A DNA stretch of 64,000 nt from Corynebacterium kroppenstedtii (lineage in GTDB: Bacteria; Actinomycetota; Actinomycetes; Mycobacteriales; Mycobacteriaceae), in NCBI RefSeq assembly GCF_016894245.1, contig NZ_CP069792.1, forward strand, positions 62,001 to 126,000, written 5' to 3'. Position 1 is the first letter of the stretch; each line of letters starts with the position of its first letter. The notes under the pieces were generated by a model that saw nothing but the letters and a program-made list of their open reading frames with translations, was not told the origin of the DNA and ran no database searches. A program made the translations under genes and the position numbers. This document shows, piece by piece, positions 1-64,000 of the stretch.

Positions 1-106
1 TTGCCCCTATTTGGGAGTGAGATTAATCGGCTAATGGGCGCATAAGTGAAACAATGAAGATGATCAACCCCATCATTGAAGCCAAAACAGGAGGCATGTG
101 CCACCC

Positions 107-1111
107 ATGAGTGACCACAATCAAACACCACCGGACCGTAACCTTGCTATGGAACTGGTTCGCGTGACGGAAGCCGCCGCCCTTGCCTCGGGCAGGTGGG
201 TCGGCCGTGGAAAAAAGAATGAAGGCGACGGAGCCGCTGTCGACGCCATGCGCCAGATGATCAACAGCGTGGAAATGCACGGTGTGGTCGTTATCGGCGA
301 GGGTGAAAAAGACGAGGCCCCGATGCTCTTCAACGGTGAAGAGGTCGGAACAGGCGAAGGACCCGATATCGACATCGCTGTCGACCCCGTTGATGGGACC
401 ACTTTGATGGCTGAAGGTCGCCAAAACGCTATCTCGGTGCTCGCCGCAGCAGAGCGTGGAACCATGTACGACCCCTCCGCAGTGTTCTACATGAAGAAAA
501 TCGCGGTCGGCGCCGAGGCCCGCGGCGTTATTGACGTCAACGCCCCGGTCAAGGACAATATTCGCGCCGTTGCCCACGCCAAGGGTAAGAGGGCTTCTGA
601 CATTACCGTCGTCGTTTTGGATCGCCCACGCCACGAACACCTCATTCAGGAAATTCGCGACGCCGGAGCCAAGGTTCGTTTGATTCACGATGGTGACGTC
701 GCTGGTGCTGTGGCAGCCGCCCAGGATCAATCCCAAAACAGCATCGACATCATGATGGGCGTCGGCGGAACCCCGGAGGGCATCATCACTGCTTGTGCCA
801 TGAGATGCATGGGCGGAGAGATTCAGGGTGTGTTGACCCCGCGTAATGATGAAGAGAAGCAAAAGGCTCTCGATGCTGGCCACGAACTGGGTAAGGTTCT
901 CACGACGGAGGACCTCGTGCACTCACAAAACTGCTTCTTCGTTGCGACGGGTGTGACCAACGGCGATATGCTCCGTGGAGTCACGTATTCACCGCGGGGT
1001 GCGATCACGCGTTCGCTGGTCATGCGGTCAAAGTCCGGTACCATCCGCATGATTGAGTCACATCACCAATTGACGAAGTTGGAAGAGTACTCCGTGGTCG
1101 ATTACAGCTAG
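107..1111 (+). CDS. glpX: Class II fructose-1,6-bisphosphatase
   Basis: This enzyme removes the 1-phosphate from fructose-1,6-bisphosphate, the committed cytosolic step of gluconeogenesis. The protein shows the lithium-sensitive phosphatase signatures [11 protein letters not shown] and [12 protein letters not shown] in the N-terminal third and a [19 protein letters not shown] block later; its length of about 334 residues is normal for GlpX. The ATG at 107 is chosen because AGGAGG lies at 89-94; an in-frame GTG at 98 would sit only 3 nt from that site. The roughly 100 bases before it contain no other gene that I can recognise. fumC follows on the same strand, separated by a hairpin and its own promoter region. 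Identification is very secure; the start is moderately secure. Confidence 0.96.
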
Positions 1112-1137
1112 AACCCCGTTTTCGGGTCGGTGTTATG

Positions 1138-1163
1138 CCCGGGGACGTCTTGTGTTCCCCGGG
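1138..1163 (+). terminator. Hairpin after glpX
   Basis: CCCGGGGA (1138-1145) pairs with TCCCCGGG (1156-1163), 26 bases after the glpX stop. No T-run follows, so termination is inferred only from position and stem strength. Confidence 0.5.
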
Positions 1164-1441
1164 TATTCATCAAAGCGACCAACCATATATTCCGCTGCCC
1201 TTCGCAGGACAAGGTTTTTCTGCAGAACGACATTTTTACGCACGCAAGGCAACGCGTACGCACACACGACATCACGCGCTTGTCACATGCCTCGCTGACC
1301 TATGACCTACGGTACTAGGTTGCATGTGTGCCACCATCGATCACACATCGGGGCTCCCGATAAGCCATACTTGACAGTGGCACGAATTCTGCCACGTTGC
1401 ACGTATCCTCATAGCACATATGAAGGTGGGACTTACATAAC
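1164..1441. promoter_or_regulatory. fumC upstream region with two inverted repeats
   Basis: No gene is apparent in this stretch. It holds a perfect 7-bp inverted repeat ATGTGTG-N11-CACACAT (1324-1348) and a perfect 6-bp repeat GTGGCA-N7-TGCCAC (1377-1395). The second lies just before a good -10 hexamer, TATCCT at 1404-1409, so it covers the -35 zone and is a candidate operator. A TTGACA at 1371-1376 has no -10 at the proper distance. The spacing of the first repeat does not match the GlxR consensus. Confidence 0.45.
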
Positions 1442-2845
1442 ATGAGCGATCAAGAATACCGCATCGAACACGACACCATGGGTGAAGTTAAAGTTCCGGC
1501 CACAGCACTGTGGCGGGCGCAAACCCAACGTGCGGTCCAGAATTTCCCAGTGTCAGGCCGTGGCCTTGAACACGCACAAATCCGCGCCATGGGCCTACTC
1601 AAAGCTGCATGTGCGCAAGTCAATCTTGACCGTGGCCTACTTTCAGAGGAAAAAGGCAAAGCCATCATCGCAGCGGCCAACGATATTGCCGACGGCAAAC
1701 ACGACAAAGAGTTTCCTATCGACGTCTTCCAGACCGGTTCCGGTACGTCGTCGAATATGAACACCAACGAGGTTATTGCCTCTATCTGCAAGAACAATGG
1801 CGTCGAGGTGCACCCGAATGACGACGTCAACATGGGCCAGTCCTCGAACGACACCTTCCCCACCGCGACGCACGTTGCCACCACGGAAGCTGCCGTTAAG
1901 GATCTCATCCCCTCGTTGACGACGCTCCATAAGTCCTTATCAGCCAAGGCTACTGAGTGGGAAGAGGTTGTGAAGTCCGGGCGCACCCACCTCATGGATG
2001 CGGTACCGGTGACCTTGGGTCAGGAGTTCTCGGGCTACGCTCGCCAAATCGAAGCTGGTATCGAGAGGGTAAAGGCCACACTACCGCGCGTCGGTGAGCT
2101 CCCCATTGGTGGTACGGCCGTGGGAACGGGACTCAACACCACCGAAGATTTCGGCGAAAAAGTAACCGCTGAACTAGTGAAACTGACCGGTGTTGAGGAG
2201 CTACGTCCCTGCATTAACCACTTTGAGGCTCAGGCAAACCGCGACGGGCTCGTCGAGATGTCGGGTGCACTGAGGAGCATTGCTGTCTCCCTCAACAAGA
2301 TCGCCAACGATATCCGGTGGATGGGTTCTGGCCCGCTGACCGGACTCGGCGAGATTCACTTGCCTGATCTTCAGCCGGGATCGTCGATTATGCCGGGAAA
2401 GGTCAACCCGGTCATGTGCGAGACCGCTACTCAGGTTGCATGCCAGGTGATTGGTAACGACGCTGCGATTGCCGCCGGTGGCATGCAAGGCGCCTTTGAG
2501 CTGAACGTGTTTATCCCGATGATGGCACGCAATGTTTTGGAGTCAATCCGCCTGCTGTCCAACACTGCGGTGATCTTCGCTGAAAAGATGGTGGACGGGA
2601 TTGAGCCCAATGCTGAGCGCATGAGGACACTGGCTGAGTCGTCTCCATCTATCGTTACTCCGCTTAACAGCGCGATCGGTTACGAAGCTGCCGCGAAGGT
2701 TGCTAAGACCGCGCTGAAGGAGGGCAAGACTATTCGCCAAACCGTCATTGACCTCGGTTTTGTCGACGGCGAGAACCTCACGGAGGAAGAGCTGGATAAG
2801 CGTCTCGACGTACTTGCAATGGCGAATACAGGTCGCGATAAGTAA
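1442..2845 (+). CDS. fumC: Class II fumarate hydratase
   Basis: The product interconverts fumarate and malate in the TCA cycle as a soluble, iron-independent homotetramer. The 467-residue length is normal. The superfamily signature [15 protein letters not shown], which carries the catalytic serine loop, lies near residue 315, and [17 protein letters not shown] near residue 180 carries the catalytic histidine. [16 protein letters not shown] near residue 100 is the first conserved region. The start has AAGGTGGG at about 1423-1430. It is transcribed alone, with a T-run terminator immediately downstream. Fumarase/aspartase paralogues were considered, but the motif set is that of FumC. Confidence 0.97.
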
Positions 2846-2875
2846 GCGAATGAATCGCTAGTCACCTGCACTACT

Positions 2876-2903
2876 GGGCCACTCTGTGGGGGTGGCCCTT
2901 TTT
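2876..2903 (+). terminator. Rho-independent terminator of fumC
   Basis: GGGCCAC (2876-2882) pairs with GTGGCCC (2892-2898) over a 9-nt loop and is followed directly by TTTTT. Confidence 0.85.
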
Positions 2904-2996
2904 CTATGTGCCGGCGGCCCTCTCATTCTCCCGAGACCCCGTCATGGCCTAAGTCACAAACAAAGCGCTGTTGATTTCTTTCACACAATGCAGACT

Positions 2997-3026
2997 TATA
3001 CTGACCGCAACTTTGCACTGAGTGCA
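2997..3026. promoter_or_regulatory. Promoter -10 and palindromic operator of the TetR/MFS pair
   Basis: A -10 hexamer TATACT (2997-3002) is followed by the palindrome TGCACT-G-AGTGCA (3014-3026), within TTTGCACTGAGTGCATAA. It sits about where transcription would start and 25 bases before the TetR start codon, a typical place for an autoregulatory TetR operator. The -35 (TTGATT at 2971) is poorly spaced. Confidence 0.5.
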
Positions 3027-3050
3027 TAAACGGGTCTAGGGTGGTCTCTC

Positions 3051-5656
<2,606 letters not shown>

Positions 5657-5674
5657 ATACTGGTTACATACGAT

Positions 5675-5731
5675 GCTGCTGTGAAACAGCCCCCGTTGCA
5701 CGTCGACGCGGGTTGTTCTACAGCAGCTTTT
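5675..5731 (+). terminator. Long hairpin terminator between MFS and GNAT genes
   Basis: GCTGCTGT (5675-5682) pairs with ACAGCAGC (5720-5727), with further internal pairing (AACAG-CCC against GGGTTGTT), followed by TTTT. It overlaps the final codons of the convergent GNAT gene. Confidence 0.75.
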
Positions 5732-6224
5732 CGTAAATAGCGCACTGGCGGTATTGATGAGACCACGGACCGTACACCATCCATCCGTGGCGCTGAAGTG
5801 TGCCCACTTTCCTGAATCCTGCCTTTGCATGGAGCGCTTGGGAGGCGGAATTGTCCTCAAATATCCATCCGGTTATGGTCCACGCGCCCCACTCCTTCGC
5901 CTTCACAGCCGAGTGCTCCAGAAGAGCAGTACCCACTCCACGCCCTGACGCGGCCGGATCGATGTAAATAGAATCCTCTAAGAAACCAGTCAGGGAGGGC
6001 CGATGGTAAAACGGCATGAGGGCAACCCACCCGAGAATATGTCCCTCATCTTCCGCGACGAAACACAACTCCGGAATCTTCTTGCCGACGAACTCCTCCC
6101 ACGTGACCGGTGAGTCTTCATACGCACCATTGCCCGTATCCAGCCCGGCCTGGTGAATACGTGCCACGTCTGGATAATCGTCGCGCGTCATAAGACGAAT
6201 GGCTCCTGTGAACGATGCTGTCAT
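5718..6224 (-). CDS. GNAT family N-acetyltransferase (phosphinothricin acetyltransferase-like)
   Basis: The protein transfers an acetyl group from acetyl-CoA to an amine. The acetyl-CoA binding motif A is visible as DPAASGRGVGTALLEHS, and the C-terminal block NSASQALHAKAGFRKVGTLQRHGW, followed by a YEK-like end, is characteristic of the PAT/bar-like subgroup that acetylates phosphinothricin or methionine sulfoximine. Length (168 residues) is normal. The gene is convergent with the MFS transporter and shares its terminator hairpin. The real substrate in this organism is not known; a role in detoxifying amino-acid analogues is an inference from the subgroup. Confidence 0.88.
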   Translation of the reverse strand: MTASFTGAIRLMTRDDYPDVARIHQAGLDTGNGAYEDSPVTWEEFVGKKIPELCFVAEDEGHILGWVALMPFYHRPSLTGFLEDSIYIDPAASGRGVGTALLEHSAVKAKEWGAWTITGWIFEDNSASQALHAKAGFRKVGTLQRHGWMVYGPWSHQYRQCAIYEKLL

Positions 6225-6252
6225 AGCGCTCTATTGTTCCATTCCGTACACG

Positions 6253-6924
6253 CTACCGCGATGATCGAGCTGTGCGCCCCCGAACGATTCCGACAAGGTT
6301 CTGTATGTCGCGATTATCACGAGATTGCAACCACACCATGGCCAGCCGCGTCGGGCGTCCATCGCTCAAAGCGACATCTTTCACACCACGCTTATTGATT
6401 ACCCGCAACAACGGGCGGGGTGCGATAACGACACCGACGTTCGCGGAAACAACTTCAAGCGCGGCACGGACATCGGCTATCTCAACTCGGTAATGGGGAG
6501 GTTTCGGTGACCACATGATCTTTTCGTCTTCTAATTCATGCGAGCTGACCTGCGGAAACAGTGCGATGGGGTTGTCCTTAGGAACCGCAACGCCGGGCTG
6601 TTCCTCGTAGAGCTCAATGAGATGGATTGACTGACCACTCGCTTCAGCATCCTTGACGACACCCTCCCGTCCACGATTATCCATGCGGACGAAAGCCACA
6701 TCGGCCTTTCCACGCAGGACATAAGGAAGTGGATGGTCCGCGGGGGCCGACGCAATACGCACCGGGCGTTCACTACGCGGATCGCGATGTGATTTCTGTT
6801 CTTCGCGCGATTCAGAAGGTTTCGTCATACCGCGCGGCGCACCACCGTGGCGTTCATCAAAACGGCGGAACCATTTGTCGGGAAGAAGTCCCGGGACGAA
6901 GACGACCTTGAGGTATTCGGTCAT
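6253..6924 (-). CDS. Solitary LysR-type substrate-binding domain protein
   Basis: The sequence resembles only the effector-binding half of a LysR-type regulator (for example ADVAFVRMD, PGVAVPKDNPIALF and ANVGVVIAPRPLLRVI). There is no N-terminal winged helix-turn-helix, so direct DNA binding by itself is unlikely. A low-complexity charged segment (about residues 30-60) separates the two lobes. The ATG at 6924 (MTEYLKVVF) is preferred to one at 6957 because the fold's first strand begins there. It is divergent from the DUF5997 gene at 7024, a pairing I recall from other actinobacteria. Function is unknown; a small-molecule sensor or binding role is an inference. Confidence 0.75.
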   Translation of the reverse strand: MTEYLKVVFVPGLLPDKWFRRFDERHGGAPRGMTKPSESREEQKSHRDPRSERPVRIASAPADHPLPYVLRGKADVAFVRMDNRGREGVVKDAEASGQSIHLIELYEEQPGVAVPKDNPIALFPQVSSHELEDEKIMWSPKPPHYRVEIADVRAALEVVSANVGVVIAPRPLLRVINKRGVKDVALSDGRPTRLAMVWLQSRDNRDIQNLVGIVRGRTARSSR

Positions 6925-7023
6925 GAACCGATCGTAACGTACGACGCCCATGCACAACGGGATGAGCGACTCAGTGCTGAGAGCGTCGGGGATGAGAACT
7001 GCTTATGCATTACTCTGGTGCGC

Positions 7024-7428
7024 ATGAACGATACTCATTCGCACAGTGATCGCACGTCCGGGCCGCAACCATCCAGTACTCGTATGAAGCCCATGACGGC
7101 CGCGAAGAAGCTCAATATTTTTCTCCCTGCCACGCCTGAAGACTTCCAGAAGACGGCACTTACCCATGATGAATTTGTGGGCTTACAAAACAATCCGCCT
7201 CAGTGGCTGAAAGATTTGCGGGCAAATGGGCCTCATCCTCGAGCGGAAGTCGCGCGGAAGCTCGGTGTCACCGCTGCAGCATTGAAGCGCAATGACATGG
7301 ATAAACCGCTTACTACTGCTGAAATTAACAACCTTCTTAGCGATCGTCCGCAGTGGCTGCAGGAAGGGCGGAAGTCACTGGCAGAGGAGCGCGAGCGTCG
7401 TCACGCTGCCAACGAAAGTCGTACGTAG
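7024..7428 (+). CDS. DUF5997 family protein
   Basis: This is a small soluble protein of unknown function. Its conserved core starts at MKPMTAAKKLNIFLPATPEDF and continues through PPQWLKDLRANGPHPRAEVARKLGV to a second PQWL segment, as in the actinobacterial DUF5997 family. A short helix-turn-helix-like stretch (RAEVARKLGVTAAALKRN) suggests possible nucleic-acid binding, which is speculation. The ATG at 7024 lies 7 bases after a TACTCT -10 hexamer (7011-7016), consistent with a leaderless transcript; ATG 7084 or 7093 would match the conserved core more tightly. It is divergent from the LysR-like gene. Confidence 0.75.
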   Translation: MNDTHSHSDRTSGPQPSSTRMKPMTAAKKLNIFLPATPEDFQKTALTHDEFVGLQNNPPQWLKDLRANGPHPRAEVARKLGVTAAALKRNDMDKPLTTAEINNLLSDRPQWLQEGRKSLAEERERRHAANESRT

Positions 7429-7452
7429 TGCATAAGCAAAATGTTTCTGTCT

Positions 7453-7505
7453 GCCCCAGCGGCTACTGGGAGTGCCCTACTAACACCCTCTGAACTGGGG
7501 CTTTC
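7453..7505 (+). terminator. Possible terminator after the DUF5997 gene
   Basis: GCCCCAG (7453-7459) can pair with CTGGGGC (7495-7501), followed by TTTCTCTTTT. The loop is long; a smaller CCCAG/CTGGG hairpin competes with it. Confidence 0.35.
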
Positions 7506-8307
7506 TCTTTTCGACGAATGATCGCACCGCCTCTTGATGGTCCTCTGTGAAGGCTAGACGCGCTTGGGCATCCGCTTCCCTCGTGGCCGCGGCCATCACA
7601 GCCTGCTCGTCTTTCACCAAGCTCTTGATTTCACAGAATGCCTTGGTCGGGCCTTGTGCCAATGCTAGGGCGAACTTCGTTGCAGCCTCCTCAGCGCGGT
7701 CGTTGTCGGTGACCTCGGTGACAAGCCCCAGGTCATATGCACGCTCGGCTGTAAGCTGCTGGTCACGGTACAGCACCTCGAGAGCCCTGGCGGGTCCGAC
7801 AACGGAGGTAAGCGTGTGTGAGAGCCCGCAATCGGAAGCTAATCCAACTCCAGCGAAGGAGGCTGTAAAGGATGCTGTTCGGGAAGCAATGCGGAAGTCA
7901 CAGTTCAAAGCTAAAGACCATCCTGCACCGGCCGCTGGTCCAGAAATAGCTGCTACAACGGGGACTTTGATAGCGAGCAAGGCTTCAATCATGGGGTTGT
8001 ATTCATCGACAACCTTGCCCATCCCCTGGCCAGTGGACAAGTCCTGGAGATGTTCTTTGAGGTCTTGCCCGACGCAGAAGGACTTCCCCTCAGCGTTAAG
8101 AAGCACAGCGCGGACGCTCGGATCATTGGCCGAGTCAAATTCTTCGTGGAGACGTGATCGAAGCGCCTTATTGATGGCGTTATACCCTTCTGGACGCCGC
8201 AGCGTGATCACCCGCACCACACCAGAGGCAGCGTCGGCTGCGTTTATTGGTGTGCCTGTCTCAACATCCAGGTTATCGACGCCCACGACGTCCTGTTCGT
8301 CTGCCAT
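7480..8307 (-). CDS. Enoyl-CoA hydratase/isomerase (PaaG-like)
   Basis: This is a crotonase-fold enzyme acting on acyl-CoA thioesters. The CoA-binding and oxyanion-hole segments KSFCVGQDLKEH and ISGPAAGAGWSLALNCDFRIAS are clear. At the catalytic positions the aspartate is kept (GLASDCGLS) while the usual hydratase glutamates are not evident, a pattern of PaaG-type isomerases rather than classic hydratases. Length is 275 residues with a 30-residue N-terminal extension. AAAGG precedes the ATG by about 6 bases. It lies 105 bp downstream of an acyl-CoA dehydrogenase on the same strand, so the two probably act in one acyl-CoA degradation route. Confidence 0.88.
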   Translation of the reverse strand: MADEQDVVGVDNLDVETGTPINAADAASGVVRVITLRRPEGYNAINKALRSRLHEEFDSANDPSVRAVLLNAEGKSFCVGQDLKEHLQDLSTGQGMGKVVDEYNPMIEALLAIKVPVVAAISGPAAGAGWSLALNCDFRIASRTASFTASFAGVGLASDCGLSHTLTSVVGPARALEVLYRDQQLTAERAYDLGLVTEVTDNDRAEEAATKFALALAQGPTKAFCEIKSLVKDEQAVMAAATREADAQARLAFTEDHQEAVRSFVEKRKPQFRGC

Positions 8308-8412
8308 AACAGCCTTTCTGGTCGCCGTTGGGCTTGCGGCGCACGCTCACCACACTGGGTTCACGCACTTCACTCACCGCACGGTAGCCCTACACCGTAG
8401 TTTGGCAGTGTC

Positions 8413-9588
8413 TTACTTGCCAGCGCCCTTAGCAAGGCGACGCGCAATGATTTCCTTCATGATTTCGTTCGGACCACCGTAGATTGGCTGAACACGCGTA
8501 TCCAGGTAATGGGTAGCGATCGGGTATTCCATCATGAATCCATAGCCACCATGCAATTGCAGCGCATTATTAACCACTTCTACCTGCAGATCCGTGGTCC
8601 ACCACTTGGCCATCGCCGCTGTTGTTTCATCAAGCTCGCCCTTGACTTTTGCTTCAATGCAGGCATCGACGAATGACTGAGCAGCTTGAATCTTGGTAGC
8701 CATCTCAGCCAACATCCACCCGTAGGCCTGGTGGTCAACCAGTCGTTTGCCGAACGTCTTACGATCTTGGCTGTGCTGATAAACGAGGTCGAAAGCGCGG
8801 CGCGAGGTCGCTACAGAGCCAACGGCAATCGAAAGCCGCTCTTGCGCCAAGTTGTGCCTGAGGTAACCAAACCCGGCACCTTCTTCACCGAGGAGGTTCT
8901 CAGCCGGAACAGTGACGTTTTCAAAGGACAACTCCGCAGTGTCCTGGGCTTTAAGTCCGACTTTCTTCAGTGGGCCCGTCTTGGTGTACCCCTCCATACC
9001 GTCCTCAACAATGAGGAGCGAAACACCGGCTCGGCCCTTTTCAGGGTCAGTAACGGCCACGATAATTGTGAAATCTGCTTGGACGCCATTGGAGATAAAT
9101 GTCTTGGCACCATTCACGATGTAGTTACCGTCGGCGTCTTTCTTAGCAAGCGTGCGGATCCCTGCCAGGTCGGCTCCGGCGCCCGGCTCGGTCATAGCGA
9201 TAGCCGCGATCTTCTCACCAGCACAGAGTGGACGCAGGAAGCGCTCTTTTTGTTCCTCATTGGCAAAGCGCTCGAGGTAGGGAACAACCAAGTCATTGAT
9301 CGTCTGCACAGAGACAAGGACTGAACCGCAATCAGACTGAGCGAGCTCTTCCGAGAGGATAGCGTTAAAACGCCAGTCGTCCATGCCTCCACCGCCGAAT
9401 TTTTCGTCGGCAGTAATTCCTAAAAGACCGATCTCACCGGCCTTTTTGTACATGTCGCGATCGCAATAGCCCTGTTCATGCCACTGGCCGACATGAGGAG
9501 TGATCTCCTTTGCGACGAAATCGCGGGCGGTTTCACGAAACATCTTGTGCTCGTCATCGAAAATCGTGCGGGGTAAGAAGTTCTTCAT
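8413..9588 (-). CDS. Acyl-CoA dehydrogenase
   Basis: This FAD enzyme introduces the alpha-beta double bond into an acyl-CoA. Family signatures AMTEPGAGADLAG (FAD/substrate) and the C-terminal QLHGGYGFMMEYP and IYGGPNEIMKEII are present; length 391 is normal. In the final motif the glutamate of short- and medium-chain enzymes (YEGT) is replaced by glycine (YGGP). A glutamate in NLAQERLSIA sits where isovaleryl-CoA and long-chain enzymes carry the catalytic base (LDLERL in human IVD), so an IVD/LCAD-type active site is inferred. AAGGAG lies 11 bases before the ATG. The following gene is a crotonase, likely co-transcribed. Confidence 0.93.
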   Translation of the reverse strand: MKNFLPRTIFDDEHKMFRETARDFVAKEITPHVGQWHEQGYCDRDMYKKAGEIGLLGITADEKFGGGGMDDWRFNAILSEELAQSDCGSVLVSVQTINDLVVPYLERFANEEQKERFLRPLCAGEKIAAIAMTEPGAGADLAGIRTLAKKDADGNYIVNGAKTFISNGVQADFTIIVAVTDPEKGRAGVSLLIVEDGMEGYTKTGPLKKVGLKAQDTAELSFENVTVPAENLLGEEGAGFGYLRHNLAQERLSIAVGSVATSRRAFDLVYQHSQDRKTFGKRLVDHQAYGWMLAEMATKIQAAQSFVDACIEAKVKGELDETTAAMAKWWTTDLQVEVVNNALQLHGGYGFMMEYPIATHYLDTRVQPIYGGPNEIMKEIIARRLAKGAGK

Positions 9589-9764
9589 GGGATATGCGCT
9601 CCTTATCTGTTCTTATTGTGATTAGCAGCAGTTTTCGAGGTCTGAAGGTGACCGCGACGTGAACACTACTTTAAGTGGTAGGTCATGGTTTATATGCGAT
9701 AGTAACCCATGTCACAGCTTGACGAGGCGTATTTTTCAATCATGACATAGCGAGACACGAGGGG

Positions 9765-9785
9765 CGGGGGTAAAAATTACCCCCG
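9765..9785. promoter_or_regulatory. 21-bp palindrome upstream of the acyl-CoA dehydrogenase
   Basis: CGGGGGTAA-N3-TTACCCCCG is a perfect 9-bp inverted repeat around AAA, about 180 bases before the acyl-CoA dehydrogenase start. It could be an operator for that gene; the regulator is unknown. Confidence 0.4.
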
Positions 9786-9855
9786 GTCTACATCGGTCAA
9801 AATCCCATTGACCAGGAGATTTCAATTATTGATACAAATAAGTTGCTTAAATCAT

Positions 9856-9886
9856 TGACGGATTGCTTTAGGTAAGGCTAAATTGA
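9856..9886 (+). promoter_or_regulatory. Promoter overlapped by a DtxR-type iron box
   Basis: TTGACG (9856-9861) and TAAATT (9879-9884) are 17 bases apart on the + strand. A 19-bp sequence at 9868-9886 (TTAGGTAAGGCTAAATTGA) matches the known DtxR consensus TWAGGTWAGSCTWACCTWA at 16 of 19 positions and covers the -10. From DtxR biology, transcription should be off with iron and on without it. Confidence 0.65.
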
Positions 9887-9890
9887 AGGT

Positions 9891-10174
9891 CATACCGCAG
9901 CGGGATGTTCGAGAACGCTCTACCACCCGGGGACATCAGGGGTTCCCTAGGTAGGCGGAGCATCTCAGAGTGGTGCACAGTGATGAAAATCGATACTGGT
10001 TGTGCTGGTTCGATCGGCAAGGGTCATTCCTCTTCTCCCCTTCCTGATCTGCCTTCCCTCAGCGCTCGTCACCTCCTCCAGGCGCCGAGGACACCAGCAC
10101 TGTCGTCGCCAATATCGACCTCCGGAATAGAAACGGCACTGTGATGGCCTCGTCAACCATCACAGTGCCGTTTC
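9891..10174 (+). ncRNA. Candidate iron-regulated small RNA
   Basis: A transcript of about 280 nt is predicted from the DtxR-box promoter to the perfect 18-bp hairpin at 10130-10174. No reading frame inside looks like a conserved protein: the longest (9905-10144, 79 codons) ends inside the hairpin and has no ribosome site, and a 25-codon GTG frame at 9973-10047 with GGAG upstream is the only other candidate. The 3' half is rich in C and U and contains CACCTCCTCC (10070-10079), identical in its first 8 bases to the anti-Shine-Dalgarno of 16S rRNA, so it could pair with ribosome-binding sites. Iron-sparing sRNAs such as FsrA and MrsI are functional analogies only. Confidence 0.5.
10130..10174. 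terminator. Perfect 18-bp hairpin, probably a bidirectional terminator
   Basis: GAAACGGCACTGTGATGG (10130-10147) is fully complementary to 10157-10174, with a 9-nt loop. It separates the candidate sRNA from the convergent nicotinamidase gene. The T-run is short (GTTTC within the stem) in both directions. Confidence 0.75.
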
Positions 10175-10192
10175 ACGTATCAGAATCAGTAA

Positions 10193-10843
10193 CTAGCTCA
10201 CCGCTGCACCTGCATGTTTCATTTCTTGCAGGGCCTTCGCGCTGGAATCCGGGGCAACACCGGCGCATAAATCCGGGAGGAGAGTAACGGTGAACCCCTC
10301 CGCGATTCCATCGAGCACCGTCGCCTTCACACAGAAATCTGTCGCAATTCCGCAGACGTCGATAAACTCGATCCCCTGCTTGCGCAACCAGGGGCCTAGT
10401 CTCTCTGGCTGCCCACCGCCTGAGGCCTCATCGGTTCCTTCAAGATAGCCCTCAAAACCGCTATAGGCAGCTTCATATTCGCCCTTCAGGAACCAATAGT
10501 CGACAGATGAGACGTCGAGATTCGGGTGCGAATCGGCTCCTGGAGTGCCGACTTTGCAGTGGACGGGCCATGTCTCGACGAAATCAGGTTCCACACCTGG
10601 CGGTGCAAAGTGTGAGCCGGGGTCGATGTGCCAGTCCTTCGTTCCCACAATGAAGTCATACTTGGCCGTAATATCCGGCCGCCGGACATAATCAGAGATT
10701 CCCGTCGCCACTGTGTCACCACCTTCGCAGCCCAGTGCACCACCAGGGCAGAAATCATTCTGAACGTCAACAATGACTAAGCATCGGTGAGTTGGTCCAG
10801 CGTCCGCTTCGTGTGTGTGAGAGGAACTATTTATGTCGCGCAT
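10193..10843 (-). CDS. pncA: Nicotinamidase (isochorismatase-like hydrolase)
   Basis: The enzyme hydrolyses nicotinamide to nicotinate and ammonia for NAD salvage. The PncA triad is visible: Asp in LVIVDVQNDFCPGGAL, Lys in YWFLKGEYEAAYSGFEG and Cys in GIATDFCVKATVLDG. The metal-binding region reads TKDWHIDPGSHF and the substrate region HCKVGTPGA. Between the lysine and the cysteine is the usual extra segment ending in LRKQGI. The ATG at 10843 starts just after the glyA stop, suggesting translational coupling; an in-frame TTG at 10861 would overlap glyA by 16 bases. Isochorismatase was considered, but the motifs favour PncA. Confidence 0.9.
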   Translation of the reverse strand: MRDINSSSHTHEADAGPTHRCLVIVDVQNDFCPGGALGCEGGDTVATGISDYVRRPDITAKYDFIVGTKDWHIDPGSHFAPPGVEPDFVETWPVHCKVGTPGADSHPNLDVSSVDYWFLKGEYEAAYSGFEGYLEGTDEASGGGQPERLGPWLRKQGIEFIDVCGIATDFCVKATVLDGIAEGFTVTLLPDLCAGVAPDSSAKALQEMKHAGAAVS

Positions 10844-10845
10844 GA

Positions 10846-12192
10846 TTACATCAATGTCCAATCTTCCAGACCGTCATAGAGGGGGAATTGTTTAGCTAGG
10901 GATTCAACCCGCTGACGTAAGTCATCTCGAACGTCATCGGACTTTCCTTGATGGCCACTGATCAGCGTCTCCGCAATAATGTCGGCGACTTCCCCAAATG
11001 CTTCTTGATCAAATCCGCGGGTCGCCAGCGCCGACGTTCCGATTCTGAGTCCAGAGGTGACCATGGGTGGTCGCGGATCAAACGGCACCGCATTGCGGTT
11101 CACCGTGATTCCTACATCATGGAGCGCATCCTCAGCTTCCTGACCATTTAACGACGAATGACGCAAGTCAACGAGGACGAGGTGAACGTCGGTACCACCG
11201 GTGAGGACATCGATCCCCGCCTCCCCGGCATCGTCTTGGGTCAGGCGATTGGCCAAAATACGCGCTCCGGCGACGGTTCGACGCTGACGATCCCGGAATT
11301 CCTCTGATCCCGCGATTTTCATCGCAACAGCTTTTCCTGCGATAGGGTGCATCAAGGGTCCACCTTGCTGACCTGGGAAAACAGCTGAGTTGATCTTCTT
11401 GAAAAGATCTAGATCATTCGTCAGGATCATCCCTGACCGAGGACCACCCAACGTCTTATGGATGGTCGTAGAGACGACATCCGCGTAAGGAACCGGTGAT
11501 GGGTGGAGACCAGCAGCTACCAGCCCTGCGAAGTGAGCCATATCCACCCACAATGTGGCACCCACTTCATCGGCGATCTCCCGGAATGCCGCGAAATCCT
11601 CATGACGTGGATAGGCGGACCACCCCGCAATAATGACGGACGGTTTTTCCTCCACGGCCTGCTGGCCAACCTTGTCCATGTCGATGGTCATGGTCGTGGG
11701 ATCTACTTCATAAGCGACCGCGTTATACAGCTTTCCCGAGAAATTGAGCTTCATTCCGTGGGTTAAATGGCCCCCATGTGCCAGGGAGAGGCCCAGAATC
11801 GTGTCTCCTGGCTTCGCGATGGCCATGAGCACTGCAGCATTCGCTTGAGCACCAGAATGAGGCTGCACATTGGCATATTTCGCGCCGAAGACCTTCTTGG
11901 CGCGGTCCCTCGCAAGGTCCTCGATGATGTCCACATTTTCGCAGCCACCGTAGTATCGACGCCCCGGATACCCCTCCGCATATTTGTTCGTCAGAACCGA
12001 ACCCTGGGCTTGAAGGACCGCTCTGGGAACGAAATTCTCACTCGCAATCATCTCGAGCGTGGTCCGTTGGCGGCTCAGTTCGCCGGCAATGGCGTCGGAA
12101 ACCTCGGGGTCGATCTGAGATAACGGCTGATTAAGGAGTTGATCAGGGGTATTAGCAGTAGACGGGGTCGTGCTTGATGAAGAATTACTCAT
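10846..12192 (-). CDS. glyA: Serine hydroxymethyltransferase
   Basis: This PLP enzyme converts serine and tetrahydrofolate to glycine and methylene-tetrahydrofolate and is the main source of one-carbon units. The PLP-lysine motif [14 protein letters not shown] is clear, as are [16 protein letters not shown] and [18 protein letters not shown] near the N-terminus. Length (448) is normal, with an N-terminal Ser/Thr-rich extension of about 20 residues. It is divergent from coaA, with about 110 bp between them containing a short inverted repeat CCCAT-N6-ATGGG (12235-12250), and sits directly upstream of pncA. The same glyA/coaA arrangement is found in other corynebacteria. Confidence 0.97.
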
Positions 12193-12300
12193 AAAGGCCC
12201 TTCCTCGCTGGGGATGGCGTGATTGCAGAACTACCCCATAGCTTAATGGGAGTATCGATTATGCACCCCACTTATGAGATAGGTCATTCGACGGAGCACA

Positions 12301-13236
12301 ATGGAAGGCATGTCACGTGCGACTGAATCCAGCCCCTATCTGGAATTCAATAGACACCAATGGAAGCGCTTGCGCATGTCTCAACCGCAGGTGCTTACCG
12401 AAGCTGAGGTGAAAGAGCTTCGCGGTGTGGGCGAGAACATTGCGCTGGATGAAGTGACAGAGGTCTATTTGCCATTATCGCGACTCATCCATCTCCAAGT
12501 GGAGGCCCATCAACGCTTGGGGCAAGCCACGGCAACGTTCTTGGGAGAAGACGTTCCCCATATTCCGTTCATCATTGGTATCGCAGGATCTGTCGCCGTC
12601 GGTAAATCGACAACCGCTCGGTTGTTACAGAGACTGCTTCAACGGTGGGATTCTCACCCCAAGGTTGATCTGGTCACAACAGATGGCTTCCTTTATCCCA
12701 CTGCCGAGTTAACGCGACGCGGCATTTTAGATAGAAAGGGTTATCCAGAAAGCTTTAATCGTCGTGCATTGTTGCGGTTTATCACCGACGTGAAAGCCGG
12801 CTCTCGTAACGTTCGCGTACCGGTGTATTCCCATGAGTTATATGACATTGTTCCCGATACGTTTATTACTGTTGATCGGCCGGATATTTTGATTATTGAG
12901 GGACTCAATGTTCTTCAAACAGGCCCAACGTTAATGGTGTCTGATTTTTTTGAATTCAGCGTGTATGTCGACGCTCATCCTCGCGACATTGAACAATGGT
13001 ATGTGGATCGCTTTTTGCAATTGCGAAATATCTCATTCTCTGATCCCGATGCGCACTTCCACCATTTTGCTGACCTTGACGACGACACCGCTATTCGGGA
13101 AGCCCGTGAAATCTGGCAGCGCGTAAACCTCCCAAACCTGACGGAAAATGTCTTGCCGACGCGCCCCCGCGCGACCCTGGTGTTAATGAAGGGCGAAGAT
13201 CACTCTGTACAGCGCGTTCGCATGCGGAAAGTGTGA
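12301..13236 (+). CDS. coaA: Type I pantothenate kinase
   Basis: The enzyme phosphorylates pantothenate, the first step of coenzyme A synthesis, and is usually feedback-inhibited by CoA. The P-loop [14 protein letters not shown] lies near residue 93; [12 protein letters not shown] and [14 protein letters not shown] are the family's substrate and CoA contact segments, and [11 protein letters not shown] follows. The length of 311 is typical. GGAG lies 5 bases before the ATG at 12301; an alternative ATG at 12310 is possible. The gene is convergent with the cis-prenyl synthase gene, with 13 bp between the stops and no obvious terminator. Confidence 0.96.
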
Positions 13237-13249
13237 TATCCCGCGCGTA

Positions 13250-14242
13250 TTACCGGCCGAACCGCCGGTTCCGTCGTGAAAAGTCGCGCAGTGCGCGGAG
13301 AAAATCCACACGTCGAAAAGCTGGCCAGTACGTGTCAGTAAACCAAATCTCCGAATACGCCGATTGCCACAAAAGGAACCCTGACAAACGCTGCTCCCCG
13401 GACGTGCGGATCACAAGATCCGGATCAGGCTGGCCAGAGGTATACAGGTGATCAGAAATTCCTTGTACAGTGATTGCTTCCGCTATGTCCTCAAGAGAAA
13501 ATCGCTGATCGTCGTCGTAGTCCTCCCCCAGTTCGTTCCCCCTGGACGAGGACACTAGTTCAACCTGGTGAGCGCGTTCATCGTCCTTAGTAGACGAGTC
13601 CCGAGATGCCTCTTCCCTCTCTTTTAGTCGGTCTTCAAGCAACGACCTCACGGCATCAACTATTTCCTGCCGCCCACCGTAACCAACGGCCATATTGACA
13701 CACACTCCGGTATGGTTAGCGGTCGCTTTTTCATTCGTGGCGAGACGGTCAGTGAGAGCATCGGGAAGGATATCACGGTGGCCTACCACACGGAGCCGTG
13801 CGTTTAGCCTCGATTTGGCCAATTCATCGGACACGTCCCCAATGATTCTGCATAAAAGTTGCAGTTCAGCCTTGTCGCGGTGGAGATTTTCTGTACTCAG
13901 CAAGTAAATGGTGACAAGTTCAATCCCGCGTTCACCGGACCACTGGACAAGCTCACTGATTTTCTTCGCGCCCACACGATGGCCGTGACTCACGTCAATG
14001 AATCCGGCTTCCCTGGCCCACCTGCGGTTACCATCACACATGACGGCGATGTGGCGAGGTACGGGCTTACCCTCAAGTGCCCTTACCAAGCTGGCCTCAT
14101 ACAACGGGTAGGTTGCCATGAGGGCCACCCGTTTACATGCGGCACGAACACGCTTCCCAGCTCGGCGCACTAATGACACCAACCGGTTTTCGGTCACGCG
14201 GTCATCATCGCAGCGAATGTTGGGCGGAATAGTCACGCTCAT
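13250..14242 (-). CDS. uppS: Short-chain cis-prenyl diphosphate synthase (Z-farnesyl diphosphate synthase-like)
   Basis: The enzyme condenses isopentenyl diphosphate in cis and feeds decaprenyl-phosphate synthesis for the cell wall. The catalytic-aspartate motif HIAVMCDGNRRWAREAG and the C-terminal DPDLVIRTSGEQRLSGF and WQSAYSEIWFTDTYWP are unmistakable. The segment IYLLSTENL, rather than YAFSSENW of long-chain synthases, matches the mycobacterial omega,E,Z-FPP synthase Rv1086. Compared with that protein there is an extra acidic low-complexity insertion of about 38 residues after VRSLLEDR. The first 60 residues before the catalytic motif are also long, so the true start may be internal (for example MATYPLYEAS). 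It is followed 9 bases before its start by the DAHP synthase stop. Confidence 0.92.
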   Translation of the reverse strand: MSVTIPPNIRCDDDRVTENRLVSLVRRAGKRVRAACKRVALMATYPLYEASLVRALEGKPVPRHIAVMCDGNRRWAREAGFIDVSHGHRVGAKKISELVQWSGERGIELVTIYLLSTENLHRDKAELQLLCRIIGDVSDELAKSRLNARLRVVGHRDILPDALTDRLATNEKATANHTGVCVNMAVGYGGRQEIVDAVRSLLEDRLKEREEASRDSSTKDDERAHQVELVSSSRGNELGEDYDDDQRFSLEDIAEAITVQGISDHLYTSGQPDPDLVIRTSGEQRLSGFLLWQSAYSEIWFTDTYWPAFRRVDFLRALRDFSRRNRRFGR

Positions 14243-14251
14243 ATGGTACGC

Positions 14252-15406
14252 CTATGCGTCGCGTCCCCTCGTGTGAACGGCACGGGCGAGTTCATCGAGG
14301 GCGCTCGTTGTCGCATCCCACCCCATGCAGGCATCGGTTATCGATTGACCATATGCCAATGTCCCTTTGCCGTGCCGACGGACCATATCCTCATCATGGG
14401 CCTGTTTGCCTGGGACTAGGAAAGATTCCATCATCACACCATTAATTCCTGGCTCCCCCTCAGCAATCCGTTCTGCAATATCAGCGACGACGGCACGCTG
14501 GCGGATGTGGTCTTTGCCAGAATTCCCGTGTGAAGCGTCGATGGTTACTGCCGGGTGCAGACCGGCTGCCGTGAGCCGGTCGGTGGCGGTAAGTACGCTC
14601 TCTGTTCCGTAATTCGGCCCGGATATGCCTCCGCGGAGAATCACATGGCCGTCCGCATTCCCCAGGGAGCTCACCACTCCGACGTGGCCGTCGTCATCGA
14701 CCCCGACAAAACGATGGGCCACCGACGCTGCACGAATCGCATCAATTGCCTGCTGAATACTGCCATCAGTGGCGTTTTTAAAACCGATAGGTATGGGCAG
14801 CGATGACGCTAACTGCCGATGCACTTGGCTCTCGACGGTCCGCGCTCCGATGGCGCCCCACGACACAGCGTCGTGGATGTAACTCGTTGTGAGTGGTTCC
14901 ACAAACTCGGTGGCCGTCGGCAAGCCTAAGGAAAGAACGTCGCGGAATACCTCTCGCTCTAAAGCCAATCCCCGATTGACGTTTCCGCTTCCGTCGAGAT
15001 CGGGATCATTAACAAGCCCTTTCCAGCCCACTGTTGTGCGCGGTTTTTCGCCATACACTCTCATGACGATAAAGAGGCGATCGGAATAACGTTGTGCCTG
15101 CTCAGCGAGCCGGGCGGCGTAGTCATAGGCTGCATCACGGTCGTGGATGGAACACGGTCCGACAATGACGAGTAAACGATGATCCCGTCCGTGAATAATG
15201 TTCGCGATAGTACGTCGGCTTGACTCAACTAACCGACGGGCGGCTGCGTCCAACTCAATGTGGTGTCTCAGTTCCCTAGGCGATGGCAAGGGGCGTATAG
15301 GTGAGACGTCGGCAATTGGAGCAGCTTCGCTAAAAGTTGACCCAGCAGATGTGGCAGTCGCTGCATTAAGGGGTGAGACAGACGAGGTTCTAAAAGTAGG
15401 GCGCAT
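14252..15406 (-). CDS. aroF: 3-deoxy-7-phosphoheptulonate synthase, class I
   Basis: The enzyme joins phosphoenolpyruvate and erythrose-4-phosphate in the first step of aromatic amino-acid synthesis. Class I signatures are VGPCSIHDRDAAYDYA, MRVYGEKPRTTVGWKGL and DASHGNSGKDHIRQ, carrying PEP- and metal-binding residues. Length is 384, including about 35 extra N-terminal residues rich in Ser/Ala, so the start could lie downstream. It lies immediately upstream of the cis-prenyl synthase gene on the same strand, as in C. glutamicum, where the homologue is named aroF. Which aromatic amino acid inhibits it cannot be read here. Confidence 0.94.
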   Translation of the reverse strand: MRPTFRTSSVSPLNAATATSAGSTFSEAAPIADVSPIRPLPSPRELRHHIELDAAARRLVESSRRTIANIIHGRDHRLLVIVGPCSIHDRDAAYDYAARLAEQAQRYSDRLFIVMRVYGEKPRTTVGWKGLVNDPDLDGSGNVNRGLALEREVFRDVLSLGLPTATEFVEPLTTSYIHDAVSWGAIGARTVESQVHRQLASSLPIPIGFKNATDGSIQQAIDAIRAASVAHRFVGVDDDGHVGVVSSLGNADGHVILRGGISGPNYGTESVLTATDRLTAAGLHPAVTIDASHGNSGKDHIRQRAVVADIAERIAEGEPGINGVMMESFLVPGKQAHDEDMVRRHGKGTLAYGQSITDACMGWDATTSALDELARAVHTRGRDA

Positions 15407-15434
15407 AAGAAAAGTAACCGATCGCAGCTAGGCT

Positions 15435-15803
15435 CTATTCATTATCCGTTGTGTCATCCGTTTTTGCCGACGGGGGTGGTGTCGACTGACTTTTATTCTT
15501 TAATCGAACTTCCGGGAAACGAGAGTGTGCGTTGACGTCTTGTACACCCTTTTCCGCCATACGGCGATCGATCTCTTCTGTATTGAAGACGTCGATTCCC
15601 TCTTGCTCAGCGAATGCGCGGCGGCGATTTAAATTTTTAATTCGCTTCGTAGCTGAACGGCCAAGAATAATGACGACGACTAAAAGCCCAATGAGTATGA
15701 GAAGGCCCACCGGTGATGCTTTACCGAATTCAGGCCCCAGCGGACCGCCCTTTTCCTGTTGGGCGAGGATCCCTCCCGTAGTAACCGCCAGGTGAGTAGA
15801 CAT
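15435..15803 (-). CDS. Small membrane protein of unknown function
   Basis: A single transmembrane helix (VGLLILIGLLVVVIILGRS) follows a short N-terminal segment ending in GGPLGPEFGKASP. A basic juxtamembrane stretch (ATKRIKNLNRRR) and a hydrophilic cytosolic tail ending in acidic residues come after it. The PLGPEFGKASPVGLL block is conserved in small membrane proteins of other corynebacteria, all uncharacterised as far as I know. The ATG at 15803 matches those homologues; an in-frame GTG at 15866 with a well-placed AGGAG would add about 21 residues. It precedes the DAHP synthase gene on the same strand by 28 bases, so the two may be co-transcribed. Confidence 0.7.
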   Translation of the reverse strand: MSTHLAVTTGGILAQQEKGGPLGPEFGKASPVGLLILIGLLVVVIILGRSATKRIKNLNRRRAFAEQEGIDVFNTEEIDRRMAEKGVQDVNAHSRFPEVRLKNKSQSTPPPSAKTDDTTDNE

Positions 15804-16064
15804 CGTAGAGAGTTTAGCTCCACCGAGAGACACCAACTCTGCTGCTACGTCGTATCCCATTATCACTGCCACTACTCCTGTTTCTCTTCATGACCGTCAG
15901 AATAACCACGCAATGCCTCAACCGCCGGCGGAAAGCACAGCGTTCATAAGACCCAGCGAGACACAGCGGATTGGTCTCGGGAATAGTGTACGTCGTTACG
16001 CTCCACCTGTGACATCACCGTCGAAAAGCGATGTCATCGACGGCGGAGGCACTACAACGACAAG

Positions 16065-17003
16065 CTAGTCGTCGTCCCCCTGAGAGTATTCCTGGCGTGC
16101 GGCTTGGGACACCATCCCAGGAACATTATCTGGCTGATGATCAGGATCAATGCCCGCAAACAGATCGTTTTCCGGAAGCGAAACATCAACGCGGCTGGCA
16201 GCCAACTCGAATTCCTCAGTCGGCCACACTCTTCTCTGGTCCTCAGGTGAGACAGCGAACCACCGACTGTGCGGATCAATTTGTGTCGCATGAGCGCGGA
16301 GAGCGTCGTCACGCTTGTGGAAAAAATCTGCCACGTTAACTTGCGTGGTCACCCTCTCCATCAAATCGGGCCAGTCATCTGCCTTATCGACGCGGTCCTG
16401 GTATGGGCTCGGCAGTCCACGATTAATAAAGTCGTTGTGGAGGGCAAGGAACCGACTCTTCACAAATCCGTGGGTGTAGTACATTTTCGACACAACCCAC
16501 GGCTCGCCCTTTTCTGGGTGGAAGTCCGGGTCCCCGGCGCGCAACCATGCGCGGACAGATACCGCGTGGGTCTTGATGTGATCGGGATGAGGGTATCCAC
16601 CGTTCTCGTCGTACGTGATCATGACGTGCGGGCGGAAATCACGAATGACCTCAACGACGTCTGCCGTGGCTTCCTCTGTATTAGCTAATGCGAATGAGCC
16701 CTCCGGCAACGGTGGCAACGGGTCCCCTTCGGGCAGACCGGAGTCGACATAGCCTAACCAGCGCTGCTTAATTCCCAGAATTTCGGCAGCTTTGGCCATT
16801 TCTTTCTTACGCAATTCAATCATGTTCTCGCGGACTTCGGGGCGGTCCATGGCTGGGTTAAGGATCGAGCCACGCTCGCCACCCGTGCAGGTCAAGACCA
16901 TAACTTCATTGCCTTCATTGGCGTACCGAGCTAACGTCGCTGCGCCTTTACTAGATTCATCATCCGGGTGCGCGTGAATTGCTAAGAGTCGAAATGCAGT
17001 CAT
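16065..17003 (-). CDS. mca: Mycothiol S-conjugate amidase
   Basis: Mca cleaves mycothiol conjugates to release mercapturic acids, detoxifying electrophiles. The zinc-binding motif HAHPDDESSKGAATLA opens the protein and GGYPHPDHIKTHAVSV supplies the other ligand region, as in the MshB/Mca LmbE-like family. CTGGERGSILNPAMD is typical of Mca. Length is about 312 residues, normal for Mca. The ATG at 17003 has GGAGGA 7 bases upstream; the frame stays open for 44 more codons without conserved sequence. It is divergent from a DUF4307 gene and close to greA, the same neighbourhood as Rv1082-Rv1080c. The presence of mca indicates that the organism makes mycothiol. Confidence 0.95.
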   Translation of the reverse strand: MTAFRLLAIHAHPDDESSKGAATLARYANEGNEVMVLTCTGGERGSILNPAMDRPEVRENMIELRKKEMAKAAEILGIKQRWLGYVDSGLPEGDPLPPLPEGSFALANTEEATADVVEVIRDFRPHVMITYDENGGYPHPDHIKTHAVSVRAWLRAGDPDFHPEKGEPWVVSKMYYTHGFVKSRFLALHNDFINRGLPSPYQDRVDKADDWPDLMERVTTQVNVADFFHKRDDALRAHATQIDPHSRWFAVSPEDQRRVWPTEEFELAASRVDVSLPENDLFAGIDPDHQPDNVPGMVSQAARQEYSQGDDD

Positions 17004-17375
17004 GACATATCCTCCGAGTTTGTTAATAAAATAATCGGCCTTATTGCGCCGCCGATGTACGAGCTTAACGCGCTCACACCATCGGGTATAACCAAGATAT
17101 TTGGTGCCAGCAAGAAACGCGCATAAGGGTTGCAAACAAAGTTGATATCCAAAGTTGATAACCCAAGATGATTTTCACCTGGGCCGTACAATCACCCGCG
17201 ACTCCCCATGGCCAACCTGCTACATCCATTTCTGTGACACATCACTTTTACGTCGAATGTCTCCGTTTTTCAACTAGCGATACTTTCCACGTATCGCTGG
17301 CGTCAAGCACCGCTGTACATTTCACCTATCCCCTACAGCGCTAACACCGGCCGTTGCTGTCGTACTATAGGAATC
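17004..17375. other. Intergenic region between mca and the DUF4307 gene
   Basis: No gene is seen in this stretch. It must hold two divergent promoters. The one clear structure is a tandem repeat, AAAGTTGATATCC followed at once by AAAGTTGATAACC (17138-17163). Confidence 0.5.
17138..17163. repeat. Tandem 13-bp repeat upstream of mca
   Basis: Two adjacent copies of AAAGTTGATA(T/A)CC differ at one base. They lie about 135 bases before the mca start; they could be a tandem activator site, which is inference. Confidence 0.5.
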
Positions 17376-17831
17376 ATGACCGACCAGGATTCTCAGTCGC
17401 CCACAGGCCACACCACCGAAGAACAACGTTATGGCTCTTCACGGTCGACATCGATCTCGGGCAAAGTCATCATTATCGGCGTTGTTCTCGTGCTAGTAAT
17501 CAGCGGCTTATACATGTGGAATCAGTGGCGTAACGAATCTTCCTCCGATGTCTCTATTTCGTCGGCAGGTTTTGACCGGCCCAACGATTCGCTACTGAAT
17601 TTTAAGGTCGACGTCACACGTGACGACGCTTCTCGCGGGGCGTATTGCATTGTGACTGCGCTGGATTATGACAAAAACGAGGTCGGGCGTCGGGAGTTTG
17701 TTATCCCGTCCGGTGGCGACAAGACCGAGCGCTTTACGGTGGCTATTCCCACACGCGCTCGAGCGGTCGCTGGGAAAGAATACGGATGCTCAACGGAGAT
17801 TCCGAGCTATCTCGACGATTCGGACACATAA
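17376..17831 (+). CDS. DUF4307 membrane protein
   Basis: The protein has a disordered Ser/Thr-rich N-terminus of about 28 residues, one transmembrane helix (VIIIGVVLVLVISGLYMW), and an extracytoplasmic domain of about 95 residues. The segment CIVTALDYDKNEVGRREFVIP resembles the beta-sandwich of DUF4307. Two cysteines in the outer domain, in YCIVT and YGCSTEIP, could form a disulfide. Mycobacterial Rv1083 beside mca is the counterpart. The function is not known. It is the first gene before greA on the same strand, but 110 bp apart. Confidence 0.8.
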   Translation: MTDQDSQSPTGHTTEEQRYGSSRSTSISGKVIIIGVVLVLVISGLYMWNQWRNESSSDVSISSAGFDRPNDSLLNFKVDVTRDDASRGAYCIVTALDYDKNEVGRREFVIPSGGDKTERFTVAIPTRARAVAGKEYGCSTEIPSYLDDSDT

Positions 17832-17941
17832 GCCGACGTTGCTGGCTTTGAATCCACCATCTCAGTGGTACCATGCACTGCGTTATACGAATCGAAGCAT
17901 TTTATCTTCATAGACCGCAACGTTTGAGAGGCTGAGTAAAT

Positions 17942-18448
17942 ATGGCTGAGGATACAAACACCCGTTGGCTAACCCAAGAAGCCTACGACCGTCTTAAGAA
18001 GGAATTAGATGGTCTTAAAGCTAACCGCCCCGTCATCGCTGCCGAGATCAACGAGCGTCGCGAAGAGGGAGACCTGAAAGAGAACGGTGGCTACCACGCG
18101 GCCCGCGAACAGCAGGGCCAAGAGGAAGCCCGCATCGCTTACCTCGAGGAACTCCTCGATTCCGCAACTATCGGCGAAGCGCCGTCTCAGAGCGGTGTTG
18201 CCCTCGTCGGTTCCGTTGTCCACGTGTACTACGACGGTGACGAGGATGACACCGAAACCTTCCTCATCGGCACCCGCGGTGTTCACTCATCTAACACCGA
18301 CCTGGAAACCTATTCCACTGATGCTCCGCTCGGCGAAGCCATCGTCGGAGCCAAGGAGGGAGAAACTCGCGAATACCAGACTCCCAATGGCTCAACAGTA
18401 TCGGTCACGATCGTCAAAGCCGAGCCGTACGACGAGTCAAAGAAGTAA
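17942..18448 (+). CDS. greA: Transcription elongation factor GreA
   Basis: GreA rescues backtracked RNA polymerase by stimulating transcript cleavage through the secondary channel. The N-terminal coiled coil includes [17 protein letters not shown] and the acidic tip [19 protein letters not shown]; the C-terminal FKBP-like domain contains [18 protein letters not shown]. Length is 168 residues. GAGGCTGAGTAAAT precedes the ATG. A strong T-run terminator follows, so greA is the end of its transcript. Confidence 0.96.
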
Positions 18449-18478
18449 TTTTCAAAAAGTATTTTTTGACGACGACGT

Positions 18479-18519
18479 AAAGAAGCCCTCCGTGATTCGT
18501 CGCGGAGGGCTTCTTTTTT
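18479..18519. terminator. Rho-independent terminator of greA
   Basis: AGAAGCCCTCCG (18481-18492) pairs with CGGAGGGCTTCT (18503-18514) and is followed by a run of T; the A-rich 5' side makes it potentially bidirectional. Confidence 0.9.
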
Positions 18520-18604
18520 CCCAGAGCACTGGTTCTCGATGCGCCCGTCGTCTCAGTATCGCGATATCAAAATGTCGACCAACAAACATGATGGCCGACG
18601 ATTT

Positions 18605-18630
18605 CCTCACCACGAAAAACCGTGGTGAGG
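18605..18630 (-). terminator. Hairpin downstream of the Bax inhibitor-like gene
   Basis: CCTCACCACG (18605-18614) and CGTGGTGAGG (18621-18630) form a perfect 10-bp stem with a 6-nt loop, 15 bases after the minus-strand stop codon. It lacks a T-run. Confidence 0.55.
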
Positions 18631-18644
18631 TCAATGATCTCGCA

Positions 18645-19523
18645 CTAGTTCCTGTTCGCGTACGACAGCAGACGGAGAATTTCGGTGTAGAGCCAGACCA
18701 GTGTTACGGCCAACCCAAGGGCAACACCCCATGCCATCTTCGACGGTGCACCTGCGCGGACCAGTTGATCTGCGGTATCAAAGTCCTGCAGGAAGCTCAG
18801 CGCAGCTAAGCCGATGCACAGGAGCGAGAAACCGATGGCGAGTGGGCCACCGTCGGTCAGGGGATTATGACCGGTGAAGATTGCCAGGAGCATGTTGCCT
18901 AGGGCCAGAACGAGCACGCCGACGAGTGCTCCTAACATGATGCGGTTGAACTTTGGTGTGACACGGATGGCTCCCGTCCGATAAACGATCAGCATCCCGA
19001 TGAATACGCCGATGGTGCCCAACACTGCTTGGCCGATGATGGTGCCGGCATTTGCGCCGCTGACCATAACATTTGCAAAGACGCTGGTCAGTCCACCAAC
19101 GAAGAGGCCTTCGAAAGCAGCATAAAGAAGGGTAACGACGGGTGAGCCGAACTTCTTACCGAACGTCGACACCATGACCATGATGAGTCCGCCGATCGCG
19201 CCAACCATAGTCAGCAAGCTGGAGACCTGTGGATTCGACAAGGACAGCATGTAGTTAATGACGGCGCCGACGATAATGACCCCGAGCGTAATGCTGGTCT
19301 TGACGATAACGTCGTCAATGGTCATTCCGCGCTCTGCAGTTGTGCCCTGGGCCTGCTGCATGGTCTGTTGCCCGAACTGCTGGGCACCAGCCATCGATGC
19401 GCCCCGCTGACCGAACTGCTGGGCGTCTTGGCCTTGGCCGAACACGTACTCACCCTGACCTGAACGGGCTTCACGCTTCCGTTCTTCCGTCAGGGAGCTG
19501 AAGTATGGGTTTGAACTACGCAC
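18645..19523 (-). CDS. Bax inhibitor-1/YccA family membrane protein
   Basis: This is an integral membrane protein with seven predicted hydrophobic helices after a hydrophilic N-terminal tail of about 70 residues rich in Gln and Gly (for example QQFGQQTMQQAQG). The order of helices and motifs such as GLTSVFANVM and DFDTADQLVRAGAPSKMAW agree with the prokaryotic BI-1/YccA (DUF4870-unrelated) family. A pH- or calcium-dependent leak function is known for the Bacillus member YetJ; whether it applies here is unknown. The promoter region carries two GTGATCAC palindromes around a TATAGT -10. The start codon follows a short leader at 19523; no strong ribosome site was seen. Confidence 0.9.
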   Translation of the reverse strand: MRSSNPYFSSLTEERKREARSGQGEYVFGQGQDAQQFGQRGASMAGAQQFGQQTMQQAQGTTAERGMTIDDVIVKTSITLGVIIVGAVINYMLSLSNPQVSSLLTMVGAIGGLIMVMVSTFGKKFGSPVVTLLYAAFEGLFVGGLTSVFANVMVSGANAGTIIGQAVLGTIGVFIGMLIVYRTGAIRVTPKFNRIMLGALVGVLVLALGNMLLAIFTGHNPLTDGGPLAIGFSLLCIGLAALSFLQDFDTADQLVRAGAPSKMAWGVALGLAVTLVWLYTEILRLLSYANRN

Positions 19524-20137
19524 GGGGGGTAAATCCTTTCATCGTGCACTTAACTCACTAAGCGTTATCGTGATCACCACTATAGGTGATCACCATGTTT
19601 GCGTTGACTATCTCAGCGGCCACGCGACATCTTACGGCCGAGCTGGACTCAACTGAAGAGCCTCGGCCGGCACCAGCGTTGCCGAAGACAGATGCGAAGA
19701 CAGTAACAACGGCTGGTCGTTAAGAGTAACGGACAAAGTAGAAGGTTTGTTCCCGCCTTTCCTAGTCGCTGACTTCCCCACAATGATGGCTTACGTACCC
19801 GAAATGGGGCTCACGTACCTCAATTGAATCACGCACGATCACGATGGTTCGAGAACGAGGATGACGGCTACATTGGCGGATATACCATCTCCGACTTTGG
19901 CGCATTTCCCCCCGTCGAACTTCATTCGCCCCTCCGAGCGAAAAGAGAAGCCGCCGTTTAACGGCTCGATAAATGAGAGGAACAGCCCGTCTAAGCGAAG
20001 GTATCGATGAGGCGCCCATAACGGATCAGAGCGACAGAACGATGTATCGTACAGGACTTTAGCCACCGCGCATCCGCTTCCACAACGAGCGATAACGAAC
20101 ACCAACATTTACGATATATCCGACGACATCACGAAAT
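19524..20137. other. Long region without a convincing gene
   Basis: Apart from the promoter of the Bax inhibitor-like gene at its left end, I see no supported gene. Open frames on the minus strand (for example 19762-20019) show neither conserved motifs nor ribosome sites. A small palindrome GCCGTTTAACGGC lies at 19953-19965, and a repeated ACGTACC occurs at about 19794 and 19812. This region begins the gene-sparse stretch running to tRNA-Leu. Confidence 0.5.
19570..19593. promoter_or_regulatory. Paired GTGATCAC palindromes flanking a -10 element
   Basis: GTGATCAC occurs at 19570-19577 and again at 19586-19593. On the minus strand the -10 hexamer TATAGT (19579-19584) sits exactly between them. 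A pair of identical 8-bp palindromes with a 16-bp period is a convincing operator design for the Bax inhibitor-like gene. Confidence 0.5.
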
Positions 20138-20170
20138 CACAACAACAAGTTGAAGCCACAACAACAAGTT
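20138..20170 (+). repeat. Direct repeat in the 5' leader of the first lipoprotein gene
   Basis: CACAACAACAAGTT is present at 20138-20151 and 20157-20170, 19 bases apart, just before the ribosome site (AAGGA at 20171). An unstructured CAA-rich leader may aid translation initiation; this is inference. Confidence 0.5.
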
Positions 20171-20187
20171 AAGGAAACAAAACCACC

Positions 20188-20820
20188 ATGCGCCTTTCTC
20201 GCTCCACCGTCGCACTCAGTTCCATTGTCGTCGCCGCAACACTAGCTCTGACTGGATGCTCCCACGACAACTCATCGTCATCAACATCAACATCGCTCGT
20301 GACGTCGTCGGTTACGACGTCTCCATCATCTCCCTCCTCTTCTCCGTCGAAGTCTTCCGAGTCTCCTTCTTCAGAAGAGCCAAAGAGTACCGAGAACCGC
20401 GACGAGCAAGACGAACCTGACAAAGAGAACGACAACAAAGATAAAAAGGACAATAAAAACGGGGATAAGGAGAAAGACAAAGAGAACAAGAAGCAAGCGG
20501 ACAACAAGCCGAACAACAACAAACCGGCCGATAATAAGCCCGAAGACAACCCCGCCCCACCTGTCGCCCCAGCCCCGGCCCCTAATAACGACGGTGGCGA
20601 CCGGCAAGATGAGGCACAAAGCCAGCAGCGACGCCAAGAAGATACACAGCCTAGTGAAACTTACCAATTGCAACCGTGGGAAAACTTCACCGTAAAGCAA
20701 CCCGTCGTAGAAAACTCTCCGTGTGGCCCGGAACTTGATCGCGGTGCCACTGGACAAACCAAAGAAGGAAAGCCACTGCATTGCTCAGACAGCACGAACC
20801 CCAAGTGGGTTCCCTGGTGA
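20188..20820 (+). CDS. Secreted lipoprotein with low-complexity stalk
   Basis: The N-terminus is a lipoprotein signal: basic residues, a hydrophobic stretch and the lipobox LTGC with the acylated cysteine at residue 24. About 110 residues of Ser/Thr, then Asp/Glu/Lys/Asn and finally Pro-rich sequence form a probable wall-spanning stalk. The last 35 residues hold a small motif of the form C-G-N8-G-N8-L-H-C followed by a tryptophan, seen in many actinobacterial lipoproteins and probably disulfide-bonded. Function is unknown. It is transcribed alone, with a direct-repeat leader, and heads a group of small exported proteins. Confidence 0.8.
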   Translation: MRLSRSTVALSSIVVAATLALTGCSHDNSSSSTSTSLVTSSVTTSPSSPSSSPSKSSESPSSEEPKSTENRDEQDEPDKENDNKDKKDNKNGDKEKDKENKKQADNKPNNNKPADNKPEDNPAPPVAPAPAPNNDGGDRQDEAQSQQRRQEDTQPSETYQLQPWENFTVKQPVVENSPCGPELDRGATGQTKEGKPLHCSDSTNPKWVPW

Positions 20821-21011
20821 CCACACCACCCGGGAGAAATGACCGGTAAAACCTCTATGGAATGTGAATCAGCCGGCATGAATTGACGCGCAGGGGGTGG
20901 TGTCCAACCTAGGGTTGATATATGTTGTACATGTCACCATCGAACTCGTTGACCCTGCATTATCCAGGAAAACGTGCGGTGGTGTGCCCATCCCTCTGAA
21001 AGGACACCGTA

Positions 21012-21401
21012 ATGAAGAATACAAAGGCTATCCTCGGTAGTCTGGCGCTCGCAGGCGCACTCACCGTCGGAGCCCCGGCTGCTCAGGCGGCAGAAGCTCC
21101 CTCAGCCCCCGCCGCAAGCGCCACGCACCAGGAGGAATCGGCGACCTCCACCACGGATCAGCAAAAAGACTCCACGACGGATGACGCTGATAAGGATAGC
21201 GCTGAGCACAAGGCGTACGTTACCAAGTGCACGCTTAGCACGCTCGGTGGAGCGCTTACCGGCATCTTGACCGGTGCTACTGCCGGCACCGTCTTCGGCC
21301 CCGGCGTCGGCAACATCGTTGGAGCAGTGATCGGTGGCCTCGGTGGAGGCATCACCGGTGGTCTCAAAGGCTGCCTGCCCGCTGAGAACAGCGCAGCCTA
21401 A
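21012..21401 (+). CDS. Secreted glycine-zipper peptide, bacteriocin-like
   Basis: A Sec signal peptide ends at APAAQA (cleavage after residue 26). An acidic Ser/Thr/Asp-rich segment follows (27-68). The C-terminal 60 residues are strongly hydrophobic and glycine-rich, with repeated GxxxG spacing (for example TGILTGATAGTVFG and GAVIGGLGGGITGG), bounded by cysteines 73 and 121 that could form a disulfide. This composition resembles microcin V and class II two-peptide bacteriocins, or glycine-zipper membrane proteins. AAAGGA lies about 8 bases before the ATG and a T-run terminator follows, so it is a monocistronic gene. No immunity or dedicated transporter gene is next to it. The membrane-active role is inference. 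Confidence 0.75.
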   Translation: MKNTKAILGSLALAGALTVGAPAAQAAEAPSAPAASATHQEESATSTTDQQKDSTTDDADKDSAEHKAYVTKCTLSTLGGALTGILTGATAGTVFGPGVGNIVGAVIGGLGGGITGGLKGCLPAENSAA

Positions 21402-21444
21402 TAGGATCAGTTCATCATCCACGATCGAATAAGGTCGATTCTAT

Positions 21445-21468
21445 ACCGCCCACCCGTGGGCGGTTTTT
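21445..21468 (+). terminator. Terminator of the glycine-zipper gene
   Basis: ACCGCCCA (21445-21452) pairs with TGGGCGGT (21457-21464), followed by TTTT (21464-21468). Confidence 0.85.
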
Positions 21469-22086
21469 GTTTGTTAAATACTGTTTTTTTAACTTCACTT
21501 TTGGAATATTAGAAAAATTCTCCCGTTTAGATAACGAAGTAAACAGCATTCCAAGTACAATCCACTTGATTAACGGGATTGCATACTTAATGCACTCATC
21601 ACCCAGGAAATGATGAACTAACTCTTTTACAAGTGCCCAGCATTCATGAATGGCGATTGCTGTTAGGAAGGGAGTGTGGCGCGATTCAGCATTGCCGGTT
21701 CGCCGGTAACTTCAGCCCATCCGAAAAGCGATACGCACCATCCTGCATCATCTCGCGAAAATATGGGCACGCGTTCGTTTGCCGGCACCCTACTAGCCAC
21801 TACAATCCCCACCAGGTCATAAACGGGGGGAAGAATTATCGGGTAGCGGTACCCCCATTCGGCGTCCGAAATATTCTCTTTCACACAGCACTACCGCCTC
21901 GAAAACAAGCTAGCCTGCGCACTTTCATCCACAACAGTACAAGAGAAGTGCTAAAACGACGGGAAAAGACGCAAAGCTTACATTTCCCCAGCTAACACCC
22001 TGACTTTTCGGGGCGAATATAGAGTTGCCTGGCTGATCCACCGCCCCTAACCCCTGGGGCATAGCTGAAGAACTGGGTGTATTAAT
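21469..22086. other. AT-rich region without a convincing gene
   Basis: The first 150 bases are markedly A/T-rich. A minus-strand GTG frame at 21663-21884 (73 codons, weak GAGGCGG upstream) has a protein-like composition but no recognisable domain, and a plus-strand frame at 21633-21995 overlaps it. Neither can be supported alone; a decayed gene is possible. Confidence 0.4.
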
Positions 22087-22102
22087 CCACCTAATTCAGG
22101 TG
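22087..22102. promoter_or_regulatory. Inverted repeat upstream of the second lipoprotein gene
   Basis: CACCT (22088-22092) and AGGTG (22098-22102) flank AATTC, 30 bases before the start codon. It may be an operator near the transcription start. Confidence 0.3.
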
Positions 22103-22131
22103 TGGACAGCGCAACAAAGGAACACATAATC

Positions 22132-22668
22132 ATGCACAAACGACTTCAAGGCGTCGCCCTCGCCGCGCTACTCGCAGCGCTATCTCTTTCGGCTTGCACC
22201 GACAATGGCGGAAACGACACAAAGTCATCTTCCGTACCGACGGCGACATTAACCAGCACGATATCTTCCTCGTCCAGCACCACGTCGTCCGAACCAACGC
22301 AAACCGAAACTACTGCCGCTAATCCGTCAACTGAACCAAGAGAGCAACCCGCCGTCACACAAGGTCAGACTCAATCTGATGGCGTCATTGGCTACACCGG
22401 AGCACCAGGGTTTGATCGCCCACATCTTCTCAACAAGACAATTAGCAGCTGCGGAAATCCCCAACTACACGAAACCGGAACCACATTTTTCACTGACGGA
22501 ACCTCGGGATGGACGCAGCACTGTGCCACCCAAATGGCAAACCAGCGGCCCATAACCACCCAACCACCGCAGGTTGGCCCAAGCTCTGGAGAGATCCAAA
22601 GCTGGTGGATGGACTGTATCTCATCCCACGATGAACAGTACTGCCGAGACACCGACCCCTACCACTAA
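22132..22668 (+). CDS. Small secreted lipoprotein, Ser/Thr-rich
   Basis: The signal peptide MHKRLQGVALAALLAALSLSAC ends in the lipobox LSAC. About 55 residues of Ser/Thr-rich linker follow, then a C-terminal domain of about 90 residues with four cysteines (SSCGNPQ, TQHCATQ, MDCISS, YCRDT) that could form two disulfides. The first cysteine pair resembles the CG...HC pair of the lipoprotein at 20188. The ATG at 22132 is chosen for its AAAGGA ribosome site and because the signal peptide begins there; the frame extends 10 codons upstream. It is followed after 25 bp by the Ltp-repeat membrane protein gene, probably in one operon. Function is unknown. Confidence 0.8.
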   Translation: MHKRLQGVALAALLAALSLSACTDNGGNDTKSSSVPTATLTSTISSSSSTTSSEPTQTETTAANPSTEPREQPAVTQGQTQSDGVIGYTGAPGFDRPHLLNKTISSCGNPQLHETGTTFFTDGTSGWTQHCATQMANQRPITTQPPQVGPSSGEIQSWWMDCISSHDEQYCRDTDPYH

Positions 22669-22693
22669 TCCATTAGGAAAGAGAGAGCATCTC

Positions 22694-23461
22694 ATGAAGA
22701 TCGTCCCCACAAACACAAAGACCGGTAAAGACAAAGCTATCGTTGTTGCCTGGTGGTTTATGGCATTATTCGCGATTATCAGCTTGTTTACTGGTGGCAA
22801 CGCATCCAGCAGGATCGGCGGATTTTTATTCTTCGCTATCATCGCTGCACTTCTCTCCTACGTCGCTACTCGCCGAATTCAGGATCAACAGACTGGAAAG
22901 CACACGTCGAGGAACTGGAAAGTCGTCGCACCAGTGGCTGCCATTGCGCTAATCGCCGCTATGGCAATTGGTGGATCCGGCAGTGACACAGACGCAAAAG
23001 ATGGCAATACAGCTGCCGCAGGGAAAAGCGCTTCCACGGAGCCTCCCACCCAAGGGGTTGCGAATGATACTGCGGAGGCAGTAGCTCCAAATCCTGCACC
23101 ACAAGAAACTTCCACAAAGGTCTCGGCTCCAACGACAGACAGTGATAAATCATCCTCCTCTGCTGAACAGAAGAAGGCACTAGCTAAAGCCAAGGTCTAC
23201 ACCACAATGGCGGGTTTTTCTAAGGGCAAACTCTACGAGCAGTTGACCAGTGATTACGGAGAAAAATTCTCGCCTGACGCTGCGCAATATGCGGTCGATC
23301 ACGTAGACGTCGATTGGAATGAACAAGCGCTAAAATCCGCGAAAAACTACGAGAAAACGATGAATATGTCGCGTGACGCCATCTACGACCAACTGACTAG
23401 CGATTACGGGGAAAAGTTCACTCCTGACCAAGCGCAATACGCAATCGATCACCTTCACTAG
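22694..23461 (+). CDS. Membrane protein with two Ltp repeats (host cell surface-exposed lipoprotein family)
   Basis: Three hydrophobic segments lie near residues 17-34, 42-60 and 77-95, followed by an Ala/Thr/Ser-rich linker and two C-terminal repeats of about 47 residues. Both repeats contain YDQLTSDYGEKF or YEQLTSDYGEKF and then AQYA(V/I)DH, the signature of the Ltp domain (PF07553). In the streptococcal prophage TP-J34 lipoprotein, such repeats block phage DNA injection. Here no lipobox is present; the membrane helices provide the anchor instead. The ATG at 22694 has AGGAAAGAGAG upstream. An anti-phage or surface role is inference from the domain. Confidence 0.82.
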   Translation: MKIVPTNTKTGKDKAIVVAWWFMALFAIISLFTGGNASSRIGGFLFFAIIAALLSYVATRRIQDQQTGKHTSRNWKVVAPVAAIALIAAMAIGGSGSDTDAKDGNTAAAGKSASTEPPTQGVANDTAEAVAPNPAPQETSTKVSAPTTDSDKSSSSAEQKKALAKAKVYTTMAGFSKGKLYEQLTSDYGEKFSPDAAQYAVDHVDVDWNEQALKSAKNYEKTMNMSRDAIYDQLTSDYGEKFTPDQAQYAIDHLH

Positions 23462-23547
23462 TTTGAGAGTTTTCCGACAAACAGAATCACAGAAGAAAAA
23501 CTGCAACGCAATGTACACAATGCCACAGCGATAATGTTCAAATAAGC

Positions 23548-23754
23548 ATGATTCAAGAGGCGGGAAGAGTACGTCATACCGGCGTAGGAATCGCAGGTCA
23601 CACCAACAACGCTGCACGTGGCCTCATGGCCGTTTCCACGCTGGGAGTGTCGAATCTAGTCTGGAAGAAATCAAAAGGTGCCAGCTCTCAAAAGTTTAAA
23701 ACTCGAAAGATGTGCGTCTGCCAGGACTGTGGACACAGTTGGGGAATTAAATAA
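23548..23754 (+). CDS. Zinc-ribbon miniprotein
   Basis: A 68-residue basic protein. The first half includes GIAGHTNNAARGLMAVSTLG, predicted to be a short amphipathic helix; the end reads MCVCQDCGHSWGIK, a CxxCG half zinc knuckle. A single half-site would need a partner cysteine pair, for example by dimerisation. No ribosome site is obvious before the ATG. I believe similar short proteins occur in other corynebacterial genomes, but the function is unknown. The gene lies between the Ltp-repeat gene and a region lacking genes. Confidence 0.5.
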   Translation: MIQEAGRVRHTGVGIAGHTNNAARGLMAVSTLGVSNLVWKKSKGASSQKFKTRKMCVCQDCGHSWGIK

Positions 23755-24211
23755 CCCCGTGCCACCGAAAACTCTCGATCTCATGACCGGCCCATGACAT
23801 GATCATTGCCGGAGCAAGCATCACCAGCGAAAGCACCGCCTAAAGCCCTGAGTGTCGCAAGGCACCTATGGGCATATCTCTACGATCTGAACGGGTCGTC
23901 TACAGGTGGCTGAGCGGCCCCAAATTAACGGGGCGCTCCTCCTTCCCTCGCGCTGAGCGACGGGCCTGACTATGAGTGGCCTGTTTCAGATGTCGTCACG
24001 ATGTAGTCACACTGCCTAAACCCCCGTTTGGCATATAAAAGACTATAAACTGCGCAAACAGTAAAAATGTTGTGCACCCTTAATGGGATTCGAACTCAGG
24101 CACTAGACCACCCTGATTAACACAAACAAGTAACCGGGTCCCAGGCCTCAGGCCATGTCCTCTATTCAAGGTAAACGTAAAAATAGGCGGATCGGCACAC
24201 ATACAGAGGTA
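23755..24211. other. Region without a gene; tRNA-like fragment
   Basis: No supported gene was found. A GCCCC-N8-GGGGC hairpin lies at 23917-23934. At 24071-24100 (minus strand) is a sequence resembling the T-arm and 3' end of a tRNA, described separately. The rest looks like decayed sequence. Confidence 0.45.
24071..24100 (-). other. tRNA 3'-end-like fragment, possible attachment-site remnant
   Basis: On the minus strand the sequence reads CCTGAGTTCGAATCCCATTA followed by AGGGTGCACA. It contains GTTCGAATCCCA, shared with the tRNA-Leu gene 0.6 kb away, but there is no cloverleaf upstream and the T-stem is mispaired. Integrating elements often leave such copies; no integrase is in this window. 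Confidence 0.4.
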
Positions 24212-24415
24212 CTAACTCTTTACGAGCGATTCGGCGTTCCGTCCCCATATAAACCACACAATCGGCCCCAGGATGGGGAATGTGAACGTAACTACAATCC
24301 AGACTACTTTTCCGAAAACGGTATAGCGACTCGAGGACAAGATTGAAACCAGAGCGGCAATAAAAATTATGAGCGGTATCGCGATGAGAAGTACCAACCC
24401 GATCAACGCCAACAT
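24212..24415 (-). CDS. PLDc_N-domain membrane miniprotein
   Basis: A 67-residue protein made of two hydrophobic helices (LALIGLVLLIAIPLIIFIAA and VFGKVVWIVVTFTFPILGPI) joined by a short loop and ending in VWFIWGRN. This is the PLDc_N pattern found at the start of cardiolipin synthases and in many stand-alone small membrane proteins. The ATG at 24415 is preferred to one at 24445 because a GGGGGG-rich ribosome site lies 5 bases before it. Function is unknown. It lies between the accessory stretch and tRNA-Leu. Confidence 0.7.
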   Translation of the reverse strand: MLALIGLVLLIAIPLIIFIAALVSILSSSRYTVFGKVVWIVVTFTFPILGPIVWFIWGRNAESLVKS

Positions 24416-24685
24416 TGATCCCCCCTCATCGCTCGCGGCGGCCATGGCAGCTAAATAAAATCCGAAAATTACTAAACCCCTTTTCCTAAAACAGCCAAAT
24501 CAAACGACCGTAGCTAACCTAAACTGTCGAGACCCAGGCTATCCAAAGTCATGAAGGAATTAAAGAGAAAAGAGGATTACACGTTTAGATTTTGCCCTTA
24601 CTTGGATCGAGGCATTCTTACGAAACGGGGAAGCCCTAGACGCACCAACTAACGTTTCCGCTGGTCAAACGGTTAAAAAGACTAG

Positions 24686-24759
24686 TGCCCCCAGTGGGAT
24701 TCGAACCCACACTGAATGGATTTTAAGTCCACTGCCTCTGCCAATTGGGCTATAGGGGC
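24686..24759 (-). tRNA. tRNA-Leu (anticodon TAA)
   Basis: Read on the minus strand, the acceptor arms GCCCCTA and TGGGGGC pair, with discriminator A. The anticodon stem GTGGA/TCCAT encloses CTTAAAA, giving anticodon TAA. The T-arm is GTGGG-TTCGAAT-CCCAC. The variable loop is only 5 nt (TCAGT), so this 74-nt leucine tRNA is class I in shape, unlike ordinary leucine tRNAs with a long variable arm. CCA is not encoded. Confidence 0.93.
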
Positions 24760-24849
24760 ACCGCCATTGGCGACATACCGAACCACGCCGGTAAGCACAA
24801 CAGCGAGCCTCATCTTACCGCGTTACTCCACAGACACAGAATCCCGTGG

Positions 24850-26451
24850 TCACGCCTCGAAAGTAACTCGTTGCCTAGCTAATCCTGCGATGATTCCGTC
24901 CAAAATATCTTTCTCGCTCACGGTGATCTGTTCGATGCCGGCCTTAGTGCGGAAGAACTCCACAATCGCGTCAATAATCAGCGTTCCTCCACCGATAACA
25001 TCCGCACGACCAGGCAAAATCTGCGGCCGATCCTTCCTCTGCGCCACCGTCTCCGCACGAACCTTAGCCGTCGTCGCGAGAATATCGTCCGTGTCAAGCG
25101 TCGAAAGATGGATTTGTTCTGGAATGTACTCAGGCAAGTCCTGAACCACTGCCGAGACAGTCGTAAAGGTACCGGCACAGCCGACAACTGTCACCACCTC
25201 AGCAAGAGGTAAGTCTTTCGCAGCCTCACGCACATTTTTGTCGACGATCTCGCGGGCCGCTGCACACTCCCCATCCGTCGGAGGATCCGAGTGCAAAAAG
25301 CGCTCCGACAACCGGACGCTGCCCATCTGGGTCGACACAGCACCCACAACGTCCCCGGCTGCGTCCCCCACAACGAACTCAGTCGAACCGCCACCGACGT
25401 CAATGACCACGATGGGCCCCTCGGAATCTACATCCATTGTCGCGCCGAGGTAAGAAAGGCGAGCTTCTTCCGTGCCCTCAATCACTTCCGCCACGGTCCC
25501 AGGAGCAACCCGGTCGAGCTCAGCCTTCGTCATGGCGAAGAAATCATCTCTGTTCGACGCATCCCGCGTTGCTGACGTCGCAACCATACGAACAGCACTC
25601 ACGCCATGATCGACCATCACGTCGACATAACCACGCAGCGCAGCCCGCGTCCGCTCGATCGCAGCTGGCGACAATTGCCCCGAACTATCGACACCTTCGC
25701 CCAGACGAACGATGGTGTTCTTCCGAGTAACCTCGCGCACAACCTTCCCAGACTGTGCATCGACGTCGGCAATGAGCAGACGGATGGAATTAGTACCACA
25801 ATCTACAGCAGCTAGAGATAGCGTGCCGGGGGGCTGGGTGCCAGGGGCGTCGTTCGGGCCCCCACTCGAGTCCGCCGAATGAGTCTCGAGCGAAGAATCG
25901 GTAGCCATGGGCCAGCTAATCCCCAGCTCGTCTACCGTCGGCCATTGAGACGGAAGGGCAGTCCCCCGCAGTTCAGGGTTGTGGGCCAGCGCCAAAGCGA
26001 CGGTCTCGGTACCCAGGCGAACGGTATCCGGCCCCTCCGCCAGAGCGAAAGCCATTAAAACGTGCAGGCACTTCACCCGGTCGGGCATTCCGCCACCGGA
26101 AAAGGAGGTTCCCAGATTCTCAATGCTGTTGCGGAGACTCAGGTAGTGTTCATGCGCAGCCCGGTAATCGGCCGCCAGCACCTCATCAGTTTCCAGCCGC
26201 TCAGTCATCCATTTCATGACCCCAGCGACCTCAAGCCGCGACGCCTCCGCCGTCAAACGCGGATCAGTCAGGTAGTACAGCGTCGGAAAAGGGGTGCCAT
26301 CGTCCAGCCGGGGGGCCGTCGTCACCACAGCCGGCTGGCCATCGGGAGTGCGATATGCCACCTCAAGGGCACCACGGGGACGCCGACCTAACTGGTCGGT
26401 CATGATGGCCATATCTTCGCTAGACACTCCGGAGAAACTCGTCATGTCCAC
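24850..26451 (-). CDS. ppx: DUF501 - exopolyphosphatase (Ppx/GppA) fusion
   Basis: Residues 1-175 match DUF501 (for example LGRRPRGALEVAYRTPDG, TPFPTLYYLTDPRL and the metal-binding-like PDRVKCLHVLMAFALAEGP). A Ser/Pro-rich linker follows, and residues 211-533 are an actin-like Ppx/GppA phosphatase with DCGTNSIRLLI, EGTEEARLSYLG and VIDVGGGSTEFVVG. The C-terminal domain hydrolyses polyphosphate or (p)ppGpp pentaphosphate. In mycobacteria and other corynebacteria these are two adjacent genes (Rv1025, Rv1026); here one frame is open throughout. An internal ATG after the DUF501 part (MATDSSLE) could still give a separate Ppx. It is the last gene of the eno operon. Confidence 0.9.
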   Translation of the reverse strand: MDMTSFSGVSSEDMAIMTDQLGRRPRGALEVAYRTPDGQPAVVTTAPRLDDGTPFPTLYYLTDPRLTAEASRLEVAGVMKWMTERLETDEVLAADYRAAHEHYLSLRNSIENLGTSFSGGGMPDRVKCLHVLMAFALAEGPDTVRLGTETVALALAHNPELRGTALPSQWPTVDELGISWPMATDSSLETHSADSSGGPNDAPGTQPPGTLSLAAVDCGTNSIRLLIADVDAQSGKVVREVTRKNTIVRLGEGVDSSGQLSPAAIERTRAALRGYVDVMVDHGVSAVRMVATSATRDASNRDDFFAMTKAELDRVAPGTVAEVIEGTEEARLSYLGATMDVDSEGPIVVIDVGGGSTEFVVGDAAGDVVGAVSTQMGSVRLSERFLHSDPPTDGECAAAREIVDKNVREAAKDLPLAEVVTVVGCAGTFTTVSAVVQDLPEYIPEQIHLSTLDTDDILATTAKVRAETVAQRKDRPQILPGRADVIGGGTLIIDAIVEFFRTKAGIEQITVSEKDILDGIIAGLARQRVTFEA

Positions 26452-26496
26452 TTATTTTAATTCTCTGCCAAGCCGGACCTAATTCCCAGGCCGAAC

Positions 26497-27282
26497 CTAA
26501 TTTCCATTTGCCGGTGCAGGCGCTTGACGGTTCGGATCCGGATCATTCACCGTCGGAACGCCCAATGATGGTGCTTCGTCCTCGTGCTGATTTTTCTCCG
26601 AAGGCTTCTCGCGGACCGAACTCCATAACTGCGTGTACCAGGGATCCTGATGTTCGTCTTTCTTCGGGTCCGATTCTTCCGAAGTGTTCGTCTTAATCGA
26701 GGGGTCAATAATCCGCCAGGACGTCTCCCCCCGCTCCACCATGCCTAAGCGCAGCCGAGCCTGCTCCTTGACGAAATCATCGTCATTGTACAAATCCAGC
26801 TGTTTTTGCAGTTCAGCCTTCTCTTCTTCCTGGTGCGCTATATCAATGTGAAGTTGTTGCAACTCACTACGTTGCTGAAAGTATGACTTCAGTGGCGATG
26901 CAACAGTCATCGTCATCGCCACTACAAGAACCGCAAGAATAATCAGCCTCGCCGCGGACTGTTGACTCGGAACGGTCAACACCCACTGTTTACCGTCGCG
27001 GCCGAAGCGAAGTTCTCGCAATCGACGTTGCGCCTGGCGCCGACGAGACTGGCGTGCCGGCTTAGGCAACGTGCCCTTCCGTGCCGATGTAGTATCCGGC
27101 TCCATACCAGCGTCGGAATTGGACAGAGTATCACCCTGACCAGGTTTGCCGGCCTGCTGGCCATTCATGCGATGGTCGGCGGCCGTTGACGCAGCAGTAG
27201 CGCTATCGACGTGATCGCGCTCTCCCCCTACCGGGAGAGAATCCGATCCTGCCGGCGATCCTGGTTCAGGTGTACGTGCCAT
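26497..27282 (-). CDS. FtsB/DivIC-family septum formation initiator
   Basis: This is a bitopic membrane protein of the divisome. A disordered, charged N-terminal region of about 110 residues precedes one transmembrane helix (LIILAVLVVAMTMTVAS), followed by a coiled coil (QRSELQQLHIDIAHQEEEKAELQKQ) and the family motif DDDFVKEQARLRLGMVERGE. The C-terminal 60 residues are again disordered. Rv1024 occupies the same place between eno and the DUF501 gene. It starts 11 bp after eno on the same strand. Interaction with FtsL/FtsQ-like partners is known for the family, not shown here. Confidence 0.9.
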   Translation of the reverse strand: MARTPEPGSPAGSDSLPVGGERDHVDSATAASTAADHRMNGQQAGKPGQGDTLSNSDAGMEPDTTSARKGTLPKPARQSRRRQAQRRLRELRFGRDGKQWVLTVPSQQSAARLIILAVLVVAMTMTVASPLKSYFQQRSELQQLHIDIAHQEEEKAELQKQLDLYNDDDFVKEQARLRLGMVERGETSWRIIDPSIKTNTSEESDPKKDEHQDPWYTQLWSSVREKPSEKNQHEDEAPSLGVPTVNDPDPNRQAPAPANGN

Positions 27283-27293
27283 AGGCTGTGATC

Positions 27294-28959
<1,666 letters not shown>

Positions 28960-29730
28960 TTACCGCGGCTTCTGCTGAAGCGAATAATTGGCAGCAGCTC
29001 GCCGTACATCCTCCACATACTGCGCCGAGTTATTGTATGACCGCACAGCCGATCTCCACCCATCCGCCGTCGATAAGTCACGGTCAAAATCGCACAAAAG
29101 ATTCACTGCCGCGACTGCAGCATCATCAATATTGTCGGGATCAGCCTTTCCATCCGCATTGGCATCAACCCCATACTTTTCCCATGATTGCGGAATGAAC
29201 TGCAGGGGCCCCATCGCCCGATCTTTTTCCTTATCGCCATCCAATTCGCCATTGTCGGTATCAGGCAGGTCCTCCACTCCAGGAGCACCATCGAGCTGGA
29301 CGCCACGGATATGCGGCTTCACGTCGCCATTGGAATCAATAGAAACCGAATCAAAATGATGTCCGTTATAGGTGCCGTGGCGAGTTTCTACCCATCCCAA
29401 ACCCGCGAGGGTCGTCCAATCCAGATGACACCCCGGCTTCGAATGACGGGCCACCACATTCGCATTCGCATAAGCGCTCAAAGCCTCAACAGAAATGCCA
29501 GTTTTCTTCGATATCGGCTCCGCCCAGGTCCGAAACTCTTCCGACGTACGCGTATGTTTAGTCGTATCGACTGCCGGAGCCGCAACTCCATTCGGCGGCG
29601 GAACATCCGACGGAATCGGCTTCCGCATCGACGAACTATCAGTATGGATGTGGGAGACTAACCAGCCAATAGCGACGATGACCAGCGCCAACACCGCGAT
29701 AACGGCAATGAGGGTACGTGCAGATTTCAT
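28960..29730 (-). CDS. Lytic murein transglycosylase, MltB-like (LpqU homologue)
   Basis: The enzyme cleaves peptidoglycan glycan strands. An N-terminal membrane anchor or signal (LIAVIAVLALVIVAIGWLV) and a Pro-rich linker are followed by an SLT_2 domain: catalytic glutamate in LAGLGWVETRHGTY, then DRAMGPLQFIPQSWEKYGVD and ADGKADPDNIDDAAVAA, typical of MltB-type enzymes in actinobacteria. Length is 257 residues. Its place between mazG and eno matches mycobacterial lpqU. There is no convincing lipobox, so it is probably membrane-anchored by the helix. The ATG at 29730 is preferred to one four codons upstream. Confidence 0.9.
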   Translation of the reverse strand: MKSARTLIAVIAVLALVIVAIGWLVSHIHTDSSSMRKPIPSDVPPPNGVAAPAVDTTKHTRTSEEFRTWAEPISKKTGISVEALSAYANANVVARHSKPGCHLDWTTLAGLGWVETRHGTYNGHHFDSVSIDSNGDVKPHIRGVQLDGAPGVEDLPDTDNGELDGDKEKDRAMGPLQFIPQSWEKYGVDANADGKADPDNIDDAAVAAVNLLCDFDRDLSTADGWRSAVRSYNNSAQYVEDVRRAAANYSLQQKPR

Positions 29731-29769
29731 AACCCAGAACACAGACTACGACTCAGTAAGATAACGACG

Positions 29770-30771
29770 TTACGACGACGAACCGGGATTCTCGTGAGGA
29801 GCCGGAGCCGACCACGACTCATCGGTAGCCGACTGCTCACGTCGTTTCCCTTCCTCCCACAAACGATTCTGCTCATCCAGGCCAACTGGACGTTCCGACT
29901 CCTCAAACAAATAAGGAGCGCGTGTCCGCATTTTATGGACAAACGACGCCGCAACGTGCCCAATATCAAAAGCACCACGTCGGTTAGCTATCTCCGCATG
30001 GAACAGGACCTGCAAAAAGATATCGGACAACTCATCGCACAGCCGCTTTTCCGACGCCAGATCCCCGGCCTGCCACGTCTCGATTGACTGGGCTAATTCC
30101 TCAACCTCCTCACGCAGATAAGCAAGAAGAGACTGATGGCTTTGACTCTGCTCCCACTCCCCCTGACGCAACGCACGCGCCATCACCGAAATGGCCTCTT
30201 CGATCTCATGAAGGACAGCCGCCGGAATATCACCATGGCTAGCGTCGGAAGCGTCGCCCGGTTCAGTGTTTTCGGCGTCACCATCGACGCCGACGGCGTT
30301 TTCGCCATCATCGGCACCATCGCCCACGACAGCAGTTCCGTGAATAACGCCAGCCTCGGCGCTCTCCGCAGCGTCCGTCAACTGCGGGATTGCTTTCAAC
30401 GCAAAGTCATAATCCGGATACGCCGCCGGGTTCTCTGCCTCAATCCCCCGAAGATCATTGGCTGCGCCCGAGCTCAGCGCATTATTCTGCGAGCCCGACG
30501 CCAGAGCGCGGTCTGGCCGTCGTTGGAAATACAACGAGGGCGCTACTAACAGCTGGTCACCACTGTGGAGCCTCTCCCGCACCCATTCGTTGTACGGATC
30601 GGTGGTGATCAGCGTGTCGGTATCTTCCACCACATGGCCGCCTAGATCAGCGATCACCCAACGGATGCGGACAGGGACTTCTTCGGTGTAGCACACGTCA
30701 TTGCCCACCAGAGACACAGCGTCGACGGGCAGCATGCCGGGAAAACGAGGATCGAGGACAATGACAGACAT
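29770..30771 (-). CDS. mazG: Nucleoside triphosphate pyrophosphohydrolase MazG
   Basis: MazG hydrolyses (d)NTPs to monophosphates and pyrophosphate, cleaning damaged nucleotides and affecting stress responses. The MazG domain occupies about residues 195-305, with the metal-binding EExxE...ExxD set visible as YLREEVEELAQ and LCDELSDIFLQVLFHAEIA. The N-terminal 190 residues are the actinobacterial extension, with an acidic low-complexity part (DGADDGENAVGVDGDAEN). Spacing is 9 bp from mfd and 39 bp to the transglycosylase gene, so it is likely in one operon. The order TetR-mfd-mazG-transglycosylase-eno equals Rv1019-Rv1023. Confidence 0.92.
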   Translation of the reverse strand: MSVIVLDPRFPGMLPVDAVSLVGNDVCYTEEVPVRIRWVIADLGGHVVEDTDTLITTDPYNEWVRERLHSGDQLLVAPSLYFQRRPDRALASGSQNNALSSGAANDLRGIEAENPAAYPDYDFALKAIPQLTDAAESAEAGVIHGTAVVGDGADDGENAVGVDGDAENTEPGDASDASHGDIPAAVLHEIEEAISVMARALRQGEWEQSQSHQSLLAYLREEVEELAQSIETWQAGDLASEKRLCDELSDIFLQVLFHAEIANRRGAFDIGHVAASFVHKMRTRAPYLFEESERPVGLDEQNRLWEEGKRREQSATDESWSAPAPHENPGSSS

Positions 30772-30780
30772 GGCTATATA

Positions 30781-33700
30781 TTAACGGACCTTACTTTTAG
30801 TGGAATTCTTTCGGTGACTCTTGCCCCCAGTAGTGTCCTGTCGCACACCCGAATCGACCTCCCGGCTCGGCTTACCGAGCAGCGACGTCATCACGTCCGC
30901 ACACCACTGCAACAATTCCTCATCTTTGATGGCTTGGGCCCGGATGCCCCGCCCTTTCTTAGGTGCTGGGACCACGACATTGTGGGTTGTGGCACGGTAT
31001 TGTGCGCCGGGATACAGCCTGCCCAAACGTACCCGCCCTGAATCGGGCAGTTCAATCGGGGAAAACGAAATAGCTGCTTTGTTCGCTCCGGTTGCCACGA
31101 CATCGGTCACGCCACAGTCTCGGCACACCATGCGTAACCGGGCGACGGCGAGTAGCCGGTCAATTTCGTGTGGCGGCTGGCCATATCTATCCACTAATTC
31201 TGCGCGAACGTTCTGCAATGCCTCTTCGTTCTTTGCCTGGGCGAGGTCCCGGTATGCGGCTAAACGTAGCCGCTCAGAGGCGATATAACTAGTAGGAATA
31301 TGTGCATCGACGTTGATATCAATGCGCGTTTCCTTGTTTTCTTTATCGCTTCCATCGATTGGTTTGCCGTCGGCCATCGCTTTGAATGCCTCAACAGCTT
31401 CGCCAACTAAGCGAACATAGAGGTCAAAGCCGACGCCGGCGATGTGACCCGATTGCTCAGCACCTAAAACATTGCCGGCGCCACGCATTTCAAGGTCTTT
31501 CATGGCAACGGCCATACCGGCTCCCAGGTCGTTGTTCTGCGCAATCGTCGATAACCGGTCGTAGGACGTTTCAGTCAGTGTCTGAGACGGAGGGTACAAG
31601 AAGTAGGCGTACCCCCGTTCGCGCGACCTGCCCACGCGGCCGCGAAGCTGGTGCAACTGGGCCAAGCCCATATGGTGAGCATTCTCGACGATCAGCGTGT
31701 TGGCATTAGAAATATCCAATCCCGTTTCAACGATCGTCGTGCAGACCAGAACGTCATACTCGCGGTCCCAAAAACCTTCGACAGTGTTCTCCAGCTGATC
31801 TTCGTTCATCTGGCCATGCGCAACCACCACGCGTGCTTCTGGAACAAGCTCCCGAATGTGTTGCGCAACCTGCTCGATAGACCGCACACGGTTATGCACA
31901 TAGAACACTTGCCCGTCGCGCAACAATTCGCGACGAATAGCCGCCGCAATCTGCTTATCCTCTTGCACACCCACATAGGTCAACACCGGATGGCGATCTT
32001 CCGGAGGGGTGAGGATCGTCGACATATCGCGAATCCCCGCCATCGACATCTCCAGGGTGCGAGGGATGGGCGTCGCTGACATAGTCAACATGTCAACGTG
32101 GGAACGCAGCGCCTTAATGTGCTCCTTGTGCTCCACACCGAAACGCTGCTCCTCGTCGACAATAACGAGCCCCAAGTTCTTCCACTGCACGCCTGTCTGC
32201 AGCAAACGGTGAGTACCGATCACGATGTCGACTTGCCCCTCGGCCAGCCCGGTCAGTACTTCGCGAGCCTGCTTCGGCGTGGTAAAGCGGGAAAGCTGGC
32301 GAATCGTAATAGGGAAGCCTTCCATGCGCTCGCTGAAGGTGGCGAAATGTTGCTGCGCCAGCAGCGTCGTGGGGACGAGGAGAACCACCTGTTTGCCATC
32401 CTGCACAGCCTTGAATGCGGCACGAACGGCGACCTCGGTCTTGCCGTATCCCACGTCGCCAACAATGACGCGATCCATGGGGACAGGCTTCTCCATATCC
32501 TCCTTGACCGCCTCAATGGCGTTGTACTGGTCTTCCGTTTCCGTGAATGGGAAGTTGTCCTCCATCTCGCGCTGCCACGGGGTATCCGGCGAGAATGCGT
32601 ACCCCGGCGCGGCTTGGCGCTTGGCATAGAGCTGCACGAGGTCGGCTGCTATATCGCGGACCGCGGCGCGGGCTTTCTTCTTGGTGTTCTTCCAATCAGA
32701 ACCGCCCATTTTTGACAGCGACGGGTTTTCACCGCCGACATATCGCGAGAGCAAATCCAGGCTGTCCATGGGGACATAAAGGTGGTCGGCTGCTCCACCC
32801 CGTTTCGACGGGGCATATTCCAGAACCATGTATTCCCGCCGGGTCGCGTCAGCACCTTTGCCGACGGTGCGCTCCTGCATCTTCACGAATCGGCCGATGC
32901 CATGGGTCTCATGAACGACGAGATCACCCGGATTGAGTGAGAGTGGGTCGACGCGGTTGCGTTTGCGCCGTGGCCGGCGGCGACCATCGCCATAGGCTGC
33001 GACGCGGTTGCCTGTGAAATCGGTCTCGGCGACAACGAACAGGGGTCGAGCAGCACCGCGTTGGGGTGTATCAGTGAGTTCATCGCTGTCGGATGGCTGC
33101 GGGTCGTCGACATGCGGAATGATTAAGCCCCCGTGCAGGACTGCCCGAATGACAGTGGCTTTACCTGGCGCGGGCGGGTTCTGGGGATCCGCGTCGGGTG
33201 CCACACCGATTCCGGCTTCACGGAAACGACCGCTCATGCGTTGTGCGGAGGCGGGTGTTAGTACGGTAAACACAAGCCGGCCTCCGTGCGCCACGTGCTC
33301 ATGGAGCTCCGACATCGCTTTCTCTACGTCGCCCGGTTTCCCCTTGGGCTGGGGACCTGTGGCGAAATCCAATTCGAGTGTGGACGATGCCTCTGCACTG
33401 CCCAAGAACCCTGGGGGAGCACACGTCCACCAGGACAAACCGTGGTGTTCCGCTGTCCTCTCCATGGCGCCCAGGGAGCGATACGCACTCTGGTCCACGT
33501 TCAGATCATCGTTGCCGTCCTCGACTTCCGCCAGTGCGGCGGTGTCAATCGGTGACTCCGCCCCCATCGCGGCAGCCTCCCACCCGGCTTTGACAAACTC
33601 TTTGCCGGTGGCAATCAAGTCGTCGGCCCGGCGCTGCACTTTCTCCGGCGACATCACTAACACCGTCGTCGTCACTGACGGATCCGCCGCGGCCACTTCC

Positions 33701-34659
33701 TCAGGAAGCGTCACCATCGGACCGTCGAAAAGCACCGGAATGAGGGACTCCATCCCCTCAACGGCGACACCTTCGCTGATCTTTGTTAACGCGTCCGCCA
33801 GCGTGGCATTCGATGCGTGTGTGCGTGCCATTTTTTTAGCGCGGGCGCGGACGGCGTCGTCAATAAGAAGCTCACGACATGGGTACACAGGGACGACGCC
33901 TGGATCAAAATTTTCAATTGTTCGCTGGTCGCCGACCGAAAAAGCGCGCAAATCGGAAATCTCATCACCCCACAACTCGGCGCGCACCGGGAGTTCAGCG
34001 GTGGAGGGGAAAATATCCACCACACCACCGCGGACGGCGAATTCCCCTCTCTTGCCGACGAGATCCACGTGCTGATATCCCATCTCCGCTAAACGAGTGG
34101 CGATTCCCGTGACATCGGTGTCTTCCGCGAGGATGATCGGTTCGCGCTCCCCCAAGCCCTTCATGATGGGCTGAATAAAAGACCGCGCTGGGGCGACGAC
34201 AACACGAATTGGCTGCTCACCGGGGACGTCATGGGGGTGAGCAAGACGGCGGAGGATCTTTAACCGAGAACCCACCGTTTCCGAACCAGGGGACAACCGC
34301 TCATGGGGGAGCGTCTCCCAAGCCGGGAACATGGCGACGGCATCGCCCATCATGTCGCGCAATTCCGCAGTGAGATCCTGGGATTCGCGGCTGGTCGCGG
34401 TGACGATGACAACGACGGATTTTTCGGCGATCGCCCTGGCCACCCATGACCGCGCCTCATCAATAGCTGAGATATGTAGCCGCGGTGCCCCCACCGAGGC
34501 CACAACGCCGCGGAGTTTTGGCGACTGCAGCGCCAACTGCACCACCCCGGCCAAGGGCGGCCATCCCATTCCTTCAGGCACGTGGGCTGCCCCACGAACA
34601 GCGTCGGACGCGGACGCATCGGATGAGGGCATGGGAGTCTGTGCAGAGATGTGCGTCAT
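30781..34659 (-). CDS. mfd: Transcription-repair coupling factor Mfd
   Basis: Mfd removes stalled RNA polymerase at DNA lesions and recruits UvrA. The 1,292-residue protein has the UvrB-like N-terminal domain, an RNA-polymerase interacting domain beginning near [18 protein letters not shown], a RecG-like translocase with Walker [21 protein letters not shown] box [16 protein letters not shown] and motif [18 protein letters not shown], then motif [21 protein letters not shown], and a C-terminal TRCF domain. An acidic insertion near residues 365-400 and a long linker near 520-570 are extra. It is second in the TetR-mfd-mazG operon. Confidence 0.97.
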
Positions 34660-34704
34660 GACGCTGATTGTAATGGGGTGCCTTGTGGTGGAGTGCCGCG
34701 GATA

Positions 34705-35643
34705 CTAGTCGTCGATCTCGTCCGAAGCCTGTCCTTCTGAGTCGGACGAACTAGACTGCTCCGCGTCACGCTGCTGTTGCCTATATACTTCGGCCGGGTC
34801 GGCCTCCTTACCAGCACCAAGCCTGACACCTTGCTGGCTAGCTTCTCCCTCGACGTCCTCGTGGAGAATAGGATCCTTTTCCATTCCCGCCAGGCCATTC
34901 CACATGAGGTTCACGATGTGAGCAGCAACCGCATCCTTAGGGAACACGTGTTTATTGTCGCTGTTGCCCTTATTGTCGCTATCGTCGTTGTCGTCGCTGG
35001 CGCTTTCTGTGGCTCCAGCTTTGTCACTGCCAACGTTGTTCTCACTGCCGACGCCCATCGAGTTCACGGTCCACCACTGCGCCACCATCGCTACACACCC
35101 CATCATGCCCTGGGCATACAGCTCGGCGAGACGCTCATCTAAACCATTTCTTTTGAATGCGTCGGCAAGAATATGGGATGCGCGATTCACCGAAAGGCCA
35201 AGCAAGGTGGAATGGACACCGTCCTCGGCTGACGGGTGGTCCGTCGCCGAGTTGTCATACTGCGATGCTGCTTTCGGCTGCGACGACCTTCCGACGGCCC
35301 CAACAACAGCTCCGTCTCGAGCGAGAATCCGGAAGCCTTCCTCATTTTTCTCAGCGAAATCAAGGACCGCGTACACCGCCCGTTCGATTCGGATACGCGA
35401 CCGCCCCTGAACAAGCGCTTCGTCGATAGTGCGATCAAGGGCGACCATATCTTCATCGATAACTGCCTGGTAGAGCCCCTCTTTCCCACCAAAATGTTCA
35501 TAAATGACGGGCTTGGACACACCGGCGCGCGCAGCGAGCTCTTCGACGCTGGTACCTTCAATGCCCTTTTCAGCAAATACAGGCCTACTCATAGCGATCA
35601 ATTGGGAGCGACGTTCTGCTGCCGACATACGTTGACGTGTCAT
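34705..35643 (-). CDS. TetR-family regulator (Rv1019-like)
   Basis: The N-terminal HTH (about residues 8-55) contains GTSVEELAARAGVSKPVIYEHFGGKEGLYQAVID, quoted in two parts: GTSVEELAARAGVSKP and VIYEHFGGKEGLYQ. An effector domain follows. Two long low-complexity inserts are unusual: SENNVGSDKAGATESASDDN with further Asp/Asn residues near residue 200, and the acidic Ser-rich C-terminus. The ATG at 35643 starts directly before the conserved part; the open frame runs 61 codons further without conservation. Its place next to mfd is the same as Rv1019, an autoregulated repressor in mycobacteria. The gap to mfd is 45 bp, so it may control the whole operon. The ligand is unknown. Confidence 0.87.
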   Translation of the reverse strand: MTRQRMSAAERRSQLIAMSRPVFAEKGIEGTSVEELAARAGVSKPVIYEHFGGKEGLYQAVIDEDMVALDRTIDEALVQGRSRIRIERAVYAVLDFAEKNEEGFRILARDGAVVGAVGRSSQPKAASQYDNSATDHPSAEDGVHSTLLGLSVNRASHILADAFKRNGLDERLAELYAQGMMGCVAMVAQWWTVNSMGVGSENNVGSDKAGATESASDDNDDSDNKGNSDNKHVFPKDAVAAHIVNLMWNGLAGMEKDPILHEDVEGEASQQGVRLGAGKEADPAEVYRQQQRDAEQSSSSDSEGQASDEIDD

Positions 35644-35878
35644 ATCTCCAGGATATCCGGAACGCACCCCCACGTTGCCGTAGAGCCAGAAAAATGTAGA
35701 ACACGGTGATCCGAGGTGTAGAGCTCTCACGACAACTGCGCAATAATTGCACCTCCGCGTCGATCTAGGCGGGAGGAAGCACGGGGCTGTTGGCGTGTTG
35801 TTCAGGGAAAATGGCACTTTGGGCATCTCGTCGGGTAGAGTAAGGCGCCGCAGAGATGGGCATTATCCTCCTGCGCTT

Positions 35879-35953
35879 TCTCCCGTGGTGTAATAGGCAA
35901 CACAGCTGGTTTTGGTCCAGCCGTTCTAGGTTCGAGTCCTGGCGGGAGAGCCA
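35879..35953 (+). tRNA. tRNA-Gln (anticodon TTG)
   Basis: Acceptor TCTCCCG pairs with CGGGAGA, with discriminator G and an encoded CCA (35951-35953). The anticodon stem GCTGG/CCAGC encloses TTTTGGT, giving anticodon TTG. The T-loop is GTTCGAGTC. It lies directly before glmU, as in other corynebacteria. Confidence 0.95.
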
Positions 35954-36006
35954 CAACTATATGATCGGATCTATCACCCGAATACACATAAACGATGGGA
36001 GAGTCC

Positions 36007-37575
36007 GTGAGTTCTACCCCAGTTGCAGTCATTGTTTTGGCCGCAGGGGCTGGCACCCGAATGAAGTCAGATACCCCAAAAATGCTTCATCAGATTGGGG
36101 GGCGCTCACTACTCTCCCATTCTTTATATGCCGCGAAGGGGCTGAACCCCGACCACCTCGTCGTGGTCGTCGGTCATCAGAAGGAGCTTGTTGCGCAGGC
36201 TGTTGAATCCTGGCAAGAAGAATCCTCAGCGGCATCCGGCGTCGCATTGGCACATCAGGAACAGCAGAACGGCACCGGTCACGCCGTCATGTGCGGAATG
36301 GCCAGCGACGAATTAGCTGGCTTTACGGGGACAATCATCGTCACGAATGCCGATGTACCTCTTCTGTCATCCGCCACGCTCGATTCGCTGGTCAATGCCC
36401 ACACCCATGCACCGGCCGCAGCCGTTACCGTGCTCACCGTGGAAGCACCCACGCCGACAGGGTATGGACGAATTATTCGCAATGCCGATGGCGAAGTGAC
36501 GGCAATCGTCGAGGAAAAAGACGCCACTGAGGAACAACGTCGAATCAAAGAAGTCAACACCGGCGTCTTCGCTTTTGACGCCGACGTCTTACGCAGCTCA
36601 TTGGGCAAGTTGGACACCAACAATGCCCAGGGCGAGATGTACTTGACCGATGTCCTCGGCATTGCCAGAAACGAAGGGCTCATCGCCCGCGGGCACATGG
36701 CGCATGACCCCGCCGAATTGGCCGGTGTAAATGATCGCGTCCAGCTTGCCGCTGCCGGGCGGGTACTCAACCGGCACATTTGCGAAAAACACATGCGCAA
36801 TGGGGCCACCATCATTGATCCCGAATCCACCTGGATTGATGTCGATGTCACTATCGGACGTGATGTCACCATCCATCCGGGGACTCAGCTCCACGGGACA
36901 ACGCACATTGAGGACAACGCGGAGATCGGCCCCGATACCAGCCTCACCAATGTCACCGTTGGCTCAGGAACCCAGGTTATTCGCTCACATGGATCTGATT
37001 CCATCATTGGCAGCAATGCCCACGTCGGGCCTTTCTCCTACCTGCGCCCCGGAACTCACTTGGGCGACGAAGGAAAGATCGGGACTTACGTCGAGACGAA
37101 AAATGCCAGCATCGGCCGAGGTACCAAGGTTCCCCACCTCACTTATGTGGGCGATGCCACCATCGGCGAATACTCGAATATCGGATGCTCCTCAGTGTTC
37201 GCTAACTATGACGGGGTCAAAAAGCACCACACGGTTGTCGGTTCCCATGTCAGGACGGGCTCTGACACCACTTTCGTTGCGCCGGTGACCGTGGGGGATG
37301 GCGCCTATTCCGGAGCCGGAACGGTGATTACCGACGATGTTCCCGCTGGCGCTCTTGTTGTACCCGGTGCACGGCAGCGTGTTATCGAAGGGTGGGTGGC
37401 CAAGAAACGCCCGGGAACTGCAGCAGCACGCGCTGCAGAGGCCGCAGGCGATACCCAGAGCGCTAGCTCCGCGGACGAGTACGCCGGTGACGAACACAGC
37501 AGTACCCCCGAAAGCACAGGTAAAGCCCCCAACAATTCGGCACCATCCGACAACTCCCCGACCGATAGGACGTAG
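36007..37575 (+). CDS. glmU: Bifunctional GlmU: N-acetylglucosamine-1-phosphate uridyltransferase / glucosamine-1-phosphate acetyltransferase
   Basis: GlmU makes UDP-N-acetylglucosamine for peptidoglycan. The N-terminal Rossmann domain opens with LAAGAGTRMKSDTPKMLHQI, and the acceptor loop HQEQQNGTGHAVMCG follows; the C-terminal left-handed beta-helix carries VGPFSYLRPGTHLGDEGKIG, ETKNASIGRGTKVPHL and the catalytic-histidine/CoA region. A disordered tail of about 55 residues after VIEGWVAKKRPG is longer than usual. The start is taken as GTG 36007, with GGGAG 5 bases before it; ATG 35995 is in frame but would contain the ribosome site. It probably shares a transcript with prs downstream. Confidence 0.96.
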   Translation: MSSTPVAVIVLAAGAGTRMKSDTPKMLHQIGGRSLLSHSLYAAKGLNPDHLVVVVGHQKELVAQAVESWQEESSAASGVALAHQEQQNGTGHAVMCGMASDELAGFTGTIIVTNADVPLLSSATLDSLVNAHTHAPAAAVTVLTVEAPTPTGYGRIIRNADGEVTAIVEEKDATEEQRRIKEVNTGVFAFDADVLRSSLGKLDTNNAQGEMYLTDVLGIARNEGLIARGHMAHDPAELAGVNDRVQLAAAGRVLNRHICEKHMRNGATIIDPESTWIDVDVTIGRDVTIHPGTQLHGTTHIEDNAEIGPDTSLTNVTVGSGTQVIRSHGSDSIIGSNAHVGPFSYLRPGTHLGDEGKIGTYVETKNASIGRGTKVPHLTYVGDATIGEYSNIGCSSVFANYDGVKKHHTVVGSHVRTGSDTTFVAPVTVGDGAYSGAGTVITDDVPAGALVVPGARQRVIEGWVAKKRPGTAAARAAEAAGDTQSASSADEYAGDEHSSTPESTGKAPNNSAPSDNSPTDRT

Positions 37576-37591
37576 TATCACTAAGTGCCGA

Positions 37592-37616
37592 GGATAGTTG
37601 GTGAGTCCCACTATCC
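37592..37616. other. Hairpin between glmU and prs
   Basis: GGATAGT (37592-37598) is complementary to ACTATCC (37610-37616) across an 11-nt loop. There is no T-run, so this may be a processing or attenuation structure rather than a terminator. Confidence 0.35.
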
Positions 37617-37696
37617 CACGCCTGCAGGGTTGATCAGATTTTCCACTCTGACTGCCAACAATCGTGATCACCGTGGTCAACACAGAAAGGCATACC

Positions 37697-38665
37697 GTGA
37701 ATTCACACTGGACGGAAAACCAGAAAAACCTCATGCTCTTCTCTGGGCGTGCCCACCCCGCTCTGGGAGAGCAAGTCGCCAAAGAACTAGGTATCGAGCT
37801 CACCCCCACCACCGCCCGCGACTTCGCCAATGGCGAGATCTTCGTTCGCTTCGAGGAATCCGTCCGCGGTTGCGATGCTTTCGTCTTGCAGTCCCACCCG
37901 CAGCCGCTGAACAAGTGGCTGATGGAGCAGCTCATCATGATCGATGCATTGAAGCGTGGATCTGCAAAACGCATCACAGCAATTCTCCCCTTCTACCCCT
38001 ATGCCCGCCAAGATAAGAAGCACCGTGGCCGCGAGCCAATTTCTGCTCGCCTGGTCGCAGACCTCTTGAAGTCTGCCGGGGCAGATCGCATTGTGTCTGT
38101 TGACCTCCACACAGACCAGATTCAGGGTTTCTTCGACGGGCCTGTAGATCACATGCACGCCATGCCGATCCTCACGGACTACGTGAAATCCAACTACGAC
38201 ACATCGAACATCGTTGTCGTGTCCCCCGACGCCGGGCGCGTCAAGGTAGCCGAAAAGTGGGCCCAGGAGTTGGGTAACGCACCTCTAGCCTTCGTCCACA
38301 AAACCCGCGATATTGACGTCGCGAACAAGATTACGTCCAACCGTGTTGTCGGTGACGTGTCCGGACGGACCTGTGTGCTGCTCGATGACATGATCGATAC
38401 TGGTGGAACCATTGCAGGCGCTGTCAAGGTGCTTCGTGAGGCGGGGGCGAATGACGTGATTATCGCCACGACTCACGGTGTATTCTCCGATCCAGCCCGC
38501 GAGCGGCTGTCCGAATGTGGTGCGCGCGAAGTGATTACCACCGATACGCTGCCGCAAAATACAGATCACTGGGACAACCTCACTGTTCTGTCGATTGCCC
38601 CACTGCTGGCGAAGACCATCCACGAGATCTTCGAAAACGGATCCGTCACCAACCTATTCGAGTAA
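37697..38665 (+). CDS. prs: Ribose-phosphate pyrophosphokinase
   Basis: The enzyme makes PRPP from ribose-5-phosphate and ATP for purine, pyrimidine, His, Trp and NAD synthesis, and in actinobacteria also for decaprenyl-phosphoryl arabinose. Family motifs are LFSGRAHPALGEQVA, RDFANGEIFVRFEESVRG, PYARQDKKHRGREPISA, SVDLHTDQIQGFF and the PRPP-binding loop CVLLDDMIDTGGTIAGA. GTG 37697 is the start because GAAAGG lies 7 bases upstream and the family alignment begins there; the frame is open 11 codons more. A strong hairpin follows. Confidence 0.96.
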   Translation: MNSHWTENQKNLMLFSGRAHPALGEQVAKELGIELTPTTARDFANGEIFVRFEESVRGCDAFVLQSHPQPLNKWLMEQLIMIDALKRGSAKRITAILPFYPYARQDKKHRGREPISARLVADLLKSAGADRIVSVDLHTDQIQGFFDGPVDHMHAMPILTDYVKSNYDTSNIVVVSPDAGRVKVAEKWAQELGNAPLAFVHKTRDIDVANKITSNRVVGDVSGRTCVLLDDMIDTGGTIAGAVKVLREAGANDVIIATTHGVFSDPARERLSECGAREVITTDTLPQNTDHWDNLTVLSIAPLLAKTIHEIFENGSVTNLFE

Positions 38666-38752
38666 GCCACCCACATCGGTGCTACTTGATTCAGCGCTTT
38701 TCCGAACAGCGCTACCCACCTCGCCTCGTCATTACCCAATGAACGTGGCTTC

Positions 38753-38792
38753 TGGCCGGAAGGACGTTTGGTTCCTCCGGCCAATCTTGTTA
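38753..38792 (+). terminator. Terminator after prs
   Basis: TGGCCGGAAGGA (38753-38764) pairs with TCCTCCGGCCA (38773-38783) with one mismatch, followed by the T-rich ATCTTGTTAT. It overlaps a promoter for the downstream unit. Confidence 0.7.
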
Positions 38793-38796
38793 TCCT
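38768..38796 (+). promoter_or_regulatory. Predicted promoter of the rplY leader
   Basis: TTGGTT (38768-38773), a 17-base spacer and TATCCT (38791-38796). The first ATG (38805) lies 9 bases after the -10, which would make that reading frame leaderless. Confidence 0.45.
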
Positions 38797-38804
38797 AGGC
38801 CGGT

Positions 38805-38936
38805 ATGTCTCGGCGAGGGTGGCCCGGAACAGTACACGAAGTACAGGGCCCCGTTATCGACGCGATGGAAATCTACAGCGGCGTACACACGGCTCGGCAA
38901 AGCCAGCCCACTGGTATGCAATGGTTCTTACAGTGA
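38805..38936 (+). CDS. Possible leaderless small ORF before rplY
   Basis: A 43-codon frame begins at an ATG placed at the expected transcription start of the TATCCT promoter. The peptide begins MSRRGWPGTVHEVQGPVIDA, whose GPVIDA part slightly recalls the ATP synthase beta N-terminus, which is probably chance. Its stop codon (38934-38936) lies 15 bases before the first strand of two alternative hairpins in the leader. A leader-peptide role is inference; it could equally be noise. No homologue is recognised. Confidence 0.3.
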   Translation: MSRRGWPGTVHEVQGPVIDAMEIYSGVHTARQSQPTGMQWFLQ

Positions 38937-39044
38937 CACCGTTCCGCTTTTTCTGCGTGATCCTCTCTCCGGGGCGACAGGCGCGCAGATATTTCTACAC
39001 ACTGTTCCTTTCTGCGCGTTCATCGCTGATGATTGGAGATTATT

Positions 39045-39701
39045 GTGGCAACAAACATTACCGACCTCGAAGCTTTGCCCCGTCACGAATTTGGCAAAGG
39101 CGCTTCCCGTCGTCTGCGTCGCGCAGGCCGCATTCCTGCCGTGATCTACGGCAAAGAACTCGATGCACCCATCCACATTTCGGTGGACTCCATCGACTTC
39201 CACGCAGTTCTACGTAACCACGGTGCCAACGCCATCGTCGACCTCAACGTTGATGGTGAAAAGCACCTGACCATGGTTAAGGCCGTCGACCAGAACGTCC
39301 TCACACTCGATGCCGACCACGCTGACCTTCTGGCTATTCGTCGCGGCGAAAAGGTCGAGGTCGAGGTTCCTGTTGTCACCGAGGGCGAAGTCGCTCCGGG
39401 TGCCATGCTTATGCAGGATGTCGACGTTATCGACGTTGAAGCCGACGTTCTGTCCATTCCGGAAGAAATCACCATTGATGTTGAGGGTCTGGAAGTTGGT
39501 GCCCAGATCACTGCTGGCGACGTCCAAATGCCGGCCAACACCACGTTGATTTCTGACCCAGAGACGTTGATCGTTAACGTGGTCGTTCCTGAGGTTGCCG
39601 ACACCGACTCGGACAACGAGGAAGACGCCGAAGGTCAAGAGACCGAAGGCGAGGCCACTGAGGCTGAGGGCGAGTCCGGAGAAGGCGAGTCCGAGGAGTA
39701 A
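39045..39701 (+). CDS. rplY: Ribosomal protein bL25, CTC type
   Basis: The protein binds 5S rRNA in the large subunit and is also known as general stress protein Ctc. The N-terminal L25 domain contains RHEFGKGASRRLRRAGRIPAVIYG; the beta-rich TL5 domain follows (for example PVVTEGEVAPGAMLMQDVD). The last 30 residues are an acidic Glu/Gly/Ser tail. GTG 39045 with GGAG 6 bases upstream is the start; the TTG at 39033 is in frame but would contain the ribosome site. It is followed after 15 bp by pth, a common translation pair. Confidence 0.95.
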   Translation: MATNITDLEALPRHEFGKGASRRLRRAGRIPAVIYGKELDAPIHISVDSIDFHAVLRNHGANAIVDLNVDGEKHLTMVKAVDQNVLTLDADHADLLAIRRGEKVEVEVPVVTEGEVAPGAMLMQDVDVIDVEADVLSIPEEITIDVEGLEVGAQITAGDVQMPANTTLISDPETLIVNVVVPEVADTDSDNEEDAEGQETEGEATEAEGESGEGESEE

Positions 39702-39716
39702 ATCAGGCTGTTTTCC

Positions 39717-40382
39717 GTGGGTATGCTTTCAACGCCTCAACCACGCGGCGGGAGTACTCCGCGGCGCAGTCATCGGGGCACCGACTCAGAGTCATTCCTG
39801 GTTATCGGGCTTGGCAATCCCGGCCTTCAATACGTGGGCACCCGCCACAATATTGGCCAGATGGCCCTCGACGAGGTGGCGTCGCGTGCGCTCCCCGTCC
39901 CCGTGACATTGTCTCGGCATAAGAAAACGAACACGGATTCGGCGCAGATGTCCCTATCCAGCCCGACTGGCTCATCTATCTCCATTGTTCTTGGTCGTCC
40001 GCGGTCATATATGAACCTCTCGGGCGGACCGACCTCTGCCTTGGCTCGTTTCTTCCACATTCCTCCCCAGAACGTCATTGTTCTCCACGATGACCTCGAT
40101 CTCGATTTTGGGACAGTTCGCCTCAAACGGGGAGGTGGCGAAGGTGGCCATAATGGTCTGCGGGATATCACCAAGGCCTTGGGGACGAAAGATTATCTCC
40201 GTGTGCGGTTAGGGATTGGGCGTCCACCTGGGCGTATGTCTCCCGCGGACTTTGTCTTAAAAAAGTTTTCGACGCGGGAGTCCATCGATGTGGATCTGAT
40301 GTGTTCTAATGCTGCCGACGCCGTGGAGCTGCTTGCAACCCGCGGGCTGCAATTTGCCCAGAACACGATTCATGGACGCTAG
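39717..40382 (+). CDS. pth: Peptidyl-tRNA hydrolase
   Basis: Pth recycles tRNA from dropped-off peptidyl-tRNA. Catalytic residues are visible: Asn in VIGLGNPG, His in GTRHNIGQMA, Asp in VLHDDLDLDFG, and the loop GGGEGGHNGLRDI with a second Asn. The N-terminal 25 residues before the first strand are longer than usual. The start may be GTG 39717 or ATG 39723; neither has a good ribosome site, so coupling to rplY 15 bp upstream is likely. Length is 221 residues. Gene order rplY-pth is conserved in corynebacteria. Confidence 0.95.
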   Translation: MGMLSTPQPRGGSTPRRSHRGTDSESFLVIGLGNPGLQYVGTRHNIGQMALDEVASRALPVPVTLSRHKKTNTDSAQMSLSSPTGSSISIVLGRPRSYMNLSGGPTSALARFFHIPPQNVIVLHDDLDLDFGTVRLKRGGGEGGHNGLRDITKALGTKDYLRVRLGIGRPPGRMSPADFVLKKFSTRESIDVDLMCSNAADAVELLATRGLQFAQNTIHGR

Positions 40383-40401
40383 GTGCTAGGTCAGGCTGGC
40401 A

Positions 40402-40818
40402 CTACCTGTGATTCCTTAATCTCTGAAGCGTCCGCTTGAGGTTATCGTCGTCCAACTCCGCTGTGTCGACCTTGCGTAACTGCGCAAAGACATACGGGCA
40501 CCGCATACACCGCGGCGACGAGTGACAGCACTTCTTCTTTGGTCCTTTTTCCAGGCACTTCGCTACTTCTTTGTGTAGCGCGGTAGTCCCCATAGCCGAG
40601 GGCGTTTCGTTGAAGAGCACGCCTTTCTTGCGTGCTTCCAGTCGGGCATAATACTGAGCTTCATAGGCTGCTTCCGCATCACGAAACGGACACGGCTTTC
40701 GTTTCCCGCCACAGTGCGAATCGGCATCGCATGGGCGTCGTACGGTCACATCTACTGAAGAATATGAGTAAGCACTGACTGCACGCTGGCGTGACGTACG
40801 CTTTTTCCGCTTACCCAC
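40402..40818 (-). CDS. Cysteine-rich basic protein, conserved in actinobacteria, unknown function
   Basis: A 138-residue, very basic protein. The N-terminus is Lys/Arg-rich (MGKRKKRTSRQRAV). Cysteines occur in RRPCDADSHCGGKRKPCPF and in a compact cluster KKKCCHSSPRCMRCPYVF, which looks like a metal-binding knot. The C-terminal cluster is shared by a family of short actinobacterial proteins that I recognise only as conserved hypotheticals. The gene is convergent with pth, with 19 bp between stops. A nucleic-acid or metal-binding role is a guess from composition. Confidence 0.7.
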   Translation of the reverse strand: MGKRKKRTSRQRAVSAYSYSSVDVTVRRPCDADSHCGGKRKPCPFRDAEAAYEAQYYARLEARKKGVLFNETPSAMGTTALHKEVAKCLEKGPKKKCCHSSPRCMRCPYVFAQLRKVDTAELDDDNLKRTLQRLRNHR

Positions 40819-41236
40819 AATGATGACCTCTTAAGGTTGACTATCCACCTTCACCGTTTCAACCGAATTTCCCCAGTGTGGGCTGGTTAGGCTGAACGCT
40901 GTGAGGTTTCCCTTGTACTCTTAGCGCTAACCATAACACCGGCACGTTAGCCTATGTAAGAATTGGGGGTGAATAGTGATCCCCCTACGCTTATCGGCAA
41001 TTGTTCTTAAAGGTTGGTTGCTCGCTTTATAGGTTCACTAGGCACAGACACACTTTCCTCTCACATACTTTCCCCAGAAATTCTCACCACAACGTCTCTA
41101 AGATGAGGACGACAGGGCATGGCGTAAACCAAAGTACTTTCACCTGCCCTTCCATTAATGCCCTAGGCCTATCCAATGCCCCTGGTCAGCCCGCGTATTT
41201 CCCATCATCAAACAGTTATTAACGAGGAGACAGCCC
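40819..41236. other. Intergenic region before the malic enzyme gene
   Basis: No gene is seen. A perfect 10-bp palindrome TTAGCGCTAA lies at 40921-40930. Two 9-base fragments resembling halves of a DtxR box (GGTTAGGCT at 40885, GTTAGCCTA at 40946) flank it, but neither is a full site. The malic enzyme transcript probably has a leader of over 100 nt. Confidence 0.4.
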
Positions 41237-42922
41237 TTGTCCATTCGTCCCAATGCGATCACCGACCCGCATATCAACCGCGGAACCGCCTATACATACG
41301 AAGAACGTAAGAAACTTGGTCTCACTGGGCGGCTGCCGTCGGGAGTGGAAAGCCTCGAATCTCAGGCGCAGCGCTGCTACCAGCAATTAAGCCAATTTGA
41401 AAACAACCTCAACAAATATCACTACTTAGACGAACTGCACGGCCGTAATGAGACGGTCTATTTCAAACTCCTTGTTGATCACCTGAAAGAACTCCTCCCC
41501 GTCGTGTACGACCCGACCATCGGTGACGCGATTGAAAACTGGTCACAGGATTACCGCCGCTCACACGCTGTATATCTATCCATCGATCGTGTCGACGAAA
41601 TCCGTGAAAGCTTCGAAACATTAGGACTTGGACCCGACGACGTCGACCTCATCGTCTGTTCAGATGCCGAAGAGATCCTGGGTATTGGTGACTGGGGAGT
41701 CAATGGTACCGATATCGCCATCGGCAAACTGGCAATCTACACCGCTGCTGCGGGTGTCGACCCCTCCCGCGTTATCGCGGTCAATCTCGACGTCGGCACT
41801 GATAATAAAGACCTACTCAACTCTCCCTTCTATCTAGGAAATCGCCACGCGCGCGTCCGTGACGAACGCTACGACAACCTCATTTCTGAGTACTTGCGCA
41901 TCGCAAGCGATATGTTCCCCCACGCGCTCCTGCACTTTGAAGATTTCGGCCCCTCAAATGCGCGTCGTATCCTTCGTGACAATGCCGACAGCTACCGCAT
42001 CTTTAACGATGACATGCAGGACACAGGAGCTATTGTCACCGCCGCGGTCATGGCGGGGATGAAGGCAAACAACACCACGTTCGCTGACCAACGTCTCCTC
42101 GTTTATGGCGCAGGAACAGCGGGCACGGGAATGGCAGACCAGATTCGCGCCGGAATGATCCGGGACGGTTTAAGCGAAGAGGAAGCAACACAACGAATCT
42201 GGCTCATCGACGTCAACGGGCTGGTCACCGATGGCATGGATGATCTCCCGGATTACCAGCAGACATACGCGCGGACGGCCTCGGAGGTGAAAGACTGGGG
42301 CAGCAAGGACGGGAAAATCGGGCTGCTCGACGTAGTTCGCCATGCCCAACCCACTATCCTTATCGGAACCTCAACTGATCATGGTGCGTTTACCGAACCT
42401 GTGATCCGAGAGATGGCGAAACACTGCGACCGCCCCATCGTGTTGCCCCTGTCTAACCCGACCTCGCGCATCGAAGCAATGCCTGCCGACGTCGTGAAGT
42501 GGTCGGATGGGCGCGCTCTTGTCGCGGCGGGGATCCCCGTGGACGACTTCGAGTACAACGACGTCACCTACGAATTTGGCCAGGGCAACAATGCGTTGCT
42601 GTACCCGGGCCTCGGGTTGGGTGTCATTGTGTCACGGGCAGACCATGTAACCGACGGGATGCTCCTGGCTGCGGCCTCAGCGGTTGCCAAGCAGGTAGAT
42701 GCTTCTCAGCTCGGTGCGCCTATTCTGCCGCCGGTCGAGAATCTGCGGGCATCGTCGGCGCGCGTGGCGGAAGCGGTGATCCGTGAAGCGGTCGACTCTG
42801 GTGTCGCGCAAAATCAGCCCGATAATGTTGTGGAGGCGGTCCGACTCGCGATGTGGTGGCCTGAGTATCCGGATACGCTTGTCACGAAACAAGACGACAC
42901 GAAACAAGACGACACGAAATAG
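41237..42922 (+). CDS. Malic enzyme, large (SfcA/NAD-dependent) type
   Basis: The enzyme decarboxylates malate to pyruvate. The 561-residue length and motifs match the large malic enzymes: RNETVYFKLL, the tyrosine loop PVVYDPTIGDAI, GDWGVNGTDIAIGKLAIYTA, metal-binding FEDFGPSNARRILR and FNDDMQDTGAIVTAAVMAG, and nucleotide-binding YGAGTAGTGMA. TTG 41237 is the start, with CGAGGAGA 7 bases upstream. The C-terminus ends in a duplicated KQDDT produced by a 15-bp tandem repeat (42884-42913). Cofactor preference cannot be decided here, though SfcA-like proteins use NAD. Confidence 0.93.
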   Translation: MSIRPNAITDPHINRGTAYTYEERKKLGLTGRLPSGVESLESQAQRCYQQLSQFENNLNKYHYLDELHGRNETVYFKLLVDHLKELLPVVYDPTIGDAIENWSQDYRRSHAVYLSIDRVDEIRESFETLGLGPDDVDLIVCSDAEEILGIGDWGVNGTDIAIGKLAIYTAAAGVDPSRVIAVNLDVGTDNKDLLNSPFYLGNRHARVRDERYDNLISEYLRIASDMFPHALLHFEDFGPSNARRILRDNADSYRIFNDDMQDTGAIVTAAVMAGMKANNTTFADQRLLVYGAGTAGTGMADQIRAGMIRDGLSEEEATQRIWLIDVNGLVTDGMDDLPDYQQTYARTASEVKDWGSKDGKIGLLDVVRHAQPTILIGTSTDHGAFTEPVIREMAKHCDRPIVLPLSNPTSRIEAMPADVVKWSDGRALVAAGIPVDDFEYNDVTYEFGQGNNALLYPGLGLGVIVSRADHVTDGMLLAAASAVAKQVDASQLGAPILPPVENLRASSARVAEAVIREAVDSGVAQNQPDNVVEAVRLAMWWPEYPDTLVTKQDDTKQDDTK

Positions 42923-42941
42923 GCGATCAACCATCGGCGAC

Positions 42942-42980
42942 GGGGATAAAATGGGGCAATCGGGCGCGCCGTTTATTCCC
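42942..42980. terminator. Possible terminator between malic enzyme and nitronate monooxygenase genes
   Basis: GGGGATAAA (42942-42950) can pair with TTTATTCCC (42972-42980) with one G-T pair. It overlaps the intergenic space between convergent genes. Confidence 0.3.
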
Positions 42981-42986
42981 TATGCG

Positions 42987-44156
42987 CTACCTGCCCTGAA
43001 GTAAAAGATCGACGACGCTGCCGGCGGATCCGCCGCGGGCGTGTTCAACGCTCTGACCAGCCCAAAGTGACATGTAGTCCGTCTCCCCTTGTTTGGTCGC
43101 CGCCTTCCTGATGGGAGAGGTGAGCCCATTGACGGCGGGATAGACCGACGGCGCGTCGGGGTGGGCGTCGATAAACGCATTCCGACGCCCGCGTGCTGGT
43201 CGTCCGGAATACGCGCGAGTGATCACGGTGTCGTCTGCCGTCGCTGAAATGAGTGCCTTTTTATAGGGCTCATTTGTTCCCGCTTCCTCTGTCGCAGCGA
43301 ATATGGTTCCGGCTGCAACAGCGTCAGCACCATGGCGTAATGCTTCTCCCACGTGATCGGACGTAGCGATACCCCCTGCTGCAATGATGGCTGGCCGCGT
43401 CGAAGCGTCCGTATTCGCGAACAGATCGGACACCGCCTGCACAAGGGATATCAATGGCTCAGATCCGGGCTCCTCGTCGGGTGTCATTGTCGCGCGGTGC
43501 CCACCGGCTTCCGGACCCTGAATAACGACCGCGGCCACACCTCGCTCGGCCGCGACCTGCGCTGCGTGCGTGGTGGCGACAGTTGCCCACACTTCAATTC
43601 CGCGCGATTGAAACTCGTCGACTAGTTCCTGTGGTGGTAGACCAAAGGTAAAGCTCAGGACATCGGGAACTGAAATGCTCTCGGCGTGGCTATCAGCGTC
43701 ACTGTGTCTGATTCCTTGTTGCTCTCGTTGTTCGAGGCGGCGGCGTATGACCGCCAGCTTCCCCTCCCACTGGTCGTCAGTAATCCAATTCAACTCCGGT
43801 TTAGCCACGCCATACCGTTCATAATCCTTCGCTAGCTCATCCCGGTATGCCGCAGCGCGATCGCGGTCCACTCCGTGGGGGCTGGGCTGGGGGACGAAAA
43901 GGTTGAGGCCATAGAAGTGCTTCGCACCGCGTTGTCGTGCTCTTTGGGCGACATCGTCCAGTTCTTTTTCGACCGCTTCTGGGGTTTTGTAGCCCGCTGC
44001 TAAAAAGCCGAGCCCTCCGTGGGCAGCGACTGCATCAACCAGCGCCGGTGAGGAGGGTCCACCTGCCATTGGGGCGGCGATAATGGTCCGGTAGGCTCTC
44101 GATTTCACTGTCGACGATGTTCCTGCTGTCGATGGTGTGTTCTGGGTCTCATTCAT
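42987..44156 (-). CDS. Nitronate monooxygenase family protein
   Basis: This is an FMN-dependent TIM-barrel enzyme related to 2-nitropropane dioxygenases. Conserved parts are IIAAPMAGGPSSPALV near the start, GGLGFLAAGY, FGLPPQELVDEF, VVIQGPEAGGHRAT with the flavin-binding HxGG-like motif, and IIAAGGIATSDHVGEALRHGADAV. The histidine after GPEAGG is kept. Length is 389 residues. The ATG at 44156 is chosen over one 18 codons upstream because conserved sequence begins soon after. The natural substrate could be propionate 3-nitronate; this is family knowledge. It is divergent from prfC. Confidence 0.9.
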   Translation of the reverse strand: MNETQNTPSTAGTSSTVKSRAYRTIIAAPMAGGPSSPALVDAVAAHGGLGFLAAGYKTPEAVEKELDDVAQRARQRGAKHFYGLNLFVPQPSPHGVDRDRAAAYRDELAKDYERYGVAKPELNWITDDQWEGKLAVIRRRLEQREQQGIRHSDADSHAESISVPDVLSFTFGLPPQELVDEFQSRGIEVWATVATTHAAQVAAERGVAAVVIQGPEAGGHRATMTPDEEPGSEPLISLVQAVSDLFANTDASTRPAIIAAGGIATSDHVGEALRHGADAVAAGTIFAATEEAGTNEPYKKALISATADDTVITRAYSGRPARGRRNAFIDAHPDAPSVYPAVNGLTSPIRKAATKQGETDYMSLWAGQSVEHARGGSAGSVVDLLLQGR

Positions 44157-44368
44157 GGGGCTGAGTGTATAGCACCATGACCACGTAGAAGGGTAAACCA
44201 CTAAAAACACAGCCCCACAGTGGTGCGGCTATCATAGAGCGGTTATATTAACGACGGCCTACACTGACGCGATTGTGACAGGCCGACAAAACCGGCGAGA
44301 TATTGCGGTGAGACACACCGGCGAAATAAAACAGCCCCGAGACCAGCGAGAGGAAAAGGAACGCTCAG

Positions 44369-46018
44369 ATGAGTACAGTCGCGGAGGAGAGCGCTCGACG
44401 CCGAACATTCGCAGTGATTGCACACCCCGACGCTGGTAAATCCACACTCACCGAGGCGCTCGCACTTCACGCCCATGTGATCGCCGAGGCGGGGGCTGTT
44501 CACGGCAAGGCCGGCCGTAAGTCCACCGTGTCGGACTGGATGGAAATGGAAAAAGATCGTGGTATTTCCATCGCCTCGTCGGCTCTCCAGTTCGAGTATC
44601 TTCCCGAGAATGCACCGAAGGGCACGGAACCCTACGTCATTAACTTAGTTGACACTCCTGGTCACGCGGACTTTTCGGAGGATACCTACCGTGTCCTCAC
44701 CGCTGTGGATGCTGCTGTCATGTTGATCGACGGGGCGAAGGGCCTGGAGCCCCAGACGCTTAAGCTATTCCGGGTGTGTAAAGCGCGTGGGCTTCCCATC
44801 ATTACGGTGATCAACAAGTGGGACCGCCCGGGGCGTGCTCCCCTAGAGCTGATGGACGAGATTGTCGACGAAATCGGCCTTCAGCCGACACCTCTCTTTT
44901 GGCCCGTCGGGATGGCTGGGGACTTCCACGGCCTCGCCCGGCGCGATGCCGACGGTAATGTCACTGAATATATTCACTTCTTGCGCACCGCGGGTGGGTC
45001 AACGATCGCCCCGGAGGAGCATTACTCTCCCGACGAGGCATCCTCGAAGGAAGGCGATGTGTGGGACACCGCGGTCGAAGAGTGCGAGCTTCTCACCATG
45101 GACGGCGCGGTCCACGACCAGGAACTTTTCCTGGACTGCACCACCTCTCCTGTGGTGTTCGCGTCGGCAATGTTGAACTTTGGTGTTCACCAGATTTTGG
45201 ACTTGCTGTGTCAGCTTGCACCTGAACCGGGACCACGGAAAACAGACCCCAAGGTTCTCGAATCAGCGGGCAAGGCAACGGGGGCCATTGATACGGAGCG
45301 TTCACCGGAAGATCCTTTTTCGGGCGTCATTTTCAAGGTCCAGGCGGGCATGGATACTCATCACCGCGACAAGCTGGCCTTTATGCGGGTGGTGTCGGGT
45401 GAGTTCGATCGCGGGATGCAGGTTACTCATGCGCAATCTGGCCGCTCATTTTCGACGAAGTATGCACTCACAGTGTTTGGGCGGACGAGGTCGACGGTCG
45501 AAACCGCGTATCCCGGCGACATTGTGGGACTCGTTAACGCTGGGTCGTTAGCTCCTGGTGACACGATTTATGAGGGTACGAAGGTGCAATTTGCCCCCAT
45601 GCCACAATTCGCGCCTGAGAATTTTCGCACGTTGCGTGCACGCTCGCTGGGCAAATACAAGCAGTTCCGCAAAGCGTTGGAGCAGCTATCGTCGGAGGGC
45701 GTGGTGCAGATTCTCCGCAATGATGCCCGTGGCGACGCTGCGCCGGTGATGGCTGCGGTCGGGCCCATGCAGTTTGAAGTCATGCAGGCCCGGATGGCGA
45801 ACGAGTATAACGTCGAAACGGAAACGAGCCCCGTCCCGTATTCGGTGGCTCGGCGTACCGACCACGAGTCCGCCCCGGAGCTCAACCGCCAGCGCGGTGT
45901 GGAGGTGTTCACCCGTGATGACGGCGAGCTCATTGCCCTATTCGGCGACAAGTGGAAGCTGCAGTTCATTGAGCGCGAGCACCCGGAGTTCACGCTCGAG
46001 CCGATGGTCGCTGACTAG
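44369..46018 (+). CDS. prfC: Peptide chain release factor 3
   Basis: RF3 is a translational GTPase that removes RF1/RF2 from the ribosome after termination. G-motifs are AVIAHPDAGKSTLTEAL (G1), GISIASSALQFEY (G2), NLVDTPGHADFSEDTYR (G3) and TVINKWDRPGR (G4). The RF3-specific insertions and the C-terminal GPMQFEVMQARMANEYNVE are present. Length is 549, usual for RF3 rather than EF-G. AAGGA lies about 9 bases before the ATG. It is convergent with the proline iminopeptidase gene. Confidence 0.96.
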   Translation: MSTVAEESARRRTFAVIAHPDAGKSTLTEALALHAHVIAEAGAVHGKAGRKSTVSDWMEMEKDRGISIASSALQFEYLPENAPKGTEPYVINLVDTPGHADFSEDTYRVLTAVDAAVMLIDGAKGLEPQTLKLFRVCKARGLPIITVINKWDRPGRAPLELMDEIVDEIGLQPTPLFWPVGMAGDFHGLARRDADGNVTEYIHFLRTAGGSTIAPEEHYSPDEASSKEGDVWDTAVEECELLTMDGAVHDQELFLDCTTSPVVFASAMLNFGVHQILDLLCQLAPEPGPRKTDPKVLESAGKATGAIDTERSPEDPFSGVIFKVQAGMDTHHRDKLAFMRVVSGEFDRGMQVTHAQSGRSFSTKYALTVFGRTRSTVETAYPGDIVGLVNAGSLAPGDTIYEGTKVQFAPMPQFAPENFRTLRARSLGKYKQFRKALEQLSSEGVVQILRNDARGDAAPVMAAVGPMQFEVMQARMANEYNVETETSPVPYSVARRTDHESAPELNRQRGVEVFTRDDGELIALFGDKWKLQFIEREHPEFTLEPMVAD

Positions 46019-46063
46019 TCGCGGCGATACTGATCCCCAACCACCTGACTTACGACACCTTAT

Positions 46064-47134
46064 TTACGACGCAAACATTTCAGCAAACCTGTCTGTTGCC
46101 GACACTAATGTCGACGTTGTTTCTTCCTCATAGGATGCGTGTCCGGATGTCGGTGACCACACGAATGTGGCTTCAGGCCAGGCTTGGTGAAGCTGCCACG
46201 CCGTAATGGGCGGGCACACAACGTCGTAGCGACCTTGGGCGATAACGGCAGGAATATCGCGGATCTTATCGACGTCGCGCACAAGCTGCCCTTCCTCAAG
46301 GAACCCGTGATTGACGAAATAGTGGTTCTCGATGCGTGCGAAGGCTAAGGCGAACCGTTCATCTTCGTGCGTCTCGGTGGGCTGTTCGTGCAGGTAGGAT
46401 GTCGATCCTTCCCATACACTCCACGACCGGGCGGCGGCGACAGCTGTATCGTGATCATCCGACCGAAGCAGTTCGTGATAAACGTCGATGAGGTTGACGC
46501 CGGGAAGGTGCGTCATTCCAGCCGGGTTGAGCGGGGCAGGTTTTTTGTCGTCAGGAATGACGGAGAGGAAGCGTTCCCACTTATCGGGGAACATGTAGGC
46601 TGCGCCTCCGTTGTAGTACCAATCGAGTTCGGTACGTCGCAGCATAAAAATGCCTCGAAGGATGATAGCCAGAGTTCGTTCTGGGTGGGCCTGGGTGTAG
46701 GCCAGCGACAATGTGGAGCCCCATGATCCGCCGAAGACGACCCACTTCTCAATGCCTAAGGTTTCTCGGATCGCTTCGATATCACCGATCAATTCGGATG
46801 TGGTGTTCACCGAAAGTTCTGCGTCGATGTCGGTATCGGGATCTGCGAGGTGTGGAGTTGATTTGCCACATCCACGCTGGTCAATAAGGATGATGCGATA
46901 CTTGTCGGGGTCGAAGAAACGCGCATCCTTGGCTGAGGTTCCCCCACCTGGGCCACCGTGAATAAAAACTGCAGGGACACCCTTCGGATTTCCATACTCG
47001 GCATAGGCGATGTGCTGGGTACTCGCTGGGGAGTGGGGGTCAACCGGTCGTTCGATGGTTCCTTCATTAAATGGGGTTGTCTCTGGGTAGAGACCTTTAT
47101 GTACTGTCGCGATCTGGACGTCGTGTGAGTTCAT
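46064..47134 (-). CDS. pip: Proline iminopeptidase
   Basis: This alpha/beta-hydrolase releases N-terminal proline from peptides. The nucleophile elbow VVFGGSWGSTLSLAYTQAHP, oxyanion segment FIHGGPGGGTS and DQRGCGKSTPH are those of prolyl aminopeptidases (S33 family). The catalytic Asp and His lie in AQGRYDVVCPP and SPTSGHASYEEE. Length 356 is slightly above the usual 315 because of N-terminal and cap-domain additions. The ATG at 47134 follows AGGTGGAAG; a GTG three codons earlier lies within that site. Confidence 0.94.
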   Translation of the reverse strand: MNSHDVQIATVHKGLYPETTPFNEGTIERPVDPHSPASTQHIAYAEYGNPKGVPAVFIHGGPGGGTSAKDARFFDPDKYRIILIDQRGCGKSTPHLADPDTDIDAELSVNTTSELIGDIEAIRETLGIEKWVVFGGSWGSTLSLAYTQAHPERTLAIILRGIFMLRRTELDWYYNGGAAYMFPDKWERFLSVIPDDKKPAPLNPAGMTHLPGVNLIDVYHELLRSDDHDTAVAAARSWSVWEGSTSYLHEQPTETHEDERFALAFARIENHYFVNHGFLEEGQLVRDVDKIRDIPAVIAQGRYDVVCPPITAWQLHQAWPEATFVWSPTSGHASYEEETTSTLVSATDRFAEMFAS

Positions 47135-47267
47135 GGCTTCCACCTAACCACATTGGCACCTCATTGCGCGTTTGCTGATGAGCTCATCCCTGTCACTACC
47201 TTTTCTTGCAGCAAACATGCGTTTCCTGCCCGTTAAGTAACAATTTTGTTTCAGGAGCCCTGCAAAG

Positions 47268-47297
47268 TTGCACACATTGTGCAATTTTTTCTACTGT
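47268..47297. promoter_or_regulatory. Promoter and palindromic operator of the MmpL-TetR operon
   Basis: TTGCACA-CAT-TGTGCAA (47268-47284) is a perfect 7-bp inverted repeat. Its left half is also a -35-like TTGCAC, 18 bases before the -10 TACTGT (47292-47297), so binding would block RNA polymerase. The half-site TTGCAC is shared with the operator at 3013-3027. Confidence 0.55.
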
Positions 47298-47388
47298 GGC
47301 TACGTCCTCCTCCTACGCGTCAAAGTAATGCGGTCCGCGTAGTGCCCCTGTAGGAGGTAATCACCCCTCTAAGAAAGGCTGGCTACCT

Positions 47389-49836
47389 ATGGCGCGGTTT
47401 CTTTACCGTGTAGGCACTGCTGCCTACAAGCACAAATGGCGATTTATCGCCGTGTGGCTGCTCATCCTCATCGGGATGGGCGCGGCATCAGCTGCTCTAT
47501 CAACCACAACAAGCTCCACTTTCTCGATCCCTGGTATTGAGAGCGAAAAAGCTCAAAACACCATGAAGGAGCGCTTCCCTGGAGCGGAAGACCAGACCAC
47601 TGCCCCCACTGGCACGCTCGTCTTCCAGGCCGAAAATGGGAAGAAGCTCACTGATCCCGACGAGCAACAAGCGGTCAACGACACTCTGACCAAACTCAAA
47701 GACGCAGGCATCCTGAAATCTTCCGACTCAATGGTGGATCCTGCTACAGCCGCAGCTGGGATTACTCAGAAGATCACGGCCGTCGGCCAGCAACAACAGT
47801 TGCCCCAAGAGCAGATTGCCAAGAACGTTGAGTCGGTCTCGCCTCTATCGAATGATCAGAAGACCGGCACGGTAGACGTCACCTTTGATGCTGACACTGT
47901 CTCCGACATTCCTTCCTCGGATATCGACAAGTTCAAAGATATTGTCGACGATTCGCGCTCGTCGAACTTAGACATCCAGTACGAAGGCCAGGCCTTCACG
48001 ATGGAGGAACCGAGTTCTGGTACGTCAGAGCTGATCGGTATTGCTGTTGCCCTTGTTGTTTTGGTTATTACCTTCGGTAGCTTGATCGCTGCTGGTATGC
48101 CGATTATCACGGCGTTGGTTGGTGTTCTCATCGGCAACTTGGGCGTGATGGCACTGACCGGCCTGGTCGATAGCGTGAATGATTCCACACCGATACTCGC
48201 TTCAATGTTGGGTCTCGCGGTGGGAATTGACTACGCCCTCTTCATTACTTCGCGGTACAAGAACGAACTATCGAACTCGACGTCAAACCGCGTTCACGCT
48301 GCTGGACGCGCTGTGGGTACTGCCGGCTCGTCGGTGGTGTTCGCTGGCCTCACCGTCATCGTGGCGCTGTGTGCACTCTCTGTTGTGAGGATTCCGTTCT
48401 TAACGACGATGGCGTTGACAGCTGCCGCGACGGTTGCTATCGCTGTTCTGGTGGCATTGACGCTGCTCCCTGCCGTCTTAGGTCTCTTTGGCAAGGCGTT
48501 CTTCAAGGGCAATGTGCCCTTTATCGAGGCGCCCGATCCGGAACGTGAAAAGCCAACGATGGGCCTGCGGTGGGTTCGCATCATCCGCAAGCAACCGTGG
48601 GCGTTCCTGGGGGTTGGAGTCATCGCGCTTGTTTTGATGGCGCTCCCCATGACACGCATGAATCTTGCCTTGCCGACGGATGCCACCTCTGATCCGAATG
48701 AGTCGCCCCGGCAGGCTTACGAGATGGTCGACGACGCCTTCGGCCCCGGCCGTAACGCACCTCTTCTTGCTGTCATCGACGCAAAGGATGTGCCGGAGGA
48801 CCAACGCCAACCGGCGTTTGCCAAGGCTGTTCAGGAATTTAACACCATTGACGGTGTTAAGAACGCCATGCTCAGCCAGGTTAATGACTCCGGCGACACT
48901 GCCCAGGTGTTGATTGTTCCCACCACAGGCACGGTGGACGACAAGACCAAGGACACCATGCAAAAAGTCCGCGATAAGGAAGATTCCTACGCCGAGGAGA
49001 CCAGCGCCCACTATGGTGTCACAGGCGTCACAGCTATTGAGACGGACATTTCCGATCGTCTCAACAATGTGCTGGTTCCCTACATCGCCATCGTCCTTGT
49101 CTTGGCATTCTTCATCTTGATGCTGGTGTTCCGTTCGATCCCTGTTCCGCTCATCGCGGCTCTTGGATTCGGGCTGACAGTCTGCGCTACCTTCGGTTTG
49201 ACCGTTGGATTCTTCCAAGAGGGCTGGTTGGGCATCATTTCCGACCCACAACCCATCATTTCGTTCCTGCCGATCATCCTTATTGGTATCGTCTTTGGCC
49301 TGGCCATGGACTACGAAGTGTTCTTGGTATCCCGTATGCGCGAGGGATGGCATCACGGAAAGACAGCCGGCAATGCGACGGCGAACGGGTTCAAACATGG
49401 TGCCCGCGTCGTTACCGCTGCAGCATTGATCATGATCTCCGTGTTCGCTGCGTTCATGCTGCAGGATATGCAGGTCATTAAGACCATGGGGTTTGCCTTG
49501 GCCGTCGCGGTATTTATTGACGCCTTCTTGGTGCGAATGACGCTAATTCCAGCGACGATGTTCATCCTCGACGAGAAAGCCTGGTGGCTGCCCAAGTGGA
49601 TGGCGAAGATTACGCCACGGGTCGACGTCGAAGGGGAAGGCATTAAGGATATTTCTCCCGATGACGACGGAGCTCAGGAAGGGTCTGAGGGCGGATCTCA
49701 CAAGGAAAATCGGTCCGCGTCTAACGATGAAGCCACCAGCAACGCGACCGTCTCTGAACCGGTCCTCCCAGAATCTCGTGGCCACCGCTCTGATGGAGGA
49801 CACTCAGCAGGTAGTTCGAAAGTAGATGCTAACTAA
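47389..49836 (+). CDS. MmpL-family RND transporter
   Basis: This inner-membrane, proton-driven exporter has 815 residues. The topology is typical: TM1 (FIAVWLLILIGMGAASAAL), a large outer domain, five helices, then TM7 and a second outer domain followed by five more helices. The proton-relay Asp-Tyr pairs are seen in GLAVGIDYALFITSR and FGLAMDYEVFLVSR. A disordered hydrophilic tail of about 75 residues ends the protein. In mycolate-bearing relatives MmpL proteins export trehalose mycolates or siderophores; the substrate here is unknown. The stop codon overlaps the TetR start by one base, and a palindromic operator lies at the promoter. Confidence 0.93.
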   Translation: MARFLYRVGTAAYKHKWRFIAVWLLILIGMGAASAALSTTTSSTFSIPGIESEKAQNTMKERFPGAEDQTTAPTGTLVFQAENGKKLTDPDEQQAVNDTLTKLKDAGILKSSDSMVDPATAAAGITQKITAVGQQQQLPQEQIAKNVESVSPLSNDQKTGTVDVTFDADTVSDIPSSDIDKFKDIVDDSRSSNLDIQYEGQAFTMEEPSSGTSELIGIAVALVVLVITFGSLIAAGMPIITALVGVLIGNLGVMALTGLVDSVNDSTPILASMLGLAVGIDYALFITSRYKNELSNSTSNRVHAAGRAVGTAGSSVVFAGLTVIVALCALSVVRIPFLTTMALTAAATVAIAVLVALTLLPAVLGLFGKAFFKGNVPFIEAPDPEREKPTMGLRWVRIIRKQPWAFLGVGVIALVLMALPMTRMNLALPTDATSDPNESPRQAYEMVDDAFGPGRNAPLLAVIDAKDVPEDQRQPAFAKAVQEFNTIDGVKNAMLSQVNDSGDTAQVLIVPTTGTVDDKTKDTMQKVRDKEDSYAEETSAHYGVTGVTAIETDISDRLNNVLVPYIAIVLVLAFFILMLVFRSIPVPLIAALGFGLTVCATFGLTVGFFQEGWLGIISDPQPIISFLPIILIGIVFGLAMDYEVFLVSRMREGWHHGKTAGNATANGFKHGARVVTAAALIMISVFAAFMLQDMQVIKTMGFALAVAVFIDAFLVRMTLIPATMFILDEKAWWLPKWMAKITPRVDVEGEGIKDISPDDDGAQEGSEGGSHKENRSASNDEATSNATVSEPVLPESRGHRSDGGHSAGSSKVDAN

Positions 49837-50480
49837 TGACTGGCCTTCGTGAATCGAAGAAAGCGGCCACGAGACATGCAATCGGGGACGCTACGCTCAC
49901 GGTTATTACCCATCGGGGCATCGAAGGGTTAACCGTGGCGGCGGTTGCTGAGGAGGCCGGAGTGTCCGTGCGGACATTCCACAACTACTTCTCCTCAGTC
50001 AATGAAGCCCTGCAGTACCAGTGCTCTAACCTGCTTGATTCGTTTGCGTCGATTATTAAGAATGCTCCCCCGGAGTGGGACACGATCTCATGCTTCGAGC
50101 ATGCGGCCGAAGAGCTCATTCGCACCATCTTCGATAAGGGATGGGCGGCAACAAACCCGGAGGCCATCGGGCTCTATCTTCTGAGATCCGACGATTCCGA
50201 GTTTGCGGATCAATGCAAAGCAAACATTGAGACCATGCATGTCGCCATCGCTGCGCGCGAGTCGACGCGGTGTGGCGCCCCCGTCTCCCACCGTTCCTTA
50301 CATGTGTGCTTGCTCTATGAGCTCTCCATCGCGGCAATAAACGCCGTCATCACAAGCTTCGGTTTACGCCGCGGTAAATCTCTGGCTGATCAGGGAATTG
50401 CCAAGGAGGAGTTTCTGAAAACAATGAATGAATCCTTCGCAACAATCCGCGATCATTTCATCGACGCACCCATCGCGTAA
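49836..50480 (+). CDS. TetR-family regulator of the MmpL operon
   Basis: The 214-residue protein has an N-terminal HTH at about residues 10-55 with recognition segment VSVRTFHNYFSSVNEAL. The remainder is the helical ligand domain with several cysteines. It begins one base inside the mmpL stop codon (TAATG), so it is translationally coupled, and probably represses its own operon through TTGCACA-CAT-TGTGCAA. Its recognition helix (RTFHNYF) is close to that of the TetR at 3051 (RTFFNYV), and their presumed operators share the half-site TTGCAC. The ligand is unknown. Confidence 0.9.
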   Translation: MTGLRESKKAATRHAIGDATLTVITHRGIEGLTVAAVAEEAGVSVRTFHNYFSSVNEALQYQCSNLLDSFASIIKNAPPEWDTISCFEHAAEELIRTIFDKGWAATNPEAIGLYLLRSDDSEFADQCKANIETMHVAIAARESTRCGAPVSHRSLHVCLLYELSIAAINAVITSFGLRRGKSLADQGIAKEEFLKTMNESFATIRDHFIDAPIA

Positions 50481-50543
50481 CCTGTTCGCTCACCCCCACC
50501 ACCGAAAACTGCAGTTCACGTCTGCTAACGGGGTGTGACGTCG

Positions 50544-50583
50544 TGGCGCTGTCACTACTCATTATTGAGTTATGACAGCGCCA
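50544..50583. terminator. Strong hairpin after the MmpL-TetR operon
   Basis: TGGCGCTGTCA (50544-50554) is perfectly complementary to TGACAGCGCCA (50573-50583); inside, ACTCA and TGAGT add a second stem. It is followed by TTTGTG and separates the operon from the FMN riboswitch. Confidence 0.75.
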
Positions 50584-50609
50584 TTTGTGTGAGTGAGTAA
50601 CATAGAGAT

Positions 50610-50775
50610 CGTTCTCAGGGCGGGGTGGAATTCCCCACCGGCGGTAAGCCCCTTCTGACAGAGATGAAGAGGCAAGCCCGCGAGCGCTCTCGTGTGCACA
50701 TCCATGCACATGAGGGGTCCAGCAGATCCGGTGCAATTCCGGAGCCGACGGTCACAGTCCGGATGGAAGAGAATG
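50610..50775 (+). promoter_or_regulatory. FMN riboswitch (RFN element)
   Basis: All conserved blocks of the RFN aptamer are present in order: CAGGGCGGGGTG, ATTCCCCACCGGCGGTAA, AGCCCGCGAGCG, AGATCCGGTGCAATTCCGG and AGCCGACGGTCACAGTCCGG. P1 is formed by 50610-50616 with 50769-50775. Downstream, GTTCT (50778-50782) can pair with AGAAC (50817-50821), which covers the ribosome site GGAG, or with the 3' strand of P1 (AGAA). FMN binding would stabilise P1, free GTTCT and hide the ribosome site: translational repression. The P1 and alternative-pairing model is my inference. Confidence 0.95.
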
Positions 50776-50824
50776 TAGTTCTGTATGCCTCTGAGGATCA
50801 CGTCGTCTTGCTACGGAGAACATC

Positions 50825-51559
50825 GTGAATCCTTTTTCTCATCTTCTCGACGCCACTATCGTCATCGCCGGCTACCCAATTTTGTGGCGAGAAATCATCG
50901 GCAACCTTTTCGGGCTTGCTTCCGCAATCGGGGGCATGAAACGAGTGGTGTGGGCATGGCCGGTGGGTATCATCGGTAATATTCTGCTTTTCACCGTGTT
51001 TTTGGGTGGGGTGTTTGATACCCCGCAAAATCTTGATCTCTACGGCCAGGCCGGACGTCAGGTGATGTTCCTCATCGTTAGTGCCTATGGCTGGTACCAA
51101 TGGCGGGCTGCCCGGCTACGAGGAATCCGGGAAAGCCAGGACACCGATCCTTCACGATCAATCGTCTCGGAACCGACCGAAGCGGCTGTGGAACCTCATT
51201 GGGCAACGGCACGACAACGCCTCACCATGGCTGGTGTGGCAGTCGTCGGAACTATCGTCTGCGCCTGGCTATTCAGTGCCCTCGGGTCCTGGGGCCCGTG
51301 GTCTGATGCCTGGATTTTCGTCGGTTCTATGCTGGCCACTTACGGGATGGCGAAGGGATGGACAGAATTCTGGCTCATGTGGATCGGCGTAGACCTCGTC
51401 GGAATTCCGCTCCTACTCGCCGCTGGCTACTACCCTTCTGCTGTGCTGTACATCGTGTACGCGGGCTTCGTCATCTGGGGCTTCGTTGTGTGGGCCCGGT
51501 TACAACAGCACACGAACCCCCACCAGATGAACCGCCAGACGGACTCAGTCACCGTGTAA
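50825..51559 (+). CDS. ribM: PnuX/RibM-type riboflavin transporter (PnuC family)
   Basis: This membrane protein of 244 residues has about seven hydrophobic helices. Sequences such as VVWAWPVGIIGNILLFTVFLGG and QVMFLIVSAYGWYQWR correspond to the PnuC fold, in which tryptophans stack on the vitamin. The cytosolic loop after WRAARLRG is hydrophilic and about 40 residues long. The location directly behind an FMN riboswitch identifies riboflavin as the substrate, as for PnuX/RibM of C. glutamicum. GTG 50825 has CGGAGAA upstream, which is the sequence masked by the switch. Confidence 0.93.
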   Translation: MNPFSHLLDATIVIAGYPILWREIIGNLFGLASAIGGMKRVVWAWPVGIIGNILLFTVFLGGVFDTPQNLDLYGQAGRQVMFLIVSAYGWYQWRAARLRGIRESQDTDPSRSIVSEPTEAAVEPHWATARQRLTMAGVAVVGTIVCAWLFSALGSWGPWSDAWIFVGSMLATYGMAKGWTEFWLMWIGVDLVGIPLLLAAGYYPSAVLYIVYAGFVIWGFVVWARLQQHTNPHQMNRQTDSVTV

Positions 51560-51621
51560 TCGGAGAGAGCGGCAGCCAGGTGAGGCCACCACGTCAGACG
51601 GTGGCACCGCTACTAGCCGAG

Positions 51622-52791
51622 TTACTCGGATTGTGCCGTACCCAAGGCTTCTCTAAACGGTTCGGGATTGACTTCACCAGTGACATGTGGGTCAAAACTC
51701 GCCCGATTGTCTTTATCCACCAGGACCGCTCGGACGCCTTCAGCAAAATTCTCCTGGTAGCGCAGGACCTTCCCTACCTCATACTCATTCTGCAGCCCTT
51801 GGCGAAGATTTTCCGCTGTCTCATTTGCGCGGAATAATAACGTTGTTGCAACCAGCGAGGATGGGTTCGCGGAGCTCAGCAGATTATCAATGACAGCGAT
51901 GAGTTCCTTGTCATAGCCCCCCTTGTCGAGTTTCACCTCAATATCGAACCAATCGCCCTCGCTAAAGATGTCGTTAATTTCCTCAATATGGCGAGCTAAA
52001 TACGACGGTCCCGCCTCCGCTGCCGGGCGTGCGTACGTGTCTAATGCCGAATCAAGTCCATGCTCATCAATCGCGGTCACGAAGTTGTCCACCTCGTGCG
52101 AGGAAATAATGTGCGTGGCCATACCCGACCACAACATGTCGGCCTGCGTAAAGCGGTAGCCCGTCAAGCCCATAAACAGCGCTAGTCCATTCGACGTCGT
52201 CCCGTCGGGATCTCCATAAGGCTGGCGAAGATGCTGCAATGCGTAGGAAACTCCCACGTCCGTCGAGAAACCAATAGCCATTTCTGGCATCGAGGCCCAC
52301 GTGCGTTCCGTAATCACACGGTGGGAACCATGCAAGGAAATCCCCAGGCCACCCCCCATCACGATGCCGTTCATCACCGCCACGCACGGTTTGGGAAACT
52401 CCGACAACAGGGCGTTCATCCGATATTCGTTCGTGAAGAACCCGTCGGCGGCAGCGCGTCCTTCCTCTGTGCCTTCCAACTGGAGCTCACGAACGCGTCT
52501 CACATCGCCACCGGCACAGTACGCTTTGGGCGTCGATGATGTCATGACGACAACATCGATAGCCGGATCAGACGACCACGCCGTTAGCGCGCGTTCTATT
52601 GCCGCGCACATGTCCGTGTTCAGGGAATTGAGCGCCTTGGGTCGGTCGAGAACGATATGGCCCACAGAGCCGTGTACAGATAGGTGAACATAATCGGTCG
52701 GAGACGTTACCGACGCGGTATCCCCTGCACCGGCTGCGGTGTGCTGCTTATCACTACTATGTTGCTGGTCACTTTTCTGTGCGTCTGCCAT
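51622..52791 (-). CDS. 3-hydroxyisobutyryl-CoA hydrolase-like enoyl-CoA hydratase family protein
   Basis: A crotonase-superfamily enzyme of 389 residues, longer than hydratases because of the C-terminal ECH_2 region typical of 3-hydroxyisobutyryl-CoA hydrolases. Motifs are AYCAGGDVRRVRELQ, VMNGIVMGGGLGISLHGSHRVITE (here given as two overlapping parts: VMNGIVMGGGLGIS and HGSHRVITE), and MPEMAIGFSTDVGVSYAL with the catalytic Glu and Asp. A role in valine degradation is suggested by the family. The first 30 residues are Gln/Ser/Thr-rich and probably disordered. Mycobacterial EchA9 (Rv1071c) lies in a similar neighbourhood. Confidence 0.88.
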   Translation of the reverse strand: MADAQKSDQQHSSDKQHTAAGAGDTASVTSPTDYVHLSVHGSVGHIVLDRPKALNSLNTDMCAAIERALTAWSSDPAIDVVVMTSSTPKAYCAGGDVRRVRELQLEGTEEGRAAADGFFTNEYRMNALLSEFPKPCVAVMNGIVMGGGLGISLHGSHRVITERTWASMPEMAIGFSTDVGVSYALQHLRQPYGDPDGTTSNGLALFMGLTGYRFTQADMLWSGMATHIISSHEVDNFVTAIDEHGLDSALDTYARPAAEAGPSYLARHIEEINDIFSEGDWFDIEVKLDKGGYDKELIAVIDNLLSSANPSSLVATTLLFRANETAENLRQGLQNEYEVGKVLRYQENFAEGVRAVLVDKDNRASFDPHVTGEVNPEPFREALGTAQSE

Positions 52792-52826
52792 GAACGCAGT
52801 CTTCCACTCCCCACCCGTTTATGACA

Positions 52827-52855
52827 GTGATTTCGCCAAAAAATAGGGAAATCAC
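52827..52855. other. Hairpin upstream of the CoA hydrolase gene
   Basis: GTGATTTC (52827-52834) and GAAATCAC (52848-52855) form an 8-bp inverted repeat around an A-rich spacer, 36 bases before the CoA hydrolase start. It could be an operator or a second terminator of ppk2. Confidence 0.4.
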
Positions 52856-52875
52856 CCTCATTTTGCCCCCGAAAT

Positions 52876-52894
52876 GGAGAGCACCGCACTCTCC
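52876..52894 (-). terminator. Hairpin downstream of ppk2
   Basis: GGAGAG (52876-52881) pairs with CTCTCC (52889-52894), just after the ppk2 stop on the minus strand, followed by ATTT. Confidence 0.45.
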
Positions 52895-52904
52895 TCAGCC
52901 GTGG

Positions 52905-53825
52905 CTACTTCTTCTTATCTTTATTCTTCTTCCCCTTCTTCTTTGCCTTCTTCTTCGCCTTGACCTTGTCTTTTTCTAAGTTCGAGGCCACGTCAGGCAC
53001 ATACCGGAAGTCACTTCGCGGAGGGCGCTCATAGTCACGTCGTGCAGGACGCTCGGGCATGTCAGGAATGTCTTGCTCAATGTGCTCATACGGAATCGAC
53101 GAGAGGAGATGATTAATCACGTTAATACGCGACCGCTTTTTATCCTCGCTCTCCACGGTGTACCAGGGCGCGGTGGGAATATCCGTATGAACGAACATCT
53201 CGTCCTTCGCCTTCGAATAGTCCTCCCACCGGGTGATGGACTGCATATCCATCGGCGACAGTTTCCACCGGCGCAGCGGGTCGTCCCGGCGCGACTCGAA
53301 CCGACGCAGCTGCTCCTCGTCGGACACAGAGAACCAATACTTACGCAGCATGATCCCATCTTCAACAAGGAGCCGCTCGAAAATCGGTGCCTGGTGGAGG
53401 AAACGACGATATTCTTCCGACGTCGCAAACCCCATCACACGTTCGACACCCGCACGGTTGTACCACGAGCGATCGAAGATGACGATCTCGCCCTTCGTCG
53501 GCAGTTTTTCGACATAGCGCTGGAAATACCACTGTCCCTGCTCCCTCGAGTTTGGAGCAGGGAGAGCCTCAATGCGGCACGTCCTGGGGTTGAGATACTG
53601 GGTAATCCGCTTGATAGCAGAGCCTTTACCTGCCGCATCCCTACCCTCCATGATGATGACCAGGCGAGCACCGGTGGACACCACCCACTGCTGCATTTCC
53701 ACGAGTTCAGCTTGCAGACGCTTTAATTCTTTTTCATAGGCTTTCCGATCAAGTTTCTTCGGTTTCTGCCGAAAGTCCTCTGAGCCAGAATCCTGTGTGT
53801 TCGTGGTCTGCGGCGAATCGCTCAT
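52905..53825 (-). CDS. ppk2: Polyphosphate kinase 2
   Basis: PPK2 transfers phosphate between polyphosphate and nucleoside di- or monophosphates. The Walker A loop MEGRDAAGKGSAIKRI, lid segment EIVIFDRSWYNRAGVERVMGF (quoted as DRSWYNRAGVERVMGF) and SVSDEEQLRRFESRRDDP are standard class I PPK2 features. The C-terminal 25 residues are almost only lysine (KAKKKAKKKGKKNKDKKK), a polycation that could bind polyphosphate; this tail is not part of the fold. Length is 306. Neighbours are sdaA upstream and the CoA hydrolase gene downstream; no operon link is evident. Confidence 0.94.
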   Translation of the reverse strand: MSDSPQTTNTQDSGSEDFRQKPKKLDRKAYEKELKRLQAELVEMQQWVVSTGARLVIIMEGRDAAGKGSAIKRITQYLNPRTCRIEALPAPNSREQGQWYFQRYVEKLPTKGEIVIFDRSWYNRAGVERVMGFATSEEYRRFLHQAPIFERLLVEDGIMLRKYWFSVSDEEQLRRFESRRDDPLRRWKLSPMDMQSITRWEDYSKAKDEMFVHTDIPTAPWYTVESEDKKRSRINVINHLLSSIPYEHIEQDIPDMPERPARRDYERPPRSDFRYVPDVASNLEKDKVKAKKKAKKKGKKNKDKKK

Positions 53826-53888
53826 CGTGGGGCCTCTCCTGATTGATCACATACCCTACTTGGAATAGTACATACCGGAAGGCGCCCC

Positions 53889-55352
53889 CTAACATTCAGG
53901 CACATTGACGGCGACATGCAATGCGAGCCCACCGCCGGCGGTCTCCTTATACCGATCAGACATATCTGCGCCGGTTTCCTTCATCGTGGTGATGACTTCA
54001 TCCAGGCTTACCCGGTGAGTACCGTCACCGCGCAAAGACATACGCGCCGCATTGATGGCTTTACCAGCAGAAATCGCGTTCCGCTCGATGCACGGTACCT
54101 GGACCAACCCGCTAATCGGATCACAGGTGAGGCCTAAGGAATGCTCCATCGCGATTTCGGCGGCATTTTCAACTTGCTGAGGTGTTCCGCCCAAGACCTC
54201 GGCCAAACCAGCAGCGGCCATCGACGCTGCCGAACCCACTTCACCTTGACATCCCACTTCGGCTCCAGAAATCGAAGCCCGCTCCTTGTATAAGGAACCC
54301 ACTGCCGCGGCAGCCAAGAGAAATCGACGCGCAGTGCCCTGTGGATCCTTACGACCTGCTGGGGTGAAAGTGAGAGCATAAAAACCGACCGCCGGAATGA
54401 TCCCCGCCGCCCCGTTTGTCGGCGCTGTCACAACACGACCACCAGCAGCGTTTTCTTCATTCACTGCTAGTGCAACTAAGTTCACCCAATCAGTGGAAAA
54501 CTCAGCCGTCTGATGCGGATCATCGACAACAAGGTCGCTGTACCACTTCTGGGCGCGACGTCGGACCCCTAAGCCGCCAGGCAGAATCCCCTCCTGGCTG
54601 ACTCCACGCTTAGCGCAGTCAGACATCGCCTCTGCGATGGCGTCGAGATCGGCGTTGATCTGCGGATCGCTTCTCCTCGACTGTTCACACTTGCGTTGAA
54701 CCTCCGCGACAGAACCTCCCAGTTCCTCAGCTTTAGCCACCAGTTCTTTACTCGAGGTGAATAACCACGGCCCGGACAATGCGTCTTGATCAGGGACCTC
54801 TTCCTTTGTTCGGATGAAGCCCCCACCGATGGAGTAGAACGTTTGCTTAAAACGTTGGCCACGCACAATGGCGGAAAATGTGACCGCATTAGTATGAATG
54901 GTCCGCACAACCGTCGGACGAAGCACGATATCTTCAAAACCACACTGGACCTGCAGAGACTTATCCCCTGCGAGATTAATCATCCGCGTGCGCCGGATCT
55001 CCTCTAAGCGTGGCCCCATGAAGTCAGGATCAACAGTCGCCGGATCTGCTCCGTCGAGTCCCAAAAGACATGCACCTAAAGTTCCGTGACCAGCTCCCGT
55101 CGCGGCGAGCGAGCCATAGAGAATAACGGTGATGCTCTCTGGATCCTGAGTGACAGCACCACCGACCAGCTCGACGTATTCATCGTCGGCAAGACCAGAA
55201 TCGGCCGTGGCGGGGACGTCGTCGGCCGATGTCGTGGTTAAGCGCTCACGTAAGCTGCGTGCAAATTCGAGCCCAGCACGCATTGGTCCCACAGTGTGCG
55301 AACTCGATGGCCCCACACCAATGCGAAATAGTTCAAATGTGCTCACAGTCAT
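53889..55352 (-). CDS. sdaA: L-serine dehydratase, single-chain iron-sulfur type
   Basis: The enzyme deaminates L-serine to pyruvate. The N-terminal beta domain starts with [22 protein letters not shown]; the catalytic alpha domain contains [19 protein letters not shown] and the three cysteine ligands of the 4Fe-4S cluster in [22 protein letters not shown] and [10 protein letters not shown]. Length is 487, slightly above the E. coli enzyme because of a segment near residue 40. The fourth iron coordinates substrate, so it is oxygen-sensitive and iron-dependent. No ribosome site is seen before the ATG. It is 63 bp from the ABM gene. Confidence 0.95.
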
Positions 55353-55415
55353 ATGGACGAGGATAACGCGCTACCTACGCTCCTGTAATGTCACACGTGC
55401 TGTTGAGTGAAAATA

Positions 55416-55751
55416 TCACTCATCACCATCAATGGTGACCTCGGACATATCGTCCCAGCCGGAGCGATCTTCCATGGTCGTGTTGATAATCTTCGGCCTG
55501 GACTGCAGAACCTTGTTCATCTCCTCAATGCCCTTGGCGAAGTGATCGGACTCGGCGTGAACCTTGCCGGCCTCCGCATCCTTGTAGGCCTCGATCAGGA
55601 TGTATTCTTTGGGGTCATCGGTGTTCCGGTACCACTCGAAGAACACACATCCTGGCTCTTGACGGCATGCCTGAGTGAATTCCTCCATTTTCTCCCGGAA
55701 TGACTCCAAGAATTCTGGCTTCGGACGGTACCTCACGTTAATAAGAATCAT
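55416..55751 (-). CDS. Antibiotic biosynthesis monooxygenase (ABM) domain protein
   Basis: A 111-residue ferredoxin-like fold protein of the ABM/YgiN type. MILINVRYRPKPEFLESFRE is the first strand and helix, EPGCVFFEWYRNTDDPKEYILIEAY is the central part (EPGCVFFEWYRN, EYILIEAY), and HAESDHFAKGIEEM follows. The C-terminal extension is acidic. Such proteins act as small cofactor-free monooxygenases or heme-degrading enzymes; the substrate is unknown. The start ATG at 55751 follows a TACCCT -10-like element by 7 bases, consistent with a leaderless mRNA. No ribosome site is visible. Confidence 0.85.
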   Translation of the reverse strand: MILINVRYRPKPEFLESFREKMEEFTQACRQEPGCVFFEWYRNTDDPKEYILIEAYKDAEAGKVHAESDHFAKGIEEMNKVLQSRPKIINTTMEDRSGWDDMSEVTIDGDE

Positions 55752-55850
55752 GCCATCCAGGGTAGCGATTCGGCTCCGCCTTCGCGGCACGGGTGGAATC
55801 CTTCATGGCGACGGCGGAGGCCTACCTCACAATGGTGAAGCACCCCTGCA

Positions 55851-57896
55851 CTAGTTGCCATTCATCTTCTTTTGGTCGACGCCAACTTCCTTTTCTGGAC
55901 CTTGCCCCTCCATCGCCGTCGCCAATTGCTTTTTCAGACGAGGCATGTCGTCTTGTGTGAATTTTCCGTTGCCTGCCACTGCCGCTAATCCGTCAAGAAG
56001 CTGGAGCCCATAGTTGTGGCCATGCCCATTCGGAACATTGGCAGCGACGGGGAGATCCAGCGTGACCTGCCAAAACGTGAGAATCGGCACCCATGTCATT
56101 GCTGGCGAGCGATCCCCCTTGGGCGGTTCTTTTAACCAATCAGGCCGTTGGAAAAGGAGTTTCGGCGACCACCACACCACCGGATCCGACGGGTGCTGTA
56201 GGTACAGCACGCGCGGACCCGGCCACAGCGGACTATCTTCACGGGTCGCTGGTTCGTGGGACTCCTCCCAGGACCATATTTTCTTCGGACCGTTGGCGAA
56301 GCGCACTGTCAGCCCGTCGGAATAGGTGGGCTCTACTTCCGGAGTCCCCAGATCACGTCGGGCCACAAATTGGCTCCACAAATTATTACTATTTTGCGGC
56401 CCCACCCACAGAACACCATTGACCGAGTTCACGATATCGCGCAGGCCCGAAAAAGCGCCCTCGCCCGCGGATGTCCCCAAGGACTCGCCGTATACGTAAA
56501 TTCGCGGGCGGTGATCTTTCGGCAGCGTATTCCACCAATCGACCACAGTGTTAATTAACACTTGACCGGCTTCTTTTACTCGCTGCCTGTCCGCGACGAA
56601 CTGCAAACCACTGGGAAGGAACGAATACTGATCCGCCGCAATGGCGGTATCGCCGTTAAACATCAACTCGATAGCTTGCGCAGCAGTCGGGTTCACCCAC
56701 CCGGTCCCCGTCGTCGGAATAACAAAGAGAACTTCGCGGTTGGCGGCATGTGTTCGTTCCAATTCACGGACGACGAGATTCGCGCGCGCTTGATCATCAG
56801 GCTCATTTTTCAGCCCACCGTAGACGCGAATCGGTTCCTTCGCGGGCTGACCAGTGAGTTTCTCCAGCTCATCCTTGTGCAAACCTAAGCCCGTGAATCG
56901 AGTACCAAACGCACCAAGCCCATCCCATGATGCCTCAGATTCTGGGCTGCCCGACCGTTCCGGCACCGTTGGCTGAACAAGATCAGACCGGATCTTGTTA
57001 TTCCGTACCGAAAACACCCGTTCTGCCACGGACATCGTCGTTCCTGGCACAATCTTGTCCCCGACAAAAACCAACACTACGACGACAACGAGCCAGGCGG
57101 CGATGGACCTGGTTGCGTCTCCCCATCGCTGTGGACCATGATCTGCCAACCACTCGACCACGTTAATGAGCACACGGACTACTCCAACAACGGCTGCCCA
57201 CAGGCCAAGCCCTACCGGTATGACTAGCAAGAACTTTGCCGGCGTGTAAGCTTCCGCCCCCATCGTCCGGGCGATCTGGTTCTGCCACCGGACCGCAAAC
57301 AAAGACATGATGATCGTCGCGATGGGGACAGCAATAAAAAGCGCCGCGTCAAGAGCGAAACGCCACCGAAAACGTAGCGATCCGCCCACGAACGCAGGTC
57401 TTCGTGATTCGGCCTCTAGCCGACGCATCGCCGTTTCGAGCCGACGGTCGGTCCCCCACCGCCATCGGGGCAACCGCAATGACAAATCCTCCACCCGGGG
57501 TGCAATAAGATCGTCGAGCCACAGATCCCAGATCCAGTGGATGACCACGCCGAACGCATAGGCTGTCACGGCCGACACGCCACAGACCACTCCTTGGAAG
57601 AGCCAGGTGCGGGGCAGGAGGGACGGAGTCATGGCCATCAAGAATGCGACCGTTCCCAGAACGACACCGACTGGGTCGGGGCGGAGCCACAGCCAAGCCA
57701 CCATGAGCCGACGCCGAATCGGGGCGTCACGGCCCGAATAGGAGTCCACCGCAGTGCTGAGGAAAACAGGAGCGTCATCGGCGCGACGATAGAACTCCAC
57801 GTCACGGTCAAAGTCTTTTCCAAAGTCAAAGGTTAGCTGCTGCCCTGGCTTCGACACGTCCCGTGACGGGCGTTGTCCCTGGTTCGCCGTCGCCAT
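55851..57896 (-). CDS. Abhydrolase_9 family membrane alpha/beta-hydrolase
   Basis: This 681-residue membrane protein has an N-terminal region with four or five transmembrane helices (for example VGVVLGTVAFLMAMTPSLLP and IAAWLVVVVVLVFVGDKIV) and a C-terminal alpha/beta-hydrolase domain outside. The nucleophile elbow reads YVYGESLGTSAGEGAF, the acid lies near LQHPSDPVVWWSPKLLF, and a terminal histidine is in GHGHNYG. This is the Abhydrolase_9 family (Rv1069c in mycobacteria). GGAGGG lies 6 bases before the ATG. The substrate is not known; the topology suggests an envelope lipid or ester. Confidence 0.9.
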   Translation of the reverse strand: MATANQGQRPSRDVSKPGQQLTFDFGKDFDRDVEFYRRADDAPVFLSTAVDSYSGRDAPIRRRLMVAWLWLRPDPVGVVLGTVAFLMAMTPSLLPRTWLFQGVVCGVSAVTAYAFGVVIHWIWDLWLDDLIAPRVEDLSLRLPRWRWGTDRRLETAMRRLEAESRRPAFVGGSLRFRWRFALDAALFIAVPIATIIMSLFAVRWQNQIARTMGAEAYTPAKFLLVIPVGLGLWAAVVGVVRVLINVVEWLADHGPQRWGDATRSIAAWLVVVVVLVFVGDKIVPGTTMSVAERVFSVRNNKIRSDLVQPTVPERSGSPESEASWDGLGAFGTRFTGLGLHKDELEKLTGQPAKEPIRVYGGLKNEPDDQARANLVVRELERTHAANREVLFVIPTTGTGWVNPTAAQAIELMFNGDTAIAADQYSFLPSGLQFVADRQRVKEAGQVLINTVVDWWNTLPKDHRPRIYVYGESLGTSAGEGAFSGLRDIVNSVNGVLWVGPQNSNNLWSQFVARRDLGTPEVEPTYSDGLTVRFANGPKKIWSWEESHEPATREDSPLWPGPRVLYLQHPSDPVVWWSPKLLFQRPDWLKEPPKGDRSPAMTWVPILTFWQVTLDLPVAANVPNGHGHNYGLQLLDGLAAVAGNGKFTQDDMPRLKKQLATAMEGQGPEKEVGVDQKKMNGN

Positions 57897-57967
57897 CCGC
57901 TACCCTCCTGATCTGTCCTGACCGCCGCCGGTGTCGTCCATTCCCTCAGTAACCATCCGGGGCGAGC

Positions 57968-59788
57968 TTACTGTTGCTCAAGCTTTTCGCCGTATTCCAT
58001 CCAGACCATTTCTAGTTCTTCCCTTTCTTCACGGGCCTGGGACAGATCTCTATCCAATTCAGTCAATTTTTCTGTGTCCGTGCCATTCGAATTGCTCGCG
58101 ACATCAGCCATATCCTGCTGGATTTTCTCTTCTCTCTTCTGAACTTTGGCGATCTTTCGTTCAAGAGAGTTCATTTCCTTCGAGATTTTATGTTTTTCGG
58201 CCGCAGAAAGGGAACCCTCCTTCTGCTGATTCCCCGAAGCAATCGCCTCTGTTCCCGCAGCAAACCCAGTACCTGACGCTGCGTGACCTGCCATGGAACG
58301 TCGGCGATCGAGGTATTCATCGATACCGCCAGGTAAATGGGTCACATCCCCATCGCCGAATAAGGCAAAGACGCTGTCGCAGATACGCTCAATCAAATAG
58401 CGGTCGTGGGAAATCACGATCAGCGTTCCCGGCCACCCGTCCAGCATTGACTCCAATTCCTGAAGGGTGTCAATATCCAAATCGTTGGTGGGCTCGTCGA
58501 GAAGCAAAAGATTGGGTTCCGACATCAAGATCCGGGTCAGTTGTAGCCGACGGCGCTCGCCACCCGACAAATCGCGAACCGGCTGACGCTGCCGCTTCAC
58601 TGGAAAGCCTAAACGCTCAGCAACTTGCGAAGCGGACATCTCCTTCTTACCCAACACGACATACTCAGCCACCGCCTTAATCGCGTCAATGACGGTGAGG
58701 TCCTCGGGGATATCCTCGAGTTCCTGCCGCAACCAGCCCAAACGGAGCGTCTTACCCTCGCGGCGTTTGCCCGCAACCATCGGATAATCGCCAGCTATCG
58801 TGCGCATCACCGTCGTTTTGCCTGAACCATTGACACCGACGAGACCGATGCGCTCTCCCGGCCCGATGCGCCACGTCAGATCGTCCACTAACACGCGACC
58901 ATCGGGTGTGGCAATCGTCGCGTCCAGGAGGTCCACCACAATTTTCCCCTGGCGCTGCTTGGAAAACGCCATCAGCTCCACCGTGTTGCGCGGTGCCGGG
59001 ACGTCAGCAATGAGCGCCTCAGCGGCTTCCACCCGATACCGGGGTTTTGACGTGCGCGCAGGTGCTCCGCGCCGCAGCCACGCCAACTCTTTCCGCGCCA
59101 AGTTTTGGCGACGCTGTTCCGCCGCATCGGCTTGACGCTGGCGTTCAGCACGGGCGAACATCCAATCGTTATATCCGCCTTCATACGTGTCTACCGAGCC
59201 ATCATGGACCTCCCACGTGCGCGTCGCCACGGTGTCCAAGAACCAGCGATCGTGGGTCACAATCACTTGAGCGCAATTCCGGTGACGCAGATGATCAGCC
59301 AGCCACTGAACCCCCTCAATGTCGAGGTGGTTGGTGGGCTCGTCGAGAACTAAGACATCAACTTTTCGCACCAATGCGGCTGCGAGCATTACCCGACGGA
59401 ATTGACCACCAGAAATGGAATCAGTCGACTCATCTAACAGTTCCGACAGGTCAAGTCCGGCAATGATGGAACGCACCTCGGGATCGGCGGCCCACTCGTA
59501 GGCCGCTTTCTCTCCGACAATGGTCTGGATGACGGAAGCTGATGAGCTCTGTGCACGTTGAGCCACCGTAGCGATCTGGACGGAGCGCCCATGGGTGACT
59601 CGGCCGGAATCAGGCTCAATGCTTCGAGTCAGAACACCAAGCAAGGTGGACTTTCCGCCACCGTTGAGCCCCACGACGCCAATTCTGTCGCCCTCATTCA
59701 CCGCCACCGTCACGTCGTCGAGCACCATCGTGATACCACGGGTCAAGGTGACGGAGTCTGTCGTGATGAGCGGGCGTACTGCTGCCAT
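57968..59788 (-). CDS. ABC-F ATPase (Uup-like)
   Basis: A soluble protein with two ATP-binding cassettes and no membrane domain. Walker A sites are GVVGLNGGGKSTLLG and GLVGVNGSGKTTVMR; signature motifs are SISGGQFRRVMLA and DLSGGERRRLQLT; Walker B is LLLLDEPTNDLDID. The linker between cassettes is long and Arg-rich, and a C-terminal coiled coil (KISKEMNSLERKIAKVQKR) resembles that of Uup. ABC-F proteins act on ribosomes or DNA structures. The ATG at 59788 is chosen because conserved sequence begins there, with AAGGAG 12 bases before; the frame is open 46 codons more. It lies 150 bp after ispE. Confidence 0.93.
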   Translation of the reverse strand: MAAVRPLITTDSVTLTRGITMVLDDVTVAVNEGDRIGVVGLNGGGKSTLLGVLTRSIEPDSGRVTHGRSVQIATVAQRAQSSSASVIQTIVGEKAAYEWAADPEVRSIIAGLDLSELLDESTDSISGGQFRRVMLAAALVRKVDVLVLDEPTNHLDIEGVQWLADHLRHRNCAQVIVTHDRWFLDTVATRTWEVHDGSVDTYEGGYNDWMFARAERQRQADAAEQRRQNLARKELAWLRRGAPARTSKPRYRVEAAEALIADVPAPRNTVELMAFSKQRQGKIVVDLLDATIATPDGRVLVDDLTWRIGPGERIGLVGVNGSGKTTVMRTIAGDYPMVAGKRREGKTLRLGWLRQELEDIPEDLTVIDAIKAVAEYVVLGKKEMSASQVAERLGFPVKRQRQPVRDLSGGERRRLQLTRILMSEPNLLLLDEPTNDLDIDTLQELESMLDGWPGTLIVISHDRYLIERICDSVFALFGDGDVTHLPGGIDEYLDRRRSMAGHAASGTGFAAGTEAIASGNQQKEGSLSAAEKHKISKEMNSLERKIAKVQKREEKIQQDMADVASNSNGTDTEKLTELDRDLSQAREEREELEMVWMEYGEKLEQQ

Positions 59789-59938
59789 TAGTTCTGTGAA
59801 CTCCTTACTCCTGTTGTCGCCGGGACATGTGTGTTGCCGAGGAACCGTGCGCCACCGCAGTGCACGTGTGTAGGGTGCACATCTGACTTTATGTGGCGAG
59901 GAAAAACACGTGATCCGGACAGCCACGAGAAATGACGG

Positions 59939-61264
59939 TTACGGCGATTTTTTATCCTCATCGGATACCAGGTACGCACCACTGTGGCTTCCCGGCCTGT
60001 GACTGGGTGCAATTCTAGCCATTCGGACAACACCGCTCCCTGCCAATTCAGCCTGCACTGTGTAAGCATGGCCCTCATCGGCACACAGCACTGCACAGGC
60101 CGGTCCTTGGTGGGCCACGATGACGCCCAGGGCACCTGCACGCGAACCCGCTTGAATAACTCGGCGAAGGGGCGGAATCACACTGGTTGCTGCCGGCTGC
60201 AGATCGTTTCCCATCGTGTGACCGACGTCCACGGGATCGCCCGACACGAGCGCTCGTTCAATGTTTTCAATACTGCCGACGCTGTACTGGGGTCTCTTCC
60301 CCGACGCCATTTCCTCTCGTTGGGTCGCTAAACGCTGGACGACACGGTGGCACAACGCCGCCCCGCTCTCGACGGCGTCCGCAATGTCTTCATCATCAAA
60401 GTGCTGGCCGGCCCGAATTTGGTGGCGTTGAGCAGCCTGTTTCTCGCGGTCTGGTGCGGCCCAGGGCATCGCCATCTTTGCCGACGTGACCACCGGCATC
60501 GTTATCACCCACCACAAAGGACCTCGCGCCAAAAGAGGAGTCCTCTGGGATATGATGTCGGATCCCGGGTGTTGCACATCGTGATCCAGCACGATGAGGC
60601 TGGTCCCGCCCTCCAGAGCAAGTTCGATCGCGGCGTTTTCGTCGGGGCATTCTTCCTGTGCGATGCGTCGCACAACGTCACTCGACAGAGAACCGACGCT
60701 GCTGGTCTCCGTTCCTCCGGGTGCTGAGAACCCCATTGCACGCACGATGAAGTGATAGCCAAAGAATCGGTCGGCGGCCACGATAGCTGCTGCGACGTCG
60801 GCAGCTTTACTACCCAAACCCGCTGACAACGGGATGCGCTTAGTGACGGTCACCGTCACCCGTGGTAACGCCAATGATGGTGAAATCATTGAACGATATG
60901 CCTCGGCGATCCGTTCAACGACCCTACATACGACGTTGTCGGGCCCAGTTGGTAGCTGCCCCATCGGCACATTACCGTCGACATAAAGGGCGTGGACTAC
61001 GCGGCCCGTTGTCAAAGGCGATCTGTCACCGGTTAAAGCCTCTCTCAGACCGCGGTGAGAACCAATCTCCGTGTTGGTGACCGCCTGGATTCTGACGGAG
61101 TTCTCTAAGGAAATCGACTGGGCCACTGATGTGAAACCCGACGAGTGGGTCTGAAGATACACCGAGAGGACAGCCGGTGCTTGTCCCGTGACACCATCCC
61201 ATCCGTCGATGTACTGGTCCCAGTCAGAATTGAACACAGGTCTATCGCCGTTGCTGGACGTCAT
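59939..61264 (-). CDS. ispE: Divergent 4-(cytidine 5'-diphospho)-2-C-methyl-D-erythritol kinase
   Basis: The GHMP-kinase fold and position between ksgA and an ABC-F gene identify IspE of the MEP isoprenoid pathway. The ATP loop is IPLSAGLGSKAADVAAAIVA, keeping the catalytic Asp (AAD). The first motif, normally APGKxNLxL, reads APAVLSVYL: the expected lysine and asparagine are absent. The third motif, normally SGSGPT, reads AHQGPA. Length is 441, against about 310 in relatives, with extra segments near the N-terminus and residues 170-200. GGGAGGTG precedes the ATG. Either the enzyme uses other residues or the protein is a degenerate GHMP relative. Confidence 0.75.
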   Translation of the reverse strand: MTSSNGDRPVFNSDWDQYIDGWDGVTGQAPAVLSVYLQTHSSGFTSVAQSISLENSVRIQAVTNTEIGSHRGLREALTGDRSPLTTGRVVHALYVDGNVPMGQLPTGPDNVVCRVVERIAEAYRSMISPSLALPRVTVTVTKRIPLSAGLGSKAADVAAAIVAADRFFGYHFIVRAMGFSAPGGTETSSVGSLSSDVVRRIAQEECPDENAAIELALEGGTSLIVLDHDVQHPGSDIISQRTPLLARGPLWWVITMPVVTSAKMAMPWAAPDREKQAAQRHQIRAGQHFDDEDIADAVESGAALCHRVVQRLATQREEMASGKRPQYSVGSIENIERALVSGDPVDVGHTMGNDLQPAATSVIPPLRRVIQAGSRAGALGVIVAHQGPACAVLCADEGHAYTVQAELAGSGVVRMARIAPSHRPGSHSGAYLVSDEDKKSP

Positions 61265-61294
61265 GGTTTCACCTCCCGTATCACCTGTTATCAA

Positions 61295-62224
61295 TTAATG
61301 GGGTGCTTCTGCACTCGCAGGCAACTGCGCCAGAACGATAAATTCACCGATAGAAAGCGTCTCTCCCCGCCGGTGCGGATCGATTCCGGCTTCCCGAAGA
61401 GCGTGTTCTGCTGCGGACGCGCTTCCATAGTGACCTTTCAGAGCAGCGCGCAAGGTTTTTCGGCGTTGTGCGAACGCCGCGTCAATAATCGGCCACAGTT
61501 GGACCCGCGCGGTGGTGTCAGTTGGCCACGGCCGAGTGCCACGGGTGAGTTTGACCAACCCAGAATCGACGTTGGGTGCCGGCCAGAACACATTTTTCCC
61601 GATGGCACCTGCGCGCTGAACCTGACCATAAAAGCGGGCTTTGACACTGGGAACACCGTAGACGCGATTCCCTGGTTCGGCAGCAAGACGGTCAGCAACC
61701 TCAGCTTGGACCATGACGAGAACGCGCGTGATGGTCGGGAAAACCTCCAGGACGTGCAAAAGTATGGGAACTGCGACATTGTAGGGCAGATTGGCTACGA
61801 ACGCCGTCGGAGGAGTCGCAGCCGGGTCCCCTGTGCTCAAACCGGTGAGCGCTAACGCATTGGAGGAGATTACATCGAGTTGTTCCGCATGTGTTGGCGC
61901 GTACGCCGCTACAGTGTCCGGGAGCTGTTCAGCCAGTGTGGTATCGATCTCCACGGCCGTCACTTTAGAGACAACATCAAGAAGGCCTAGCGTTAATGAG
62001 CCCAATCCCGGGCCGACTTCAAGAACGTGATCATCAGGTGACAAGTCAGCAGTGGAGACGATTCGACGGACTGTGTTGGGATCGACGACGAAGTTTTGTC
62101 CGCGCTTTTTAGTTGGAACGACCCCCACAGTCCTCGCTAGTTCTCTTATTTCTTTAGGCCCTAAGAGCCGAGAGGATGAAGAAACGTGATCGGAGGTACG
62201 CGGAGGAGTGGGGGGTTGATTCAC
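61295..62224 (-). CDS. ksgA: 16S rRNA (adenine1518-N6/adenine1519-N6)-dimethyltransferase
   Basis: KsgA dimethylates two adjacent adenines of the 16S rRNA 3' hairpin during small-subunit maturation. SAM-binding and catalytic motifs are [43 protein letters not shown] and [16 protein letters not shown]. The C-terminal helical domain contains [17 protein letters not shown]. Length is 309 with a 30-residue N-terminal extension. The start is GTG. It follows rpfB by 9 bp and precedes ispE by 30 bp, so the three genes form an operon. Confidence 0.96.
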
Positions 62225-62233
62225 ACCGTTAGG

Positions 62234-63403
62234 TTAGCGGATTCCGAGCTTCGACGTGCATGCTGGCCACGCTCCCCAACCCTGGGCAGCTTGAACCTTA
62301 TTAGCGACAGCGATCTGCTGCTCGCGGCTAGCGCCAGCGGCGGTAGGAGCGTATGCCCCGCCACCGAATGCTTGCCAGGTCTGGTCAGTGAACTGCAGCC
62401 CACCGGAGAAGCCATTTCCTGTGCTGGTGTTCCACTTTCCACCGGATTCACACTGAGCGATGGAGTCCCACACCGATCCTCCAGCAACAGCAGGGGCCGA
62501 TGCCGAGGAGGACTTGGGCGATGATGCCACGGCCGCCTTCGTGCCACGAGAAATCACCTTTTCAGTGGCCTCAGAGAGAATCTTAGAAGCTTTCTCCCAC
62601 CGCTGAACTTCTTGACCGTTACGGGATTTGACGGTGTAGGTCACTTCGCGCTCGCCAGCCTTACCCGGCTTAACAACGGTCTCCGAACCCTTTGGACTGT
62701 TGGGATCGTCAACATAGCGAACGGTCGGCTCTACAGCCTCTTTCACCGTCTGATCTTCAGTCTTGTTGCGCTCAATGGTGATCTTGTCGCCACTAACCAG
62801 CTTCTTGCCAAGCTCCGGTGTGACTTTATCGTCGGCACCTAACTTGATCCCCCGGCGATCAAGGAAATCCTTCACCGTGACAGCGGGAACTTTCATGTCG
62901 CCGAGCTGCCCACCGTCGTCAAGGGTGATGTCCTTAAGCGGCACGACTTCGAGTTTCATGCCACTTTCCGGGATTTTGGTGCTGCCCTGAGCAGACACGT
63001 AATCGTCCGGATTGATGGTTCCAACCTGGTTTAGGAAGTCCTTAACGGTGAGAGCGGTGGACTGGATGGTCTTTTGGACACCATCGACAGTCAGCGTGAC
63101 GGGGCGAGCGGTGCGAACCGTAATTTCTTGCTTATCCTTGACGGAGCTGTTCGCAGCAGGGGAAACAAAGTCACCGTCTTTGAGGTCGACATCGTGTGAG
63201 GCGAGAATGCTCTTCACGTCTCCGGACATCGCACTGACGTGGGAGGTTTCACCGTTAACGTTCAAGATGAGGTTTTTCTGAGCGTTAACAGCAACAGCGC
63301 CACCGACTACCAATGTGGCCAGCATGCCACCGGTAGCGACACGCACTGGCGTGGAGGAGGTGTGGTTAATGCGGTGGATGCGAGATTTCTTCTGAGTGCT
63401 CAC
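62234..63403 (-). CDS. rpfB: Resuscitation-promoting factor B
   Basis: RpfB is a secreted muralytic enzyme that cleaves peptidoglycan and promotes regrowth. It has an N-terminal membrane anchor or signal ([18 protein letters not shown]), three DUF348 repeats (the later ones contain VKDFLNQVG and VKDFLDRRG), a G5 domain (around TVRYVDDPN and [15 protein letters not shown]) and a C-terminal Rpf transglycosylase domain with catalytic glutamate in [14 protein letters not shown] and a disulfide partner in [11 protein letters not shown]. Length 389 is usual. GTG start with GGAGAG 6 bases before. It heads the rpfB-ksgA-ispE operon. Confidence 0.97.
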
Positions 63404-63467
63404 GTCTTTCTCTCCGGCTCAGAATGGTGGAGCCTGCCCAAAGTCACGATCTGATAACAACTTCGAC

Positions 63468-63520
63468 AGAGTAGCAACTAGATGGGGGTGAGGCAACGGC
63501 TCCGTAACCAAAAGTTGCTA
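63468..63520 (-). promoter_or_regulatory. rpfB promoter and flanking inverted repeat
   Basis: On the minus strand TTGCCT (63491-63496) and TACTCT (63468-63473) are separated by 17 bases, with transcription starting near 63460. TAGCAACT (63472-63479) and AGTTGCTA (63513-63520) form an 8-bp inverted repeat enclosing the -35. The run GGGGG in between resembles RamA-type C/G-rich sites known from C. glutamicum, which is a weak analogy. Confidence 0.55.
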
Positions 63521-63673
63521 TCACTTGTGACACTTTCGTAACATTTGACAGCTTTCCCGCCCATGAGCTGGACATATGCTGAATACAACCTTAGACGCAC
63601 AACCCCTAAACTGTGATGGAGGACACAAAAAATAATGGCCGCTCACCCGGAATAAAACCCCCAGGGCACGACG

Positions 63674-64000
63674 CTAATCCTCCGAACTAGACCGCTGCAC
63701 CCCAAAAATCCTTGCCGCGGTCTGGCCGGTGTGGAGGGCAAACTCCGCGGGGCTCTCCCCTCTCACCTCGGCCAATCGACGGGCAGTGTAGCCGACATAT
63801 GCCGATTCATTTTTCGCACCACGAAATGGCTCAGGGGTCATATATGGCGCGTCGGTCTCTACCATGATCTGGCCTACAGGGGCGCGTCGGGCCGCCTCGC
63901 GAAGGTCGTCATTACGTTTGAATGTCGAGTTTCCTGCAAAGGACAAAATGTATCCTCGGGCCAGCGCTTCATCCGCGACATCCAGTGGCGAGGAGAAGCA
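63674..64000 (-). CDS. tatD: TatD-family metal-dependent hydrolase, 3' part
   Basis: The window ends inside this gene, so only the last 109 codons are present. They contain CFSSPLDVADEALARGYILSFAG (quoted in parts: VADEALARGYILSFAG), the metal-site segment VGQIMVETDAPYMTPEPFRG with its catalytic aspartate, and ESAYVGYTARRLAEVRGES. These are the C-terminal signatures of the TatD DNase family (TIM barrel, 3'-5' exonuclease). Its place directly upstream of rpfB is the common arrangement in actinobacteria. Confidence 0.93.
   Translation of the reverse strand, partial: CFSSPLDVADEALARGYILSFAGNSTFKRNDDLREAARRAPVGQIMVETDAPYMTPEPFRGAKNESAYVGYTARRLAEVRGESPAEFALHTGQTAARIFGVQRSSSED

What the first reader, a model, noticed from the sequence alone, without database searches (positions are those of the whole stretch)
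9856..10174. Candidate iron-regulated small RNA with an anti-Shine-Dalgarno stretch
A + strand promoter (TTGACG-N17-TAAATT) is overlapped by a 16/19 match to the DtxR consensus. About 280 nt later is a perfect 18-bp hairpin. No conserved protein is encoded between. The transcript contains CACCTCCTCC (10070-10079) and other CU-rich runs, able to pair with ribosome-binding sites. Together this is the layout of an iron-sparing sRNA. I know of no description of such an RNA at this locus.
Basis: partly seen in the sequence, partly recalled or inferred. Interest (0 to 1): 0.8.

Follow-up and report, generated by a model that had tools for sequence, protein, structure and literature searches.

The report
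Candidate iron-repressed conserved small RNA
A stretch between two genes of a Corynebacterium looks like a gene for a roughly 285-base RNA, switched off by iron and shaped to show two sticky loops that could shut down other genes' messages, and its 284-base core is the same letter for letter in four related genomes.

Summary
Very probably a real, independent, iron-repressed non-coding RNA gene. In four Corynebacterium kroppenstedtii-complex genomes 9893-10176 is identical at all 284 positions, the longest identical run in 61,845 aligned positions; aligned coding sequence is 85.0% and other aligned intergenic sequence 74.8% identical. Conservation starts at the promoter and stops at the hairpin. 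The DtxR box (9868-9886) matches 15/19, not 16/19; a matrix from 31 C. glutamicum sites gives it 19.2 bits, the next best site in 64 kb 9.4. The genome encodes a DtxR orthologue. No protein family fits. The predicted fold shows two 14-nt CU-rich loops, highly accessible. Full matches occur in 4 of 242 same-genus genomes. It is not 6C and resembles no CoRP-locus sequence tested. No AraC-type regulator was detected in the genome, so RipA, which spares iron in other corynebacteria, is probably missing. Best reading: a DtxR-repressed base-pairing sRNA working like staphylococcal IsrR and mycobacterial MrsI. Transcription, termination and targets are unproven; pairing with start sites was no better than generic.

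The parts
9846..10176 (+). whole RNA gene: promoter, DtxR box, RNA of about 285 nt, 3' hairpin
   Evidence: only one variable position (9892) in four genomes; identical run 9893-10176
9823..9845 (.). conserved imperfect dyad CAATTATTGATACAAATAAGTTG just upstream of the -35; possible site of a further regulator
   Evidence: read by eye; only 9845 varies in four genomes; function inferred
9855..9860 (+). -35 hexamer TTGACG
9868..9886 (.). DtxR operator TTAGGTAAGGCTAAATTGA, overlapping spacer and -10
   Evidence: 15/19; 19.16 bits, rank 4 against 31 C. glutamicum sites, next best in window 9.36
9879..9884 (+). -10 hexamer TAAATT
9891..9893 (+). expected transcription start
   Evidence: inferred from the -10 position; not mapped
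9893..9975 (+). domain I: long imperfect hairpin
   Evidence: minimum-energy and centroid fold
9990..10118 (+). domain II: closing stem carrying two hairpins
   Evidence: minimum-energy and centroid fold
10024..10037 (+). loop 1, UCAUUCCUCUUCUC, CU-rich
   Evidence: mean unpaired probability 0.99, opening cost 0.04 kcal/mol
10067..10080 (+). loop 2, CGUCACCUCCUCCA, with the anti-Shine-Dalgarno stretch 10070-10079
   Evidence: mean unpaired probability 0.92; the 10-mer ranks 7 of 277 for ease of opening
10130..10174 (.). perfect 18-bp hairpin, 9-nt loop; presumed end of the RNA, perhaps also of pncA on the other strand
   Evidence: no T-run, no terminator-like site in the scan
8413..9588 (-). 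neighbour: acyl-CoA dehydrogenase gene
   Evidence: Pfam PF00441/PF02770/PF02771
10193..10861 (-). neighbour: isochorismatase/nicotinamidase-family (pncA-like) gene
   Evidence: Pfam PF00857

Best explanation
It is a free-standing small RNA gene of the C. kroppenstedtii complex. With enough iron, Fe-DtxR sits on 9868-9886, over the -10 region, and blocks transcription. When iron is short, DtxR leaves and an RNA of about 285 nt is made, ending at the 18-bp hairpin. The RNA folds into two domains; the second shows two 14-nt CU-rich loops. One loop holds UCACCUCCUCC, which (from general knowledge) resembles the anti-Shine-Dalgarno end of 16S rRNA. The loops pair with G-rich ribosome-binding sites of chosen mRNAs, most likely of dispensable iron proteins, and block their translation. 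Shown by computation: gene anatomy, conservation, operator quality, presence of DtxR, predicted loop accessibility. Inferred: transcription, the iron response, pairing, and the nature of the targets.
For: 284 of 284 identical positions in four genomes; longest identical run of 61,845 aligned positions, next 186. Aligned coding sequence 85.0% identical (53,534 positions), other aligned intergenic 74.8% (7,650 positions); the FMN riboswitch in the same window 89.5%. The block begins at the promoter and ends two bases past the hairpin. DtxR box 19.16 bits against 9.36 for the runner-up, placed within the promoter like the mapped sites of DtxR-repressed genes in C. glutamicum (PMC1382209, passages). 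Full DtxR domain set, best PDB matches IdeR and DtxR. No protein: the 79-aa ORF has one database hit, of one member, and no Pfam domain. CU loops have mean unpaired probabilities of 0.99 and 0.92 and cost 0.04 and 0.58 kcal/mol to open; the median for all 10-mers is 7.37. No AraC-type HTH detected in the genome while C. glutamicum rings as control, so the known DtxR-RipA sparing arm seems absent.
Against: No transcript data. No T-run after the hairpin. Without the hairpin the + strand folds no better than shuffles (z -0.72), and the - strand folds better than the + strand. Zero variation means the fold cannot be tested by covariation. Loop 1 pairs with 48 start regions no better than shuffled loops (-7.17 against -7.33 +/- 0.46) and loop 2 only slightly better (-9.66 against -8.91 +/- 0.64); no iron-protein target was found. 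DtxR-core matches per genome are not clearly above the reversed-pattern control (G000 2 v 4, G013 4 v 7, G137 3 v 3, G176 3 v 2), and no site in G000 has 16 or more of 19 matches. Identity along the whole RNA is more than a base-pairing sRNA needs.
Confidence: 0.58

Rival explanations
1. The RNA works mainly by binding a protein machine, most simply RNA polymerase, as 6S, Ms1 and CoRP RNAs do; the complex lacks the usual CoRP gene order and this RNA could fill that role, with DtxR tuning its level.
For: Identity over the whole length suits protein binding better than two seeds. [quoted passage not shown] in G013 the 5.9 kb downstream of that tRNA-Glu hold no second one. The CoRP authors propose one abundant RNA-polymerase-binding RNA per species.
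Against: No similarity to seven sequences taken from the CoRP position in other genomes; no match to any Rfam family at the gathering score and nothing credible at E<=1; the predicted fold is two-domained without a single long rod; a strong DtxR box is not expected for a growth-phase RNA.
Confidence: 0.15
2. It is a DtxR-controlled mRNA for a small protein (or a dual RNA), with the 79-aa ORF 9905-10144 or a shorter one inside.
For: An open frame of 79 codons spans most of the transcript; leaderless mRNAs are common in corynebacteria (20% of C. diphtheriae genes, PMC5784534, passages).
Against: Synonymous sites are as invariant as all others; one database hit only, one member, 54 aa; no Pfam domain; the frame ends inside the hairpin; no good ribosome-binding site seen by eye before 9905.
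Confidence: 0.1
3. The block is on the - strand: a long conserved 3' region of pncA or a leader of the acyl-CoA dehydrogenase gene, and the + strand promoter is chance.
For: The - strand folds better (z -5.96 with, -2.08 without the hairpin); both neighbours are read on the - strand.
Against: Between the block and the dehydrogenase gene identity in 100-base windows falls to 0.78-0.90, and inside pncA to 0.66-0.88; the block's edge sits at the + strand promoter; no - strand promoter-like site in 9590-10200.
Confidence: 0.08
4. The identity is not constraint but recent spread of the block between the species by homologous recombination.
For: Recombination probably occurs here: window and G013 are identical over 9101-9350 inside the dehydrogenase gene, while the others are not.
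Against: The identical block fits the promoter and hairpin exactly, and both flanks diverge at once in all three comparisons.
Confidence: 0.07

Closest known systems
IsrR of staphylococci (PMC9410917; abstract and passages read)
   Same: Free-standing, repressed when iron is plentiful; C-rich single-stranded regions, two of them in hairpin loops, modelled to meet Shine-Dalgarno sequences.
   Different: Repressor is Fur, not DtxR; sequence and genus differ; IsrR targets are tested, here none is known.
MrsI of mycobacteria (review PMC11188477, passages)
   Same: Same order of bacteria; a binding site for IdeR (the DtxR relative) near its start; loop-borne seed; iron-sparing targets.
   Different: MrsI is about 100 nt with one 7-nt apical loop; this RNA is about 285 nt with two 14-nt loops; no sequence comparison made.
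RipA, AraC-type repressor of iron proteins (PMC13001254, passages)
   Same: Would occupy the same place: made only when DtxR lets go, then lowers iron enzymes.
   Different: A protein acting on transcription; no AraC-type HTH detected in this genome.
6C RNA (RF01066)
   Same: Two neighbouring hairpins with C-rich loops (recalled description).
   Different: This genome has its own 6C RNA elsewhere (G000:C1:923064-923131); no match of the model here.
CoRP RNA of C. glutamicum (PMC11077062, sections 27-28)
   Same: Corynebacterial non-coding RNA of hundreds of bases, unknown until recently.
   Different: 516 nt, between tRNA genes, binds RNA polymerase; no similarity to sequences from the CoRP position of other genomes; the C. 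glutamicum sequence itself was not fetched.

Membership tests
Iron-sparing base-pairing sRNA (functional class: RyhB, FsrA, IsrR, MrsI) | transcribed under control of the iron regulator | tested here: inconclusive
   strong DtxR box over the promoter and DtxR orthologue; expression not testable here
Iron-sparing base-pairing sRNA (functional class: RyhB, FsrA, IsrR, MrsI) | exposed seed able to pair with ribosome-binding sites | tested here: inconclusive
   seed accessible in prediction; pairing not better than generic for 48 start regions
Iron-sparing base-pairing sRNA (functional class: RyhB, FsrA, IsrR, MrsI) | lowers expression of iron-containing proteins | not testable with these tools
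   needs a deletion strain and RNA or protein measurement
MrsI | about 100 nt with a 7-nt apical seed loop | tested here: not met
   about 285 nt by anatomy, two 14-nt loops predicted
MrsI | sequence homology to MrsI | not tested
   MrsI sequence not fetched
6C RNA (RF01066) | covariance model match | tested here: not met
   no match in the window at the gathering score nor in 9590-10250 at E<=1; the genome's 6C lies elsewhere
CoRP RNA | place between tRNA-Glu genes | tested here: not met
   lies between dehydrogenase and pncA-like genes
CoRP RNA | sequence similarity to CoRP | tested here: not met
   nhmmer with the RNA as query against 12 loci and with a profile of 7 inter-tRNA-Glu sequences: no hit; these 7 are CoRP by position only
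CoRP / Ms1 / 6S (RNA-polymerase-binding RNAs) | binds RNA polymerase | not testable with these tools
   needs co-immunoprecipitation
DtxR operator | matrix score in the range of verified C. glutamicum sites | tested here: met
   19.16 bits, rank 4 against 31 leave-one-out scores of 5.85-21.47

The most novel reading that the evidence does not exclude
In the C. kroppenstedtii complex an RNA has taken over the job that the protein RipA does elsewhere in the genus: DtxR controls an ultraconserved, clade-only sRNA which spares iron by blocking translation, in place of a transcriptional repressor. One lineage swapped a protein arm of the iron regulon for an RNA arm, using a new RNA family with no relative found in sequence.
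Probability: 0.3. Interest if true: 0.8.

Novelty: new member of a known kind. Interest (0 to 1): 0.62.

Why it matters
It would be a DtxR-controlled small RNA in Corynebacterium, of which my searches show no description (listings; DtxR papers PMC1382209, PMC13001254 and PMC5784534: passages only). It would extend iron sparing by RNA to a genus where a protein, RipA, is known to do it, and give a clean case for asking how a lineage exchanges a protein regulator for an RNA. The complete lack of substitutions over 284 nt, beside a riboswitch that varies at a tenth of its positions, also asks what holds every base in place.

Tried and rejected
Rfam at gathering score (3 matches, none here) and at E<=1 over 9590-10250 (two matches, a microRNA model on the hairpin's other strand and a mammalian ribozyme model on the other strand, both far below their cut-offs): nothing credible. 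6C RNA: rejected, found elsewhere. CoRP: nine loci with the tRNA-Gln/Glu/Glu order were fetched; seven have a gap over 600 nt and were used, two (gaps of 225 and 178 nt) were left out of the profile; no similarity.

Distant homologues: BLAST with the 341-bp interval gives 187 of 242 genomes with a match at E<=1 and a capped list; in the rows shown, everything outside the four complex genomes is a piece of at most 64 bases, the best being 29 bases in G148 at E=6.9e-4, taken as chance. 26 of these loci were fetched, and none of the 26 has both a DtxR box of 13 bits or more and a hairpin of 13 bp or more. Covariance models of the two domains: R1 5 of 242 and R2 4 of 242 genomes at E<=0.01; the fifth R1 hit (G201, E=0.0017) is about what 242 genomes give by chance and by eye lies in coding-like sequence. 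The models were scored with stricter filters and rest on four identical sequences, so remote relatives may be missed. Eight pncA-like loci of other corynebacteria hold no DtxR box of 13 bits or more; one (L061) has a hairpin right after pncA.

Target prediction on 48 crudely called genes of the window: not informative, and start sites were chosen partly by their Shine-Dalgarno score. Of the 13 distinct best-pairing genes, 9 were scanned; none shows an iron-protein domain. Genome-wide target prediction was not done.

An earlier figure of 58.9% for intergenic identity counted unaligned positions as different; one search gives 74.8% on aligned positions and is used here. Alignments used the wrong strand and were discarded; searches replaced them.

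Full report
WHERE IT IS. The interval lies in the 604-base gap between an acyl-CoA dehydrogenase gene (8413-9588, - strand) and a nicotinamidase/isochorismatase-family gene (10193-10861, - strand). The genome (G000, one contig of 2,483,614 bases) is not named. Three genomes carry the same interval: G013 and G176, whose contig lengths equal those of C. parakroppenstedtii MC-26 and C. pseudokroppenstedtii MC-17X, and G137, whose length of 2,446,804 fits, from memory, the C. kroppenstedtii type strain. So this is the C. kroppenstedtii complex.

The promoter, box, hairpin and CU-rich stretch are there. Three details differ: the hexamers are 18 apart, the box matches 15 of 19, and the hairpin is not followed by a T-run. 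As a consensus match the promoter is unremarkable (1 found, 0.6 expected).

CONSERVATION. Aligning the window with the three other genomes gave 61,845 positions aligned in all; 83.9% are identical in all four. Aligned coding sequence is 85.0% identical (53,534 positions), aligned intergenic sequence outside this gene and the two tRNAs 74.8% (7,650 of 9,717 intergenic positions could be aligned; gene calls are crude). Positions 9893-10176 are identical without exception: 284 bases, the longest run. The next, 186, is the start of a gene that by eye is prs, and the next intergenic run is 109, at a tRNA. Between 9817 and 10180 only 9817, 9845, 9892 and 10177 vary. The edges coincide with the promoter and the hairpin. 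A riboswitch in the same window, FMN at 50607-50778, is 89.5% identical. Since every third position is as fixed as the others, a coding frame is not what is held; constraint on RNA or DNA is. Because nothing varies, however, the fold cannot be tested by covariation.

IRON CONTROL. From the 31 C. glutamicum operators whose genes changed in expression, listed by Brune et al. 2006 (PMC1382209, Table 1, passages), I built a matrix. The site at 9868-9886 scores 19.16 bits; leave-one-out scores of the 31 run from 5.85 to 21.47, and it would rank fourth. The second-best site in the 64-kb window scores 9.36. In another 255,711 bases of the four genomes, the only sites within 1.5 bits of it are its three orthologues. 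No mononucleotide shuffle of 9817-9892 reached it (0 of 5000) (all). Against this: in the whole genome no site has 16 or more consensus matches, and the number of core matches is not clearly above the reversed-pattern control (2 v 4 here; 4 v 7, 3 v 3, 3 v 2 in the others). Of the sites found, two recur in all four genomes: this one, and one at the start of a siderophore-type binding protein gene (Peripla_BP_2), which scores 15.18 bits. The DtxR orthologue has all three DtxR domains, best matches IdeR and DtxR in the PDB, and lies beside a gene that by eye encodes a sigma factor. In C. glutamicum, operators of the mapped DtxR-repressed genes lie within the promoter, as here.

STRUCTURE. The 286-nt + strand folds at -117.9 kcal/mol, z -4.21, but this is due to the 3' hairpin: without it z is -0.72. 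The - strand gives z -5.96 and -2.08. The + fold has domain I (9893-9975), a linker, domain II (9990-10118) with two hairpins, and the 3' hairpin. Both hairpins of domain II carry 14-nt loops, UCAUUCCUCUUCUC and CGUCACCUCCUCCA. Their mean unpaired probabilities are 0.99 and 0.92; the anti-SD 10-mer costs 0.34 kcal/mol to open, seventh cheapest of 277 (median 7.37).

HOW FAR IT REACHES. BLAST and two covariance models found it whole in 4 of 242 same-genus genomes (short or chance-level hits are told under tried and rejected), and BLAST in 2 of 61 genomes spanning 22 genera (that sample held only G000 and G013 of the four). It is not 6C, which sits elsewhere in this genome, and has no similarity to seven sequences from the CoRP position in other genomes (CoRP by position only). 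The tRNA order that marks CoRP is broken in the window's genome, where an integrase-like gene follows the tRNA-Glu and no tRNA follows for about 200 kb; in G013 no second tRNA-Glu lies in the 5.9 kb downstream. Whether CoRP sits elsewhere in these genomes was not tested.

MECHANISM. The anatomy is that of an iron-repressed RNA that shows CU-rich loops. IsrR of staphylococci works so with C-rich regions and Fur (PMC9410917, abstract and passages), and MrsI of mycobacteria with IdeR (PMC11188477, passages). In C. glutamicum and C. diphtheriae a sparing arm of DtxR is RipA, an AraC-type protein (PMC13001254, passages). A search for the AraC HTH family found none in this genome at E<=0.001 (18 candidates scored), with C. 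glutamicum positive as control; RipA itself was not searched, nor were the three other genomes. This makes an RNA substitute attractive, not proven. My test of pairing with 48 start regions of the window was weak: loop 1 -7.17 against -5.62 kcal/mol inside genes but -7.33 +/- 0.46 for shuffled loops; loop 2 -9.66 against -8.35 and -8.91 +/- 0.64. So the loops fit Shine-Dalgarno sequences in general, and no specific target is known. Identity along all 284 bases suggests further partners, a protein perhaps.

LITERATURE. Searches for kroppenstedtii with small RNA, DtxR with sRNA, Corynebacterium and iron, kroppenstedtii with DtxR, and DtxR with non-coding RNA and Corynebacterium listed no paper on a DtxR-controlled sRNA in this genus by title or abstract start. 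Passages of the C. diphtheriae DtxR transcriptome papers showed none. A corynebacterial sRNA database paper discusses sRNAs predicted to act on dtxR or beside it and does not mention kroppenstedtii (PMC8247434, passages). The library lacks most subscription papers, and supplements were not read.

VERDICT. A real, iron-controlled small RNA gene is very likely; that it spares iron by blocking ribosome-binding sites is the best single reading at a little better than even odds.

Noticed in passing
G000 whole genome: No AraC-type HTH (PF12833) at E<=0.001 in the genome, while C. glutamicum rings as control; the regulator RipA is probably absent.
   Followed up: partly
L112:2234-2252 (also L120, L122, L126): DtxR-like box TTAGGTTAGCCTAG... 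at the start of a Peripla_BP_2 lipoprotein gene beside a PepSY membrane protein gene, found in all four complex genomes.
   Followed up: partly
L110:1970-3206: Integrase-like gene (by eye) directly after tRNA-Glu(CTC); the second tRNA-Glu and the CoRP-bearing gap seen in other corynebacteria are missing there.
   Followed up: partly
window 37663-37848: 186 bases identical in all four genomes over the start of a prs-like gene, more than codon constraint would usually give.
   Followed up: no
window 22419-22493, 17843-17912, 63404-63477: Other intergenic runs of 70-75 bases identical in all four genomes; possible further RNA or regulatory elements.
   Followed up: no
window 9101-9350: Inside the acyl-CoA dehydrogenase gene window and G013 are identical while G137 and G176 differ, a sign of recent exchange.
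   Followed up: no
window 50607-50778: FMN riboswitch (RF00050), 89.5% identical in four genomes; used as yardstick.
   Followed up: yes
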